Source: Candidatus Rokuibacteriota bacterium (lineage in GTDB: Bacteria > Methylomirabilota > Methylomirabilia > Rokubacteriales > CSP1-6). Taken from it: a stretch of 64,000 nucleotides of DNA. The stretch is from the NCBI GenBank assembly GCA_003220225.1, contig QHRU01000035.1, forward strand, positions 186,001 through 250,000, given 5' to 3'. The notes below the pieces were generated by a model that was given only the letters and a program-made list of their open reading frames with translations, was not told the origin of the DNA and made no database searches. A program made the translations under genes and the position numbers. This document shows positions 1 to 64,000 of this stretch, piece by piece. Positions within the stretch are counted from its first letter, which is position 1. Each line of letters begins with the position of its first letter.

Positions 1-648
1 CGCGATCGCCGCGCCGACCACTGGCTGCTGACGGCCGTGCCCCCCGCGGCCGTGGTGACGCTGCCGACGCGTGAGGGCCGCTCCGCGGAGACCTGGCTGC
101 GGCAGCGTGCGGCCGCCGAGGGACTGACGGTGAGCGACGAGGCCGCGCGACTGCTCGTGCAGTGGGTGGGCGACGACGGCGCCAGCCTGCTCGGCGAGGC
201 GCGCAAGGCGGCGCTGGCCGGCGGCAGCGACAACGCCGCCGTCGGAGTGAAGGAGGTCACCGCCGTCGTGGGCGAGCACCGCCTGAGCGGTGTCTTCGAT
301 CTCACGCGCGCCGTGCAGCGCCGCGAGGTCGGCGTCGCGCTCCGGACGCTCGACCGGTTGCTCGCGACCGAGGAGCCGATGCGGCTGCTGGCGCTGCTCA
401 CCGCCGACGTGCGCGCGACGCTCACCGTGGCCGACCTCACGGCGCGTGGGCAGCGCGCGGAGGAGATCGCACGCGTCGTGCGCAAGCCGGCGCCCGTCGT
501 CGACGCCATCGCGCGTGGGCCCGCCGCCGCGCCGGCGCCGATCCTGGCGCGTCGGCTCGAGCGGTGCTGGGAGGCTGAGCGGCGTCTGAAGTCGAGCGGC
601 GAGCCGCACGCCGAGCTCACCGCGCTCGTGCTCGACCTCTGCCGGTGA
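1..648 (+). CDS. holA: DNA polymerase III subunit delta, C-terminal part (cut by window edge)
   Basis: The reading frame is open from the first base, so only the last 215 residues are present. HolA is the clamp-loader subunit that opens the beta sliding clamp. The visible part covers the end of the AAA+ module and the helical collar domain. Recognisable stretches are LRQRAAAEGLTVSDEAARLL near the left end and the L.LLTADVRATL-like collar segment. It resembles HolA in length and pattern but no catalytic motif is expected in this subunit, so the call rests on overall pattern. The stop codon overlaps the GTG start of the next gene (GTGA), suggesting translational coupling. Confidence 0.8.
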   Translation, partial: RDRRADHWLLTAVPPAAVVTLPTREGRSAETWLRQRAAAEGLTVSDEAARLLVQWVGDDGASLLGEARKAALAGGSDNAAVGVKEVTAVVGEHRLSGVFDLTRAVQRREVGVALRTLDRLLATEEPMRLLALLTADVRATLTVADLTARGQRAEEIARVVRKPAPVVDAIARGPAAAPAPILARRLERCWEAERRLKSSGEPHAELTALVLDLCR

Positions 649-2003
649 GCGCCCGGGCGCGTCGCGCGCTCGCGGCGTCCGTCGCGCTCGCTGCGCTCGC
701 GGCCGCGGGCGCCGCGGCCGCGGCCCCGGGCCTCGCCGCCGCCCAGGGCGCGTGTCCCGGCTGCGTCGTCGCCGGCGCCGGCAAGGTACCGCTCACCGTG
801 CCCGAGGGCACGCCGCTGGCGGGCTACGGCGGCTTTCACCGTCGCCTCGTCGTGCCCGACGTGCTCGATCGCTATCCGCACGCGTTCTGGTTCAAGCCGG
901 GCCGCGCCGAGCGCGACCCGCTGGCCGCGCGGGCGCTCGTGCTGGAGCGCGATGGCACGCGGGTGGTGTGGGTGACGGTGGACCTCGTCGCGGTGGACCG
1001 CGCGTTCACCGAGACGGTCGCCACGCGGCTCGCGCGTGCCGGGGCGCGTCCCGGCGCCTTGATCGTCTCGGCCTCGCACACGCACTCGGGCCCCGGCGCG
1101 TTCGTGGAGTCCGCGCTCATGGGCTTCGTCGCGGCGGACCGCGAGGACGCGGCCGTGCGCGAGGCGCTGGTGGCGGCGGTGGTCGAGGCCGTGCGCCGCG
1201 CCGACGGCGGCCGCGGGCCCGCGCGCGTCGCCCTCGGCGTCGCCGCCGCGCCCCCGGTCGTGCGCAGCCGGCTCGGCGGACCCCTCGATCCCGAGGTGGC
1301 CGTGCTCGCCGTGCGACGCGCGGACGGCGCGCCGGTGGCGCTCGTCTGGAACTTCGCGATCCACGGCACGATGCTCGGCGCGCGGAACCTCCGCCTGTCC
1401 GGCGACGTGATGGGCGCCGCCTCGGAGGCGCTGGAGCACGCGGTCCACGCGCCCGCGCTCTTCGTGAACGGCGCCGTGGGCGATGTGAGTCCGGCCCGCC
1501 ACGGCAGCCGCGCGCTCGGCGAGGTCGCGTCGGCGCTGGCGGACGCCGTGCGCGTCGCGTGGGAGCGCGCGACGCCGGTCGGCGCGGGCCGACTCGTCGC
1601 GCGCGTGGTCAGGGTGGACCTGCCGGCGCCACGGCTCTCGCTCCGCAACTGCCTCGGCGGGTGGATGCCGGCCGTCCTCACCGTGCCGCTCGACGGCGCC
1701 CTGCCGAGCGAGACGACGCTGACGGCGGTGGCGCTCGGCGACACGGCGTGGGTGGCGCTGCCCGGCGAGCCTGCCACCGCCCTCGGTCTTCGCATCAAGG
1801 CCGAGGCGCGGCGGAGCTTTCGTCACGCCTTCGTCGCGGGCGTGTCGAACGACTACGTCGGCTATCTCGTGACGGCGACGGACTACGGGCGGCCGACGTA
1901 CGTGACGTGCAGCTCGTTCTACGGCGCGGACACCGGCGACCGCCTCGCCGAGCGCGCGAGCGCGCTGCTGCGCGAGCTGCACGCGGCGGGACGCGGACGA
2001 TGA
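645..2003 (+). CDS. Exported neutral/alkaline non-lysosomal ceramidase-like hydrolase
   Basis: 452 residues with a GTG start overlapping the holA stop. The N-terminus is an Arg-rich then Ala-rich signal peptide (about residues 1-34). The motifs SHTHSGPG (about 144-151), WNFAIHGTMLG and NGAVGDVSP match the zinc-binding N-terminal domain of neutral ceramidases, and NDYVGYLVT near the C-terminus is also family-like. The His residues in SHTH and in FAIHG are candidate zinc ligands. Family enzymes hydrolyse the amide bond of ceramide; here the substrate may be another lipid amide. At 452 residues it lacks the C-terminal Ig-like domain of classical ceramidases. It is followed by a terminator-like hairpin and the convergent rpsT. 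Confidence 0.8.
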   Translation: MSARARRALAASVALAALAAAGAAAAAPGLAAAQGACPGCVVAGAGKVPLTVPEGTPLAGYGGFHRRLVVPDVLDRYPHAFWFKPGRAERDPLAARALVLERDGTRVVWVTVDLVAVDRAFTETVATRLARAGARPGALIVSASHTHSGPGAFVESALMGFVAADREDAAVREALVAAVVEAVRRADGGRGPARVALGVAAAPPVVRSRLGGPLDPEVAVLAVRRADGAPVALVWNFAIHGTMLGARNLRLSGDVMGAASEALEHAVHAPALFVNGAVGDVSPARHGSRALGEVASALADAVRVAWERATPVGAGRLVARVVRVDLPAPRLSLRNCLGGWMPAVLTVPLDGALPSETTLTAVALGDTAWVALPGEPATALGLRIKAEARRSFRHAFVAGVSNDYVGYLVTATDYGRPTYVTCSSFYGADTGDRLAERASALLRELHAAGRGR

Positions 2004-2013
2004 GCCCTACGGG

Positions 2014-2062
2014 TATCGAGGGGTGGCACGGCTTCGCCGGGCCGCCCCGAGCGTCGGGGGGG
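2014..2062. repeat. Dispersed intergenic repeat, copy A
   Basis: This segment between ceramidase and rpsT resembles two tandem copies at 9495-9602. Shared parts are CGAGG, CACGGCT, CGCCGG and CCGAGCG followed by a G-run. As in the 9.5-kb copies, a GC hairpin of the form GGGGGCC-loop-GGCCCCC follows directly. Confidence 0.55.
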
Positions 2063-2063
2063 G

Positions 2064-2088
2064 TGGGGGGCCATCTCGGGCCCCCCCA
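2064..2088. terminator. Hairpin between convergent ceramidase and rpsT
   Basis: A TGGGGGGCC arm pairs with GGCCCCCCA around a short ATCTC-type loop. There is no T-tract. The position between two converging genes suits a bidirectional terminator. The loop resembles that of the hairpin at 9603-9627. Confidence 0.55.
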
Positions 2089-2092
2089 TGTC

Positions 2093-2338
2093 CTAGACGA
2101 CGAGACGGCGCGCCAGCGCGGACTTCTTGCGCGCGGCGGTGTTGGGGTGGACGACGCCCTTGGTGACCGCCTTGTCGAGCGCGCGGATCGCCTCGGCGAC
2201 GGCGGTGCGAAGCGCGTCGCCGCCGGCCGCGCGAGCGGTCTTGACGGCGGTGCGGACCTGGGAGCGGATGGTGCGGTTGCGCACGCGCCGCTTCTCGCTC
2301 GTGCGGATGCGCTTCATGGCCGACTTGGTATTTGCCAC
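2093..2338 (-). CDS. rpsT: 30S ribosomal protein S20
   Basis: 81 residues, basic, starting ANTKSAMKRIRTSEKRRVRN after a GTG initiator. This is the canonical S20 N-terminus that binds 16S rRNA. The C-terminal NTAARKKSALARRL is also typical. The start is supported by a purine-rich GAAGGAAGGACT ribosome-binding site just upstream. It is one of only three minus-strand genes in the left 46 kb and is divergent from murJ, as in many genomes. Confidence 0.97.
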   Translation of the reverse strand: MANTKSAMKRIRTSEKRRVRNRTIRSQVRTAVKTARAAGGDALRTAVAEAIRALDKAVTKGVVHPNTAARKKSALARRLVV

Positions 2339-2490
2339 TTAGTCCTTCCTTCTTTCGATCATTTCACCGCTCGCCTCGGCCGTCGAGCGGCCTGCGGCTC
2401 GCACTGCGCGCCCGACGGTCGGCGAATCGACGGTGGCCGTCCGCGCGGACAACGTCCCGAATCTTGCCGCAGTTCGGCGGAGATTACAAG

Positions 2491-4065
2491 GTGACCGAGA
2501 CGCCCGGCGTCGAGCGGCAGGTCGTCGGCGCGCTCGGCTCCATCGGCTCCGCCACCCTCGCGAGCCGGGTGCTGGGCTTCGTGCGCGACGCGGTCGTCGC
2601 CCTCGTGTTCGGCGCCGGCCCCGTCACCGACGCGTTCTTCGTCGCCTACCGCATCCCGAACATCCTGCGGCGGCTGCTGGCCGAGGGCGCGCTCTCGACG
2701 GCCGTCATCCCCGTGTTCACCGAGTACGCGGCCGTCCGCTCGCGCGACGAGCTGTGGCGCCTCGTGCGGGCCACCCTCGGCACGGCCCTCGTCGTGCTGG
2801 CGGTGACCACGCTCGTCGGCATCGCGCTCGCGCCGTGGCTGCTCCGCGCGATCGCCCCGGGCTTCACGTCGGATCCCGTGCAGGAGGCGCTCGCGGTCCA
2901 GCTCACCCGGGTGATGTTCCCGTACCTCGTGCTGGTGGGCCTGTCGGCGCTAGCGATGGGCGCGCTGAACGCCGAGAACCGCTTCTTCGCCTCGGCGCTG
3001 GGGCCCGCCGTGTCGAACGTCGGCATGATCGCCGGTGTGCTGCTGCTGGCGCGTCACGTCGACCCGCCGATCCTGGCGCTGGCGCTCGGCGTGCTCATGG
3101 GCGGGGTGGGCCAGCTGCTCGTGCAGGTCCCCGATCTGGCACGCGCCGGGCTGCTGGTCGGCCCGTCGTGGGAGCCGCGGCACCCCGCGCTCGCGCGGAT
3201 GGCGCGCCTGCTCGCCCCGGCCGTCTTCGGGCTGGCGGCGGTGCAGGTGATGGTCTTCGTCAACACGCTGCTCGCCTCGTTCCTGCCGGCCGGCTCGATC
3301 TCCTTCCTCTATTACGCCGACCGGGTGATGGAGTTCCCGCTCGGCATCTTCGGCATCGCGCTGGCCTCGGCGGCGCTGCCCGCGATGTCGCGGCAGGCGG
3401 CCGCGGGCGACACGCGCGCGCTGGCGGGCACGCTGAACTTCGCGCTGCGGCTCGCGGTCTACATCTGCCTCCCGGCCACGATCGGCCTCCTCGTGCTCCG
3501 CGCGCCCATCACGCGCGTGCTCTTCGAGCGCGGGCGCTTCACCTCCGCCGACACGCTCGCCACCGCGCAGGCGCTGAGCGGCTACGCCGTTGGCCTCGTC
3601 GCCTTCGCGGCCGCGCGGATCACCGCCCAGGCCTTCTACGCGGTCCGCCGGCCCGGCGTGGCCGTGCGTCTGGGCGTGCTCGCCGTCGCCGCCAACGTCC
3701 TCACCGCGCTCGTGCTGATGGGGCTCGGCGTGGGCCACGCCGGGCTCGCGTACGCGTCGTCGGTCGGCGCCTTCGTCAACCTGCTCGCGCTGCTCTGGGC
3801 GGCGCGGCGGCGCTTCGGCCGCCTCGGCGGGCGCGCGCTGCTCGCCTCCACGCTCCGCACGGCCGCCGCGTCGGCGCCGCTCGCCGCGTGGTGCTGGCTG
3901 GCGCTCCCGATCCTCGCCATCCGCCGCGGGCTCGCCCTGGACGCGAGTCTGCTGGCCGCCACCATCGCGGTCGGCGCGCTCGTCTTCTGGCTCGGGAGCG
4001 CGGCGCTTCGCTCACCCGAGCGCGGCGCCCTCCGCCGGCTGCTGCCCGCTCGCCGCGGGAGCTAG
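2491..4065 (+). CDS. murJ: Lipid II flippase MurJ
   Basis: 524 residues from GTG 2491. An in-frame start at 2332 would run into the divergent rpsT start and adds non-family sequence, so it is rejected. MurJ flips the undecaprenyl-linked peptidoglycan precursor lipid II across the inner membrane. The N-terminal region SRVLGFVRDAVVALVFGAG followed by RIPNILRRLLAEGALS is the family signature. About fourteen hydrophobic segments follow and the length fits the MOP/MurJ family. The divergent rpsT-murJ order is common in Gram-negative bacteria. Confidence 0.95.
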   Translation: MTETPGVERQVVGALGSIGSATLASRVLGFVRDAVVALVFGAGPVTDAFFVAYRIPNILRRLLAEGALSTAVIPVFTEYAAVRSRDELWRLVRATLGTALVVLAVTTLVGIALAPWLLRAIAPGFTSDPVQEALAVQLTRVMFPYLVLVGLSALAMGALNAENRFFASALGPAVSNVGMIAGVLLLARHVDPPILALALGVLMGGVGQLLVQVPDLARAGLLVGPSWEPRHPALARMARLLAPAVFGLAAVQVMVFVNTLLASFLPAGSISFLYYADRVMEFPLGIFGIALASAALPAMSRQAAAGDTRALAGTLNFALRLAVYICLPATIGLLVLRAPITRVLFERGRFTSADTLATAQALSGYAVGLVAFAAARITAQAFYAVRRPGVAVRLGVLAVAANVLTALVLMGLGVGHAGLAYASSVGAFVNLLALLWAARRRFGRLGGRALLASTLRTAAASAPLAAWCWLALPILAIRRGLALDASLLAATIAVGALVFWLGSAALRSPERGALRRLLPARRGS

Positions 4066-4175
4066 GCGCGCCACCGATGCGAAGCTTTGAGTCTCCGGCT
4101 GCCACATCGCGCGGGTGCGCAACGCAGGCGAGGCTCGCGTTTGCGGACCGAATCGCGCCGTGTTACGCCAACTTC

Positions 4176-4706
4176 GTGTCGGCCATCAAGGTCGCTCTCA
4201 CGCCGTCGGCGGTCGTGCTCGCGCTCGTGTGCGTCGGGGCCGCGCCGGCGCGGGCCCAGAACGTGGACGTCGCCGTCGAGATGGTGCAGGTGACGCCGAC
4301 GGCCGTGAAGGTCAACGATATCGTCACGATCATCGCCACGCTGCGCCGCCTCGATCCGCGCCCGGCCAACACGCAGCCGGTCGACGTCCTCGTGCAGCTC
4401 TTCGTCGATGACGCCACCACCCCTATCAGCACCCAGACGGTGACGCTGCGTCAGGGCGAGACGGTGACCGTCAGGACCCAGTGGAAGGCGACCGAGGGCA
4501 AGCACGAGCTACGGGCGAAGATCGCGGGGCTCAGCGCGAGGCGACGGACGCCGCGGGACGTCCGCCCCTCGAACGACGAGGCGCGCAGCGCGCCGATCGT
4601 CGTCACGCCGGGATCGTCGCCCTCGTCGTCGTCCCCGGCACCCTCGCGCGCGTCGGAACCCCGAACGATCACCACGGACGAGCTCAGCATGGTGGGCGCT
4701 CGCTGA
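4176..4706 (+). CDS. Secreted CARDB-like domain protein, function unknown
   Basis: From GTG 4176 the protein is 176 residues and begins with a good signal peptide ending APARAQ; the earlier ATG at 4077 would bury it behind 33 residues. The mature part reads VEMVQVTPTAVKVNDIVTI and then alternating strands to about residue 120, the pattern of CARDB-type Ig-like adhesion domains. A Ser/Pro-rich tail (SSPSSSSPAPS) follows. It ends TGA overlapping the ATG of the next gene (TGATG), so the two are probably cotranslated. The function is not known. Confidence 0.6.
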   Translation: MSAIKVALTPSAVVLALVCVGAAPARAQNVDVAVEMVQVTPTAVKVNDIVTIIATLRRLDPRPANTQPVDVLVQLFVDDATTPISTQTVTLRQGETVTVRTQWKATEGKHELRAKIAGLSARRRTPRDVRPSNDEARSAPIVVTPGSSPSSSSPAPSRASEPRTITTDELSMVGAR

Positions 4707-5161
4707 TGGCGCCGCCGAAGAGGCGAGCGCGGCGGAGGCTCGCCCCGCTGAGCCTCGCGCTGCTCGCGCTCGCCCCTGCCAGCGCGCTGGCCGCCGATTT
4801 CACGTTCCGCGTCCCGGTGACGCTCACCAACGTCCCAAGCGTCACCTCGATCCGCATCGATTGCGGCGTCTGGACCGGGGTCGCGTCCGCCGCCGGCACC
4901 ATCATCGGCACCGCCTTCACGATCGTCCCAGTCTCCGACGGCAGCTACTCCGGCGTGGTGACCGTCGAGGTCGACGCCAGCGGCACTCTCACGGCCGATC
5001 AGGCGCGGTCGTATTCGTGCTGGCTGACGGCGATGGGGCGCTCGAGCACCGGTGCGGAATATGGAGCGAGCCCCGCCGACATGCAGTCGGTGTACGAATC
5101 GGCGACCGGCACGACGCTCACGAGTTTTCGGAGCACCGTCAGCGGCCCGATTCCTCGCTGA
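4706..5161 (+). CDS. Secreted protein of unknown function
   Basis: 151 residues. Residues 1-31 form an Arg-rich signal peptide (PPKRRARRRLAPLSLALLAL, then a cleavage site near ALAADF). The mature part is Thr/Ser/Val-rich beta-strand sequence with two cysteines that could form a disulfide (one in IRIDCGVW, one in SYSCWL). No family recognised. The start overlaps the preceding stop, so it probably works with the upstream secreted protein. It is the last gene before the promoter of the cca transcript. Confidence 0.55.
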   Translation: MAPPKRRARRRLAPLSLALLALAPASALAADFTFRVPVTLTNVPSVTSIRIDCGVWTGVASAAGTIIGTAFTIVPVSDGSYSGVVTVEVDASGTLTADQARSYSCWLTAMGRSSTGAEYGASPADMQSVYESATGTTLTSFRSTVSGPIPR

Positions 5162-5183
5162 GAGCCGCTGCGCGCCGCGTAAA

Positions 5184-5213
5184 TTGCCAGCCGCGCGCGC
5201 GTCGTGCTATAGT
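5184..5213 (+). promoter_or_regulatory. Sigma-70-type promoter for cca
   Basis: TTGCCA at 5184-5189, an 18-base spacer, and TATAGT at 5208-5213. The 215-base gap 5162-5376 otherwise holds a possible 21-codon leader ORF from GTG 5219 and a 30-codon ORF 5285-5377 ending in TGATG over the cca start. Neither is recognisable. Confidence 0.55.
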
Positions 5214-5288
5214 CCGTCGTGCACTCCAACGGCGTTCCGTCGTTCACCCGCACCCCGGTCATCACGCCCCCGCTCACTGGATAGATGA

Positions 5289-9487
<4,199 letters not shown>

Positions 9488-9494
9488 GACATTC

Positions 9495-9602
9495 CGTGTT
9501 TCCGAGGCGCGCCACGGCTCCGCCGCGGCGCGCCCGAGCGCCGGGGGTCGTGTTCCCGAGGCGCGCCACGGCTGCGCCGGGGCGCGGCCGAGCGCCGGGG
9601 GT
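9495..9602. repeat. 54-bp tandem repeat, two units, between kdsA and kdsD
   Basis: Units 9495-9548 and 9549-9602 are close to identical, starting CGTGTTYCCGAGGCGCGCCA and ending GAGCGCCGGGGGTC. The second unit runs directly into the hairpin at 9603-9627. A diverged copy lies at 2014-2062, also next to a similar hairpin. No ORF crosses the gap. Confidence 0.8.
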
Positions 9603-9627
9603 CTGGGGGCCATTTCGGGGCCCCCAG
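9603..9627 (+). terminator. Terminator-like hairpin after kdsA
   Basis: CTGGGGGCC pairs over nine positions with GGCCCCCAG around a seven-base loop. No T-run follows. It lies 12 bases before the kdsD start, so it could instead be an mRNA-stabilising or attenuating structure. Confidence 0.45.
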
Positions 9628-9638
9628 CAGGACGACGA

Positions 9639-10646
9639 ATGAGCGGGCCCGATCTACGCCGCATCGCCGAGCGTGTCCTGCGGCTCGAGGCGGACGCGAT
9701 CCTGGCCCTCGTGCCCAAGCTCGACGCGGGCTTCGCGCGCGCCGTCGAGACGCTGCGCGGCTGCGCGGGCCGGGTCATCGTGACCGGCATGGGCAAATCC
9801 GGCCTCGTCGGCCGCAAGATCGCCGCCACCCTCGCGTCCACGGGCACGCCGGCGTACTTCCTGCACCCCGCGGAGGGCGTGCACGGCGACCTCGGCATGG
9901 TGGCGCGCGGCGACGTCGTGCTCGCGCTCTCGAACTCCGGCGAGACCGACGAGGTGCTGGCGATCCTGCCGCCGCTCAAGCGGCTCGGCGTGCCGATCGT
10001 GCTCCTCACGGGCAATCCCGGCTCCACGCTCGCGCGCCAGTGCGAGGTGGTGCTGGACGTCAGCGTCGCGGAAGAGGCGTGTCCGATGAACCTGGCGCCC
10101 ACGTCGTCCACGACGGCCGCGCTGGCCATGGGCGACGCCCTCGCCATGGCGCTGCTGGAGTTGCGCGGGCTGCGCCCCGAGGACTACGCCGCGCTGCACC
10201 CGCGCGGCACGCTCGGCTGGCGCGCGCTCTTCCGCGTGGCCGACCTCATGCACGGCGGTGACACGCTGCCCGTCGTGCGCGAGGAGGCCAGCGTCAAGGA
10301 CGCGGTGGAAGAGATGACGCGCAAGCGCCCGCGCACCGCGGCCGCCGGCGCCGCGCTCCACGCCTGCGGCATGACGACGGTCGTCGACGCCGACGGCCGG
10401 CTGGTCGGCGTCATCACGGACGGCGACCTGCGGCGCCTGCAGCTCGCCGGCGGCCCGACGCCCGACGCGCGCGCGGGCGAGGTGGCCACGCGGGCCCCCA
10501 AGACCATCGCCGCCGACGACCTCGCCGCGAAAGCGCTCGAGGTGATGGAGGCGTGGGCCATCACGAGCCTCGTGGCCGTGAACGCCGGCGGCCGGCCGAC
10601 CGGCGTCATTCATATGCACGACATCCTCCGCGCGAAAATCGTCTAG
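9639..10646 (+). CDS. kdsD: Arabinose-5-phosphate isomerase (KdsD/KpsF family)
   Basis: 335 residues. It converts ribulose 5-phosphate to arabinose 5-phosphate, the substrate of KdsA. An N-terminal SIS domain (about 35-170) has GMGKSGLVGRKIAATL and ALSNSGETDE. LAPTSSTTAALAMGDAL follows, then ALHPRGTLG. Two CBS domains occupy about 205-335 (TTVVDADGRLVGVITDGDL and ITSLVAVNAGGRPTGVI). In many Gram-negative bacteria the next gene is kdsC; here lptC follows directly and no phosphatase gene is present. Confidence 0.94.
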   Translation: MSGPDLRRIAERVLRLEADAILALVPKLDAGFARAVETLRGCAGRVIVTGMGKSGLVGRKIAATLASTGTPAYFLHPAEGVHGDLGMVARGDVVLALSNSGETDEVLAILPPLKRLGVPIVLLTGNPGSTLARQCEVVLDVSVAEEACPMNLAPTSSTTAALAMGDALAMALLELRGLRPEDYAALHPRGTLGWRALFRVADLMHGGDTLPVVREEASVKDAVEEMTRKRPRTAAAGAALHACGMTTVVDADGRLVGVITDGDLRRLQLAGGPTPDARAGEVATRAPKTIAADDLAAKALEVMEAWAITSLVAVNAGGRPTGVIHMHDILRAKIV

Positions 10647-10719
10647 CCTCGTCGCGCCGCCCGTGCTTTTCACATTGCGTCGAGCGCTACTGTGGTAGGC
10701 TGGTATCGAAATTGCACTA

Positions 10720-11271
10720 ATGCCAAACCTGGCACGCGCGATCCTCATCGTTGTGGCCGTGTTCGTCGTCGCGGTGGCCACGACGCTCGTCGTCCGAACT
10801 CGGACGGCGCGCGTGGAGGCGCTGGGACCCGCGCCGTCGACGGCCGACCTCCGTATCAAGGAAGTGGACCTCGAAGAGGTGACCAAAGGCGTGCGCTGGC
10901 GGCTGCGCGCCGAGCAGGCGCTGATGTACGAGCAGGAGGGCCGCACGAATCTCAAGAACCTCACCGTCCGGGTGTTCCAGAAGGACCGCTCCTGGACGAT
11001 CGTCGGTGAGGAGGGTGACCTCCACCAGAAGATCAGGACCGTCGAGGTCCGGAAGAACGTCGTCATCACCTCCAGCGACGGCCTCCGCATGGACACCAGC
11101 GTGATCCACTGGGACGCCGACGCGCAGCGGCTCTGGACCGACGAGCCGGTGACGCTCTCGCGCGACGGCTCGGTGATCCAGGGCACGGCCTTCGACATGA
11201 CCACCGACGACGAGACCGCGACGGTGGCCGGCCGCGTGCGCGCGACGTTCACGAGGTCGCGGGCGCAATGA
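10720..11271 (+). CDS. lptC: LPS export protein LptC
   Basis: 183 residues. One N-terminal membrane segment (about 6-24, AILIVVAVFVVAVATTLVV) anchors a periplasmic beta-jellyroll domain with DLRIKEVDLEEVTKGVRWRL. LptC receives LPS from the LptB2FG transporter and passes it to LptA. Position just before lptA and lptB supports the call, since LptC sequences are poorly conserved. The ATG start follows a 73-base gap after kdsD. The coding region overlaps lptA by ATGA. Confidence 0.85.
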   Translation: MPNLARAILIVVAVFVVAVATTLVVRTRTARVEALGPAPSTADLRIKEVDLEEVTKGVRWRLRAEQALMYEQEGRTNLKNLTVRVFQKDRSWTIVGEEGDLHQKIRTVEVRKNVVITSSDGLRMDTSVIHWDADAQRLWTDEPVTLSRDGSVIQGTAFDMTTDDETATVAGRVRATFTRSRAQ

Positions 11272-11837
11272 CCCGGCTGGCCGCGCTCGCGGGCGCCGCC
11301 ATGATCCTGACGCTGCCGGTGGCGGCCGCCGCCCAGGCGCCCGCGAAGCCCGCGGAGCCGGCGCGCAAGCAGCAGGGCAAGGACGATCGCACGCAGCCGG
11401 TCACCGTGGACGCGGACAAGATGGAGCGCTTCGGCAAGGAAGCGCTCGTGGTCTTCACCGGCAACGTCATCGCCCGCCAGAACAACTCCGTGCAGTACGC
11501 CGATCGCATGGAGGTCTACTTCGACGAGCACGGCGACCGCATTCTCCGGACCGTGTCCACGGGCTCGGTGCGCATCATCACGCGCGACTGCCGCACCGGC
11601 ACCGCGCGACGCGCCGAATACTACGACCTCGAGCAGCGCGTCGTCCTCCTCGGCGACGCGCGCGTGTGGCAAGAGGACAACGTCGTGAGCGGCGAGAGCA
11701 TCACGATCTTCCTGTCGCAGGATCGCACGGTCGTGCAGGGCGGGCGGGTGAAGGGCCTGTTCTACCCGAAGGACGAGAAGAAGGCCGGAGAAGCCACCGC
11801 CGCCGTGCGGCCCGCGTCGCTGACCTGCGAGAATTGA
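11268..11837 (+). CDS. lptA: LPS export periplasmic bridge protein LptA
   Basis: 189 residues with a signal peptide ending near AAAAQA. The mature OstA-like domain reads VTVDADKMERFGKEALVVFTG and VQYADRMEVYFDEHGDRI, followed by RTGTARRAEYYDLEQRVVLL. LptA oligomers carry LPS across the periplasm to LptD/E (not in this window). The start overlaps lptC and the stop directly abuts the lptB ATG, so lptC-lptA-lptB is one operon. Confidence 0.88.
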   Translation: MTRLAALAGAAMILTLPVAAAAQAPAKPAEPARKQQGKDDRTQPVTVDADKMERFGKEALVVFTGNVIARQNNSVQYADRMEVYFDEHGDRILRTVSTGSVRIITRDCRTGTARRAEYYDLEQRVVLLGDARVWQEDNVVSGESITIFLSQDRTVVQGGRVKGLFYPKDEKKAGEATAAVRPASLTCEN

Positions 11838-12560
<723 letters not shown>

Positions 12561-12583
12561 GTTCCGGGCAGAGAAAATCCGTC

Positions 12584-14044
12584 ATGGCAATGGAAACCCG
12601 ACTCTCCCTGCGACAGAGCCAGCGGGTCGTCATGACTCCGCTGCTGCAGCAGGCCATCCAGCTGCTGCAGCTCAGCACCCTCGAGCTCCAGGAAGTCGTG
12701 CAGAAAGAGCTCCTCGAAAATCCGCTGCTCGAGGAAGTGCAGCCCGAGACGGCCGAGCAGCCGGACGGCCAGGCGGCGCCCGACGTGCCGACGGCGCCGC
12801 CCGCGGAGCCGCTGAGCAGCGAGGCGGCGCCGCCACCGACGACCGAGCGCCAGACGGACGACCTGCCCTTCGACCTCACCGCCGTGATCTTCGACGACCA
12901 CGAGGAGCGCTCGCTGGTCGCCCAGGAGGACCGCGAGGACCTGCCGTTCGAGAACATGGTGCGCTCGGTCTCCTCGCTGACCGATCACCTCGACGAGCAG
13001 CTCCGCTATGCGAGCGACGATCCGCTCGTCCGCCGCATCGGCACCGAGATCATCGGCAACCTCGACGAGGACGGCTACCTGCGCGCCAGCGACGAGGAGA
13101 TCGCTCAGCGCTGCCAGACGACGGTGGAGGAGGTCCGCAAGGTCGTGGCCATCGTGCAGGCCTTCGACCCGCCCGGCGTGGCCGCGCGCTCCATCCAGGA
13201 GTGCCTGCTCATCCAGCTCAAGGCCGATCCGAACCCCGACCCGGTGTCGGTGGAGATCGTCGAGGAGCACTTCGAGGACCTCAGCCGGCGGCGGTATCCG
13301 GACATCGCGCGCGCGCTGAAGCTGCCGCTCGACCGCATCATGGAGTCGGTCGAGGAGATCATGGGGCTCGAGCCCAAGCCTGGCCGGCGCTTCGGCGGCA
13401 ACGACTCGCGCTACATCGTCCCCGACGTCGTCGTGCACAAGATGGGCAGCGAGTACGTGGTCGTCCTCAACGAGGACGGCATCCCGCGCCTGCGCGTGAA
13501 CTCGCTCTACCGCTCGCTGCTGCGCAACTCCTCCGATGGCGAGGCCCGGCAGTACGTCGACCAGAAGCTGCGCTCCGCGCTGTGGCTGATCAAGTCGGTG
13601 GACCAGCGGCAGCGGACGCTGCGCAAGGTCACGCAATCGATCGTCAAGTTCCAGCGCGAGTTCCTCGACAAGGGCCTGCCGTACCTGCGTCCGCTGTCGC
13701 TGCGCGACGTCGGTGAAGACATCGGCATGCACGAATCGACCATCAGTCGGGTCACCACCAACAAATACGTCGAAACACCTCAGGGCCTCTTCGAGCTCAA
13801 GTTCTTCTTCCACTCCGGCATCGCCTCCGGCGACGGCGAGATGGTGTCGTCCGTCTCCGTGAAGAAGATGATCCAGGATCTCCTGGCCAACGAGGATCCG
13901 TCCAAGCCCCTCTCCGACCAGGAAGTGGCGCTCATCCTCAAGGGCCGGGGGCTGACCATCGCGCGCCGGACGGTGGCGAAGTATCGCGAGGAGCTGGGGA
14001 TCCTGCCGTCGCACCAGCGGCGCCTGGCGCCTCGACGACGCTGA
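12584..14044 (+). CDS. rpoN: RNA polymerase sigma-54 factor
   Basis: 486 residues. Region I is Gln/Leu-rich (LRQSQRVVMTPLLQQAIQLL), followed by an acidic/proline-rich region II. The core-binding and DNA-binding regions end in the RpoN box ARRTVAKYRE (about 460-469) that contacts the -24 element. LptB-RpoN adjacency is conserved in Gram-negative genomes. The usual hpf and ptsN genes between rpoN and rapZ are missing. Confidence 0.96.
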   Translation: MAMETRLSLRQSQRVVMTPLLQQAIQLLQLSTLELQEVVQKELLENPLLEEVQPETAEQPDGQAAPDVPTAPPAEPLSSEAAPPPTTERQTDDLPFDLTAVIFDDHEERSLVAQEDREDLPFENMVRSVSSLTDHLDEQLRYASDDPLVRRIGTEIIGNLDEDGYLRASDEEIAQRCQTTVEEVRKVVAIVQAFDPPGVAARSIQECLLIQLKADPNPDPVSVEIVEEHFEDLSRRRYPDIARALKLPLDRIMESVEEIMGLEPKPGRRFGGNDSRYIVPDVVVHKMGSEYVVVLNEDGIPRLRVNSLYRSLLRNSSDGEARQYVDQKLRSALWLIKSVDQRQRTLRKVTQSIVKFQREFLDKGLPYLRPLSLRDVGEDIGMHESTISRVTTNKYVETPQGLFELKFFFHSGIASGDGEMVSSVSVKKMIQDLLANEDPSKPLSDQEVALILKGRGLTIARRTVAKYREELGILPSHQRRLAPRRR

Positions 14045-14061
14045 CGTCGGCCGCGCCCGCC

Positions 14062-14931
14062 ATGGCGACGCCGATCTCCTTCGTGGTGATCACGGGCCTC
14101 AGCGGAGCGGGCAAGAGCTACGCGATCAAGTGCTTCGAGGACATGGGCTTCTTCTGCGTCGACAACCTGCCGACCACGCTGATGCCGACCTTCGCCGACC
14201 TCGTCGCCCGCGCCAGCGACCGGCGCGACCGCGTGGCGCTCGGGGTGGACGTGCGGGAAGGGGAATACCTCAGTCACCTGCTGGACGCGCTGGTCGCGCT
14301 GCGCCAGCGCGGCCACGCGGTGGAGGTCGTCTTCTTCGAGGCCAACGAGGAGGCGCTGGTACGCCGCTACCGCGAGACGCGCCGCCGCCACCCGCTGGCG
14401 CCCGACGGCAACGTCCTCGACGGCATCCGCGCCGAGCGCAAGGCGCTGAGCACCGTGCGCGAGGTGGCCGATCGCATCGTGGACACCTCGAGCATGACCG
14501 TGCACCAGCTCAAGGACATGCTCATCGAGGCGTACGTGACGCCCAAGGAGCGTCCGGGCCTCGCCGTCTCGCTCGTGTCCTTCGGCTTCAAGCACGGCGT
14601 GCCGTTCGACGCCGACCTCGTCTTCGACGTCCGTTTCCTGCCCAACCCGCACTTCGTCGAGAAGCTGCGCCCGCTCGACGGCCGCGAGCACGAGGTCCGC
14701 GAGTTCGTGATGAAGCACGCGGAAAGCCGCGAGCTGCTGCGCCACGTCGAGGACTTCCTGCGCTTCGTGCTCCCCGCGTACCAGCGCGAGGGCAAGGCGT
14801 ACCTGACCATCGCGGTGGGCTGCACGGGGGGCCGGCACCGCTCGGTCGCCCTCGTCGAGGAGCTGCGCCCGTTCGTCGAGGGGCTGGGGCTCTCGCCGAC
14901 CCTCGTCCACCGGGACATCGATCGCGAGTGA
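14062..14931 (+). CDS. rapZ: RNase adapter / nucleotide-binding protein RapZ
   Basis: 289 residues. The Walker A motif is GLSGAGKS (residues 12-19), followed by KCFEDMGFFCVDNLP. The C-terminal domain has VSFGFKHGVPFDADLVFDVR and VGCTGGRHRSVALVE, typical of the RapZ/YvcJ family. In enterobacteria RapZ guides RNase E decay of GlmZ to tune amino-sugar synthesis. The ligand here is unknown. The rpoN-rapZ order supports the call. Confidence 0.93.
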   Translation: MATPISFVVITGLSGAGKSYAIKCFEDMGFFCVDNLPTTLMPTFADLVARASDRRDRVALGVDVREGEYLSHLLDALVALRQRGHAVEVVFFEANEEALVRRYRETRRRHPLAPDGNVLDGIRAERKALSTVREVADRIVDTSSMTVHQLKDMLIEAYVTPKERPGLAVSLVSFGFKHGVPFDADLVFDVRFLPNPHFVEKLRPLDGREHEVREFVMKHAESRELLRHVEDFLRFVLPAYQREGKAYLTIAVGCTGGRHRSVALVEELRPFVEGLGLSPTLVHRDIDRE

Positions 14932-14938
14932 GCGCCGC

Positions 14939-16012
14939 GTGAGGGGTGAGCCGAACGCGAGGAACCTCGACGACCCCCGGGCGCTCGCGCAGGTCGATCC
15001 GCACGACGCCCGCCGCGCGCTCGCCGAGTTCCCCGCCCAGTGCCGCGCCGCCCGCACGCTGGCCGCGGCGCCGCCGCTCGGCATCGGCACACCACGCGTC
15101 GTCGTCGTCGCGGGCATGGGGGGCTCCGCGGCCGGCGGTGACTTGCTCGCCGCCTGCGCGGGCGACGCCGTCGACGTCCCGATCCTCGTCCATCGCGGCT
15201 ACGGACTGCCCGCCGTGGCCGGTCCCGACGGGCTCGTCATCGCCTGCTCGTACTCGGGCGACACCGCCGAGGTGCTCTCGGCCTTCGACGCCGCGCTGGC
15301 GCGTCGGGCGCCGGTCGTCGCCCTCACCGCCGGCGGGGCCCTGGCCCAGCGGGCGGCGGCGGCGGGTCGGCCTCGCGTGACGTTGCCGGGCGGCCTCATG
15401 CCGCGCATGGCCCTCGGCTATCTCTTCCTGCCCGCGGTGGGCCTGCTCGCGGGCTGCGGTGTGACGGTGGCGACGCCGGCCGAGGTGGACGAGGCGCTCG
15501 CCGCCGTCGAGGCGCTGGCCGCCGAGCTGGGGCCCGCGCGGCCGGCCGCCGACAACGAGGCCAAACGCCTGGCGCTCTCGATCGGCGATCGCGTGCCCGC
15601 GATCTACGGCGGGCCTGCCACCGGCACCGTCGCCTACCGGTGGAAGACCGACGTGGAGGAGAACGCCAAGACCTTCGCGCTCGCCGGGGCGCTGCCCGAG
15701 ATGAATCACAACGAGATCGAGGCCTGGCAGCCGCCCGCCGCCAAGGACATGCACGCGATCCTCCTGCGCGACGCGGGGGAGTCGCCGGAGATCGCGCAGC
15801 GCTTTCGCGTTCTGCGCGACCTCATCGCGCCCAGCGCGGGCGGCCTCAGCGAGGCGCGCGGCCGCGGCGCCGGCCGCCTGGCGCGCCTGCTCACGCTCAC
15901 GTACCTCGGCCAGTGGACGTCCTACTACCTGGCCGTGCTGCGCGAGCGCGATCCGTGGAGCGTGCCGCTCCTCGACGAGATGAAACGCCGCCTGCGGCGG
16001 CCTTTGCCTTGA
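14939..16012 (+). CDS. Bifunctional phosphoglucose/phosphomannose isomerase
   Basis: 357 residues from GTG 14939, eight bases after rapZ. A SIS domain carries GMGGSAAGGDLLAA (about 60-73) and CSYSGDTAEVLSAF. The C-terminal domain has IYGGPATGTVAYRWKTDVEE and MNHNEIEAW, typical of the bifunctional family known from archaea and some bacteria. It interconverts glucose 6-phosphate or mannose 6-phosphate with fructose 6-phosphate. No classical pgi is seen in the window. The metK promoter overlaps its last codons. Confidence 0.9.
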   Translation: MRGEPNARNLDDPRALAQVDPHDARRALAEFPAQCRAARTLAAAPPLGIGTPRVVVVAGMGGSAAGGDLLAACAGDAVDVPILVHRGYGLPAVAGPDGLVIACSYSGDTAEVLSAFDAALARRAPVVALTAGGALAQRAAAAGRPRVTLPGGLMPRMALGYLFLPAVGLLAGCGVTVATPAEVDEALAAVEALAAELGPARPAADNEAKRLALSIGDRVPAIYGGPATGTVAYRWKTDVEENAKTFALAGALPEMNHNEIEAWQPPAAKDMHAILLRDAGESPEIAQRFRVLRDLIAPSAGGLSEARGRGAGRLARLLTLTYLGQWTSYYLAVLRERDPWSVPLLDEMKRRLRRPLP

Positions 16013-16037
16013 GGGTCCCCGACCAGCGTGCTACAGT
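16009..16037 (+). promoter_or_regulatory. Sigma-70-type promoter for metK
   Basis: TTGAGG at 16009-16014, a 17-base spacer, and an extended -10 TGC-TACAGT with TACAGT at 16032-16037. A strong CAGGAGG ribosome-binding site precedes the metK ATG at 16070. Confidence 0.6.
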
Positions 16038-16069
16038 GGCGCCGAATTCGACTCCAGGAGGCTTGACCG

Positions 16070-18647
<2,578 letters not shown>

Positions 18648-18669
18648 CCCCGCCCGCCGGGCGCGGCCG

Positions 18670-21384
18670 ATGCGCTCTCCCCAGCCGCTGGCGTTCCTGG
18701 TCCTCGCGCTGGTGGTGCTGGCGGCGGTGCTGCAGCTCGTCCCGATGTACACCGACTGGCTGTGGTTCCAGGAGGTCGGCTACAGCCAGGTCTTCCTGAC
18801 CACGCTCTCGCTGCGCGGCGGCCTGTTCGGCGCCGTCGCCCTCGCCGTCGCCCTCTTCCTCTGGGCGAACCTCACCGTCGCCGCGCGCACCGCCGCCCCC
18901 GACGTGCTCTGGGAGCTCGAGGACCAGCTCGGCCTGCCGGGGCGGGTGGTGATCGAGCCGCTCATCCGCCGCTTCCTGCCCGTCGTCCTCTTGCTGATCG
19001 CGATCGTCTCGGGGCTGCGCGCGAGCGCGCACTGGGAGACGGTCCTCGGCTACCTCAACGGCCCCCCCTTCGGCGTCAAGGATCCCGTGTTCGCCTTCGA
19101 CCTGGGGTTCTTCGTCTTTTTCCTGCCGTTCTGGCGGCTCGTGCACGCGTGGGCGATGACGCTGGTGGCGGGCACCGCGGTGCTGACCCTCGCCGTGTAC
19201 GTGCTCCAGCGCAGCTTCGTGCTCACCACGCGCGGCCCACGGCTGGCCGGCGGCGCGCGCACGCACCTGCTGCTGCTCGGCGCCGCCCTGCTGGCGCTCA
19301 AGGCGGTGGGCTTCTGGCTCGATCGCTACGAGGTCGTGTTCTCGCCGCGCGGCATCGTGTTCGGCGCCTCGTACACCGACGTTCACGCCAGCCTGCCGAT
19401 GCTGGGGGCGCTGGCCGTGCTGGCCACGCTCACCGCCGTCGCGTGCGCGGCGCAGATCATGCGGCCCGGGCTCCGGCTGCTCGCGGGCGCCGGCGCCGCG
19501 CTCCTCGTGGTGTGGGTGCTGGGCCTCGGCGTGTACCCGGCGTTCCTCCAGCGCCTGCGCGTGGCCCCCAACGAGCTGGAGGCCGAGCGGCCGTACCTCG
19601 AGGCGAACATCCGGATGACGCGCGCCGCCTACGGCCTCGACCGCATCCAGGAAAAGGAGTTCCCCGCCGACGAGAACCTCGACGCGCGCGCGCTGGCGCG
19701 CAACGAGGCCACCCTGAAGAACATCCGGCTCTGGGACTACCGCCCGCTGCTGCGCACCTTCGCGCAGCTGCAGGAGATCCGGACCTACTACAAGTTCCAG
19801 GATGTGGACAACGACCGCTACGTCGTCAACAGCGAATACCGGCAGCTCATGCTGTCGCCGCGCGAGCTCTCGTACCAGCACCTGCAGGGCGGGCGCAACT
19901 GGATCAACGAGCACCTCACCTACACGCACGGCTACGGCATCGTGGTGGGTCCGGTCAACCGCGTCACGCCCGAAGGGCTGCCCGAGTTCTTCGTGAAAGA
20001 CATCCCGCCGCGCTCCTCCGATGGCTTCCCGAAGATTTCGCGCCCGGAGATCTACTACGCGGAGTCGTCGAACGAGTACGCGCTGGTGCGCACGCGCTCG
20101 CAGGAGCTGGACTATCCCGCCGGCGACCAGAACGTCTACGCGCGCTACCAGGGCGAGGGCGGGATCGCCATCGGCAGCTGGGCCCGTCGGCTGCTGTTCG
20201 CCGCCCGCTTCGGCGAGCCCAAGATCGTGCTGTCCGATGACCTCACGGCCGAGAGCCGGATCCTCATCCACCGCACGATCGGCGAGCGCATCCGGCTCAT
20301 CGCGCCGTTCTTCCGCTTCGACCGCGATCCCTACATGGTCGTGACCGACGATGGGCGGCTCGCGTGGATGCTCGACGGCTACACGACCAGCGACCGCTAT
20401 CCGTACTCCGATCCCGTGCGCGGCATCGGCAACTACATCCGCAACTCGGTGAAGGTGACCGTCGACGCCTATCACGGCTCGGTGCGCTTCTACATCGCCG
20501 ATGCCGGCGACCCGATCGTGCGCGCCTACGCGGCGGCGTTCCCCGGGCTGCTCCGGCCGCTCGAGCAGATGCCGGAGGACCTGCGCCGGCACATCCGCTA
20601 TCCCGAGGACTTCTTCGCGATCCAGGCGCGCAAGTACGCCGTCTACCACATGGAGAATCCGCAAGTTTTCTACAACAAGGAAGACCTCTGGGCCATCCCG
20701 CGGCGCACCCTCGAGGGCCGTGAGCGCGAGATGGAGCCGTACTATACGATCATGCGGCTGCCCGGCGAGGCGAAGGAGGAGTTCATCCTCCTGACCCTCT
20801 TCAACCCGAGCCGCCGCGACAACATGATCGCGTGGCTGGCCGCGCGCTCCGACCCGGCGCACTACGGCCGGCTCATCGTCTACAACTTCCCCAAGCAGAA
20901 GAACGTCTATGGTCCGCGCCTCGTCGACGCGCGCATCGATCAGGACCCCGTCATCTCGCAGCAGCTCTCGCTCTGGAACCAGCGTGGCTCGACGGTGATC
21001 CGCGGCTCGCTGCTCGCCATTCCCATCGAGCAGTCGCTGATCTACGTCCAGCCGCTCTATCTCGCCGCCGAGCAGGGCGCGCTGCCCGAGCTGCGCCGGG
21101 TCATCGTGGCCTACGGCAACCAGATCGCGATGGAGCCGACGCTGGAGCAGTCGCTCTCGCGCATCTTCGCCGGCCGCGTGGCGCCGACGCCGGCGGCGCC
21201 GACGACGGCCGCGGGGCCCGGTCCGGCGCCGTCGCCGGGCGGGGTGGAGCGGGCGGCGACCCAGCGGGCGCTGGAGGCGTGGACGCGCTCGCAGGACGCG
21301 CTGCGGCGGGGCGACTGGGCCGCGTACGGCGCCGAGCAGAAGCGCCTCGAAGAGGCGCTGCGCACGCTCTCCGGCGCGCGCTGA
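18670..21384 (+). CDS. UPF0182 family large membrane protein
   Basis: 904 residues. About seven hydrophobic segments occupy the first 300 residues, with MYTDWLWFQEVGYSQVF near the N-terminus, a hallmark of COG1615/UPF0182. A large extracytoplasmic domain follows (VNSEYRQLMLSPREL, YTHGYGIVVGPVNRVTPEGLP, NFPKQKNVYGPRLVDARID). An Ala/Pro/Thr-rich linker near residue 838 leads to a short helical C-terminus. No biochemical function is established for the family. The ATG is 23 bases after ahcY. Confidence 0.9.
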   Translation: MRSPQPLAFLVLALVVLAAVLQLVPMYTDWLWFQEVGYSQVFLTTLSLRGGLFGAVALAVALFLWANLTVAARTAAPDVLWELEDQLGLPGRVVIEPLIRRFLPVVLLLIAIVSGLRASAHWETVLGYLNGPPFGVKDPVFAFDLGFFVFFLPFWRLVHAWAMTLVAGTAVLTLAVYVLQRSFVLTTRGPRLAGGARTHLLLLGAALLALKAVGFWLDRYEVVFSPRGIVFGASYTDVHASLPMLGALAVLATLTAVACAAQIMRPGLRLLAGAGAALLVVWVLGLGVYPAFLQRLRVAPNELEAERPYLEANIRMTRAAYGLDRIQEKEFPADENLDARALARNEATLKNIRLWDYRPLLRTFAQLQEIRTYYKFQDVDNDRYVVNSEYRQLMLSPRELSYQHLQGGRNWINEHLTYTHGYGIVVGPVNRVTPEGLPEFFVKDIPPRSSDGFPKISRPEIYYAESSNEYALVRTRSQELDYPAGDQNVYARYQGEGGIAIGSWARRLLFAARFGEPKIVLSDDLTAESRILIHRTIGERIRLIAPFFRFDRDPYMVVTDDGRLAWMLDGYTTSDRYPYSDPVRGIGNYIRNSVKVTVDAYHGSVRFYIADAGDPIVRAYAAAFPGLLRPLEQMPEDLRRHIRYPEDFFAIQARKYAVYHMENPQVFYNKEDLWAIPRRTLEGREREMEPYYTIMRLPGEAKEEFILLTLFNPSRRDNMIAWLAARSDPAHYGRLIVYNFPKQKNVYGPRLVDARIDQDPVISQQLSLWNQRGSTVIRGSLLAIPIEQSLIYVQPLYLAAEQGALPELRRVIVAYGNQIAMEPTLEQSLSRIFAGRVAPTPAAPTTAAGPGPAPSPGGVERAATQRALEAWTRSQDALRRGDWAAYGAEQKRLEEALRTLSGAR

Positions 21385-21403
21385 TCGCCCACGGGCCGGC
21401 GCG

Positions 21404-21940
21404 ATGCCGACGGTCATGTCGCACGCCGTGGCCGCGCTGGCGCTCGGCCCCGCGTTCCGCCGCGCGGGCTGGCGCGCGCGTGTCTGGTGGGCCGGCGCCC
21501 TCTGTGCCGTCCTGCCGGACGCCGACGTCCTCGGCGTCTACACCGGCGTACCGCTCGGCTCCGTGCTCGGCCATCGCGGCCTGACGCACTCGCTTTCCTT
21601 CGCGGCCGTGCTCGCCGCCGCCCTGGCGCCGCTGCTGGTCCCGCGCGGCACCCGCCGGCGGCTCTGGCTCTATCTGTTCCTGGTGACGGCCTCGCACGGC
21701 GTCCTCGACGCGATGACCGACGGCGGCATCGGCGTGGCGTTGCTCGCGCCGTTCGACACGCGCCGCTATTACCTGCCGTGGCGGCCGATCGTCGTCTCGC
21801 CCCTCGGTCTCCGTCCCTTCCTCAGCGCCTGGGGCATGGCCGTGCTCGCCAGCGAAGCCGTCTGGGTCTGGCTCCCGGCCGCGCTCTTCGCCGCCGTCGC
21901 CTGGCGCCTGACCCGCCGCCGTTTGGCGTCACAGTCCTGA
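21404..21940 (+). CDS. YdjM/DUF457-type membrane-bound metal-dependent hydrolase
   Basis: 178 residues, four to five hydrophobic segments. N-terminal MSHAVAALALG, LPDADVLG, GHRGLTHSL and LYLFLVTASHGVLDAMTDGG contain the conserved His/Asp residues of the LexA-regulated YdjM-type hydrolase family. Substrate unknown. The stop codon lies inside the first unit of a 15-bp degenerate tandem repeat. Confidence 0.8.
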   Translation: MPTVMSHAVAALALGPAFRRAGWRARVWWAGALCAVLPDADVLGVYTGVPLGSVLGHRGLTHSLSFAAVLAAALAPLLVPRGTRRRLWLYLFLVTASHGVLDAMTDGGIGVALLAPFDTRRYYLPWRPIVVSPLGLRPFLSAWGMAVLASEAVWVWLPAALFAAVAWRLTRRRLASQS

Positions 21941-21980
21941 GGTGCGGCGGCCTGAGGTACGGCGTTCGATGTTCGGCGTG
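21936..21980. repeat. Degenerate 15-bp tandem repeat, about three units
   Basis: Units start CCTGAGGTGCGGCGG (21936), CCTGAGGTACGGCGT (21951) and TCGATGTTCGGCGTG (21966). The first unit includes the stop of the preceding gene. Read on the other strand it resembles the NIERRTS-type non-coding repeat often mistaken for protein. The rest of the gap to 22155 shows no gene. Confidence 0.6.
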
Positions 21981-22155
21981 GTTGGTCCACGGCGCGGCGC
22001 TCGGGGGGTGGCAGCGCGGCCCCGTGAGACCCGTGTCTTCTGGGTACTGCGTCGGTTCCGGCGGTCAATCGTGGCACGCCGACAGGCGCCAAAACCGTTG
22101 GCGATTTGCGTGGTCGAACGGGGCCGCCCCGCCGCCGGCGAGCGCCGGACGGCGC

Positions 22156-24525
22156 CTACGTCCGCGCGCGGAGAAACAGCGACGTGCCGATCCCGAAGAA
22201 GATGACGTTCGCCGTCCACGCGGCCACGAACGCCGGCAGGAGGTCGGCGCGCGCGAACGCCAGCGCCACGTAGTGGACGACGAGATAGCCGGCCATGATG
22301 GCGATGGCGAGGCCGACGCCGAAGAGCCGGCCGCCGCGCGGCGACTGCAGCGCCAACGGGATGGCGACGAGGACCATCACGAGGTTCACGAGCGGAAAGG
22401 AGAGCTTGGAATAGAGCGCGACCAGGTATTTCTTGGCCTGGAAGCCGGCGGCTTCGAGACGCGCCACGTAGTCGCGCAGCTCCCAGTAGCTCATCGACTC
22501 GAAGTCCTTGTGGATCCGCGTGAACTCCTCGATGTCCTCGTTGAGCTCGAGGGCGGTGAACGTGAACGGCACCGTCTGCACGGTGCCGCCGGGCTCGATC
22601 TCGCGGAAGGCGCCGTCGCGCAGCTCCCAGCCCGCCTCCGTCCAGTGCGCCTGCCGGGCGTCGAGCCGGTTGAGCAGCCGGAACTGGCGGTCCATCTCCA
22701 AAATCGTCACCCCGTAGAGGTCGCTCGTCCCGGGACTCAAGAGCTCGACGCGATAGAAGCGGCTGTCCGCGCTGCGGAGCCACAGCCGCTGGCGCGACTG
22801 GAGGTGGCGGGGGAGCTGGCCCCGGATCTTCACGCGGTCCACCTCCTCGCCCAGCTCGTTCAGGCGCGGCAAGAACAGCTCCTGGAAGAGCATCGCGCTC
22901 ACGGCCACCGACAGGCCCATCAAGAGCACGGGCGCGCTCACACGGTAGAGACTGATGCCGGCGGCCTTCATCGCGGTCAGCTCGTGGAACCGGCTCAGCG
23001 AGAGAAACAGAAAGATCGTCGCCACGAGCATGACGACCGGCAGTCCCTCGTGGAGCGCCGCCGGCAGCCGGTAGAGAAAGTGCTCGAAGATGTAGATGAG
23101 CGGCGGCTTGACGCGCAGGAACCGGTTGAGCGTCTCTCCCAGGTCGACGACGACGTAGAGCGCCGCCGCCACCGCGAGCCCGATGCCGAGGAAGGCGAGG
23201 AACTCGCGCATGAGATAGCGGTCGAGGATGTGCGTCGAGTCGGTGGCGCCGTGGCCCACGCGGGCCGTCCCCGTCGACGCGCGCGTCCCCGGCATCAGCG
23301 GGCGGAGCGCGTCGAGCGCCCGCCAGGCGAAGGTGAGACGCGGCGCCCGCCACTCGCGGGCCGTGGCCACGAGCAGCGTGAGCCCGATGATCGCGAACGT
23401 GATGTTCGGTGTCCAGATGGCGATCCAGGCGGGGATGCCCTCGCGCAGGGCGGACCCCTCCAGCGACGTCAGGAGCATGTAGTACGAGACGAGGATCACC
23501 AGGCTCCCGGCGAGCGCGATGGACCGGCCGCCGCGATGTGACCGCACGGCGAGCGGGAAGGCGACGAGCGGGAACACGAGCGCGGCCAGCGGGAACGCAA
23601 ACCGCTTGTGCAGCTCGACCTCATACGGCACGCGGCCGTGGGCGTCGCCGGAGAGCTCCTCGATGCGCGCGAGCAGCGCCCCCAGTCCCAGGTCCTTCTC
23701 GGGCTTCGCCACGCTCGTCGTGCTCTTCAGCGGCGAGTCCACCGACAGGCTCATGTCGTAGATCGCGAAGTTCGTGTAGCGGTAGCGCGAGGGCGCGGCG
23801 GCGCCGCCCGTCGGGCTCTGGTTGACGCCGGGCAGGCGCGGCGGCGAGGCGGGGAGCACGTCGGCCTCGTTGACCGCACCGTTGATCAGGCGCAGGGTGA
23901 GGCGGCGGTTGGCCTCGTCGGTCAGCAGCCGTCCCTCACGCGCGGTGATGATGCGTGAGATCTTCTGGTCGCGCTCGTCGGAGACGAGCAGGCCGCGCAA
24001 CGCCACCTGCGAGGCGCTCACGTCCTCCACGTAGATGATGACGTCGCCGAAGGTGCCGTTGAAGACGCGCTCGTGCAGCCCGCTCACGGCGCGCGTCTGG
24101 AGAATCCGGAAGAGCTGGCGCTGGAACTCCTCGTTGGCGAGCGGGTTCACGACGAGGGTGAGCACCGCGGTGGCCGCCGTGATCACCACCGCGGCCAGCA
24201 TCACCGGCCGGAAGAGCCGCAGCACGCTGACGCCCGCCGCCTTGAACGCGATGATCTCGAGGTCACCGGCCAGGCGGCCGCCCGCCAGCAGCACGGCCAC
24301 CAGCAGCGCCATGGGCAGCGTGTGGGCGAGGAACGACGGCAGCATGAAGATCAGCAGCTGCAGCACGAGGTGGAAGGGCACGCCCTTGGTGATGACGAGC
24401 TCGGTGAGGTGGTAGATGCGGTCGATGACGAGGAAGAACGTGAAGAGCGCGCCGCCGAAGCAGAAGGGCGAGATCAACTCCCGGGTCAGGTAGCGGTCGA
24501 GGACCGGCACCGCTGGCGACTTCAC
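22156..24525 (-). CDS. lptFG: Fused LptF-LptG LPS export permease
   Basis: 789 residues, about twice the length of LptF or LptG. Residues 1-400 are an LptF-type YjgP/YjgQ permease: LDRYLTRELISPF, TM segments, an extracytoplasmic region, then the C-terminal TM set starting at AFPLAALVFPLVAFPLAV. A 35-residue linker leads to a second full permease from about residue 430 that starts ILDRYLMREFLAF and ends with SFPLVNLVMVLVAIPLAL plus the last TMs. Both halves keep the coupling-helix region (AFKAAGVSVLRLFRP and AMKAAGISLYRVSAP). It should form the transmembrane part of the LptB2FG exporter as one chain. No stop or frameshift separates the halves. Confidence 0.9.
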   Translation of the reverse strand: MKSPAVPVLDRYLTRELISPFCFGGALFTFFLVIDRIYHLTELVITKGVPFHLVLQLLIFMLPSFLAHTLPMALLVAVLLAGGRLAGDLEIIAFKAAGVSVLRLFRPVMLAAVVITAATAVLTLVVNPLANEEFQRQLFRILQTRAVSGLHERVFNGTFGDVIIYVEDVSASQVALRGLLVSDERDQKISRIITAREGRLLTDEANRRLTLRLINGAVNEADVLPASPPRLPGVNQSPTGGAAAPSRYRYTNFAIYDMSLSVDSPLKSTTSVAKPEKDLGLGALLARIEELSGDAHGRVPYEVELHKRFAFPLAALVFPLVAFPLAVRSHRGGRSIALAGSLVILVSYYMLLTSLEGSALREGIPAWIAIWTPNITFAIIGLTLLVATAREWRAPRLTFAWRALDALRPLMPGTRASTGTARVGHGATDSTHILDRYLMREFLAFLGIGLAVAAALYVVVDLGETLNRFLRVKPPLIYIFEHFLYRLPAALHEGLPVVMLVATIFLFLSLSRFHELTAMKAAGISLYRVSAPVLLMGLSVAVSAMLFQELFLPRLNELGEEVDRVKIRGQLPRHLQSRQRLWLRSADSRFYRVELLSPGTSDLYGVTILEMDRQFRLLNRLDARQAHWTEAGWELRDGAFREIEPGGTVQTVPFTFTALELNEDIEEFTRIHKDFESMSYWELRDYVARLEAAGFQAKKYLVALYSKLSFPLVNLVMVLVAIPLALQSPRGGRLFGVGLAIAIMAGYLVVHYVALAFARADLLPAFVAAWTANVIFFGIGTSLFLRART

Positions 24526-24548
24526 TCGACTGTTGTACCATACCCTCC

Positions 24549-25612
24549 GTGACGCGACTCCGGCGCCGGACGCTGCTCACGGTCCTCGCCGCCCTCCTCG
24601 TCACGATCGCCGCCACGAGCACGATCGCGGCGACGCGCGCGCGGGCGGGGCGCGAGCCCGACCGCCTCGAGCGCTTTCGCGAGCTGGCCTCCTCGCGCCT
24701 CGCCCTCGGCGACCTCGCCGAGCCGGACAACCCCGCGGAGGCGTACCGCGACATCTACGCGCTCCTCGACGACGAGATCGTCGAGAGCCTTGCCTCCGGC
24801 GGCGTGTTCGCCTCGCCCGAGTTCTTGCAGGATCGCCTCGACGCGTTCGGCGAGGCGTGGGGCGGCGCCCAGATCCGGCTGGCGCGGCTCGGCCGCCTCG
24901 TGGTCGGCGCCTTCCGGCTCACCGAGGCGGGCGGCGGCAACAGCGTGCGCGTGTACGGCCCGCTGCACGACGAGGCGGCGCTGCTCGCCACGCTCTACCG
25001 CGAGGGCCGCCCCAGCGTGACGCCGCTGGCGGGCGCCGGCGAGCCGCAGTTCCTCGCCACGTGGGAGGGCGCGGCGTCCGGGCGTGGCACGCGCCCGCTG
25101 CGCGTCGATCTCGTCCGCGCCCACGCCGATGGCGTGCGCGTCACCTGGTCCACCGCGACGCTGTTTCCCGATGGGCTCCACGCGCGCGCCTGGGTCGTGC
25201 GCCCGGGCGAGATCCGCCTGCGCTACGAGCTGCACTATCCCGGCTGGACGCCGGGCTGCGAGGGCCAGACCGAGCAGGAGGACGTGTACCGGCTCGTGCC
25301 GGCGCAGGGCACGCTGACGCGCGTGAGCCGCCAGCAGCACAACGCGTGGCACCGCGAGCTGCACGCGGCGGTCACGCGGCTCTTCACCGCGCTCGCCGAG
25401 CGCGACGAGCAGGCGCTGGCCACGGTCGTGCCCGATCCCGCGCTGCGCGCGAGCCTGCCGGCCCTGGTCTCCGAGCCCGCGTGCGACGCCGCCGACGGTG
25501 TGCGGGAGACCGTCTCGATCGCGGCCACGAGCGCGGATCGCCGTCCGTGGAGCCTCACGTTCCGCCGCGCCGGGGTCCGCTGGCGCCTGACCGCCGCCGC
25601 CCCGGTGATGCA

Positions 25613-25616
<4 letters not shown>
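24549..25616 (+). CDS. Secreted or membrane-anchored protein of unknown function
   Basis: 355 residues from GTG 24549. Arg-rich N-terminus, then a hydrophobic segment (about 8-27) that may be a signal peptide. The middle is a beta-rich region with LHARAWVVRPGEIRLRYELH, and a helical repeat-like C-terminal part begins at LHAAVTRLFTALAERDEQAL. No family recognised. It is divergent from lptFG and overlaps valS by ATGA, so it is likely cotranscribed with valS-birA-coaX. Confidence 0.65.
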
Positions 25617-28287
<2,671 letters not shown>

Positions 28288-28291
<4 letters not shown>

Positions 28292-29019
28292 CGATCGTCC
28301 ACCTGCCGCGCGTGGACTCCACGCAGGGCACGATCTTCGACCTCGCCGGGCAGGGAGCGTCGGACCGCACGGTCGTCGTCGCCGACTACCAGGCCGCCGG
28401 GCGCGGCCGGCGCGGGCGCGCGTGGGACGCGCCGGCGGGCACGAGTCTGCTGACCTCGATCCTCGTTCGCCCGCGGGCCACGCCGGAGCGCTGGGGCGGC
28501 TACTCGCTCGTCAGCGCGCTCGCCGTCGCCGACGCCCTCGCGTGCGTGGCGGGGCTGGGCGCGCGGCTGAAGTGGCCCAACGACGTCCTCGTCGGCGGCC
28601 GGAAGATCGCCGGCATCCTCCTCGAGAGCCGCATGCCGGCCGCCGGCGGCCCCGGCACGGCCGGGGCGGTGGGCGTGATCGCCGTCGGCATCGGGGTCAA
28701 CCTGGGCCAGCGCGCGTTTCCGGCGGGGCTCGCCGAACGCGCCACGTCGGTCCTGCTCGAGACCGGCAAGATAGTCGAGCGCGACGCGGCGCTGGCGGCG
28801 CTGCTCGAGGCCTTCGACGGCTGGCGCGCGCAGCTGGAGCGCGACGGCCTCGCGCCGGTGCGCGCGCGCTGGCTGGCGCTCGCGGACACGATCGGTCGCC
28901 GCGTCTCGGTGGACGGCGTCACCGGGGTGGCCGTGGACCTCGACGCCGACGGCGCGCTCGTGCTGGAGGTCGGCGGGCGGCGGCATCGCGTGGTGGCCGG
29001 CGAGCTGGGAGTCGTCTGA
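28288..29019 (+). CDS. birA: Biotin--[acetyl-CoA-carboxylase] ligase without DNA-binding domain
   Basis: 243 residues. It activates biotin as biotinyl-AMP and transfers it to the biotin carrier protein. The biotin/ATP motif GRGRRGRAWDAPAG (about 37-50) and KWPNDVLVGGRKIAGILLE are present; the C-terminal SH3-like domain covers the last 50 residues. There is no N-terminal winged helix, so it is the enzyme-only type and not a repressor. ATGA overlap with valS. Confidence 0.93.
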
Positions 29020-29020
29020 G

Positions 29021-29791
29021 TTGCTGCTCGTGCTCGAGGTCGGCAACACCAACACGAAGGTCGGCGTGTACGAGGGCGACCGTCTGCGGGTGTCGTGGCG
29101 GCTCACGAGCCGGCGGGAGCAGACGGCCGACGAGTACGGCCTCTTCATCGAGACCCTGCTGCGCACGCGCGGCATCGAGCCGCGGCAGATCGACGGCGTC
29201 GCGCTCTCCAACGTGGTGCCCCCGGTGCAGCAGACGCTCGAGTCGATGTGCGAGAAGTACTTCGCCGTCGCGCCCTACTCGGTGGAGCCCGGCGTGAACG
29301 TCGCCATGCCGCTCGCCGTCGACAACCCGCGCGAGGTCGGCGCCGACCGGATCACGAAGTCGGTCGCGGCCGCCGCCCTCTATGGCCCGCCGCTCATCGT
29401 GGTCGATCTGGGCACCGCGACCACCTTCGACTGCGTGAACGCCGCGGGCGAGTTCATCGGCGGCGCCATCGCGCCGGGCATCTTCACCGCCACCGAGGCG
29501 CTCATCGCCCGCGCCGCGCGCCTGTACCGCGTCGAGCTGGTGCGCCCGAAGGAGGCGATCGGGCGCAACACCGTGACCAACATCCAGTCCGGCGTGGTCT
29601 ATGGCTACGCCGGGCTGGTGGACGGCCTCGTCGACCGCATGAAAGCCGAGATGGCGGGCCGTCCGAAGTGCATCGCCACCGGCGGCCACGCCGCGCTGAT
29701 CGCCAACGTCGCGCGCTCGATCGACTCCGTGAACGAGGACCTCGGGCTGGAGGGGTTGCGGCTCTTATGGACCCGCGCGCAGGGGCGGTGA
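29021..29791 (+). CDS. coaX: Type III pantothenate kinase
   Basis: 256 residues from a TTG start one base after birA. It phosphorylates pantothenate, the first step of CoA synthesis. Motifs are LVLEVGNTNTKVGVYEG (P-loop-like), the EVGADRITKSVAAA region and VVDLGTATTFDCVNAAGEFIGG. The birA-coaX pair is frequent in bacteria. No other start (ATG/GTG) fits the canonical N-terminus. Confidence 0.95.
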   Translation: MLLVLEVGNTNTKVGVYEGDRLRVSWRLTSRREQTADEYGLFIETLLRTRGIEPRQIDGVALSNVVPPVQQTLESMCEKYFAVAPYSVEPGVNVAMPLAVDNPREVGADRITKSVAAAALYGPPLIVVDLGTATTFDCVNAAGEFIGGAIAPGIFTATEALIARAARLYRVELVRPKEAIGRNTVTNIQSGVVYGYAGLVDGLVDRMKAEMAGRPKCIATGGHAALIANVARSIDSVNEDLGLEGLRLLWTRAQGR

Positions 29792-29806
29792 CGCGGCGCG
29801 GCTGCA

Positions 29807-29835
29807 TTGACACCCGCCGGGGTGGCCGGTATACT
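29807..29835 (+). promoter_or_regulatory. Near-consensus sigma-70 promoter for guaB3-guaA
   Basis: TTGACA at 29807-29812, exactly 17 bases, then TATACT at 29830-29835 (five of six in the -10). The start of transcription would be near 29842, giving an 80-base leader. Confidence 0.85.
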
Positions 29836-29858
29836 GCACCAAATCTAGTGATGGGCGG

Positions 29859-29894
29859 GCCGGGCATCCCCTATATTTGGGGATAGGGCCCGGC
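29859..29894 (+). promoter_or_regulatory. Structured hairpin in the guaB3 leader
   Basis: GCCGGGC pairs with GCCCGGC (7 bp) and, inside it, ATCCCC pairs with GGGGAT (6 bp) around a TATATTT loop; a 3-base AGG bulge separates the helices on the 3' side. It lies between the promoter and the GGGAGGAA ribosome-binding site, so it could modulate translation or elongation. No known riboswitch recognised. Confidence 0.6.
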
Positions 29895-29924
29895 GGGGAT
29901 CGCAGGCCAGCCGGGAGGAACGAC

Positions 29925-31085
29925 ATGGGGATGTGGGTCGGCCGGGGGCGCAAGGCCAGGGCTGCGTACGGCTTCGACGATATCGCGCTCGTCCCGGGCA
30001 GCCTGACCGTCAACCCCAACGAAGTCGACGTCTCCTGGGAGCTCTGTGGCCATCGCTACGCCCTGCCCATCATCGCGGCCGCCATGGACGGCGTCGTCGG
30101 CCCCAAGCTCGCCATCGAGATGGGTCGCCACGGCGGCCTCGCCGTCCTGAACCTCGAGGGCATCTTCTCGCGCTACGCCAACCCCGACGACGTGCTCGAC
30201 CGGATCGTCTCCGCCAGCCAGGAAGAAGCCACCAAGATCATCCAGTCGATCTACAGCGAGCCCATCAAGGAAGAGCTGATCCACCAGCGCATCCGCCAGA
30301 TCAAGAAGGGCGGCGGTCCCGCCGTCGTCTCGTCGATCCCGCAGCGCGCCGAGCGCTTCGGCCAGATCGCGCAGGAAGCCGGCGCCGACATCTTCGTCGT
30401 GCAGTCCACGGTCACCACCGCGCGCCACATCGCGACCGAATACACGCCCGTGAATCTCAAGACGCTCAAGAAGCAGCTCGCCATCCCGCTCGTCATCGGC
30501 AACGTCGTCACGTATGAGGCGTGCCTGGAGCTGATGGAGGTCGGCGCCGACGCGCTGCTGATCGGCGTGGGCCCGGGCGCGGCCTGCACGAGCCGCGAGG
30601 TGCTCGGCGTGGGCGTGCCGCAGGTGACGGCCACCGCCGACGCCGCCGCCGCGCGGGACTTCCATTACAAGAGGACGGGCCGCTACATCCCGGTCATCAC
30701 CGACGGCGGCATGACGACGGGCGGCGACGTGTGCAAGGCCTTCGCCTCCGGCGCCGACGCCGTGATGATCGGCTCGGCCTTCGCGCGCGCGACCGAGGCG
30801 CCCGGGCGCGGCTATCACTGGGGCATGGCAACGCCGCACGCGAACCTGCCGCGCGGCACGCGCATCCGCGTCGGCATCGCGGGCTCGCTCGAGCAGATCC
30901 TCTTCGGGCCGGCCTTCACGGAGGACGGCACGCTGAACCTCGTCGGGGCCATCCGCACCTGCATGGGCTCGGTGGGGGCCCAGTCGATCCGCGAGCTGCA
31001 GCAGACCGAGCTGATCATCGCGCCCACCATCAAGACCGAAGGCAAGGTCTTCCAGCAGGCGCAGAAGCTGGGGCGTCCACGCTAG
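29925..31085 (+). CDS. guaB3: GuaB3-family IMP dehydrogenase-like protein
   Basis: 386 residues from ATG 29925 (GGGAGGAACGAC upstream); an in-frame ATG at 29877 falls inside the leader hairpin and is rejected. The (beta/alpha)8 barrel has [33 protein letters not shown], the catalytic-Cys loop [25 protein letters not shown] and [12 protein letters not shown]. There are no CBS domains, and the fold and length fit the GuaB3 branch known from actinobacteria and cyanobacteria. IMP dehydrogenase converts IMP to XMP; position directly before guaA supports a purine role. Confidence 0.85.
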
Positions 31086-31098
31086 GGCCGCGCCGCCC

Positions 31099-32892
31099 GT
31101 GAACCAGATCGTCGTCCTCAACGCCGGCGGGCAGTACTGCCACCTCATCGCCCGCCGCATCCGCGAGCTGGGCGTTCACGCCGTCGTCGCCGACGTCCAC
31201 CGGCCCGCCACCGACTTCCGGGGCGCACGCGGCCTCATCATCTCGGGGGGGCCGGCCAGCGTCACCGAGCCGACGAGCCCGTCGGTGGATCGCGCGATCT
31301 ACGAGCTCGGCGTGCCGATCCTCGGCATCTGCTACGGCCACCAGCTGCTCGCGCGCGATCTCGCGGGCCGCGTCGAGCCGGGGACGACGAAGGAATATGG
31401 CCACTCCTCGCTGCACGCGGGCGAGGGCCGGCTCTTTCGCGGCCTGCCCGCGCGCCAGTTCACCGTCTGGATGAGCCACGGCGACACGGTGGTCGACGTG
31501 CCGCCGGGCTTCGTCATCACCGGCGAGACGGACGACTGCAAGGTGGCCGCGATGGAGCATGCCGGCCGCCGGCTGTTCGGCCTGCAGTTCCATCCCGAGG
31601 TCGTCCACACCGAGCACGGCACCGAGATCTACCGCACCTTCGTCTTCGACGTCTGCGGCTGCCGCGAGGACTGGGATCCGCGCGCCCGCGTCGACCAGGT
31701 CGTCGCCGACATCCGGCGCGCCGCCGGCGACCGCAAGGTGTTCTTCCTCATCAGCGGCGGTGTGGACTCCACCGTCGCGTTCTCCCTCTGCGCGCGGGCG
31801 CTCGGCCCGGAGCGCGTGCTCGGCCTCTACGTCGACACGGGCTTCATGCGCGAGGGCGACGCCGAGGCCATGCAGTATCTGACGACGGCGCTGGGTGCCC
31901 GCACGGTCCGGCGCGTCGACCGCAGCGCCGACTTCTTCGGCCGCCTGCGCGGCGTCATCCATCCCGAGGACAAGCGCGCCATCATCGGCGAGACGTTCGT
32001 CGCCGTGCAGGAGGACGAGTTCGCGCGGCTGGGCCTGCGTGAGGAGGAGTGGCTGCTCGGGCAGGGGACCATCTATCCCGACACGATCGAGTCGGGTGGC
32101 GCGCGCCACGCCGCGAAGATCAAGACGCACCACAACCGTGTCGAGCGCATCCAGGCGCTGATCGACGCGGGCCGCGTCATCGAGCCGCTCGTCGACTTCT
32201 ACAAGGACGAGGTGCGCGTGCTCGGCGAGGAGCTGGGGCTGCCGCACGACGTGGTGTGGCGCCACCCGTTCCCCGGCCCGGGTCTCGCCGTGCGCTGCCT
32301 GGGGGCCCAGGCGCGTGCGCCGGTGGAGTCGCTCGAGCCGACCACGATCCCCCTGCCGGCGGGGGCCGAGGGCTGGATCGTCCCGGTCCGCACGGTCGGC
32401 GTGCAGGGCGACGAGCGCAGCTACTCGCGGCTGCTGGCCGTGGCCGGGCTCGGGGAGGCCGAGGCGGCCGGGGCGTTCGCACGCCGCGTGACGAACGAGC
32501 ACCGGACGATCAACCGCGTCGCCGCGGTGATCTTCCAGCGCGCCGACGCCGCCTTCGGCCGCCTCGCCGTTCACCCCGCGGCCCTCACGCCCCAGCGAAT
32601 CGCCGTGTTGCGCGCCGCCGACGACCTTGTCACGCGCCTCGTGCGCGCCCGCGGCCTCTACGACGCGATCTGGCAGATGCCGGTGGCGATGCTGCCGCTG
32701 GGCTCGGGGCCGGGCCGCGAGACGATCGTCCTGCGGCCGGTGAACTCGCGCGACGGCATGACCGCGGACTTCGCGCGACTGCCGGCGCCGCTGGTGGCGG
32801 AGCTGGCGCACGCGCTCGGCGGCCTCGAGCGCGTCGACGCCGTGCTCTACGACGTCACGAACAAGCCCCCCGCCACCATCGAGCTCGAGTAG
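31099..32892 (+). CDS. guaA: GMP synthase (glutamine-hydrolysing), long form
   Basis: 597 residues from GTG 31099, about 70 longer than E. coli GuaA. It aminates XMP to GMP. The amidotransferase domain has GICYGHQ (catalytic Cys about 78) and GLQFHPEVVHTEHG. The ATP pyrophosphatase P-loop is SGGVDSTVA (about 219-227). PGPGLAVR, RPVNSRDGMTADF and YDVTNKPPATIELE mark the C-terminal dimerisation domain. The extra length lies between PGPGLAVR and the final segment, where PVRTVGVQGDERSY forms a second PVR-like segment. Just after guaB3, so the pair makes GMP from IMP. Confidence 0.93.
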   Translation: MNQIVVLNAGGQYCHLIARRIRELGVHAVVADVHRPATDFRGARGLIISGGPASVTEPTSPSVDRAIYELGVPILGICYGHQLLARDLAGRVEPGTTKEYGHSSLHAGEGRLFRGLPARQFTVWMSHGDTVVDVPPGFVITGETDDCKVAAMEHAGRRLFGLQFHPEVVHTEHGTEIYRTFVFDVCGCREDWDPRARVDQVVADIRRAAGDRKVFFLISGGVDSTVAFSLCARALGPERVLGLYVDTGFMREGDAEAMQYLTTALGARTVRRVDRSADFFGRLRGVIHPEDKRAIIGETFVAVQEDEFARLGLREEEWLLGQGTIYPDTIESGGARHAAKIKTHHNRVERIQALIDAGRVIEPLVDFYKDEVRVLGEELGLPHDVVWRHPFPGPGLAVRCLGAQARAPVESLEPTTIPLPAGAEGWIVPVRTVGVQGDERSYSRLLAVAGLGEAEAAGAFARRVTNEHRTINRVAAVIFQRADAAFGRLAVHPAALTPQRIAVLRAADDLVTRLVRARGLYDAIWQMPVAMLPLGSGPGRETIVLRPVNSRDGMTADFARLPAPLVAELAHALGGLERVDAVLYDVTNKPPATIELE

Positions 32893-32902
32893 CCCTCCCG
32901 CC

Positions 32903-35900
32903 GTGCAGCACACCGAGTTCGTCCACCTGCACGTTCATTCCGAGTACAGCCTGCTCGACGGGGCCGCCCAGCTCGAGCCGCTCGTCAAGAAGGCCAAGGA
33001 GCTCAAGTTCCCGGCCATCGCGCTCACCGATCACGGCAACCTCTTCGGCGGGATCGACTTCTACCTGGCCGCTCAGAAGGCGGGCATCAAGCCGATCCTC
33101 GGCTGCGAGCTCTACGTGGCGCCCGGCAAGCACACCGAGCGGGGTTCACAGGACGGCGGCTACGAGGGCGCCAACCATCTCACGGTGCTCGTGCGCGACC
33201 TCGCCGGCTACAGGAACCTCATCAGGCTCGTCTCGAAGGCCTATCTCGAGGGTTTCTACTACAAGCCGCGCGTGGACCGTGAGCTGCTGGCGCAGCACGC
33301 CGACGGCCTGCTCGTGCTCTCGGGCTGTCTGAACTCCGAGGTCTCCCGGGCGCTCTCGGCCGGCGATGTCGCGAAGGCGCGCCAGACGGCGGGGTGGTAT
33401 CAGGAGGTCTTCGGGCGCGACCACTATTATATGGAGGTCCAGGCCCACGGCATTCCGGAGCAGGTGGGCGTCACGGCCGAGACGCTCCAGATCGCCAGGG
33501 CCATCGGGGCGCCGGTCGTCGGCACCAACGACTCGCACTACCTCGAGGCCGGGCACGGGCGCGCCCACGAGGCGCTGCTCTGCATCCAGACGGGCTCCAC
33601 CCTGGCCGACCCCGGCCGCTGGAAGTTCTCGACCGAGGAGTTCTACATCAAGTCGGCGGAGGAGATGGCGCTCGTCTTCGCCGACATTCCGGAGGCCTGC
33701 CGCAACACGCTGGCGGTGGCCGAGCGCTGCAACCTCACGCTCGACTTCGGCCGCTTCCACCTGCCGAAGTACGTCGTGCCCGAGGGCCACACGCTCGAGA
33801 CGTACCTCCAGCACCTGGCGCGCGAGGGGCTGCGTCGGCGCTACGGCCCGAGCCCGGGGGAGGCGATCGAGGCGCGCCTGGGCCACGAGCTGGCTGTCAT
33901 CGAGAAGATGGGCTTCGCCGGCTACTTCCTGGTGGTCTGGGACTTCATCCACTACGCGCGCGAGCACGGCATCGCGGTCGGCCCGGGGCGCGGCTCGTCG
34001 GCCGGCTCGCTGGTCGCCTATTGCCTCGGCATCACGAACATCGATCCGATGCGGTACGGGCTGCTCTTCGAGCGCTTCTTGAACCCCGAGCGCGTCTCCA
34101 TGCCCGACATGGATATCGATTTCGCCGACGACCGGCGCGACGAGGTCATCCGCTACGTCGCCGACAAGTACGGCCGCGACCGGGTCGCCCACATCATCAC
34201 GTTCGGCACGCTCGGCGCGAAGGCGGCCATCCGCGACGTCGGGCGCGTGCTCGGCATGACCTACGCCGAGGTGGACCGGATCGCCAAGCTGGTGCCGAAC
34301 TTCCCGCTGAACATCACGCTCGACGACGCCTACCAGAAGTCGCCGCCGCTGGCCGACATGGTGAAGGGGCAGGAGAGTGTGGCCGAGCTGTGGGCCATCG
34401 CGCGGACGCTCGAGGGCTGTACGCGGCACGCCTCCGTCCACGCCTCGGCCGTGGTCATCTCGGACGAGGCGCTCGACGAGCACGTGCCGCTCTACAAGGA
34501 CCCGAAGCGGCCGGAGCTGATCACCGGCTACGCCATGGGGCCGATCGAGAAGCTCGGCCTGCTCAAGATGGACTTCCTCGGCCTGCGCACCCTGACCGTG
34601 CTCGCCAACACGGCCAAGCTCATCAAGGAGTCGCGCGGGATCGCGATCGACTTCGACGCGCTGCCGCTGGACGACGCGAAAGCCTACGCGCTCCTGACGG
34701 AGGCCAAGACGTTCGGCGTGTTCCAGCTGGAGTCCTCGGGAATGCGCGAGGCGCTGCGGGGCCTGAAGCCGGAGCGTCTGGAAGACGTGATCGCGATGGT
34801 CTCGCTCTACCGGCCCGGGCCGATGGACCTGATCCCGGACTTCATCGCGCGCAAGCACGGCCGGGCCAAGATCGCCTACGAGCATCCCGCCATGGAAAAG
34901 TTCACGCGGGAGACGTACGGGATCATGGTGTACCAGGAGCAGATCATGCAGATCGCCTCCGAGATGGCGGGCTTCACCATGGGTGAGGCGGACACGCTCC
35001 GTCGCGCCATGGGCAAGAAGGACCGCGTGCTCATGGCGAAGCAGCGCGACAAGTTCATCGCCGGCTGCGTGGACCGCGGCACCAGCGTGGGCACGGCCGA
35101 GCACGTCTGGGAGCTGATGGAAAAGTTCGCGGGCTATGGCTTCAACAAATGCTTGAGCGCGGACACGTGGATCGAGATGGCGGACGGCACCCGCCGGCCG
35201 ATCACGGCCGTCCGCGACGGCGATCTGGTGCTGACCAAGGACGGCGCGCACCGCGCCGGCGCCGTGACGCCGAGCGGCGTGCGTCGGGTGGGCCGCCTCA
35301 CGCTCACGAACGGTCTCAGCGTCCGCTGCACGCCGGAGCATCCGATCTTCACGCATCGCGGCTGGGTCAACGCCGAGAAGCTCGCGCCGGACGACCGCGT
35401 GGCCGTCCTCGACGCCGTCGCGGCCGCCTTCGAGCGCGTGGCCGCCCGCCGCAGCGCCGGCGCCCGCGCGGCCGGCCTCGCCGCGACGCCGATGCTCTGG
35501 GCGGCGCCGGTCTCGTTCGTGCTCGAGGGCACCGAGCCGACGTACGACATCGAGGTTCCGGGCGCGCACAGCTTCATCGCCAACGGCATCGCCGTCCACA
35601 ACTCGCACGCCGGCGCCTATGCGCTCGTCGCGTACCAGACGGCGTACTTCAAGGCCAACTACCCCGTCGAGTTCATGGCGGCGTTGCTGACCTCGGAAAT
35701 GGGCGACACCGACAAGATCGTGAAGTACATCGAAGAGTGCCGGGCGATGGGCCTGACGGTCTCGCCGCCGGACGTCAACGTGTCGGCCGTGCAGTTCAGC
35801 GTCGCGAGCGACACGATCCGCTTCGGGCTGGCCGCCATCAAGAACGTCGGCGAGGCAGCCATGGAGTCGATCCTCGCCACGCGCGCCGCCGAGGGCGCGT

Positions 35901-36826
35901 TCAAGACGCTCGACGACTTCTGCGCGCGCGTGGATCTCCGGCTCGTCAACCGCCGCGTCATCGAGTCGCTCGTCAAGGCGGGCGCCTTCGACTCGCTCGG
36001 CCTGACGCGCGCCCACCTGCTGGCGCAGACCGACGCCGCGCTGGAGAGCGGCCAGCGCGTGCAGCGTGACCGCAGCGAGGGCCAGGCCTCGTTCTTCGAC
36101 GCGCTCATCCCGCCCTCGGCCGCGCCGGCGCGCCGGGAGCCCGGGGAGGTCGTCCCCGAATGGCCCGACGACCAGCGCCTCGCCTACGAGAAAGAGGTCC
36201 TCGGCTTCTACGTCTCCGGCCACCCCCTCGCGCAGTACGCCGCGGTCATCGAGTCGCTCGGCGTGACGACCTCCGGCGATCTCGCGACGCGCAGCCACGG
36301 CGCGCGCGTCACGCTGCTCGGCCACGTGGCCGCGCTCAAGGAGACGGCGACCAAGAGCGGCAACCGTATGGCCTTCGTCACGCTCGAGGACATGGCGGGC
36401 ACGGTCGAGGTGACGGTGTTCCCGGAGCCCTTCAAGGCCGCCGCCCCCTTCCTGCGCTCGCGCGAGCCGCTCGTCGTCCGCGGGCGCGTCGACGACGGCG
36501 ACAAGGGCCGGGTGATCCTCGCGGAGGACGTGCGGCTGCTCGAGCAGGCGCTCGGCGGCGCCGCGCGGCCGCGCGCCGCGGGCGGCGAGGCCGGCGCCTG
36601 CCGCATCCGCGTCGTGGCCAACGGCAATCCGGAGGCGCGGCTCGCCGCCCTGCGGGCGATCTGCGAGGCGCACCCGGGCGGCGTGCCCGTGTTCGTCCAC
36701 GTCGTGCTGGCCGGCCAGGAGGTCGTGATCCGCTCGCGCGGCTTCGCGGTGGACGCCGGCCCCGCGCTGGTGAGCGAGGTCGAGGCGCTGCTGGGCAGGG
36801 CGGCGCTGACGATCGACTATGCCTGA
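32903..36826 (+). CDS. dnaE: DNA polymerase III alpha subunit containing a mini-intein
   Basis: 1307 residues as translated; 1156 after removal of the intein (residues 750-900). DnaE is the replicative polymerase. The N-terminal PHP domain has [13 protein letters not shown] and LTDHGNL. The polymerase catalytic aspartates are in [16 protein letters not shown] (about 400-415), with [14 protein letters not shown] upstream. The C-terminal OB fold carries [14 protein letters not shown], with SFFDA (clamp-binding-like) before it. Intein insertion splits GYGFNK from [18 protein letters not shown] start 10 bases after guaA; the stop overlaps accA by 8 bases. Confidence 0.97.
35150..35602 (+). other. 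DnaE mini-intein (151 residues)
   Basis: The insert begins [14 protein letters not shown] (block A, nucleophile Cys1). Block B is [15 protein letters not shown] with the TxxH splicing histidine. Blocks F/G are [21 protein letters not shown], with penultimate His and terminal Asn, and the +1 extein residue is Ser. There is no homing endonuclease block between B and F, only about 45 residues of Ala/Arg-rich linker, so it is a minimal cis-splicing intein. It interrupts the conserved GFNK-SHAxAY motif of the polymerase, three residues from the site used by the split cyanobacterial DnaE intein. Confidence 0.95.
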
Positions 36827-37802
36827 CGGACTGGATTTCGAGCAGCCGCTCCTCGAGCTGGAGCTCCGCATCGCGGCGCTGCAGGCCACCGACGACCCGG
36901 CGCACGCGGACGAGGTCGCGCGCCTGCAAGACCGGCTCGAGCGCCAGCGCCAGCGCACTTACGCCGCCCTCACCCCGTGGCAGCGCACGCAGCTGGCGCG
37001 GCATCCCAAGCGTCCCCACACGCGCGACTGGTGCAAGCTGCTCCTCGAGGACTTCACCGAGCTGCACGGCGACCGGCTCTTCCGTGACGATCCGGCCATC
37101 GTCGGGGGGCTGGCGCGCTTCGAGGGCCAGTCGCTGGTCGTGATCGGCCATCAGAAGGGCCGCGACACCCGCGAGAAGATCGCGCGCAACTTCGGCATGC
37201 CGCACCCCGAGGGCTACCGCAAGGCGCTACGCCTCATGGAGCTGGCCGCGAAGTTCGGCAAGCCGATCGTCACGTTCATCGACACGCCCGGCGCCTATCC
37301 GGGGCTGGGGGCCGAGGAGCGCGGCCAGGCGGAGGCGATCGCGCGCAACCTCCGGCGCATGGCCTCGCTGCCGACGCCGATGATCGCCGTGGTGACGGGC
37401 GAGGGGGGCAGCGGCGGCGCGCTGGCCATCGGCATGGGCAACCGCGTGCTGATGCTCGAGCACGCCGTCTACTCGGTGATCTCACCCGAGGGCTGCGCGG
37501 CGATTCTCTGGGGCGACGCGGGGAAAGCGCCGGAGGCGGCGGAGGCGATGCGCACGACGGCGCCCGAGCTGCTGCGCCTCGGCGTGATCGACGGCATCGT
37601 CCCCGAGCCGGTCGGCGGCGCCCACCGTGACTGGGAGGGCGCCGCCGCGAGCCTGCGCGCGGCGCTGCGCGATCAGCTGGCCGAGCTGAAGGGCAAGCCG
37701 CGCGAGGCGCTGATCACGGAGCGCTACGAGAAGTTCCGGCGGATGGGCGTCTTCGAGGAAGCCTCCGTGCCCACCGCCGCCGGCGACAAGCCTCCCCGCT
37801 AG
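36819..37802 (+). CDS. accA: Acetyl-CoA carboxylase carboxyltransferase subunit alpha
   Basis: 327 residues. With AccD it moves CO2 from carboxybiotin to acetyl-CoA, making malonyl-CoA. Helical N-terminus ([11 protein letters not shown]), then [66 protein letters not shown] and [14 protein letters not shown], all typical. dnaE-accA adjacency is widely conserved. The stop codon overlaps the convergent SorC-regulator stop in a shared CTAG. Confidence 0.96.
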
Positions 37803-38788
37803 CGGCGCAGCAGCGCGATGGCCGCGTCCTCGTCGGTGACGAGGACGTTCAGGAAGCGGCCGGCGAGCGCGCCGCGCAGCGCGTCCACCTTGGCCTTGCC
37901 GCCGGAGGCGGCCACGACGTAGCGGTCGTCGCGCCGGGAGAGCGCCTGCAGCCGGTCGCCCTCCACGGACAAGAGCCGCCGCGAGAGCGCGCGCAGCTCG
38001 GGCCGGTCCACCACGCGGCCCTCGGCGTCGAAGGGCTGGTAGTTGATCTCGCCCACGACCCCGAGCTGTCGCAGCCGCTTGACGCTCACGCCGTAGGACT
38101 CGGCCAGCGAGCAAAACCCCGGCGTCTGCTCGGCGATCACGCCGATGCCGACCAGCGCGATGTCCACGTCCTGGGCGGCGTCGTAGATCGAGCGCACCTC
38201 GGGGTCGCGCAGCAGGCGCCGGCGCTCGCGCTCGATCGCCTTGAGCGAGAGCAGGTGCTGGACGGGCAGGGCGTAGGCGCGCACGTGCGGCCGGTACTTG
38301 GCGGCCATCATGCCGACGAGCGTGTTGGCGAAGATGTCGACGAGCTTGAGCGTGCTCTCGCCGGACAGCGGATAGAGCGCCAGGTCGCGGAAGCGGCGCT
38401 CGCGCAGCGAGTGGATCGTGTGGTAGAGCGTGAACCCGCACGACAGCCCGATCCGCATGCCGTTCTCGGCGATCTTCTCGAAGTAGTCGGCCGCCGCCGC
38501 CCCCAGCTCGGCCCGCAGGTCGCCGCGCCCGCCGGAGGCGACCACCACCGCCTCGCGCAGGCCGTACGTTCGGACGAGCCCGGTCTCCAGCTCCTCGGTG
38601 CGGGGGAGGTCCAGCTCGACGCGCACGAGGCCGTCGTCCATGGCGCGCTTGAGCAGGCGCGAGACCGTGGCCGCCGACACGCCGAGGGCGACCGCGATGT
38701 CCTTCTGGCTCCGGCCCTGCTTGTAGTAGAGCTCCAGGCACTGGACCATCTGCCGGACCTCGCGGGAGGGCTGAGAAATTAATTTCAT
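37799..38788 (-). CDS. SorC-family transcriptional regulator
   Basis: 329 residues from the ATG at 38788, the start that leaves room for the promoter region; an earlier in-frame start at 38881 would run into fbp. N-terminal helix-turn-helix: [29 protein letters not shown] (given in two parts: sensing helix [10 protein letters not shown], recognition helix [10 protein letters not shown]). The rest is a phosphosugar-binding domain related to CggR/DeoR/SorC ([43 protein letters not shown]). It is divergent from fbp, so it probably controls gluconeogenesis in response to a sugar phosphate. Confidence 0.85.
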
Positions 38789-38791
38789 CGT

Positions 38792-38811
38792 CGTCAAGTT
38801 CTTGCTTGACG
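38792..38811. promoter_or_regulatory. Probable operator for the SorC-type regulator
   Basis: CGTCAAG and CTTGACG form a perfect 7-bp inverted repeat around TTCTTG. It overlaps the -35 box of the fbp promoter and ends 4 bases upstream of the regulator's own ATG, so binding could repress both genes. Confidence 0.6.
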
Positions 38812-38834
38812 GGCCCAGTCTACCCCGATATCCT
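38806..38834 (+). promoter_or_regulatory. Promoter for fbp
   Basis: TTGACG at 38806-38811, 17 bases, TATCCT at 38829-38834. The fbp ATG at 38880 is preceded by AAGGGAGGCGAGC. Confidence 0.65.
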
Positions 38835-38879
38835 TCCGGTCGACAGCAAATCCCACCCCCAACGCCAAGGGAGGCGAGC

Positions 38880-40394
38880 ATGGGCGCACGACGCTACGGG
38901 GACGGCCGGCCGGTCGCGATGGATGCCTACCACCAGTCCAAGCACGAGCTCGACGGGCTGCCGAACACGGTCACGGAAAAGATCCCCGTCACCAACACGC
39001 CGAACATCTTCTCGTACAAGTCGTATGTCTTCGCCAAGAACCCGGCGCTCGTGCGCCGCTTCATCAAGGCCACCAAGGCCGACGTGGGCGGCGTGGGCGG
39101 CCACGTCGTGGCCGCCGACGAGGTGAAATCGATCATCGCCAAGTACGTCCTCGACAACAACTCGTACCGCGGCGAGCCGATCTTCACCTCGCTCATCGTC
39201 ACCCACACCGGCGACGACTGCGCGCTCACCGGTATCATGGCCGAGTCCGTGGACATGTCGGTGGTGGACGAGCTGATGTGGGACGCGCTGCAGGAGGGCG
39301 CCACCAAGGCCGCCGAGCTCGGGCTCTACGGCCCGGGGCAGGACCTGGTCGCCGACGCCTTCACCGGCAACCTGCGCGGCGCCGGCCCCGCCACGGTGGC
39401 CCTGCCGTTCCCGGTGCGCAAGGACAACCCGTCGCAGACGGTGCTCGTGTCCTTCGCGGACAAGACGGAGCCGATGGCGTTCAACCACTACGCCACCGGC
39501 GCCTACATGCTGCCGCGCTTCAACACCGGCCTGATCATCGCGGCGTCGAAGATGAAGCGCGGCTACATCTTCGAGATCGTGGACCTCGACACCAAAGCCC
39601 AGGCCATCGAGGCGGGCGCGCACCCGCGCGACCCGAAGGCCCTCGACGGCAAGATGGAGGAGCTCGCCAAGGGCCTCCAGGAAAAAGTCATCACGCTCCG
39701 CGCGCCCGAGGACCTCTACGACATCGAGGGCCTCACGCGCTCCTCGCGCTTCGTCATCGCGCGCATCTGGAGCCGCAACGAGAAGGGCGAGCGCGACCAG
39801 CTCGGCTACATCTGCTCGGCCGAGCGGCTGCACAACATCAAGACGAAGAAGGGCTTCACCTACGGCGGCAAGGACGACCCCGTGCTCCTCGCCTTCGCGC
39901 AGGGCGACTGGCCGGCGCCGGGGGAGATCACCTCGCCGTGGGCGACGGCGCCGATGGTCGCGGGCGACTGCCGCGGCAGCCACAACCTGCACATCCTGCC
40001 CATGCCGATCAACTCGCAGACGTCGTACTGGTCGGGCCCGATCCTGTCGGCGATCACGCTGTCCTGTAACATCCACACGGGGCGGATCGGCGCCATCTCC
40101 GACCAGTTCGCGCTCGGCACCCCGTGGGACGAGGTGCGCCGCACCGCCTCGCAGCTGGCCATCCAGTTCCGCCACGCGCACGGCGTCAAGCAACCCGCCA
40201 CGCTGCACGAGGACGAGCTGGAGTACCAGGAGGGCTGGAAGGAGCGCCGCGCCCGCCTCGAGCTGCAGTTCGAGACCAAGCCCCCGCTGACCTTCACCGA
40301 CAACGGCGCCCACGGTCACGGCAACGGCCACGGCGCCGCCGCGCCGAAGGCGGCGGCCGCCGCCGGCAAGGGTCGCCCGGAGGAAATCGATTGA
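38880..40394 (+). CDS. fbp: Class V fructose-1,6-bisphosphate aldolase/phosphatase
   Basis: 504 residues. In archaea and deep-branching bacteria this single enzyme makes fructose 6-phosphate from triose phosphates, so it drives gluconeogenesis one way. Matching segments are KADVGGVGGH, VTHTGDD, LGLYGPGQDLVADAFTGN, ADKTEPMAFN, SAERLHNI and GKDDPVLL. The aldolase residues appear conserved as Tyr328 and Lys331 in TYGGKDDP. It is longer than archaeal enzymes: about 60 extra N-terminal residues and a His/Gly/Ala-rich tail (NGAHGHGNGHGAAAPK). Monocistronic, with its own promoter and a strong terminator. Confidence 0.88.
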   Translation: MGARRYGDGRPVAMDAYHQSKHELDGLPNTVTEKIPVTNTPNIFSYKSYVFAKNPALVRRFIKATKADVGGVGGHVVAADEVKSIIAKYVLDNNSYRGEPIFTSLIVTHTGDDCALTGIMAESVDMSVVDELMWDALQEGATKAAELGLYGPGQDLVADAFTGNLRGAGPATVALPFPVRKDNPSQTVLVSFADKTEPMAFNHYATGAYMLPRFNTGLIIAASKMKRGYIFEIVDLDTKAQAIEAGAHPRDPKALDGKMEELAKGLQEKVITLRAPEDLYDIEGLTRSSRFVIARIWSRNEKGERDQLGYICSAERLHNIKTKKGFTYGGKDDPVLLAFAQGDWPAPGEITSPWATAPMVAGDCRGSHNLHILPMPINSQTSYWSGPILSAITLSCNIHTGRIGAISDQFALGTPWDEVRRTASQLAIQFRHAHGVKQPATLHEDELEYQEGWKERRARLELQFETKPPLTFTDNGAHGHGNGHGAAAPKAAAAAGKGRPEEID

Positions 40395-40396
40395 AC

Positions 40397-40428
40397 GTTG
40401 GGGGGAGCGCACCGCCGCTCCCCCCAAC
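40397..40428 (+). terminator. Terminator after fbp
   Basis: GTTGGGGGGAGCG pairs perfectly over 13 bp with CGCTCCCCCCAAC around CACCGC, directly after the fbp stop, followed by TT. Confidence 0.8.
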
Positions 40429-40470
40429 TTCCCCCCACCGGGACACGCGCTTGGCCAAGGGTTGAGATCG

Positions 40471-40496
40471 TTGCGCCGGCGGAGCCGGCGCTCGAA
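40471..40496. repeat. 26-bp REP-like palindromic element, copy 2
   Basis: Same length and ends (TTGCG ... CGCTCGAA) as 17303-17328. Stem GCGCCGGC/GCCGGCGC around GGA. Differs in four positions, two of which are a compensatory pair. Confidence 0.7.
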
Positions 40497-40517
40497 ACGC
40501 CCGACGACGCGCGGAGT

Positions 40518-40546
40518 TTGACTTGATCCGAAGCGGGTGTTACGGT
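40518..40546 (+). promoter_or_regulatory. Possible promoter for miaB
   Basis: TTGACT at 40518-40523, 17 bases, TACGGT at 40541-40546; good -35, weak -10. It lies 37 bases before the miaB ATG. Confidence 0.45.
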
Positions 40547-40582
40547 TCAAGCTAGCGTCAAACAAGGATTTCCTGGACCCGC

Positions 40583-41926
40583 ATGGCGAAGTTACACGTC
40601 ATCACGTATGGCTGCCAGATGAACGAGTACGACTCCGAGCGGGTCGCCGGCCTGCTGCGCGAGCATCGCTACGAGCTTACCGACAGCGAAGGGGACGCCG
40701 ACCTCATCCTCGTCAACACCTGCGCGATCCGTGAGAAGGCCGAGGACAAGGTCTTCTCCAAGCTCGGCGAGCTGCGCGCGTTGAAGGCGCGAAAGCCGGA
40801 GCTCGTGCTCGGCGTGATGGGCTGCATGGCGCAGCTGCAGCAGGGCGCGGTGCAGAAGCGGGCGCCCTACGTCGATCTCGTCTTCGGCTCCGCCGCCGTC
40901 TCCCGCGTCGCCGAGCTGGTCGATCGCGCGCGGCGCGAGCGCCGCCACGTGCTGGAGACCGGCGAAGCCCCGCTCGTGAAGCTCACGGCGCGCCCGCCGT
41001 CCGCCGACCGCGTGCGCGCGTACGTCACGGTCATGGAGGGATGCGAAAAGCACTGCACGTTCTGCGTGGTGCCACGCACCCGCGGGCGCGAGCGCAGCCA
41101 CGCGCCCGAGACGGTCGTGGCCGAGGTGCGCGGTCTGGTGGCCGAGGGCTGCCGCGAGGTGACGCTGCTCGGCCAGACGGTCAACGCCTACGGCCGCGAC
41201 CTCACGCCCCCGACCGATCTTCCCGAGCTCCTGCGCCGCGTGAACGACGTCGAGGGCCTCGCGCGCATCCGGTTCACGACCTCCAACCCGTACAACCTGA
41301 CGGCGCGGATGATCGCGGCCATGCGCGACGTCCCCAAGGTCTGCGAGTGGTTTCACCTGCCGCTGCAGTCGGGCAGCAACCGCGTGCTCGAGCGGATGAA
41401 CCGCGGCTACACGCGCGAGCGGTACCTGGAGCTGATCGAGGACCTCCGGGCGGCGGTGCCGGAGCTCGCGCTCTCGACGGACCTCATCGTCGGCTTCCCG
41501 GGCGAGACCGAGGAGGACTTCCGCGAAACGCTCGCGATGGTCGAGCGCGTCGGCTACGACAACGTCTTCGCCTTCCGCTACTCGCGGCGGCCGGGCACCC
41601 CTGCCGCCGACCTGCCCGACCAGATCCCCGAGGCCGTGAAGGCCGACCGCAATCGCCGCCTCCTCGAGGTCGTGGACCGCGTGACGCGCGCGCGCGCGGC
41701 GCCGCTGGCGGGGCGGGTGGTGGAGGTGCTGGTGGACGGCGTCTCGCGGCGGAATGCCGGCGAGCTCTCGGGCCGGACGCGCTGCAACCGTGTCGTGAAC
41801 CTCGACGGCCTCGGCCGGGTCCGCGTGGGCGACGTCGTCCGCGCCCGGGTGACCGAGGTGCTCCCGCACAGCCTGCGGGCCGCGCTCCAGTCGGCACCCG
41901 AGGAGGCCGTATGCTCGTCGAGATGA
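40583..41926 (+). CDS. miaB: tRNA-2-methylthio-N6-dimethylallyladenosine synthase
   Basis: 447 residues. A radical-SAM methylthiotransferase that modifies A37 of tRNAs. The N-terminal UPF0004 domain holds one cluster's cysteines in YGCQMNEYDSE, VNTCAIREKAEDKV and MGCMAQ. The radical-SAM cluster motif is CEKHCTFC (CxxxCxxC). PLQSGSNRVLERMNRGYTRE and FRYSRRPGTPAA follow, with a C-terminal TRAM domain. It overlaps the DUF151 gene by 16 bases. Confidence 0.95.
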   Translation: MAKLHVITYGCQMNEYDSERVAGLLREHRYELTDSEGDADLILVNTCAIREKAEDKVFSKLGELRALKARKPELVLGVMGCMAQLQQGAVQKRAPYVDLVFGSAAVSRVAELVDRARRERRHVLETGEAPLVKLTARPPSADRVRAYVTVMEGCEKHCTFCVVPRTRGRERSHAPETVVAEVRGLVAEGCREVTLLGQTVNAYGRDLTPPTDLPELLRRVNDVEGLARIRFTTSNPYNLTARMIAAMRDVPKVCEWFHLPLQSGSNRVLERMNRGYTRERYLELIEDLRAAVPELALSTDLIVGFPGETEEDFRETLAMVERVGYDNVFAFRYSRRPGTPAADLPDQIPEAVKADRNRRLLEVVDRVTRARAAPLAGRVVEVLVDGVSRRNAGELSGRTRCNRVVNLDGLGRVRVGDVVRARVTEVLPHSLRAALQSAPEEAVCSSR

Positions 41927-42417
41927 AAGTGCGCGGGCTCGCGCTCGATCCCGTTTCGAACATGCCGATCATCATCCTGCGAGACGAGGACGACAAGCGC
42001 TCCCTGCCGATCTGGGTCGGCATCTTCGAGGCCAACGCCATCGCGCTGGAGCTGGAGAAGATCCCGACGCCGCGGCCGATGACGCACGACCTGATCAAGA
42101 ACATCCTCGAGTCGCTCGAGGTCCAGGTGCTCAAGATCGTCGTGACCGACCTCAAGGACAACACGTTCTTCGCCGTCCTCCACCTCAAGCTCGGCGAGAC
42201 CGAGTACACCGTCGACTCGCGCCCCTCGGACGCCATCGCGCTGGCGCTGCGCGTGGCCGCCCCCATCTTCGTGGAGGAGGAGGTCTTTCCGAAGGCCGGC
42301 AAGATGGAGGTCGCGAAGGAAACGACGGAGCCGGTGAAGACCGACGATCCGGAGCAGCTGCGGGAGTGGCTGCAGAACATCAAGCCGGAGGACTTCGAGA
42401 AGTACAACAAGGCGTGA
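41911..42417 (+). CDS. DUF151 / bifunctional nuclease family protein
   Basis: 168 residues from ATG 41911 inside the end of miaB. The family core reads MKVRGLALDPVSNMPIIILRD, LPIWVGIFEANAIALELE, and DSRPSDAIALALRVAAPIFV. Members were linked to DNase/RNase activity in plants, but the bacterial role is unclear. miaB-DUF151 adjacency occurs in many delta-proteobacteria-like genomes. The charged C-terminus (EQLREWLQNIKPEDFEKY) is typical. Confidence 0.88.
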   Translation: MLVEMKVRGLALDPVSNMPIIILRDEDDKRSLPIWVGIFEANAIALELEKIPTPRPMTHDLIKNILESLEVQVLKIVVTDLKDNTFFAVLHLKLGETEYTVDSRPSDAIALALRVAAPIFVEEEVFPKAGKMEVAKETTEPVKTDDPEQLREWLQNIKPEDFEKYNKA

Positions 42418-42425
42418 CGGCCGGC

Positions 42426-43580
42426 ATGCGCGTCGCGCTCTTCACGAACAACTACGTGCCGTTCTGCGGCGGCGTCACCATCTCGGTCGAGACGCTGCGC
42501 CGCGGCCTCGAGGCGCGCGGCCACGAGGTCTGGGTGCTCGCCCCGCGCTTCCCCGGCGCCGTGGACGATCCGCCGCGCGTGCTGCGCTATCCCTCGATCC
42601 CGGCCACCACGTACCCCGACTTCCCGCTGGCCATCCCGTTCGCGCGGCGCCTCGCCGCGCGCGTGCGCGACCTCGACGTCGACGTCTTCCACGCGCACCA
42701 CCCGTTCCTGCTCGGGCCGGCGGCGGCGCGGCTGGCGCGCCGGCTCGGGCGGCCGCTCGTGTTCACGTACCACACGCGCTACGAAAAGTACGCGCACTAC
42801 GTGCCCTTCTCGCGGGCGGTGGTCGAGCGGGCCGCGGTCGAGCTGAGCGCGCGGTTCGCCCGGCGCGCCGACGCGGTGATCGCGCCCTCGGCGCGGGTGC
42901 GCGACGAGCTCGTGCGCCGCGGCGTGGGGGCGCCCCTCGCCGTGATCCCGACGGGCGTCGACCTCGAGCGCTTCCGGCCCGGCGAGCGCGGGGCGGCCCG
43001 GCGCGCCCTCGGCCTGTCCCTCGACGAGCCGCTGCTCCTCTACGTCGGCCGCCTCGACCGGGAGAAGTCGGTCGAGCGCGTGCTCGTCGCCTTCGACCAC
43101 GTGGCGGGCACGCTGCCGCGCGCGCGGCTCGCGCTGGTGGGGCAGGGCAAGGAGGCGGCCCACCTGCGCGCGCTGGCGGCGCGCCTCCCGTCGGCGTCGC
43201 GCGTGCGCTTCCTCGGTGCGCGCCCCCACGACGCGCTGCCCGTCTGCTACCAGGCGGCCGATCTCTTCCTCTTCGCCTCGGAGACGGAGACGCAGGGCCT
43301 GGTGCTCGCCGAGGCGGCCGCGTGCGGGCTGGCGGCGGTGGCGGTGGCGGCCCCGGGCTGCGACGAGGTCGTGCGCGACGGCGCCACCGGCGTGCTGGCG
43401 AAGTCGGATCCCACCGCGCTGGCCGAGGCGGCCATCGGGCTGCTGCTCGACCACGAGCGGCGCGCGGCGATGGCGGCACGCGCCCGGGCCGTCGCCGAGC
43501 GGGAGTTCGACGTGCGCCTGCAGATCGATCGCACGCTGGCCGTCTACGCCGCGGCCGTCGCGGCCTGCCGCCGGCGGTGA
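42426..43580 (+). CDS. Glycosyltransferase family 4 protein
   Basis: 384 residues. GT-B fold: acceptor half starts VALFTNNYVPFCGGVTISVE and has DVFHAHHPFLLGPAAARLAR; the nucleotide-sugar half has LLLYVGRLDREKSVERVL and ETQGLVLAEAAACGL, where the EX7E glutamates lie. The pattern is close to bacterial diacylglycerol glucosyl/mannosyltransferases of GT4, so a membrane glycolipid is a plausible product, but substrate is not determined. ATGA overlap with the next gene. Confidence 0.85.
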   Translation: MRVALFTNNYVPFCGGVTISVETLRRGLEARGHEVWVLAPRFPGAVDDPPRVLRYPSIPATTYPDFPLAIPFARRLAARVRDLDVDVFHAHHPFLLGPAAARLARRLGRPLVFTYHTRYEKYAHYVPFSRAVVERAAVELSARFARRADAVIAPSARVRDELVRRGVGAPLAVIPTGVDLERFRPGERGAARRALGLSLDEPLLLYVGRLDREKSVERVLVAFDHVAGTLPRARLALVGQGKEAAHLRALAARLPSASRVRFLGARPHDALPVCYQAADLFLFASETETQGLVLAEAAACGLAAVAVAAPGCDEVVRDGATGVLAKSDPTALAEAAIGLLLDHERRAAMAARARAVAEREFDVRLQIDRTLAVYAAAVAACRRR

Positions 43581-43828
43581 TGGCGGCGCCCCGCGCGATC
43601 CGGGTGAGCTGCCGCCCCGAGTTCGCCGCTCCGGAGGGGCAGGGGCTGCTGGCCGCCGACCCGCGCGTGCGGACCCTGCGGCGCGTGCTCGTGTCGTATC
43701 CCGACGTGCGCTACATCCTGCCCGACCGGATCAGCCTCGAGCCGACCGCCGACCCGCGCACGCTCGAGACGGTCGCGCGCTTCCTCGAGCGCCAGCAGTG
43801 GCTGGTGACCTCCGTGGTCGTGGAGTGA
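43580..43828 (+). CDS. Small protein of unknown function
   Basis: 82 residues. The ATG overlaps the glycosyltransferase stop (TGATG), which argues that it is translated. Charged, mixed alpha/beta, with VRTLRRVLVSYPDVRYILPD and PRTLETVARFLERQQWLVTS. No family recognised. It may be an accessory to the glycosyltransferase or belong with the phenylacetate genes. Confidence 0.5.
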   Translation: MAAPRAIRVSCRPEFAAPEGQGLLAADPRVRTLRRVLVSYPDVRYILPDRISLEPTADPRTLETVARFLERQQWLVTSVVVE

Positions 43829-43853
43829 ACCCTACCTTCGGTAGGACAAGCCC

Positions 43854-44162
43854 GTGAGCGAGCGGGCCGCCGAGACTCACGCGCGGATCGTCCGGGAGAT
43901 CGTCAAGGAGAAGGCGGTCACGCTCGGGCGCGCCGGCGAGCGGCTGGAGGCGGCGCTGGCCGAGGTGGCCGCGATCGCGCGCGCCTGGCCGGCCGCCGGC
44001 GACGCGGCGGAGCACGAGCGGCTCACCGCCGCCTACGACCGCGCCTGGCGGGCAGCCGACACGGCGCGGCAGACGCTGCTGATCCAGCGCGAGGCGGTCG
44101 GGCTCCGCCACCACCGCGACGTGGAGCAGCAGTTCCCGCGGCCGCCGCGCCGGCCCGGGTGA
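43854..44162 (+). CDS. Small helical protein of unknown function
   Basis: 102 residues from GTG 43854. Almost entirely helical and rich in Ala/Arg/Glu (IVREIVKEKAVTLGRAGERL), with a second helix around TAAYDRAWRAADTARQTLL; a coiled-coil hairpin is likely. A CCTACC/GGTAGG mini-hairpin lies just upstream. Twelve bases before the PaaK-like gene. Function unknown. Confidence 0.45.
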   Translation: MSERAAETHARIVREIVKEKAVTLGRAGERLEAALAEVAAIARAWPAAGDAAEHERLTAAYDRAWRAADTARQTLLIQREAVGLRHHRDVEQQFPRPPRRPG

Positions 44163-44174
44163 GGGGGGCCGCCG

Positions 44175-45470
44175 GTGATCTGGAACCCGGCGGCCGAGCG
44201 CCTGACGCGGGCGGCGCGCGAGGCGCTCCAGTGGGAGCGGCTGCGCGCGACGCTCGCGTGGGCCACCGAGCGCGTGCCGTTCTACGCCGAGCGGCTCCGC
44301 GGACGCGCCGTCCGCGGCCTCGGCGAGCTGGCCACGCTGCCGTTCACCCGCAAGAGCGATCTGCGCGAGCATTATCCGTTCGGGCTCTTCGCGGTGCCGC
44401 GCGCCGAGCTGGCGCGCCTGCACGCCTCGTCCGGCACGAAGGGCAAGCCCACGGTCGTCGGCTACACGGCGGGCGACCTCGACGTCTGGCGCGAGGTGAT
44501 GGCGCGGGTGCTCGTCGCCGCCGGCGGCCGCGCCGGCGACACGCTGCACAACGGCTATGGCTACGGCCTCTTCACCGGCGGCCTCGGCTTTCACGACGGC
44601 GCCGAGCGCGTCGGCATGAGCGTCGTCCCCGTCTCCTCGGGCAACACCGCGCGCCACATCTTGTTGCTGCAGGACGTCCGCCCCGCCGGCCTGTGCGCCA
44701 CGCCCTCCTTCGCGCTCCACATCGCCGAGACGATGCACGAGCAGGGGGGCGACCCGCGCGGGCTCGGCCTGCGCTACGGCCTGTACGGCGCCGAGCCGTG
44801 GACCGAGGGCCTGCGCGGGGCGCTCGAACGCGCGTTCGGCTGTCCCGCCTACGACGTCTATGGGCTGTCGGAGATCGTCGGGCCGGGCGTGGCCGGCGAG
44901 TGCGAGGCGCGCGAGGGCCTGCACCTGGCCGACGACCACTTCCTGCCCGAGATCATCGACCCCGCCACCGGCGCCGTGCTGCCGCCCGGCCACGAGGGCG
45001 AGCTCGTCCTGACGACGCTCACCAAGCGCGCGCTCCCGCTGATCCGCTATCGCACGGGCGACGTCACGACGCTCACCGACGCGGCGTGCGCCTGCGGGCG
45101 GACGAGCGCGCGGATCGCGCGCGTGAAGGGCCGCTCCGACGACATGCTGATCGTCAAGGGCGTGAACCTCTATCCCTCGGAGGTCGAGGCCGCCCTGCTC
45201 GGCGTGGAAGAGCTGGTGCCCCACTACCAGCTGCTCGTCGACCGGCGCACCACGCTGGCGCGGCTCGAGGTGCAGGTGGAGCCGGCGCCGGCGGTGGTCG
45301 AGCGCTGCGGCGGCTTCGACGCCGCGCACCCCGTCCTCGTCGACCTGCGCCGCCGGATCGGCGAGCGACTGGCCAAGGCGATCGGGCTCTCGGTGGAGGT
45401 GACGCTGGTGGCGCCGCGCACGCTGCCGCGCTCCGAGGGCAAAGCGGTGCGGGTCGTCGAGAAACGGTAG
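44175..45470 (+). CDS. paaK: Phenylacetate-CoA ligase family (PaaK-like)
   Basis: 431 residues from GTG 44175. An adenylate-forming enzyme that should couple an aryl acid to CoA. Motifs: LHASSGTKGKPTVVGYT (ATP P-loop), YDVYGLSEIVGPGVA, LIRYRTGDVT and the C-terminal hinge VKGRSDDMLIVKGVNLYPSE. Phenylacetate is the usual family substrate, but the aryl specificity cannot be read from sequence. It is followed 22 bases later by a PaaA-like diiron protein, which supports aromatic acid degradation. Confidence 0.88.
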   Translation: MIWNPAAERLTRAAREALQWERLRATLAWATERVPFYAERLRGRAVRGLGELATLPFTRKSDLREHYPFGLFAVPRAELARLHASSGTKGKPTVVGYTAGDLDVWREVMARVLVAAGGRAGDTLHNGYGYGLFTGGLGFHDGAERVGMSVVPVSSGNTARHILLLQDVRPAGLCATPSFALHIAETMHEQGGDPRGLGLRYGLYGAEPWTEGLRGALERAFGCPAYDVYGLSEIVGPGVAGECEAREGLHLADDHFLPEIIDPATGAVLPPGHEGELVLTTLTKRALPLIRYRTGDVTTLTDAACACGRTSARIARVKGRSDDMLIVKGVNLYPSEVEAALLGVEELVPHYQLLVDRRTTLARLEVQVEPAPAVVERCGGFDAAHPVLVDLRRRIGERLAKAIGLSVEVTLVAPRTLPRSEGKAVRVVEKR

Positions 45471-45492
45471 ACTGGACGGCAGGAGGCCGGCT

Positions 45493-46311
45493 ATGAGCGA
45501 CGAGCGCCAGATGATGGCCAGGATCGAGCGGGGCGAGCGCCTGGAGTCCGCGGACGAGATGACGCCCGTGTACCGCGACCACCTCGTGCACCTCATGACC
45601 ATGCAGGCCGACTCGGAGCTGGCCGGCGGGTACGGCTACGTGTCGTGGATCCAGAAGGCCCCGAGCGTCGAGGAAAAGCACGTGGTCGCCCAGATCGTGA
45701 AGGACGAGCTGCGCCACGCGGCGGTCATGTACGGGCTGCTGGCCGACCTCGGCGTCGACGTGGACAGCCACGTGCGCCGGCACGACGAGACCTTCACGAT
45801 GCGCATCGAGCCCGACGCCGATATCGGCACCCGGCGCATCACCGACGACAAGCGCGTCAACATCTTCTATTACCCGATCGACACCTGGCAGGACTTCGTC
45901 TTCTTCAACTTCTGCATGGACCGCGGCGCCGGCCACCAGCTCGAGGACGTGCGCGGCTGCTCTTACGGCCCCTGGGTCCGCGCGATCGAGGGGATCTTCA
46001 AGGAGGAGAAGTTCCACATCCGGCACGGTGAATACTGGGTCAAGAAGCTGGCCGAGGACCCGGCCACCCGCGACGAGGCCCAGGCGACGTTCGCCAAGTG
46101 GTACGTCCGCACGATGAACATCTTTGGCCGCCCCGGCTCGCCCAAGAACGTGCTCTACCGGAAGTACCGCCTCAAGACCCGCGACAATGACGACGTCCGC
46201 CAGGCGTTCGCCACCGAGGTTGCTGGCCTCTGCGAGAAATTCGGCCTGCACGTGCCCGCCTGGAAGCCCGTCTGGGAACAGCTACCCGAAGAGGCGCACA
46301 TCCCAGGCTGA
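45493..46311 (+). CDS. PaaA-like ferritin-fold diiron protein
   Basis: 272 residues. Resembles the catalytic alpha subunit of phenylacetyl-CoA 1,2-epoxidase in its helical bundle. Putative iron ligands are the Glu in ADSELAGG, the pair in VKDELRHA (ExxH), and KEEKFHIRHG (ExxH); CSYGPWVRAI also matches PaaA. It is about 35 residues shorter than PaaA. The partner subunits (PaaB, C, D, E) are absent, so it may be a stand-alone oxygenase or aryl-CoA monooxygenase relative. Last + strand gene before the dif site. Confidence 0.75.
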   Translation: MSDERQMMARIERGERLESADEMTPVYRDHLVHLMTMQADSELAGGYGYVSWIQKAPSVEEKHVVAQIVKDELRHAAVMYGLLADLGVDVDSHVRRHDETFTMRIEPDADIGTRRITDDKRVNIFYYPIDTWQDFVFFNFCMDRGAGHQLEDVRGCSYGPWVRAIEGIFKEEKFHIRHGEYWVKKLAEDPATRDEAQATFAKWYVRTMNIFGRPGSPKNVLYRKYRLKTRDNDDVRQAFATEVAGLCEKFGLHVPAWKPVWEQLPEEAHIPG

Positions 46312-46398
46312 AAGGGGCGCGGGCGCTGGCGTCACGCTCGGGGCGTCCGGCCGGCCGTCCAGCCTATAGAGATGTTGCTGCCGCACCCCGCGAAGTGA

Positions 46399-46426
46399 AG
46401 TTGACATAATGTATCTTATCGGCAGT
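46399..46426 (-). other. dif: dif site (XerC/XerD chromosome dimer resolution)
   Basis: Read on the - strand it is ACTGCCGATAA (XerC arm), GATACA (6-base centre), TTATGTCAACT (XerD arm). The XerD arm matches the dif consensus TTATGTnAACT/TTATGTTAAAT and the whole 28 bases differ from Bacillus dif at only about five places. It lies in a 176-base gene-free gap exactly where gene orientation switches. The AT-rich island in 70% GC DNA also stands out. Confidence 0.88.
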
Positions 46427-46487
46427 TGCGGCGGCGCCGATGCTGCGACGTGACTCGAACGAAGCCGGCCTAAGTCGCGCAGCGGCG

Positions 46488-47123
46488 TTACTTCTTGGTG
46501 GGCGCGCCCAGCCGCATCAGGTGCTGCCTGGCCTCGTCCGCGCGCAGGCTGTTGGGCGTGTCCTTGAGGACCCGCTGATAGGTGGCGACGGCCTCGGCGG
46601 GCCGGCCCCCCAACTCCTGCACGCGCGCGAGCGCAAACTGCACCTCGTCGAAGAGGAAGTCCTTGGGTCCGAGGTCGCGGGCCACCGCCTGGAAGGCCTC
46701 GATGGCCTTGCCCCAGTCGCGCTCGGCCTCCCAGGTGTAGCCGATCGAGGTCCGGGCCAGCACGCGCACGGTCGCGCTGTGGCCGCGCGCCAGCGCGATC
46801 TCGTAGGCCCCGCGCGCCGGCGCCCACTGCCGCGCGGCGTAGCGCAGGTTGCCCAGCTCGAAGGCGGCCTCGGCCACCGGGCCGGCCGAGGGATGCCGCG
46901 CGAGCACCTGCTCGAGCTCCTGCTGCGCGCGCGCCCGCGCCTCGGCCGGCGCCTGCGGGCTCTGGGCGGCGTACACGCGGGTCATCACCTCGGCGTAGAC
47001 GGCGGCGACACGCCGCTGCTGGCCGTCGTACCAGTACCAGCCGCCGGCGGCGGCCGCGAGGACGACGAGCACGAGGGCGCCGGCGGCGACGAGCGTGCGC
47101 ACCGGCGGCAGCGTGAGGTTCAT
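46488..47123 (-). CDS. Membrane-anchored TPR-repeat protein
   Basis: 211 residues. One TM near the N-terminus (about 10-30, LVAAGALVLVVLAAAAGGWY). The periplasmic/exposed part has two to three tetratricopeptide-like units (AAFELGNLRYAARQWAPARG, ALARGHSATVRVLARTSIGY, EVQFALARVQELGGRPAEAV). Similar layout to YfgM-type proteins. ATGA overlap with the bactofilin gene. Likely a scaffold for the cytoskeletal neighbour. Confidence 0.75.
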   Translation of the reverse strand: MNLTLPPVRTLVAAGALVLVVLAAAAGGWYWYDGQQRRVAAVYAEVMTRVYAAQSPQAPAEARARAQQELEQVLARHPSAGPVAEAAFELGNLRYAARQWAPARGAYEIALARGHSATVRVLARTSIGYTWEAERDWGKAIEAFQAVARDLGPKDFLFDEVQFALARVQELGGRPAEAVATYQRVLKDTPNSLRADEARQHLMRLGAPTKK

Positions 47124-47536
47124 GCGCGTGCCTGCTGCGGCGCGCCGGGGGCCGGCTCCAGCCAGATCTCCCCCTTGACGCTGGCGCCGTCGGCGGCGGT
47201 GAAGCTGCCGCTCTTGACGGTGCCCGTCAGGGCGCCCGTGGACAGGACCTCCACGCCCGTGTCGGCCGAGAGGTTGCCGCGCACGACGCCGCCGATGACG
47301 ATGGCGTGCGCGGTGATGTTGGCGTCCACGCGGGCCTCGGGGCCGACGTGCAGCGTGCCCTCGAGCACGATGTCGCCCTCGAACTGGCCCCGCAGCGTCA
47401 GCGTTCCCTCCCCGCGCAGCTCGCCCTTGATCGTCACCCCGGTCCCGATCGTCGTGGGCGAGGCGTGCGCGCCGTGGGCGGCCGCGGCGCCGGCCACGTC
47501 ACCGCCGAGGCCCAAGAACGCCAGCAGGCGTCTCAT
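47120..47536 (-). CDS. Bactofilin-family cytoskeletal protein
   Basis: 138 residues. The beta-helical bactofilin domain is visible as repeating TIGTGVTIKGELRGEGTL, LRGQFEGDIVLEGTLHVGPE, VIGGVVRGNLSADTG and TGALTGTVKSGSF. Bactofilins polymerise at the membrane and organise cell shape or chromosome partners. The start at 47536 (MRRLLAFLG) overlaps the upstream stop as ATGA; a longer in-frame read-through to 47917 lacks family features. First operon after dif. Confidence 0.85.
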   Translation of the reverse strand: MRRLLAFLGLGGDVAGAAAAHGAHASPTTIGTGVTIKGELRGEGTLTLRGQFEGDIVLEGTLHVGPEARVDANITAHAIVIGGVVRGNLSADTGVEVLSTGALTGTVKSGSFTAADGASVKGEIWLEPAPGAPQQARA

Positions 47537-47712
47537 CGCAGCCGCAATCCTTTCCGGTATTGCCGGCCGCAGTGCCGGCAGCGCTTCCAGCCCACGTAGA
47601 CGCGCGAGGTGACTCGACCGCAGTGCGGGCAGCGCTGATAGCGCCGCCGCCCCCAAGCGAGCCCGAGCCCCGCGAGGACCGCGGCGCCGACGACCGGCCA
47701 CGGAACCTCCAC
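47533..47712 (-). CDS. Small membrane-anchored zinc-ribbon protein
   Basis: 59 residues from a GTG at 47712. One TM (PWPVVGAAVLAGLGLAW) is followed by RRRYQRCPHCGRVT and KRCRHCGRQYRKG: two CxxC pairs form a zinc ribbon. Its stop overlaps the bactofilin start. Function not known; the operon position suggests it works with the bactofilin and TPR proteins. A start further upstream adds non-family sequence. Confidence 0.6.
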   Translation of the reverse strand: MEVPWPVVGAAVLAGLGLAWGRRRYQRCPHCGRVTSRVYVGWKRCRHCGRQYRKGLRLR

Positions 47713-47893
47713 GGGTTCCCATGCTAAACGGTTCCCGAGATTTCGGGCAAGATTCCGGAACGGTGATACTCTCTGCGCCGGAGTCGCGCGATGCCGGGGC
47801 AACGGCGACGCGCACTTCACGCGATCCTCGCGCAGGACGGTGCAGGCATCTGCCTTGCGAAGTTCTACCTGGCCAAGCGCAGGAGGACGGGGC

Positions 47894-48094
47894 ATGGAGA
47901 GGAATCGCTCGCAGCATCTGAGCGTCGAGGTGCAGTTGATGACTGAGCCGTGCCTCTGGCGCTGGGAGATTCGTGACCGGGACCGAGACGAGGTCGTCGA
48001 CAGCAGCTGGAGCCGCGAGTGGATGGCCTACGAATCGCCTGAGGAAGCCCTGCGCGCCGGTCGGCAGCGTCTCACCTCGCTGATCCGGCGCTAG
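47894..48094 (+). CDS. Small acidic/Trp-rich protein of unknown function
   Basis: 66 residues with an AGGAGG site 7 bases before ATG 47894. Reads EPCLWRWEIRDRDRDEVVDS and WMAYESPEEALRAGRQRL. No family recognised. An overlapping ORF in another frame (47791-47946, 51 codons, HAILAQDGAGICLAKFYLAK) is also possible; the ribosome-binding site favours this one. Confidence 0.5.
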   Translation: MERNRSQHLSVEVQLMTEPCLWRWEIRDRDRDEVVDSSWSREWMAYESPEEALRAGRQRLTSLIRR

Positions 48095-48100
48095 GGCGCG

Positions 48101-48129
48101 CCGCCGGCGCCCCCGCGGGGCGCCGGCGG
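48101..48129. terminator. Bidirectional terminator hairpin
   Basis: CCGCCGGCGCCCC pairs perfectly over 13 bp with GGGGCGCCGGCGG around CGC, between the ends of converging genes at 48094 and 48143. Confidence 0.7.
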
Positions 48130-48142
48130 TCCTGCCCGCTCC

Positions 48143-48391
48143 TTACGCCTTGATGCCGAGACGCTCGAGCCCTTCTTTCGCCGCCTTCTCCGCCTCGGCG
48201 TGCTTGCCTTCCTTGTGCAGCCGATCGGCCTCCGCCGCCTTGATCCGCGCGTCATGGGCCCCCGCGTCGAGCCGGTTGCCCGCCGTCGCGTTGATCTGGC
48301 CCACCAGCTTGGGGCACTGAAACGCGTCGGCCGCGCCGGCGAACGCCAGGGCCGCGACCCCGATCACCGCCGCCGTGATGAAACGATGCAT
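48143..48391 (-). CDS. Small exported protein of unknown function
   Basis: 82 residues with a signal peptide (HRFITAAVIGVAALAFAGAA, cleavage near DAFQC) and a helical, Lys/Glu/Ala-rich mature part (EADRLHKEGKHAEAEKAAKE). AGGAGG precedes the ATG at 48391. Resembles small periplasmic helical-hairpin proteins; no function can be given. Confidence 0.6.
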   Translation of the reverse strand: MHRFITAAVIGVAALAFAGAADAFQCPKLVGQINATAGNRLDAGAHDARIKAAEADRLHKEGKHAEAEKAAKEGLERLGIKA

Positions 48392-48469
48392 CCGGCACCT
48401 CCTGGCAGGGGGATGGATAGAAAACGCGGCGAGTATACCCCCGAACGTCACGGCCCGGCGTGCGCCCGC

Positions 48470-48787
48470 TCAGGCGCCCAGCTGGACGAAGACCGCGCCG
48501 TCCTGCACGCGGGCGGGAAAGCAGGCCACGCGCACCGCGGGATTGTTGACGTTGGCGCCGGAGGTCACGTCCCAGCGCCAGGCGTGCCAGGGGCAGACCA
48601 CGACGGTGCCCTCGAGATCGCCCTCGCCGAGCGGCCCGCCGCGATGGCTGCACGTGTTGTCGATCGCGTAGTAGGTCCCCTCGACGTTGAAGACCGCGAG
48701 CGCGCGGCCGCCGGTCTCCACGACCCGTCCCTCGCCGGGGGAAATCTCCCCTGTCGCGGCCACGCGGACCCAATGCTCGTTGCTCAT
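48470..48787 (-). CDS. Rieske [2Fe-2S] ferredoxin-like protein
   Basis: 105 residues. Cluster ligands lie in CSHRGGPLGEG (CxH) and CPWHAWRWD (CxxH). The size and lack of other domains fit the NirD/BphA3-type electron-transfer ferredoxins that supply dioxygenases. No oxygenase is next to it. The start at 48787 follows a possible promoter. Confidence 0.9.
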   Translation of the reverse strand: MSNEHWVRVAATGEISPGEGRVVETGGRALAVFNVEGTYYAIDNTCSHRGGPLGEGDLEGTVVVCPWHAWRWDVTSGANVNNPAVRVACFPARVQDGAVFVQLGA

Positions 48788-48794
48788 GGCTCTC

Positions 48795-48823
48795 TCGTAG
48801 CCGTCTCCCCCGCCCGCTGTCAA
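48795..48823 (-). promoter_or_regulatory. Possible promoter for the Rieske gene
   Basis: On the - strand: TTGACA (48823-48818), 17 bases, CTACGA (48800-48795). Consensus -35, weak -10. Confidence 0.4.
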
Positions 48824-48955
48824 GCCGCCGTCGACAGCCGGTTTGTGATGACTGCAGACCGAGGGCTGGGCCGCGAGGGGCCGACGCGCGCCCCGAGGAG
48901 GAGCGGTCCCCGGCTTGGTGAGCGGCCCCGCCCCGTGGTAGGGTGCTCACCGTTG

Positions 48956-50017
48956 GTGCAGGGTTGTCTCGTCCGTAAGTCCGCTGCGCTCGCCCTCCTG
49001 TTGTGCGTCGTGAGCGTTCTCGTCCTCGGCGTGGTGTCGCTGCGCGCCGAGACGGCCGCCGCCACCGGGCCCACCCATCATCTGGCCCGGGGCTTCCGCA
49101 ACCTCGACACGACCTACCACTACTCGATGCGCGCGCGCGCGCACCGCCTGATGCGCCGCGTGCTGTTCGAGGGCTGGCCGGCGCGGGGGACGCGGCCGGC
49201 CGTGCTGCCCAACGACGGCGCCGCGCTGCGTGCCAACGGCACGACGCCGACCGTCACCTGGATCGGGCACTCGACGCTGCTGGTCCAGCTGGCCGGCGTC
49301 AACATCCTGACCGATCCCCACTGGGGCGAGCGGGCGAGCCCCGTCGGGTTCGCGGGCCCGCGCCGCCTCATCGCGCCGGGCATGCGCGTGCGGGACCTGC
49401 CGCCGATCCACGCCGTCGTGATCTCACACGATCACTACGACCATCTCGATGCCGACACGGTCGTGCGGCTCGATCGCGCCTTCCATCCGAAGTTCTTCGT
49501 GCCCCTCGGCCTCAAGGCCTGGCTGGGCGACCTCGGGATCACGAACGTCGTCGAGATGGACTGGTGGGAGAGCCAGCCGCTTCGCGGGCTCACGTTCACG
49601 TGCACCCCCGCCCAGCACTCGTCGGGCCGCGGCCTGCGCGATCAGAATCTGCGCCTGTGGTCGTCGTGGGTGGTCACCGGCGGCGGCAAGCGCTTCTTCT
49701 TCGCGGGCGACACGGGCTACACGAAGGCGCTCGCCGAGATCGGCAAGCGGCTCGGACCGTTCGACCTCGCGGCCATCCCGATCGGCGGCTACAGCGCGTG
49801 GGAGACGGGCCATCCCAACCACGTCAACCCCGAAGAAGCGCTGCGGCTCTTCCAGGACCTCGGCGGCCGGCTCTTCGTGCCGATCCACTTCGGCACCTTC
49901 GACATGAACCGTGAGCCCTTCGCAGAGCCGCCGGCGCGCCTGATGAGGGCCGCCGTCGCGGACGGCATCGAGGAGCACATCGCGCTCCTCTCCCCCGGCC
50001 AGTCGGTCCACTGGTAG
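48956..50017 (+). CDS. Exported metallo-beta-lactamase-fold hydrolase (NAPE-PLD-like)
   Basis: 353 residues from GTG 48956, giving a signal peptide (RKSAALALLLCVVSVLVLGV). The MBL fold shows TWIGHSTLLVQLAGVNILTD, then HDHYDHLD (HxHxDH zinc ligands), FFFAGDTGYTK and the distal VPIHFGTFD. This resembles N-acylphosphatidylethanolamine phospholipase D and UlaG-type enzymes. A phospholipid substrate is plausible for a secreted member, but not shown. Confidence 0.8.
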   Translation: MQGCLVRKSAALALLLCVVSVLVLGVVSLRAETAAATGPTHHLARGFRNLDTTYHYSMRARAHRLMRRVLFEGWPARGTRPAVLPNDGAALRANGTTPTVTWIGHSTLLVQLAGVNILTDPHWGERASPVGFAGPRRLIAPGMRVRDLPPIHAVVISHDHYDHLDADTVVRLDRAFHPKFFVPLGLKAWLGDLGITNVVEMDWWESQPLRGLTFTCTPAQHSSGRGLRDQNLRLWSSWVVTGGGKRFFFAGDTGYTKALAEIGKRLGPFDLAAIPIGGYSAWETGHPNHVNPEEALRLFQDLGGRLFVPIHFGTFDMNREPFAEPPARLMRAAVADGIEEHIALLSPGQSVHW

Positions 50018-50049
50018 TCGCGCGCCGCCGGGGGGCGGCCGCCGGCGCC

Positions 50050-50232
50050 TCAGTCGCTCGCGAGCTTGCCGTTGTAGCCCCAGTTCGCCTTCTCGACGTC
50101 CTGGAAGACGATGTGCACCTGGTCGGCGGTGGTCTTGCCGATCTTCACCATGGCCTCGGTGATGGCCTGCGTCAGCTCGCGCTTCTGCTGCTGGGTGCGC
50201 CCCGCGTACCACTGGATCGTGATGTTGGGCAT
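50050..50232 (-). CDS. 4-oxalocrotonate tautomerase family protein
   Basis: 60 residues starting PNITIQWYAGRTQQQKREL after Met; the catalytic N-terminal Pro is present. The C-terminal VQDVEKANWGYNGKL-like stretch is typical. Tautomerase superfamily enzymes act in aromatic degradation, among other roles. Confidence 0.85.
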   Translation of the reverse strand: MPNITIQWYAGRTQQQKRELTQAITEAMVKIGKTTADQVHIVFQDVEKANWGYNGKLASD

Positions 50233-50270
50233 GGCTGGCGTCCTCCGGGAACCCGAATACGCGGAGCCTA

Positions 50271-50873
50271 TCACGACTCCGCGAGCCGCTCGACCTCGCG
50301 GCGCCGGAAGCAGCCGACGAGGTGGTCGTTCACCATCCCGGTGGCTTGCATGAACGCGTAGCAGATCGTCGGGCCCACGAAGGCGAAGCCGCGCGCCTTG
50401 AGGTCGCGGCTCAGCGCGTGCGCGAGGTCGGTCACCGCCGGCACCTGCCGCGGCTGCCGCCAGCGGTTCTGGAGCGGCCGCCCGTCCACGTGGCGCCAGA
50501 GCCAGGCATCGAACGAGCCCTCGACGCGCTGGATCTCGCGGAACGCGCGCGCGTTGCTCACGGTCGCGGCGATCTTGCCGCGGTGACGCACGATGCCCTC
50601 GTCGCGCAGCAGCGCGCGGAGGCGGGCGGCGCCGAACCGCGCGACGGTCCTGGCGTCGAACCGGGCGAAGGCGCGGCGATAGGCCTCGCGCTTGGCGAGG
50701 ATCGTCGACCAGGAGAGTCCCGCCTGCGCGCCCTCGAGCACGAGGAACTCGAAGAGCCGGCGGTCGTCGTGCACGGGGACGCCCCACTCGCGGTCGTGAT
50801 AGCGGATCATCGCCGGCGCGCCCGAGGCCCACGCGCAGCGGCGGGGCGTCAGAGCCGCGCCCACGCCGCCCAC
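50271..50873 (-). CDS. tag: DNA-3-methyladenine glycosylase I
   Basis: 200 residues from GTG 50873 (GTG 50864 also possible). It removes 3-methyladenine from DNA. RRCAWASG holds the first zinc ligand Cys, MIRYHDREWGVPVHDD is the substrate pocket, QAGLSWSTILAKRE is the HhH-like region, and NDHLVGCF carries the His/Cys zinc ligands. The start overlaps the end of the DUF423 gene by about 25 bases. Confidence 0.93.
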   Translation of the reverse strand: MGGVGAALTPRRCAWASGAPAMIRYHDREWGVPVHDDRRLFEFLVLEGAQAGLSWSTILAKREAYRRAFARFDARTVARFGAARLRALLRDEGIVRHRGKIAATVSNARAFREIQRVEGSFDAWLWRHVDGRPLQNRWRQPRQVPAVTDLAHALSRDLKARGFAFVGPTICYAFMQATGMVNDHLVGCFRRREVERLAES

Positions 50874-51220
50874 GCCAGCGAGGCCCAGCCCACGAGAAAC
50901 GCCGCGCCGCCGAACGGCGTCACCGCGCCGAGCCAGCGCTGCCCCGTGCCCGCGAGCACATAGAGGCTGCCCGAGAAGAGCACGGTGCCCACGACGAACA
51001 GCCAGCCCGCGGCGGCGACGGCGCTGCCGCCCCCGCGGCCGGCGACGCCGCCCACCGCGAGCAGGGCGAGCGCGTGATACATCTGATAGCGCACGCCGAT
51101 CTCGAACACGCTCAGCATGTCGGGCCCGAGGCGCCCGCGCAGGGCGTGCGCCCCGAACGCGCCGAGGGCGACCGCCACGAAGGCGGAGGCGCAGCCGAGC
51201 GTGAAGAACAGCCGGTCCAC
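50849..51220 (-). CDS. DUF423 family membrane protein
   Basis: 123 residues from GTG 51220. Four TM segments with GAFGAHALRGRL, RYQMYHALALL, LFSGSLYVLAGTG and VTPFGGAAFLVGWASLAW, the YgdD/DUF423 pattern. Function unknown. Its start shares a base with the preceding stop. Confidence 0.88.
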   Translation of the reverse strand: MDRLFFTLGCASAFVAVALGAFGAHALRGRLGPDMLSVFEIGVRYQMYHALALLAVGGVAGRGGGSAVAAAGWLFVVGTVLFSGSLYVLAGTGQRWLGAVTPFGGAAFLVGWASLAWAAWARL

Positions 51221-52230
51221 TACCCGAGCGTGAACGCCAGCTCGCCCAGGCGCTCGATGCGGTTGGTGAGCCGGTCGCCGGCCTTGAGCCACACCTGCTT
51301 GTCCTTGGGGTAGCCGGCGATGACGCCCTCCGGCGTGCCCGTGAAGATGAGGTCGCCCGGCCGCAGCGTGAACATCTTCGAGGCGTAGGCGACGAGCTGC
51401 TTGCAGGTGTAGACCATGTCGGACGTGTTGGACGACTGCCGCACCTCGCCGTTGACCTTCGTGTCCAGCGCGAGCGCGTTGGGATCGGGGACCTGGTCGG
51501 CGGTCACGAGGTAGGGCCCGATCGGGGCGAAGCCGTCGAGGCTCTTGCCGATCATCCACTGGCTCGTGCGCTGCTGCAGATCGCGCGCGGAGAGGTCGTT
51601 GCCCACGCAGTACCCGAACACGGACGAGAGCGCGTCGGCTTCGCTCACGTTGCGCGCGACGCGGCCGATCACGATGACCAGCTCGACCTCGTAGTCCACC
51701 TTCTCCGTCGGCTCCTCCGAGACCCGGATCACGCTTTTGTGGCCGGCGAGCGCGTTGTTGTACTTGTTGAAGAGGATCGGCGTCTTGGGCACGGGATTGC
51801 CGGTCTCCGCCGCGTGCTTGCGATAGTTCAGGCCCACGCAGATGATCTTCTCGGGATTCGTGACGCACGGGCCGAACTTGACGGTGTCCTCGGCCAGGAC
51901 GAGGTTCGGGCGACCGGCCGCGCGCTCGACGAGCCTGGGGAGCGCCTTGAGCTCGCCGCGGCCCTGCAGCACCGCGTCGATGGTCGTCGGCGCCCGCAGC
52001 TTGAAGGCCGCCTCGGCCGCCCGCACGTCGACGATGCCCCGGTCGGTCTTGATGCCGAGGCTCGCGTCACCGTTGTTCCGGAGCGTGACGAACGTCAGTC
52101 CGCGCGGCAGCTCATCGCTCGCCGTCGCGGCGGACGCGTGGCCTGGACCGAATCCCGGCCGCAGGCCCGCGGCGGCGGCGGCGGTGCCGAGGACGGACGT
52201 CTTGAGAAAGGTGCGACGGCGCTGGTTCAT
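51220..52230 (-). CDS. Tat-exported fumarylacetoacetate hydrolase family protein
   Basis: 336 residues. Residues 1-36 form a twin-arginine signal (NQRRRTFLKTSVLGTAAAAA). The catalytic domain has ICVGLNYRKHAAETGNPVP, then KVDYEVELVIVIGR with the acidic metal ligands, and RPGDLIFTGTPEGV. FAH-family enzymes hydrolyse or decarboxylate beta-dicarbonyl acids and are normally cytosolic, so export is unusual. Stop overlaps the DUF423 start by one base. Confidence 0.88.
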   Translation of the reverse strand: MNQRRRTFLKTSVLGTAAAAAGLRPGFGPGHASAATASDELPRGLTFVTLRNNGDASLGIKTDRGIVDVRAAEAAFKLRAPTTIDAVLQGRGELKALPRLVERAAGRPNLVLAEDTVKFGPCVTNPEKIICVGLNYRKHAAETGNPVPKTPILFNKYNNALAGHKSVIRVSEEPTEKVDYEVELVIVIGRVARNVSEADALSSVFGYCVGNDLSARDLQQRTSQWMIGKSLDGFAPIGPYLVTADQVPDPNALALDTKVNGEVRQSSNTSDMVYTCKQLVAYASKMFTLRPGDLIFTGTPEGVIAGYPKDKQVWLKAGDRLTNRIERLGELAFTLG

Positions 52231-52259
52231 GAGGGCCTCCCTGGGCGCTGGACTATACC

Positions 52260-53396
<1,137 letters not shown>

Positions 53397-53430
53397 CGCG
53401 GCCCGATGATAGCGGAGACGCGGGGCGTTG

Positions 53431-54540
53431 TTATTCGGGCGAGTCGGCGAGGAAGGCGGCGAGGCCGCGCGCGTGGAGCGCCCGCACGGTCGACACGGCC
53501 GCCGCGCGCTCGGCGAACGGCCCGACGAGCACGCGCGCCAGCAGGCCCTGGCGGTCGCCGCCTAATGCCATCGTCACCGCGTGGCGGCGCAGCCGCTGCA
53601 CCAGCCGCGTGGCCACGTCGGTGGTGTGGAACGCGCCCACCTGCACCCAGAACTCTCGGCGCGGCGCCGGCGGCGTCCGCGCGGTCATCGGCCGTGCCGC
53701 GGGGGTCTCGGGGCGTGGCGTCGCGGCGAGGGCGAGCGGCGCCGGCGGCGCCAGCCCGCGCGGCGCCGCGTCGCTCGCGACCACGCCGGTCATCGGCGCC
53801 CGGACCTCGGCGACGATCACCGCGGCGGCGCTCGGCGGATCCGGGGCCGCCGGCGTCGCGACGACGCGCGGCGGAGGTCCGACGGGCGCCGGCGCGGCCA
53901 CCATCGCGCGAACCGCGCTCGCGGTCGCCTGCGCGCGGGCGACCGGCCCGGCCTTCTCACGGAGGCGATCGACGAGCTCGTCGTACGATCCCAGCTGCAG
54001 CACGCGCTCGAACTGCACGTGATAGTTCGCCGCGAGGCTCACCCCATCCACGACGACGTCACGCACGAGCCAGTCGTTCGCGCGCCGCACCATCCGGTAC
54101 TCGATCGGGAACTCGCCGCCCGTCCGCGTCAGCAGCAGGCTGCTCACGGTGGCCGCGTCGTGCTCGACCGCCTCGCCGAGCCAGCGGATGGTGACGCCGC
54201 CCTCGCCCACCCGCGCCTTGCCACCCACCCACGCGAGATACGCGCGCTCGATGACGTCGGCGTAGAGCCGCGTGAACGCCGCGCGCGCGGGCGGCGGCAG
54301 CGGCTCCCAGTGGCGCCCGAGCGCCAGCGCGGAGGCTCCGTCGAAGTCGAAGATCCCGTTGACGAGCGCCCGCACGGCCGTCACCCGCTCTTCGACGCCG
54401 CCCTCGAGCTCGGGAGCGAGGATGATGCGGTTGGCGCGCTCGAAGAACGTCCGCAGCCGGTCGGTCGGCTCACCCGCGAGGCTCGGGACCGCGCCGAACA
54501 GCACCAGCACGATCGCGGCGAGAAAACGGCGCGCCATCAC
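53431..54540 (-). CDS. MlaC-like lipid-binding protein fused to a SPOR domain
   Basis: 369 residues. Signal peptide 1-22. Residues 23-205 match the MlaC/Ttg2 phospholipid-binding family: RVTAVRALVNGIFDFDGASA, YADVIERAYLAWVGGK and VVVDGVSLAANYHVQFER. A Pro/Ala/Val-rich linker follows (206-290). Residues 295-369 are a SPOR domain (REFWVQVGAFHTTDVATRLV and VLVGPFAERAAAVSTVRALH). SPOR binds denuded peptidoglycan, so the protein may be tethered to septal wall. The other mla genes are not here. Confidence 0.82.
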   Translation of the reverse strand: MMARRFLAAIVLVLFGAVPSLAGEPTDRLRTFFERANRIILAPELEGGVEERVTAVRALVNGIFDFDGASALALGRHWEPLPPPARAAFTRLYADVIERAYLAWVGGKARVGEGGVTIRWLGEAVEHDAATVSSLLLTRTGGEFPIEYRMVRRANDWLVRDVVVDGVSLAANYHVQFERVLQLGSYDELVDRLREKAGPVARAQATASAVRAMVAAPAPVGPPPRVVATPAAPDPPSAAAVIVAEVRAPMTGVVASDAAPRGLAPPAPLALAATPRPETPAARPMTARTPPAPRREFWVQVGAFHTTDVATRLVQRLRRHAVTMALGGDRQGLLARVLVGPFAERAAAVSTVRALHARGLAAFLADSPE

Positions 54541-54603
54541 GTGTCACCATAGCCCGCGGACCACCGGATCCCGCAGTTTTTTCGGCCGCGCTAGACTCTG
54601 CGC

Positions 54604-55062
54604 GTGCGCGCCGCCCTCCTCCTGAGCCTGGCGCTGCTGGTCATTCCCGGCGCGGCCGGCGCCGCGGGCCCCACCGACATCGCGCGCGTGGACGACTACA
54701 TCGATGCGCCGCGCGCGCTGTTCGGGCGCACGCGCGCCGAGCTCGAGCGACGGCTCGGGGTGCCGACCCAGGAGCGCCTGCGCGCGGGCACGATCGTGTT
54801 GTTCTGGCCCGGCCTCGAGGTCGCGATGTCGCCCTCGGCGCGGGTGGCGGCCATCAGCGTGCGCGCGGCGGGGCGGCCGCTGCCCTACGGCCTCGACGTC
54901 GGCGCGCCGCGTGCGCGCGTCGAGGCGGTGCTGGGCCAGGCGCAGGACACGACGGACGAGCGCGCCTTCTACCTCGACGCCGACGGGTTCCCGAACTCGG
55001 TGGAGTTCTTTTTTCGCGACGGGCGCGTCACGCGGATCGAGTGGCGCTTCTGGGCGGACTGA
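54604..55062 (+). CDS. Secreted protein of unknown function
   Basis: 152 residues from GTG 54604; signal peptide RAALLLSLALLVIPGAAGAA. The mature part is compact with RAELERRLGVPTQERLRAGT and YLDADGFPNSVEFFFRDG, which recalls SmpA/BamE-like small periplasmic domains but without enough similarity to name it. Convergent with the receiver-like gene. Confidence 0.5.
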   Translation: MRAALLLSLALLVIPGAAGAAGPTDIARVDDYIDAPRALFGRTRAELERRLGVPTQERLRAGTIVLFWPGLEVAMSPSARVAAISVRAAGRPLPYGLDVGAPRARVEAVLGQAQDTTDERAFYLDADGFPNSVEFFFRDGRVTRIEWRFWAD

Positions 55063-55068
55063 GCGCGC

Positions 55069-55419
55069 TCAGGCGGCTTCGTCGAGCCCGTCGCGCAGCG
55101 CGGCCTCGATGATCGTGCGGGCCAGGGCGGGCTCGCATGGCCGCGTGAGCACGGCGACGATGCCGGGACCGTCGAGCGGCGGCAGCGGCGTCTGCGCCGT
55201 GCGCAGCAGCACCACGGGCACCCCGCCCATCCCCGGCAGCGAGCGGAACCGCGTCAGCAGCAGCAGGCTCGCGTCCACCGGCGCGTCGAGGTCGTAGAGG
55301 ATCAGGTCCGGGGGATCGCTGCCGGCCAGCGCCTCGGGCTCGATCCGCCCGTGGCGCAGCTCGTCCATGTACAGCCAGGACACCGCGAAGCCCAGATTGC
55401 GGAGTCGGCTGCACAGCAC
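55069..55419 (-). CDS. Degenerate response-regulator receiver-like protein
   Basis: 116 residues from GTG 55419. Core DPPDLILYDLDAPVDASLLL has the phosphoacceptor-like Asp, and PVVLLRTAQ matches the beta4 Thr/Ser region. The conserved Lys after beta5 is Arg in VLTRPCEP, so signalling is doubtful. In-frame residues upstream (CRDDATV) look like the usual acidic pair but no start codon precedes them, so the true start, or a mutation of it, is unclear. No output domain. Confidence 0.5.
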   Translation of the reverse strand: MLCSRLRNLGFAVSWLYMDELRHGRIEPEALAGSDPPDLILYDLDAPVDASLLLLTRFRSLPGMGGVPVVLLRTAQTPLPPLDGPGIVAVLTRPCEPALARTIIEAALRDGLDEAA

Positions 55420-55508
55420 GACGGTCGCGTCGTCGCGGCAGAGCGCCGTCAGCGTGGCTATGCCCCCTGCGCCGCACTCCGCGTGCCGGATATGCCTACA
55501 CTGCCGTC

Positions 55509-55982
55509 ATGAGAACCCGACTCGGCCTCATGGTCGTGGTCCTGTTCGCCGCCGCCTGCACCACCGGCACGCCCCTGCCCCAGCCCCCACCGCCGGGCGC
55601 GGGCGCGACCATGAATGACATTCGCGGATCGTGGCGCGGGACGTGGGGCGGAGCGCCGGCCGCGCTCCTGATCACCGATCAGCAGGTCAGCGCGGGCTAC
55701 TCCGGGCTGTACGTCGGCAACTACCAGCTGCTCGGCCACGAGCGTCCCGGCGTGGCCGGCATCCTGACGTCGGAGATCAACACGGAGCAGACCTCGGTGC
55801 CCGCGCACGGCTGGTTCGGGGGCGTGGAAGGCCAGCTCACGCTGCGCATCGTGGCCGACTCGCCGAGCGGCCAGCAGCGGCTGACGCTGCGGCCCGACGG
55901 CCCGGATCGCCTCGTCGGGATGGGGGACTCGAGCTTTCGCTGGGGTCCGTCGGGACCGATCGAGCTGACACGCGAGCGGTAG
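55509..55982 (+). CDS. Lipoprotein of unknown function
   Basis: 157 residues. Lipobox LFAAAC near residue 17 after a short signal peptide, followed by a Pro-rich tether (GTPLPQPPPPGAGA). The domain is beta-rich (GSWRGTWGGAPAALLITDQQ, GWFGGVEGQLTLRIVA). Function unknown. Divergent from the receiver-like gene. Confidence 0.6.
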   Translation: MRTRLGLMVVVLFAAACTTGTPLPQPPPPGAGATMNDIRGSWRGTWGGAPAALLITDQQVSAGYSGLYVGNYQLLGHERPGVAGILTSEINTEQTSVPAHGWFGGVEGQLTLRIVADSPSGQQRLTLRPDGPDRLVGMGDSSFRWGPSGPIELTRER

Positions 55983-55994
55983 TGCGAGCGGGCG

Positions 55995-57404
55995 TCACGA
56001 GGTCCCCCCCTCGAGCGGCCGCGTCATGTCCGCCGGACGCACCCAGCGATCGAACTGCTCGGGGGTGACGTAGCCGAGCTTGAGCGCCGCCTCGCGCAGC
56101 GACAGGTGCTCGTGATGGGCGGTCAGCGCGATCCGCGCGGCCTTCTCGTAGCCGATGTGCGGCACCAGCGCCGTCACCAGCATGAGCGAGCGCTCGACGT
56201 GCTCGGCGATCACGCGCTCGTCGGGGGCGAGGCCGCGGGCGCAGCGCTCCTCGAACGAGCGGACCGCTTCGGCCAGCAGCTCGATCGACTCGATCACGTT
56301 GTGCAGGATGATCGGCTTGTAGACGTTCAGCTGGAAATTGCCCTGCGAGCCGGCGAAGGCCACCGCGTGATCGTTGCCGAAGACCTGCACGGCCACCATG
56401 GTCAGCGCCTCCGCCTGCGTGGGGTTGATCTTGCCCGGCATGATCGACGAGCCCGGCTCGTTCTCGGGGATCGTCAGCTCGCCGAGTCCCGCGCGCGGGC
56501 CCGAGGCATACCACCGCACGTCGTTGGCGATCTTCATGAGGGCGCCGGCCAGCGTGCGCAGAGCGCCGCTCGTCGCCACCATGGCGTCATGCGCGGCGAG
56601 CGCCGCGAACTTGTTGGGCGCCGGGACGAACGGCTGGCCGGTCTCGCGCGCGATCTCCGCCGCCGCGCGCGCGCCGAATTCCGGATGCGCGTTCAGCCCC
56701 GTGCCGACGGCGGTGCCGCCCAGCGCCAGCGCGTAAAGGCCCGGCAGCGTGGCACGCACGCCCGCCATCGTCTCGTCGAGCTGGGCCACCCAGCCGGAGA
56801 TCATCTGGCCGAGCGTCAGGGGCGTCGCGTCTTGAAGGTGTGTGCGCCCGATCATGACGATCCCGGCGTACGCGCGCGCCTTGCCGTCGAGCGTGTTGCG
56901 CAGCGCGCTGACGGCGGGCAGCAACGCCTCGATCAGCGCCTGCACGGTCGCCACGTGCATGACCGTGGGAAATACGTCGTTGGACGACTGGCTGCGGTTC
57001 ACGTCGTCGTTGGGATGGATCGGCTTCTTGCTGCCCAGCACGCCCCCCGCGAGCTGGATGGCGCGGTTGGCGATGACCTCGTTGGCGTTCATGTTCGACT
57101 GCGTGCCGGAGCCCGTCTGGAAGACGACGAGCGGGAACTCGTCGTCCCACCTGCCCCCGATGACCTCGTCGGCGGCACGCACGATGAGCTCGGCCTGCTC
57201 CGGCGGCAGCTGGCCGAGCGCGCGGTTGGCGAGCGCCGCGCACTTCTTGACGATGCCGAAGGCCCGGATGACCGGCCGGCCCCAGCGGAAGCGCCCGCGC
57301 CCGATCGGGAAGTTCTCCAGCGAGCGCTGGGTCTGGGCGCCCCAGAGATGGTCGGCGGGGACCTCGACCTCACCGAGCGCGTCTTCTTCGGTGCGGGTCT
57401 TCAT
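55995..57404 (-). CDS. fumC: Class II fumarate hydratase
   Basis: 469 residues. It interconverts fumarate and malate in the TCA cycle. Signatures: [20 protein letters not shown], the active-site His in [19 protein letters not shown], and [20 protein letters not shown]. Length equals E. coli FumC (467). Start at 57404 ([16 protein letters not shown]). Confidence 0.97.
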
Positions 57405-57427
57405 GATGGACAGAATACGCCCGGTGC

Positions 57428-58102
57428 TCAGGCCCCGGCGGCGGCCTCGGTGGCCAGCGCGTCGGCGCGCGCGTTGAAGTGGGCGAAGTCGTCGCGCCCC
57501 GCCCAGGAGGCGGCGTGGCCGCTCTGGCGGCGGAACCGCACCGCGAGGCGCCGCCGGCCGATCAGCGCGCGGCACGCCTCGACGATCTCGGCAACCAGCG
57601 GGTCCTTCGCGCGCCACCGGCCCTCCAGCCACGCGCCCACGCCCTCGTAGTCGTGCACGACGGTCACCGCGGTGCCCTCGGGGAAGAGCCGCAGCGCCAG
57701 GTGCAGCGCCGCGAGCTCGGCGAGCACGTTGCGCAGGCGGTTGAGCGCTGCCGTGATCGCGCGCGGCGTCGAGAGCGACGGCAGCCCGGCGCCCGCGAAG
57801 ACCTGGTGCACGGTGAGGCCCAGCGCCTCGACGATCTCGGGCTCGCCGTCCGCCGTGCGCTCCACCAGGACGACGCCGACGCCGCCGAGGTGGTTGCCGT
57901 CGACGAACGCGTAGAGCCCGGGCTCCAGCGCGGTCCCCTCGCCGCGCAGCATGGCCTCGGCCTGCTCGAGGCTGGCGACCGCCTGATAGCGCGCCCCGGA
58001 GACCCCCTTCACCGCCGCCGCGCAGGCCGGCCAGGAGTCGTAGATCCCTCGGATGCGCTCGGGCTCGGTGACGACGTAGACCTTGGAGCCGGCCTTAGCC
58101 AC
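57428..58102 (-). CDS. rnhA: RNase H1 with N-terminal hybrid-binding (viroplasmin-like) domain
   Basis: 224 residues from GTG 58102. Residues 6-52 match the caulimovirus viroplasmin/HBD fold ([32 protein letters not shown]). The RNase H domain follows: AFVDG (first catalytic Asp), [12 protein letters not shown] (Glu), [11 protein letters not shown] (Asp) and ARADALA (last Asp). It degrades RNA of RNA-DNA hybrids. The start overlaps the true end of the osmC gene by 8 bases. Confidence 0.85.
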
Positions 58103-58523
58103 GCCGCCCGGTGACCGCCTTGACCTGCACCTTCACGTCGGTCGCGCCCGCGACCGTACGGTAGAGCGGTCACCGCTGGCGATACGTCTCGACGAGCGAC
58201 TCCGCCTGCGTCTGGCTCACGCCGGCCAGCTCGAAGCTCATGCTCACGCGCGCGAACCGGTTGGGCTCGGCGGCCGTGCGCGTGCCCTCGATGGTGACGT
58301 CCATGCCGGCGAGCGGCACGTCCGTCTCCTTGGCGTGCATCTCGATCAGGGTCACGCCGCACGACGACACGGCGGCGAGAAACGCCTCGCTGTTGGTGAA
58401 CGCGTCCGCCTGCGGTCGCGACGACGAGTCGAACGCCACCGTCACCCCGCGCGCGGCGTTGCGCGCGCGCCCCAGCACGCCCGAGCTCGACGACCGGATC
58501 GTTTCCACCTTGTCCTGGCTCAT
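58095..58523 (-). CDS. osmC: OsmC/Ohr-family redox protein with in-frame UGA (probable selenocysteine)
   Basis: A 142-codon gene if UGA at 58172-58170 is read through; stopping there would give 117 residues and lose the conserved end. Peroxidatic Cys55 lies in AVSSCGVTLIE. The UGA is codon 118, in RQR-U-PLYRTVAG, exactly where family members have the second redox Cys (CP motif). The remaining 24 codons stay in frame to TAA. A SECIS-like hairpin begins 13 bases after UGA. The family reduces organic hydroperoxides. Selenocysteine OsmC proteins are known from environmental selenoprotein surveys. Confidence 0.8.
58139..58156 (-). promoter_or_regulatory. Bacterial SECIS-like hairpin in osmC
   Basis: On the - strand CGGTCGC pairs perfectly (7 bp) with GCGACCG around loop GGGC. 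The loop begins with G and starts 20 bases after the UGA, within the spacing expected for SelB recognition. Confidence 0.65.
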
Positions 58524-58565
58524 GGCGGCCTCCTTGTCGGCCGATGATACCTCGCGGGGGAGGAT

Positions 58566-59153
58566 TCAGCGGCGCGGCGGCCCCGCGCTGAATCCCTCGA
58601 ATTCCGTCACGCTGTCGGCCTTCGACCAGACGCCCACCCGGCCCGGCTCCGCGAACGTGTCGTCACGGACGGCGAACAGCCGGGCGCCGTCGAAGTGCAC
58701 CGTGAACTCCGGCCCCGCGAACTCCACGCGGAGGGTGTGCCAGGCGTCGCTCGTCACCGTCGTCTTGACGCCGTAGGCGCGCGCGGCGGCGCCGACGGGC
58801 TTGAGATCGGACCGACGGCCGCCCACCATCTTGTAGGCGACGACGTTGTCCTCCAGCGCGTTGGCGCGCGCGACGTAATAGTTGTTCGCGTCGCGCCAGC
58901 GCCACACGACGCCGCCCGCGCGATCCTCGCGGCCCTCGCGCGGGCGGAAGCGGGCCTCCACGAACCCGTCGCGCAGCGGCTCGCCGGCCACCGCCCACCC
59001 GAAGGCCGCGCCGCCGCGGTAGGCGAGGCTCGCGCCGTCCTGCGTCCAGCGCGCCGTGCCCTTGCCCGTTCCCCCGGTCGTCCACGTCAGGTCCGCGCCG
59101 ACGCCGTGTGTGAGCATGAGGAGGAGGCTCACGCCGATGACAGCCGCACGCAT
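58566..59153 (-). CDS. Secreted LamG/3-keto-disaccharide hydrolase-like beta-sandwich protein
   Basis: 195 residues, signal peptide RAAVIGVSLLLMLTHGVGA. The fold signature is FVEARFRPREGREDRAGGVV, NYYVARANALEDNVVAYKM, TSDAWHTLRVEFAGPEFTVHF and FAEPGRVGVWSKADS, typical of DUF1080-like concanavalin folds. A sugar or polymer ligand is likely but unknown. It overlaps the ChrB-like fusion gene by 25 bases. Confidence 0.75.
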   Translation of the reverse strand: MRAAVIGVSLLLMLTHGVGADLTWTTGGTGKGTARWTQDGASLAYRGGAAFGWAVAGEPLRDGFVEARFRPREGREDRAGGVVWRWRDANNYYVARANALEDNVVAYKMVGGRRSDLKPVGAAARAYGVKTTVTSDAWHTLRVEFAGPEFTVHFDGARLFAVRDDTFAEPGRVGVWSKADSVTEFEGFSAGPPRR

Positions 59154-59953
59154 AGGTCCTCCAGCCGCGCCACGATCGCGTCGCGCGCGGCGCCGTAGCC
59201 GTCGCTGATCGCGGGAACGTCCCAGCGCTCCACCTTCTGAGCGCCGCGGAGCCACGGCCCGAGGTCGCAGCCGAAGCTCACGATGTGGTCCGCGCTGGCG
59301 ACGTCGTGGAGCGTCACCGGCCGCGGCCGCGCGATGCTCGGGGCCAGGCCATCGGCGGCGAGCCCCTTGGCCGTCCCCGGCGTCAGCTCGGCCTCGGGCT
59401 CGGTGCCCACCGCCGTCGCGGTGACCGCGAGCCCGCGCCCGCCGGCGAGCCGGCGGAAGTGCGTCGCGGCGACGACGCTCTTGGCGGCGCCGTGCAGGCA
59501 CGCGAAGAGGACGCGCCGGCCGGCCGCCGCAGGCGCCGTCTCGCGGCAGTGGGCGTAGAGCGCGTCGTAGAGCGGAAACTGCAGGCGCATGTTGTCGTGA
59601 TCGTCCCGCGCGATCACGCGGAAGCCCGAGGCGGCCGCATAGAGGCCGGCGGACTCGGGCGTGAGACCGCGCGCGTCCGTGTCGGCGCCGCGGACGATCG
59701 GCGCCAGCGCGGCCAGCGCCGGGTCGTCCAGCTCGTAGCGCTCGACGAAAGCGTCGAACGAGCAGCGCGGGCCGTGGTGCCCGAGCTCGACGTTCGGGAC
59801 GTCGTACGCCACGGCGCTCTCGCGCTTGGCGACCGCCAGCACCTCGCGGTCGGGGACGAACAGGAACTCCGGCGCGGGATCGATGAACCGCGCGATCAGC
59901 CAGGGACAGGCGATGCGATCCACCCGCGCCTTTTCACGTGTCACCCATTTCAT
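59129..59953 (-). CDS. ChrB C-terminal-domain / LMW protein-tyrosine-phosphatase-like fusion
   Basis: 274 residues. Residues 1-140 match the ChrB/chromate resistance domain: VDRIACPWLIARFIDP, YDVPNVELGHHGPRCSFDAF and LYAHCRETAP. From about 145 an arsenate-reductase/LMW-PTP fold follows: VLFACLHGAAKSVVAATHF, TPGTAKGLAADGL, HDVASADHIVSFGCD and ERWDVPAIS. The nucleophile is Cys152, but the P-loop is CX5K-S (Lys158) instead of CX5R-S. Such a fusion may couple oxyanion sensing and reduction. First in a run of chromate-related genes. Confidence 0.75.
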   Translation of the reverse strand: MKWVTREKARVDRIACPWLIARFIDPAPEFLFVPDREVLAVAKRESAVAYDVPNVELGHHGPRCSFDAFVERYELDDPALAALAPIVRGADTDARGLTPESAGLYAAASGFRVIARDDHDNMRLQFPLYDALYAHCRETAPAAAGRRVLFACLHGAAKSVVAATHFRRLAGGRGLAVTATAVGTEPEAELTPGTAKGLAADGLAPSIARPRPVTLHDVASADHIVSFGCDLGPWLRGAQKVERWDVPAISDGYGAARDAIVARLEDLCVRLSSA

Positions 59954-59993
59954 GGTCAGCCTCCTCGAAGTCTCGGCGATGGTTCCGCCGGTT

Positions 59994-60917
59994 TCAGGCT
60001 CGATCGACGTAGACCGCCGCGCGATGCGAGGCGGGCAGGAATGCGTAGACCAGGTTCGCGGGCGCGTCGAACGCGAGTGTGTGCGCGCCCTTCTCGGTGG
60101 TCAGCGTCTGCAGCCGGCGCAGGGTGCGGGTGTCGAACACCTCGACGATCCCCGGGTCGCCGACGGCGACGTACAGGTGCTGCAGCGTGGGATTGAAGAA
60201 GACGACGTCGGGCACGCCCTGCAGGTCGGCGCCACGGAGCAGCTCGCCGCGGTCGGCGTGGACCTCGAGCAGCCGGCCGCCGTCGCAGGCGCAGAACAGC
60301 CGGCGCCCGTCGACGTCGAGATCCAGGCCGTGAGGCCCGGCGCTCGGGATCTCGACGCTGCGCCGCGCGGCCCCGGGATCGCGCGCCTCGAGCGCGACGA
60401 TCCGCGGCGGGTCCGCGATGTTGACGTGACAGACGTCGGCCACCGGGTCGTAGACGGCCCAGCGCGTCCGGCCGGGAACCGGCACGTCGGCGACCATGGC
60501 CATGGTCGCGACGTCCACCACGGACACGGTGAACGAGCCCGGCACCGCGGGGTCGCCGACGTTGGCCACGAAGAGCCGGTGCCGGCGCGCGTCGTAGGCG
60601 AGGCCGTTGGGGCGCACGCCGACCGCCGTCCGGGTGACGGCATGCGGCGCCGCGACGGCGACGACGCCGACGGTGTTCTCCCCGCGGTTCGACGTGAACA
60701 CCAGGTCGCGCTCGTCGCTCACGAGCGCTCCGGCCACCGCCGGCAGCCCCGTGATGCTCTCCACGAGGCGGCCCGCGGCGGCGTCGATCACGTCGACCGC
60801 GTCGTTGGCCGTGTGCGCCACGAAGACGCGCCGCGTGCGGCGATGCACGGCGGCGTGATCGAATCCGCCCGCGCCCGCGTGCGGCGGCAGATCGACGTAC
60901 CCGACGAGGTCGAGCAC
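59994..60917 (-). CDS. YVTN/beta-propeller protein
   Basis: 307 residues from GTG 60917. At least six repeats of the YVTN/NHL type, e.g. RRVFVAHTANDAVDVIDAAA, RDLVFTSNRGENTVGVVA, HRLFVANVGDP and LQHLYVAVGDPGIVEVFD. No signal peptide is evident. Function unknown; it lies between DUF1259 and the ChrB-like fusion and may bind a metal or protein partner. Confidence 0.8.
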   Translation of the reverse strand: MLDLVGYVDLPPHAGAGGFDHAAVHRRTRRVFVAHTANDAVDVIDAAAGRLVESITGLPAVAGALVSDERDLVFTSNRGENTVGVVAVAAPHAVTRTAVGVRPNGLAYDARRHRLFVANVGDPAVPGSFTVSVVDVATMAMVADVPVPGRTRWAVYDPVADVCHVNIADPPRIVALEARDPGAARRSVEIPSAGPHGLDLDVDGRRLFCACDGGRLLEVHADRGELLRGADLQGVPDVVFFNPTLQHLYVAVGDPGIVEVFDTRTLRRLQTLTTEKGAHTLAFDAPANLVYAFLPASHRAAVYVDRA

Positions 60918-60919
60918 GG

Positions 60920-61819
60920 CTATCTCGCGCTGTTGGTCTGGTCGAGCGCCGCCTTCAAGCCCCGCGCGAGCTTGACGGCGTCGTCGGTCGCCCAGAAGTG
61001 CATGTAGAAGAGCCGGGGGGAATCTTGAAGGCCGTGGTTGTGGAGCGCGGTCACGTCGATGTCGTGCTGCCGGAGCGTGCGCGCGACCGGGTTGACCTCC
61101 TTGTCGAGCAGCACGAAGTCCCCGGTGATGGCCGCCCTGCCCTCGCCCATCGGCTGGAAGTTCATCACCGTCGCGATGCCCATCGCGGGCAGGAGCGGGT
61201 GGCCCATCGCGGTGATCGCCTCCGCGCGCGCCGCCGTGACCTGGAACACGCCGGCGCCGATCTCCCGGCCCGGACGGCCGAGCGCCTGCTCGATCGGCTT
61301 CGTGTCGAGGACGGGGCCGCCCGCGGCGGCCGGCGGCGCGGGGCTGCCGAGCGGCGTGCCGCTGGCCGACAGCGCCTGGCGCAGCGACTTCGCGAGCTGC
61401 ACGGCGTCGCCATGGCCTTCGTAGTGCACGTACATCACGTGCGGCGACATCTCGTTGAGGTGGTTGTGCACCGCGGTCACGTCGAGCCCGCCGCTCAGCA
61501 GGCCGGACGTCACGGCCGGCACTTCCTGGTCGAGGAGCACGAGATCGCCCATGACCATGGCCTGATCACCGACCTGCTTGAAGGCGGCATACGAGCCGAG
61601 CGCGAAGCCGGCCTTGACCGCCACACCCTTCACCGTGACCGAGAGATCGGTGCGCGGCATCCCGACGCGGAAGACGTCGCCCGCCTGCAGCTGCCCGGTC
61701 TTGCCCAGCGCCTGTTCCACCGCCATCCAGTCTGGAGCGGCGGCCAGCGCCGGTCCGCCCGCGGCGGCCAGGACGAGGACACCGAGGAACACGCCGGCGA
61801 TCACGATTCGAGATGGCAT
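60920..61819 (-). CDS. DUF1259 exported protein, two repeats
   Basis: 299 residues with signal peptide (IVIAGVFLGVLVLAAAGGPA). Two copies of the LppY/LpqO (DUF1259) domain, around 28-145 and 165-290: FKQVGDQAMVMGDLVLLDQE / MGEGRAAITGDFVLLDKE, and VTAVHNHLNEMSPHVMYVHY / VTALHNHGLQDSPRLFYMHF. The repeated HNH and YxHxxG-type residues suggest a metal site. Stop lies 2 bases before the YVTN start. Confidence 0.85.
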   Translation of the reverse strand: MPSRIVIAGVFLGVLVLAAAGGPALAAAPDWMAVEQALGKTGQLQAGDVFRVGMPRTDLSVTVKGVAVKAGFALGSYAAFKQVGDQAMVMGDLVLLDQEVPAVTSGLLSGGLDVTAVHNHLNEMSPHVMYVHYEGHGDAVQLAKSLRQALSASGTPLGSPAPPAAAGGPVLDTKPIEQALGRPGREIGAGVFQVTAARAEAITAMGHPLLPAMGIATVMNFQPMGEGRAAITGDFVLLDKEVNPVARTLRQHDIDVTALHNHGLQDSPRLFYMHFWATDDAVKLARGLKAALDQTNSAR

Positions 61820-61859
61820 GATGACTCTCCTTCCGAGGGAGGCGACGCTGTCGTCTCCG

Positions 61860-62813
61860 TTACGATGTCCGCTTCAAGACCGCGTAGAGCCCGTCGAAGA
61901 TCGCCATGCCGCGCTCGAGCAGCTCGTGATCGTCGGACGTGCTCGCGGCCAGGCCGCGGATGGCCAGGTCGACGCCCATGGCCTCGCTGCGGCTGAACTT
62001 GCCGTCGTGCAGGTCGGCCTCGTGCACGACCTCCGCGATGACCCGCACGCGCCGGTCCTTGATGCCGAAGCGCTTGACGAGCGTCTCGAAGGTGCAATCC
62101 TCGCCGTGGTGTCCGAAATCGGCCCCGAGGACGTCGAACGGCACGCCCTTGCGCGCGGCGTCCGCGGCATCGGCGAAGCCGAACTTCGCGTCGGGGTCGC
62201 AGAAGCGCTTGATGAGCCACGCGGAGGCGATGCGGTCGATGTGCGGGCGCGGACGGGTGACCCACGTGCTTCCCGACGGCGGCAGCGACGCGCGGTGTCG
62301 TCCCCCCGCCGGGCGCGGCCGCGTCTCCGCCGCCCGCAGCCGTGCCGCCGTCGCCTCCCAGAGCTTGCGGGCCCGGTCGCCGGCCGGCGCTTCCAGGTGG
62401 TCGATGCCCTGCACGCGGTCGAGCTCACGCTTGAGTCCGTCCAGCGTGCTCCGGAGCTTGGCGGCGTGGCCGGCCACGTTGGCGCGGTGACGGTCGAGCT
62501 GAGCGAGGATCTCCCGGCAGCCGTGCACGACGGCCTGATACTCGACGGTGCGGGCCTTGTGGAACAGCGCGCGCACCTGCTCGTCGGCCATGTTCTCGAT
62601 GCGCTCCACGTGGACGAGCGTCGCCTCGCCGCGGATCGTCTCGATCTCCTGCACGAGCCACTGGAAGAGCTCCGTCGTCTCCGCGGTCTCCGGCAGGATC
62701 CACGCCGAGCCGCGCAGGCGGACGGCGCCCATGCGCTGGAGCTTGCGCCACACGCCGACGCGGTGCCGGGTCGGCGTGGGCGGGAGGGTCGCCAGCAGCA
62801 TCAGCCACCGCAT
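61860..62813 (-). CDS. chrB: Chromate resistance regulator ChrB
   Basis: 317 residues. N-terminal DNA-binding half: LMLLATLPPTPTRHRVGVWR, SAWILPE, LVHVERIENMADEQVRALFH. C-terminal half: THVTRPRPHIDRIASAWLIK-like stretch (THV replaced by TWV) and LGADFGHHGEDCTFETLVK. ChrB senses chromate and controls chrA. Its promoter shares an inverted-repeat region with divergent chrA, and the -10 box ends 6 bases before the ATG, so the mRNA may be leaderless. Confidence 0.9.
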   Translation of the reverse strand: MRWLMLLATLPPTPTRHRVGVWRKLQRMGAVRLRGSAWILPETAETTELFQWLVQEIETIRGEATLVHVERIENMADEQVRALFHKARTVEYQAVVHGCREILAQLDRHRANVAGHAAKLRSTLDGLKRELDRVQGIDHLEAPAGDRARKLWEATAARLRAAETRPRPAGGRHRASLPPSGSTWVTRPRPHIDRIASAWLIKRFCDPDAKFGFADAADAARKGVPFDVLGADFGHHGEDCTFETLVKRFGIKDRRVRVIAEVVHEADLHDGKFSRSEAMGVDLAIRGLAASTSDDHELLERGMAIFDGLYAVLKRTS

Positions 62814-62819
62814 GGTCGC

Positions 62820-62848
62820 AATGTAACGATTGCTACATTCTCTGTCAA
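62820..62848 (-). promoter_or_regulatory. chrB promoter
   Basis: On the - strand TTGACA (62848-62843), 17 bases, TACATT (62825-62820). Transcription would start within a few bases of the ATG at 62813. Confidence 0.7.
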
Positions 62849-62858
62849 GTGTTACATT
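62830..62858 (+). promoter_or_regulatory. chrA promoter
   Basis: TTGCTA (62830-62835), 17 bases, TACATT (62853-62858). The chrA ATG follows with a GGAGGGAAGCC ribosome-binding site. Confidence 0.6.
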
Positions 62859-62881
62859 GCCCACCAGCCCGGAGGGAAGCC

Positions 62882-63997
62882 ATGGACACCGACCACGCAC
62901 CGGCGCGCGTCCTGATTCGCCAGCTCGTCCTCTACTTCCTGCGCCTGGGCCTCCTCGGCTTCGGCGGGCCCGTCGCGCTCGTGGGGCAGATGGAGCGGGA
63001 GCTCGTCGCCGATCGGAAGTGGGTGACGCGCGACGAGATGCGGGAGGGCATCGCCGTCTGTCAGTCCCTGCCCGGCCCGCTGGCCATCCAGGTCGGCATC
63101 TGGCTCTCCTACATCCGCGGCGGATTCTGGGGCGCCTGGGCCGGAGGGTGGGCGTTCATCCTGCCGAACTTCGTCATCGTGGCGGCGCTGGCCGCCCTCT
63201 ACGTGCATTTCGGCGGGCTGTCGGCGGTGAGCCGCCTCACCAAGCTCGGGATGAAGGACGCCGTCGAGTGGGTGCTCGCGGCGGCGGCGTTCGTGATCAC
63301 CGTGGCCGTCCAGGCTGAGGTCGCCCTGGTCTTCGTCGCCTGCGGCATCGTCGGCCTCGCGTATTACGGCTCGCTCTTCCGCGCGCGCTCGACCGCGTCG
63401 ACGAGCGCCCTCCTGCTGGCCGTGCCGCTCGTCGTCACCGCGCCGCAGGTGAGCCTGGCGAAGCTGCTGACGTTCTTCCTCAAGGCCGGCTCGCTCACCT
63501 TCGGCAGCGGGCTCGTGATCGTGCCGTTCCTCGAGAAGGGGCTCGTGCAGCAGACGGGCTGGCTCAAGGAGCGCGAGTTCCTCGTCGCCGTTGCCATGGG
63601 CATGATCAGCCCGGGCCCGGTCGTGATCACCGCGACGTTCGTCGGCTACCTCGTCGCGGGGTTCTCGGGCGCCCTCGTCGCGACCCTCGGCATCTTCCTG
63701 CCCTCGTTCCTGCTCGTACTGATCGTCGCGCCCATCCTCGTGCGCTACCGCGCGAACGCGAACGTGCAGGGATTCGTGCGGGGCGCCTACGCGGCGGCCA
63801 TCGGCACGATCCTCGGCGCGTGCGTGCTGCTCGGGAAGATCGCGATCGGCGACTGGCTGACGGTGCTCGTCGCGCTGGCGAGCCTCGCCGTCCTGTTCCG
63901 GTGGAAGGTCAGCAATCCACTGCTGATCTTGGGCGCCGCCATCGTCGGCCTCGTCGCCTTCCCCCTGCTCCGGCCGGAGTGGGTGTTCGTGAAGTAG
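62882..63997 (+). CDS. chrA: Chromate transporter ChrA
   Basis: 371 residues from ATG 62882 after GGAGGGAAGCC (an earlier ATG at 62849 lies inside the operator). Two homologous halves: LRLGLLGFGGPVALVGQMER with CQSLPGPLAIQVGIWLSYIR, and FLKAGSLTFGSGLVIVPFLE with GMISPGPVVITATFVGYLVA. Ten or more TM segments. Pairing with chrB and shared operators indicates an inducible oxyanion efflux system. Distinct from the ChrA at 52-53 kb. Confidence 0.94.
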   Translation: MDTDHAPARVLIRQLVLYFLRLGLLGFGGPVALVGQMERELVADRKWVTRDEMREGIAVCQSLPGPLAIQVGIWLSYIRGGFWGAWAGGWAFILPNFVIVAALAALYVHFGGLSAVSRLTKLGMKDAVEWVLAAAAFVITVAVQAEVALVFVACGIVGLAYYGSLFRARSTASTSALLLAVPLVVTAPQVSLAKLLTFFLKAGSLTFGSGLVIVPFLEKGLVQQTGWLKEREFLVAVAMGMISPGPVVITATFVGYLVAGFSGALVATLGIFLPSFLLVLIVAPILVRYRANANVQGFVRGAYAAAIGTILGACVLLGKIAIGDWLTVLVALASLAVLFRWKVSNPLLILGAAIVGLVAFPLLRPEWVFVK

Positions 63998-64000
63998 CAT

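Follow-up and report, generated by a model that had tools for sequence, protein, structure and literature searches.

The initial annotation of the stretch of Candidatus Rokuibacteriota DNA analysed here (64,000 nucleotides; hereafter the window) raised the question of whether a gene of the OsmC family with a TGA at codon 118 encodes a selenoprotein, in which this TGA would be read as selenocysteine (Sec) at the place of the second redox Cys of the family. The features of the window that bear on this question are as follows.

58095..58523, minus strand: OsmC-family gene, read through the in-frame TGA, 142 residues plus TAA (translation, Pfam OsmC, 40 orthologues)
58170..58172, minus strand: predicted Sec TGA, codon 118, second redox position of OsmC/Ohr (translation, Ohr alignments, orthologues)
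58359..58361, minus strand: TGC codon of Cys55, first redox position (sequence; invariant in the 39-row alignment A1)
58139..58156, minus strand: SECIS-like hairpin, with arms 58156-58150 and 58145-58139 and tetraloop GGGC at 58149-58146 (folds and synonymous-site constraint in 39 genes)
58529..58535, minus strand: AAGGAGG, resembling a ribosome-binding site (sequence)
57428..58102, minus strand: next gene, with a GTG start and a Pfam RNase H1 N-terminal domain (ORF list and Pfam)

Translation of the frame from 58523 to 58095 gave 117 codons, the TGA at 58172-58170, 24 further codons and a TAA at 58097-58095, and the translation and the ORF list together confirmed the extension that had been described. 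The TGA at codon 118 is the only one in the frame, Cys55 is the sole Cys of the protein, and 5 nt separate the end of the AAGGAGG sequence from the ATG. When Cys was put at codon 118, the Pfam OsmC domain (PF02566) spanned the TGA, matching residues 39-132 with 49.2 bits against a cut-off of 27.5. Across the window, a coarse scan of codon usage detected five in-frame TGAs with coding-like sequence on both sides, among which the target ranked third; to the eye, each of the other four looked like the end of one gene running in phase into a different frame, and one of them is the stop codon of the immediately upstream gene.

Translation with table 11, which ends the protein at codon 117 and therefore misses the second redox residue, yielded only a 117-aa ORF. 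This ORF would be the true product if the UGA were an ordinary stop and the downstream frame a relic or an overlap. However, the TAA reached by readthrough overlaps the GTG start (58102) of the next ORF, and the last strand of the fold, which the AlphaFold model places at residues 129-137, is missing from the 117-residue form, in agreement with the claim that the short version lacks the C-terminus of the family.

The conservation of the region beyond the TGA was examined in 95 genomes of the phylum (E <= 1e-10; every match has a TGA inside). There were 40 orthologues in 39 of the genomes, which belong to two families (f1 and f2) and 18 genera; three further loci (L056, L057, and L058), whose contigs equal those of L027, L030, and L037 in length, were dropped as duplicates. 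All 40 carry the TGA at the place of codon 118, in the context R-U-P-L (motif UPLY), and 39 of them keep the frame beyond it, with PLY, V124, A125, A127, T128, and V130 invariant; C55, E46, and position 118 are likewise invariant in the 39 rows of A1. The conserved family sequence reported downstream of the TGA was thus a general property of the lineage, and no pattern of a plain stop was observed in 39 of the 40 loci. The single locus that would suit an ordinary stop is L054 (G063:C333), in which the UGA is present, followed by a stop after two codons, and no conserved sequence remains after it; this is possibly the result of decay or of an assembly fault. Because its downstream sequence is lost, L054 was omitted from A1, the codon counts, and the tree. 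Weighed against the frame retained in the other 39 loci, it leaves termination at codon 118 very unlikely.

All these genomes are fragmented drafts, which would favour a sequencing or assembly error, or a decayed gene, as the source of the TGA. The same TGA, and not TGC or TGT, was nevertheless found in 40 loci from 39 separate species genomes, and the synonymous sites after it are constrained (see below). Error or decay, which may still hold for L054 alone, is refuted as a general explanation, and its probability is negligible.

A profile built from 39 members, run against the phylum genomes at E <= 1e-5, returned the same 40 loci, one fragment in G068 and, as the next match, a Cys-type OsmC in G007 at 1.7e-7; this search of the 95 genomes thus revealed no orthologue with Cys. 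The fragment (G068:C461:2461-2562) is a partial match of 34 profile positions that includes a TGA, and a full orthologue lies elsewhere in G068. Outside the phylum, no relatives were detected in plasmids or phages at E <= 1e-5, and none was present among seven pattern matches in viral contigs. Bacteria beyond the phylum were covered thinly, by exact peptide patterns only, which gave three loci in the genome contigs of 84,980 species, all of them from Candidatus Rokuibacteriota.

A SECIS element had been proposed directly downstream of the UGA, in the form of a 7-bp hairpin with a G-first tetraloop at suitable spacing. The hairpin consists of 7 bp closed by the tetraloop GGGC, with 13 nt between the UGA and the stem and the loop starting 20 nt after the UGA. 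Folding of the 42 nt after the UGA gave an MFE of -19.3 kcal/mol, and the 57-nt fold had a z of -2.36, with 3 of 200 shuffles equally good. As far as the accessible text of PMC13188914 describes it, the bacterial SECIS model comprises a loop of 3-9 nt, a stem of 4-16 bp, a G among the first two nucleotides of the loop, a spacing of 16-37 nt, and an MFE <= -7.5; the target hairpin lies within this model in every respect. A comparison with Rfam gave no match for the target hairpin.

The hairpin folds in 39 of the 40 orthologues, L054 being the exception, and its stem codons are close to uniform in the 39 genes (Thr ACG 38/38, Val GTC 39/39, Ala GCG 35/39, the other Ala GCG 39/39, and Thr ACC 39/39). 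With respect to single-codon use, these columns hold the first five ranks among 30 conserved fourfold-degenerate columns (Mann-Whitney p 2.8e-4). When 125 windows of twelve codons were ranked by constraint, the first six all began at offsets from -1 to +4 relative to the UGA, and the mean synonymous-constraint excess was 0.32 over codons +1 to +12 versus 0.06 elsewhere. The conservation of the hairpin exceeds what the protein needs. Base-pair covariation is not countable in this alignment, since the upper stem is nearly invariant. The proposed element therefore agreed with the published model, as far as its text could be consulted, and bore constrained synonymous sites as well.

An open frame through a TGA cannot by itself separate Sec from other readings, and the UGA might be read as another amino acid through a reassigned code or near-cognate suppression. 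This explanation is opposed by the finding that 23 of the 40 orthologous genes terminate at TGA, which shows that TGA works as a stop in the same genes. In addition, homologues carry Cys at the position in question, the Sec machinery is present, and a hairpin of the kind described in the available part of the SECIS literature stands at the right distance. We consider decoding as a different amino acid to be extremely unlikely.

We searched the source genome of the window (G000; a 6.03 Mb draft, 97.3% complete) for the selA, selB, selC, and selD genes expected of a Sec-decoding organism, and all four were found. SelA (584.8 bits), SelB (372 bits), and tRNA-Sec (69.7 bits, gathering 47; identified by ARAGORN as tRNA-Sec with anticodon tca) are encoded near one another on contig C5; contig C159 encodes SelD (335.3 bits). 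The selD gene (L020, G000:C159:12780-13730) has an in-frame TGA of its own (ASCAGUASK), so that the SelD of this genome is itself probably a selenoprotein.

Across the phylum, selA was found in 83 of 95 genomes, namely in 34 of 39 with an orthologue of the target and in 49 of 56 without, and its co-occurrence with the target is therefore not discriminating. One carrier without selA (G052) has selB over the cut-off. In four of the 39 carriers (G057, G060, G077, and G087), no selA was detected, and no selB or tRNA-Sec over the cut-off, despite a listed completeness of 100% for G087 and 95% for G060. Three of these four also have an OsmC gene with Sec (U) at the first redox position, and selA is present in same-genus relatives (G056, G058, G059; G086). 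Since the source genome has selA, selB, and selC clustered together, one lost contig could remove all three, and we infer that the missing sel genes in the four carriers are probably assembly gaps.

Taken together, the TGA in 40 of 40 orthologues, the sel machinery, the constraint on the hairpin, and the homologous Cys supported the proposal that the gene encodes a probable selenoprotein. By all available sequence criteria it is a real selenoprotein gene, and its predicted product is very probably a Sec-containing small protein of the peroxide-defence type.

The AlphaFold model of the target (pLDDT 94.8, pTM 0.86) predicted an OsmC fold. The best match among solved structures in the PDB was 2egt (Z 16.3, rmsd 1.8 A over 130), followed by 1ml8 (Z 16.0, rmsd 1.6 A over 127) and then by other OsmC and Ohr entries, and all 39 members of A1 matched Pfam PF02566 (E <= 0.001). 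In all four of the listed alignments to Ohr proteins whose structures have been solved, U118 fell on the second Cys of Ohr and Cys55 on the first (4/4), which together with the R-U-P-L context placed the TGA where the initial annotation had put it, at the second redox Cys before Pro. One of the two redox residues lies in the central helix and the other before the last strand, and both match an Ohr Cys in the target; Glu46 aligns with the Ohr Glu. The target thus resembles Ohr and OsmC (TIGR03561 and TIGR03562) in the fold, the two redox positions, and the aligned Glu, but differs from them in that the second Cys is replaced by the predicted Sec. The predicted reading of UGA as Sec, the fold, and the pairing of the two positions are well supported at the sequence level.

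In Ohr, the first Cys, which is activated by an arginine, attacks the peroxide, the second Cys resolves, and a lipoyl dithiol reduces the disulfide. The chemistry, substrate, reductant, and dimer of the target may be envisaged by analogy with this enzymology of Ohr and OsmC. SelB and Sec-tRNA would decode the UGA at codon 118, aided by the hairpin just downstream, to give a product of 142 residues in which the redox pair of the fold consists of a single Cys (Cys55) and a single Sec (Sec118). Since these two residues are invariant and the protein has no other Cys, a Cys55-Sec118 selenenylsulfide would be the natural intermediate. By way of this bond, the protein would reduce an organic hydroperoxide, or else a related substrate with an oxidised thiol, and a cellular dithiol would then re-reduce the bond. 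Sec118 might resolve a Cys55 sulfenate, in which case both closure and re-reduction would be fast; alternatively, Sec118 might attack, with the roles exchanged. We regard it as likely, on these grounds, that the target is an OsmC-fold selenoprotein with UGA118 read as Sec, most likely reducing a hydroperoxide or an oxidised thiol through a Cys55-Sec118 selenenylsulfide.

Alternatively, the protein may be a selenoprotein in which Sec118 takes part in other thiol or sulfur chemistry (persulfide, organic disulfide, or metal) in a YhfA-like manner, and not a hydroperoxide reductase. The closest solved structures to the target, 2egt and 1ml8, were deposited as hypothetical proteins; the latter we take to be E. 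coli YhfA. The function of the YhfA-like branch is unsettled, and we know of no Sec in either protein. Structural closeness to this branch is, however, accompanied by only 13-14% identity to the target. The score of the target against the Ohr model TIGR03561 (29.4 bits) is under the cut-off of 88.85, and no clear counterpart of the Cys-activating arginine of Ohr was seen in the target alignments examined, both of which would suit a function other than peroxide reduction; ranked by E-value, the NCBIfam models closest to the target are nevertheless those of Ohr, and both redox positions are invariant together with Glu46. This alternative seems to us rather unlikely, although it carries appreciable weight.

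The target is one of five PF02566 genes in the source genome, four of which have an in-frame TGA (three at the first Cys, and the target at the second). L071 is all-Cys and scored 180.8 bits with the OsmC model TIGR03562. The three genes with TGA at the first Cys are as follows.

L072, G000:C28:35542-35853: U-T-S-M at the first Cys, second Cys kept
L074, G000:C148:23719-24024: U-L-M-T at the first Cys, second Cys kept
L075, G000:C126:957-1232: U-M-F-G at the first Cys, second Cys kept

At least 85 of the 95 phylum genomes have PF02566 matches. Among the matches listed there were 168 OsmC loci, 160 of which were aligned and 8 missed by the five-seed profile. The first and second redox residues in these 160 rows were U,C in 69, U and a gap in 2, C,U in 40, C,C in 35, and C,S in 13; the remaining row (L113), aligned in the wrong frame, was U,C on reading and was excluded from the tree and the per-genome count. 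Sec at both redox positions was seen in none of the 160 aligned rows. Among the matches listed, the set of C,U rows coincides with the orthologues of the target, and the C,U clade (39 rows, without L054) occupied one side of a branch with a support of 100/100 in a bootstrap that had not converged (correlation 0.988). The 81 genomes among the matches listed comprised 39 with C,U, 51 with U first, and 26 with both (without L113). In a second alignment, A2, the rows were chosen for Cys or Sec at the second position, and invariance there is partly by choice. Two loci, L134 and L139 (in G014 and G010), have U-M-T-T at the first position and no aligned second residue.

Within this one fold, Sec may be placed at either of the partnered redox residues across paralogues, often within one genome, and it is conceivable that in the target lineage, which has only Sec and has it on the classically resolving side, Sec118 attacks and Cys55 resolves, giving a mirror-image active site; we put this forward only tentatively. 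The C,S paralogues, which lack the second Cys (13 of the 160 rows among the matches listed), fit with the first Cys as the attacker in their own branches and say nothing direct on the target.

The initial annotation had referred to Sec-containing OsmC-like proteins from environmental selenoproteomes as a precedent. A single OsmC-like selenoprotein, with the motif UxxT, is catalogued in the accessible portions of the relevant papers (PMC1088965, PMC2398784, PMC9312934, and PMC13188914), and from these portions the published kind corresponds to NCBIfam NF041052 (OsmC_like_Se; OsmC-related (seleno)protein). The scores against this model (cut-off 95 bits) were 158.7 for L074, 53.9 for L072, 20.7 for L075, 52.2 for L139, and 19.2 for the target, and all 39 members of A1 gave weak matches, the best at E 7.4e-07. 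Since the target falls under the cut-off, the cited precedent is a different family; a published environmental kind thus exists within the text available, but not as the family of the target.

The NF041052 proteins, including the UxxT selenoprotein of marine metagenomes, share with the target the OsmC fold and an in-frame UGA at a redox position, and the member L074 has Cys at the other redox position, as the target does. They differ in that Sec is at the first position in L074, whereas it is predicted at the second position, within the motif UPLY, in the target. From L074 we infer that NF041052 and the published UxxT sequences carry Sec at the first position. In accordance with this, all UxxT motifs among the matches listed (ULMT 18, UMTT 2, and ULLT 1 of 71 U-first rows) were at the first position, and the UxxT motif, as given in the accessible literature, was not found in the target lineage (UPLY in 40 of 40). 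The target is, as judged from these alignments, a separate lineage with its predicted Sec at the opposite redox position from that of the known seleno-OsmC. L072 and L075 resemble the target in pairing a single in-frame TGA at one redox position with Cys at its partner, but their predicted Sec is at the first position and they branch separately in the tree; they may represent further undescribed Sec-OsmC lineages.

The accessible literature on OsmC selenoproteins and on selenoproteins of Rokubacteria or Methylomirabilota contained no description of the target lineage. PMC13188914 mentions a groundwater MAG study by Deng et al. and credits a Methylomirabilota MAG with 63 predicted selenoprotein genes; the target gene may already be contained, unremarked, in that study. 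The target would represent a second Sec-OsmC lineage beside the catalogued UxxT one, present in 39 of the 95 phylum genomes, among which no orthologue with Cys was detected. The target and its U-first paralogues form a natural pair for the standing question of selenium at the attacking versus the resolving site.

A conserved operon was also considered as a clue to function and rejected, as gene order was kept in one genus only (L027 and L056, on the same contig, and L036). Other shared neighbours were found only among the loci of genus g6 in the 25 loci listed, and no conserved operon partner pointing to a substrate or reductant was found among the loci compared. The U-first OsmC gene L113 (G069:C29) is immediately preceded by a frame that resembles the C-terminal part of dihydrolipoamide dehydrogenase; among the loci scanned, this link was observed at that locus only. 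Elsewhere in the window, an ORF at 59129-59953 on the minus strand showed a ChrB C-terminal domain and also matched low molecular weight phosphatase weakly, and a second ORF at 61860-62900, also on the minus strand, contains a stretch that is similar to it by eye.
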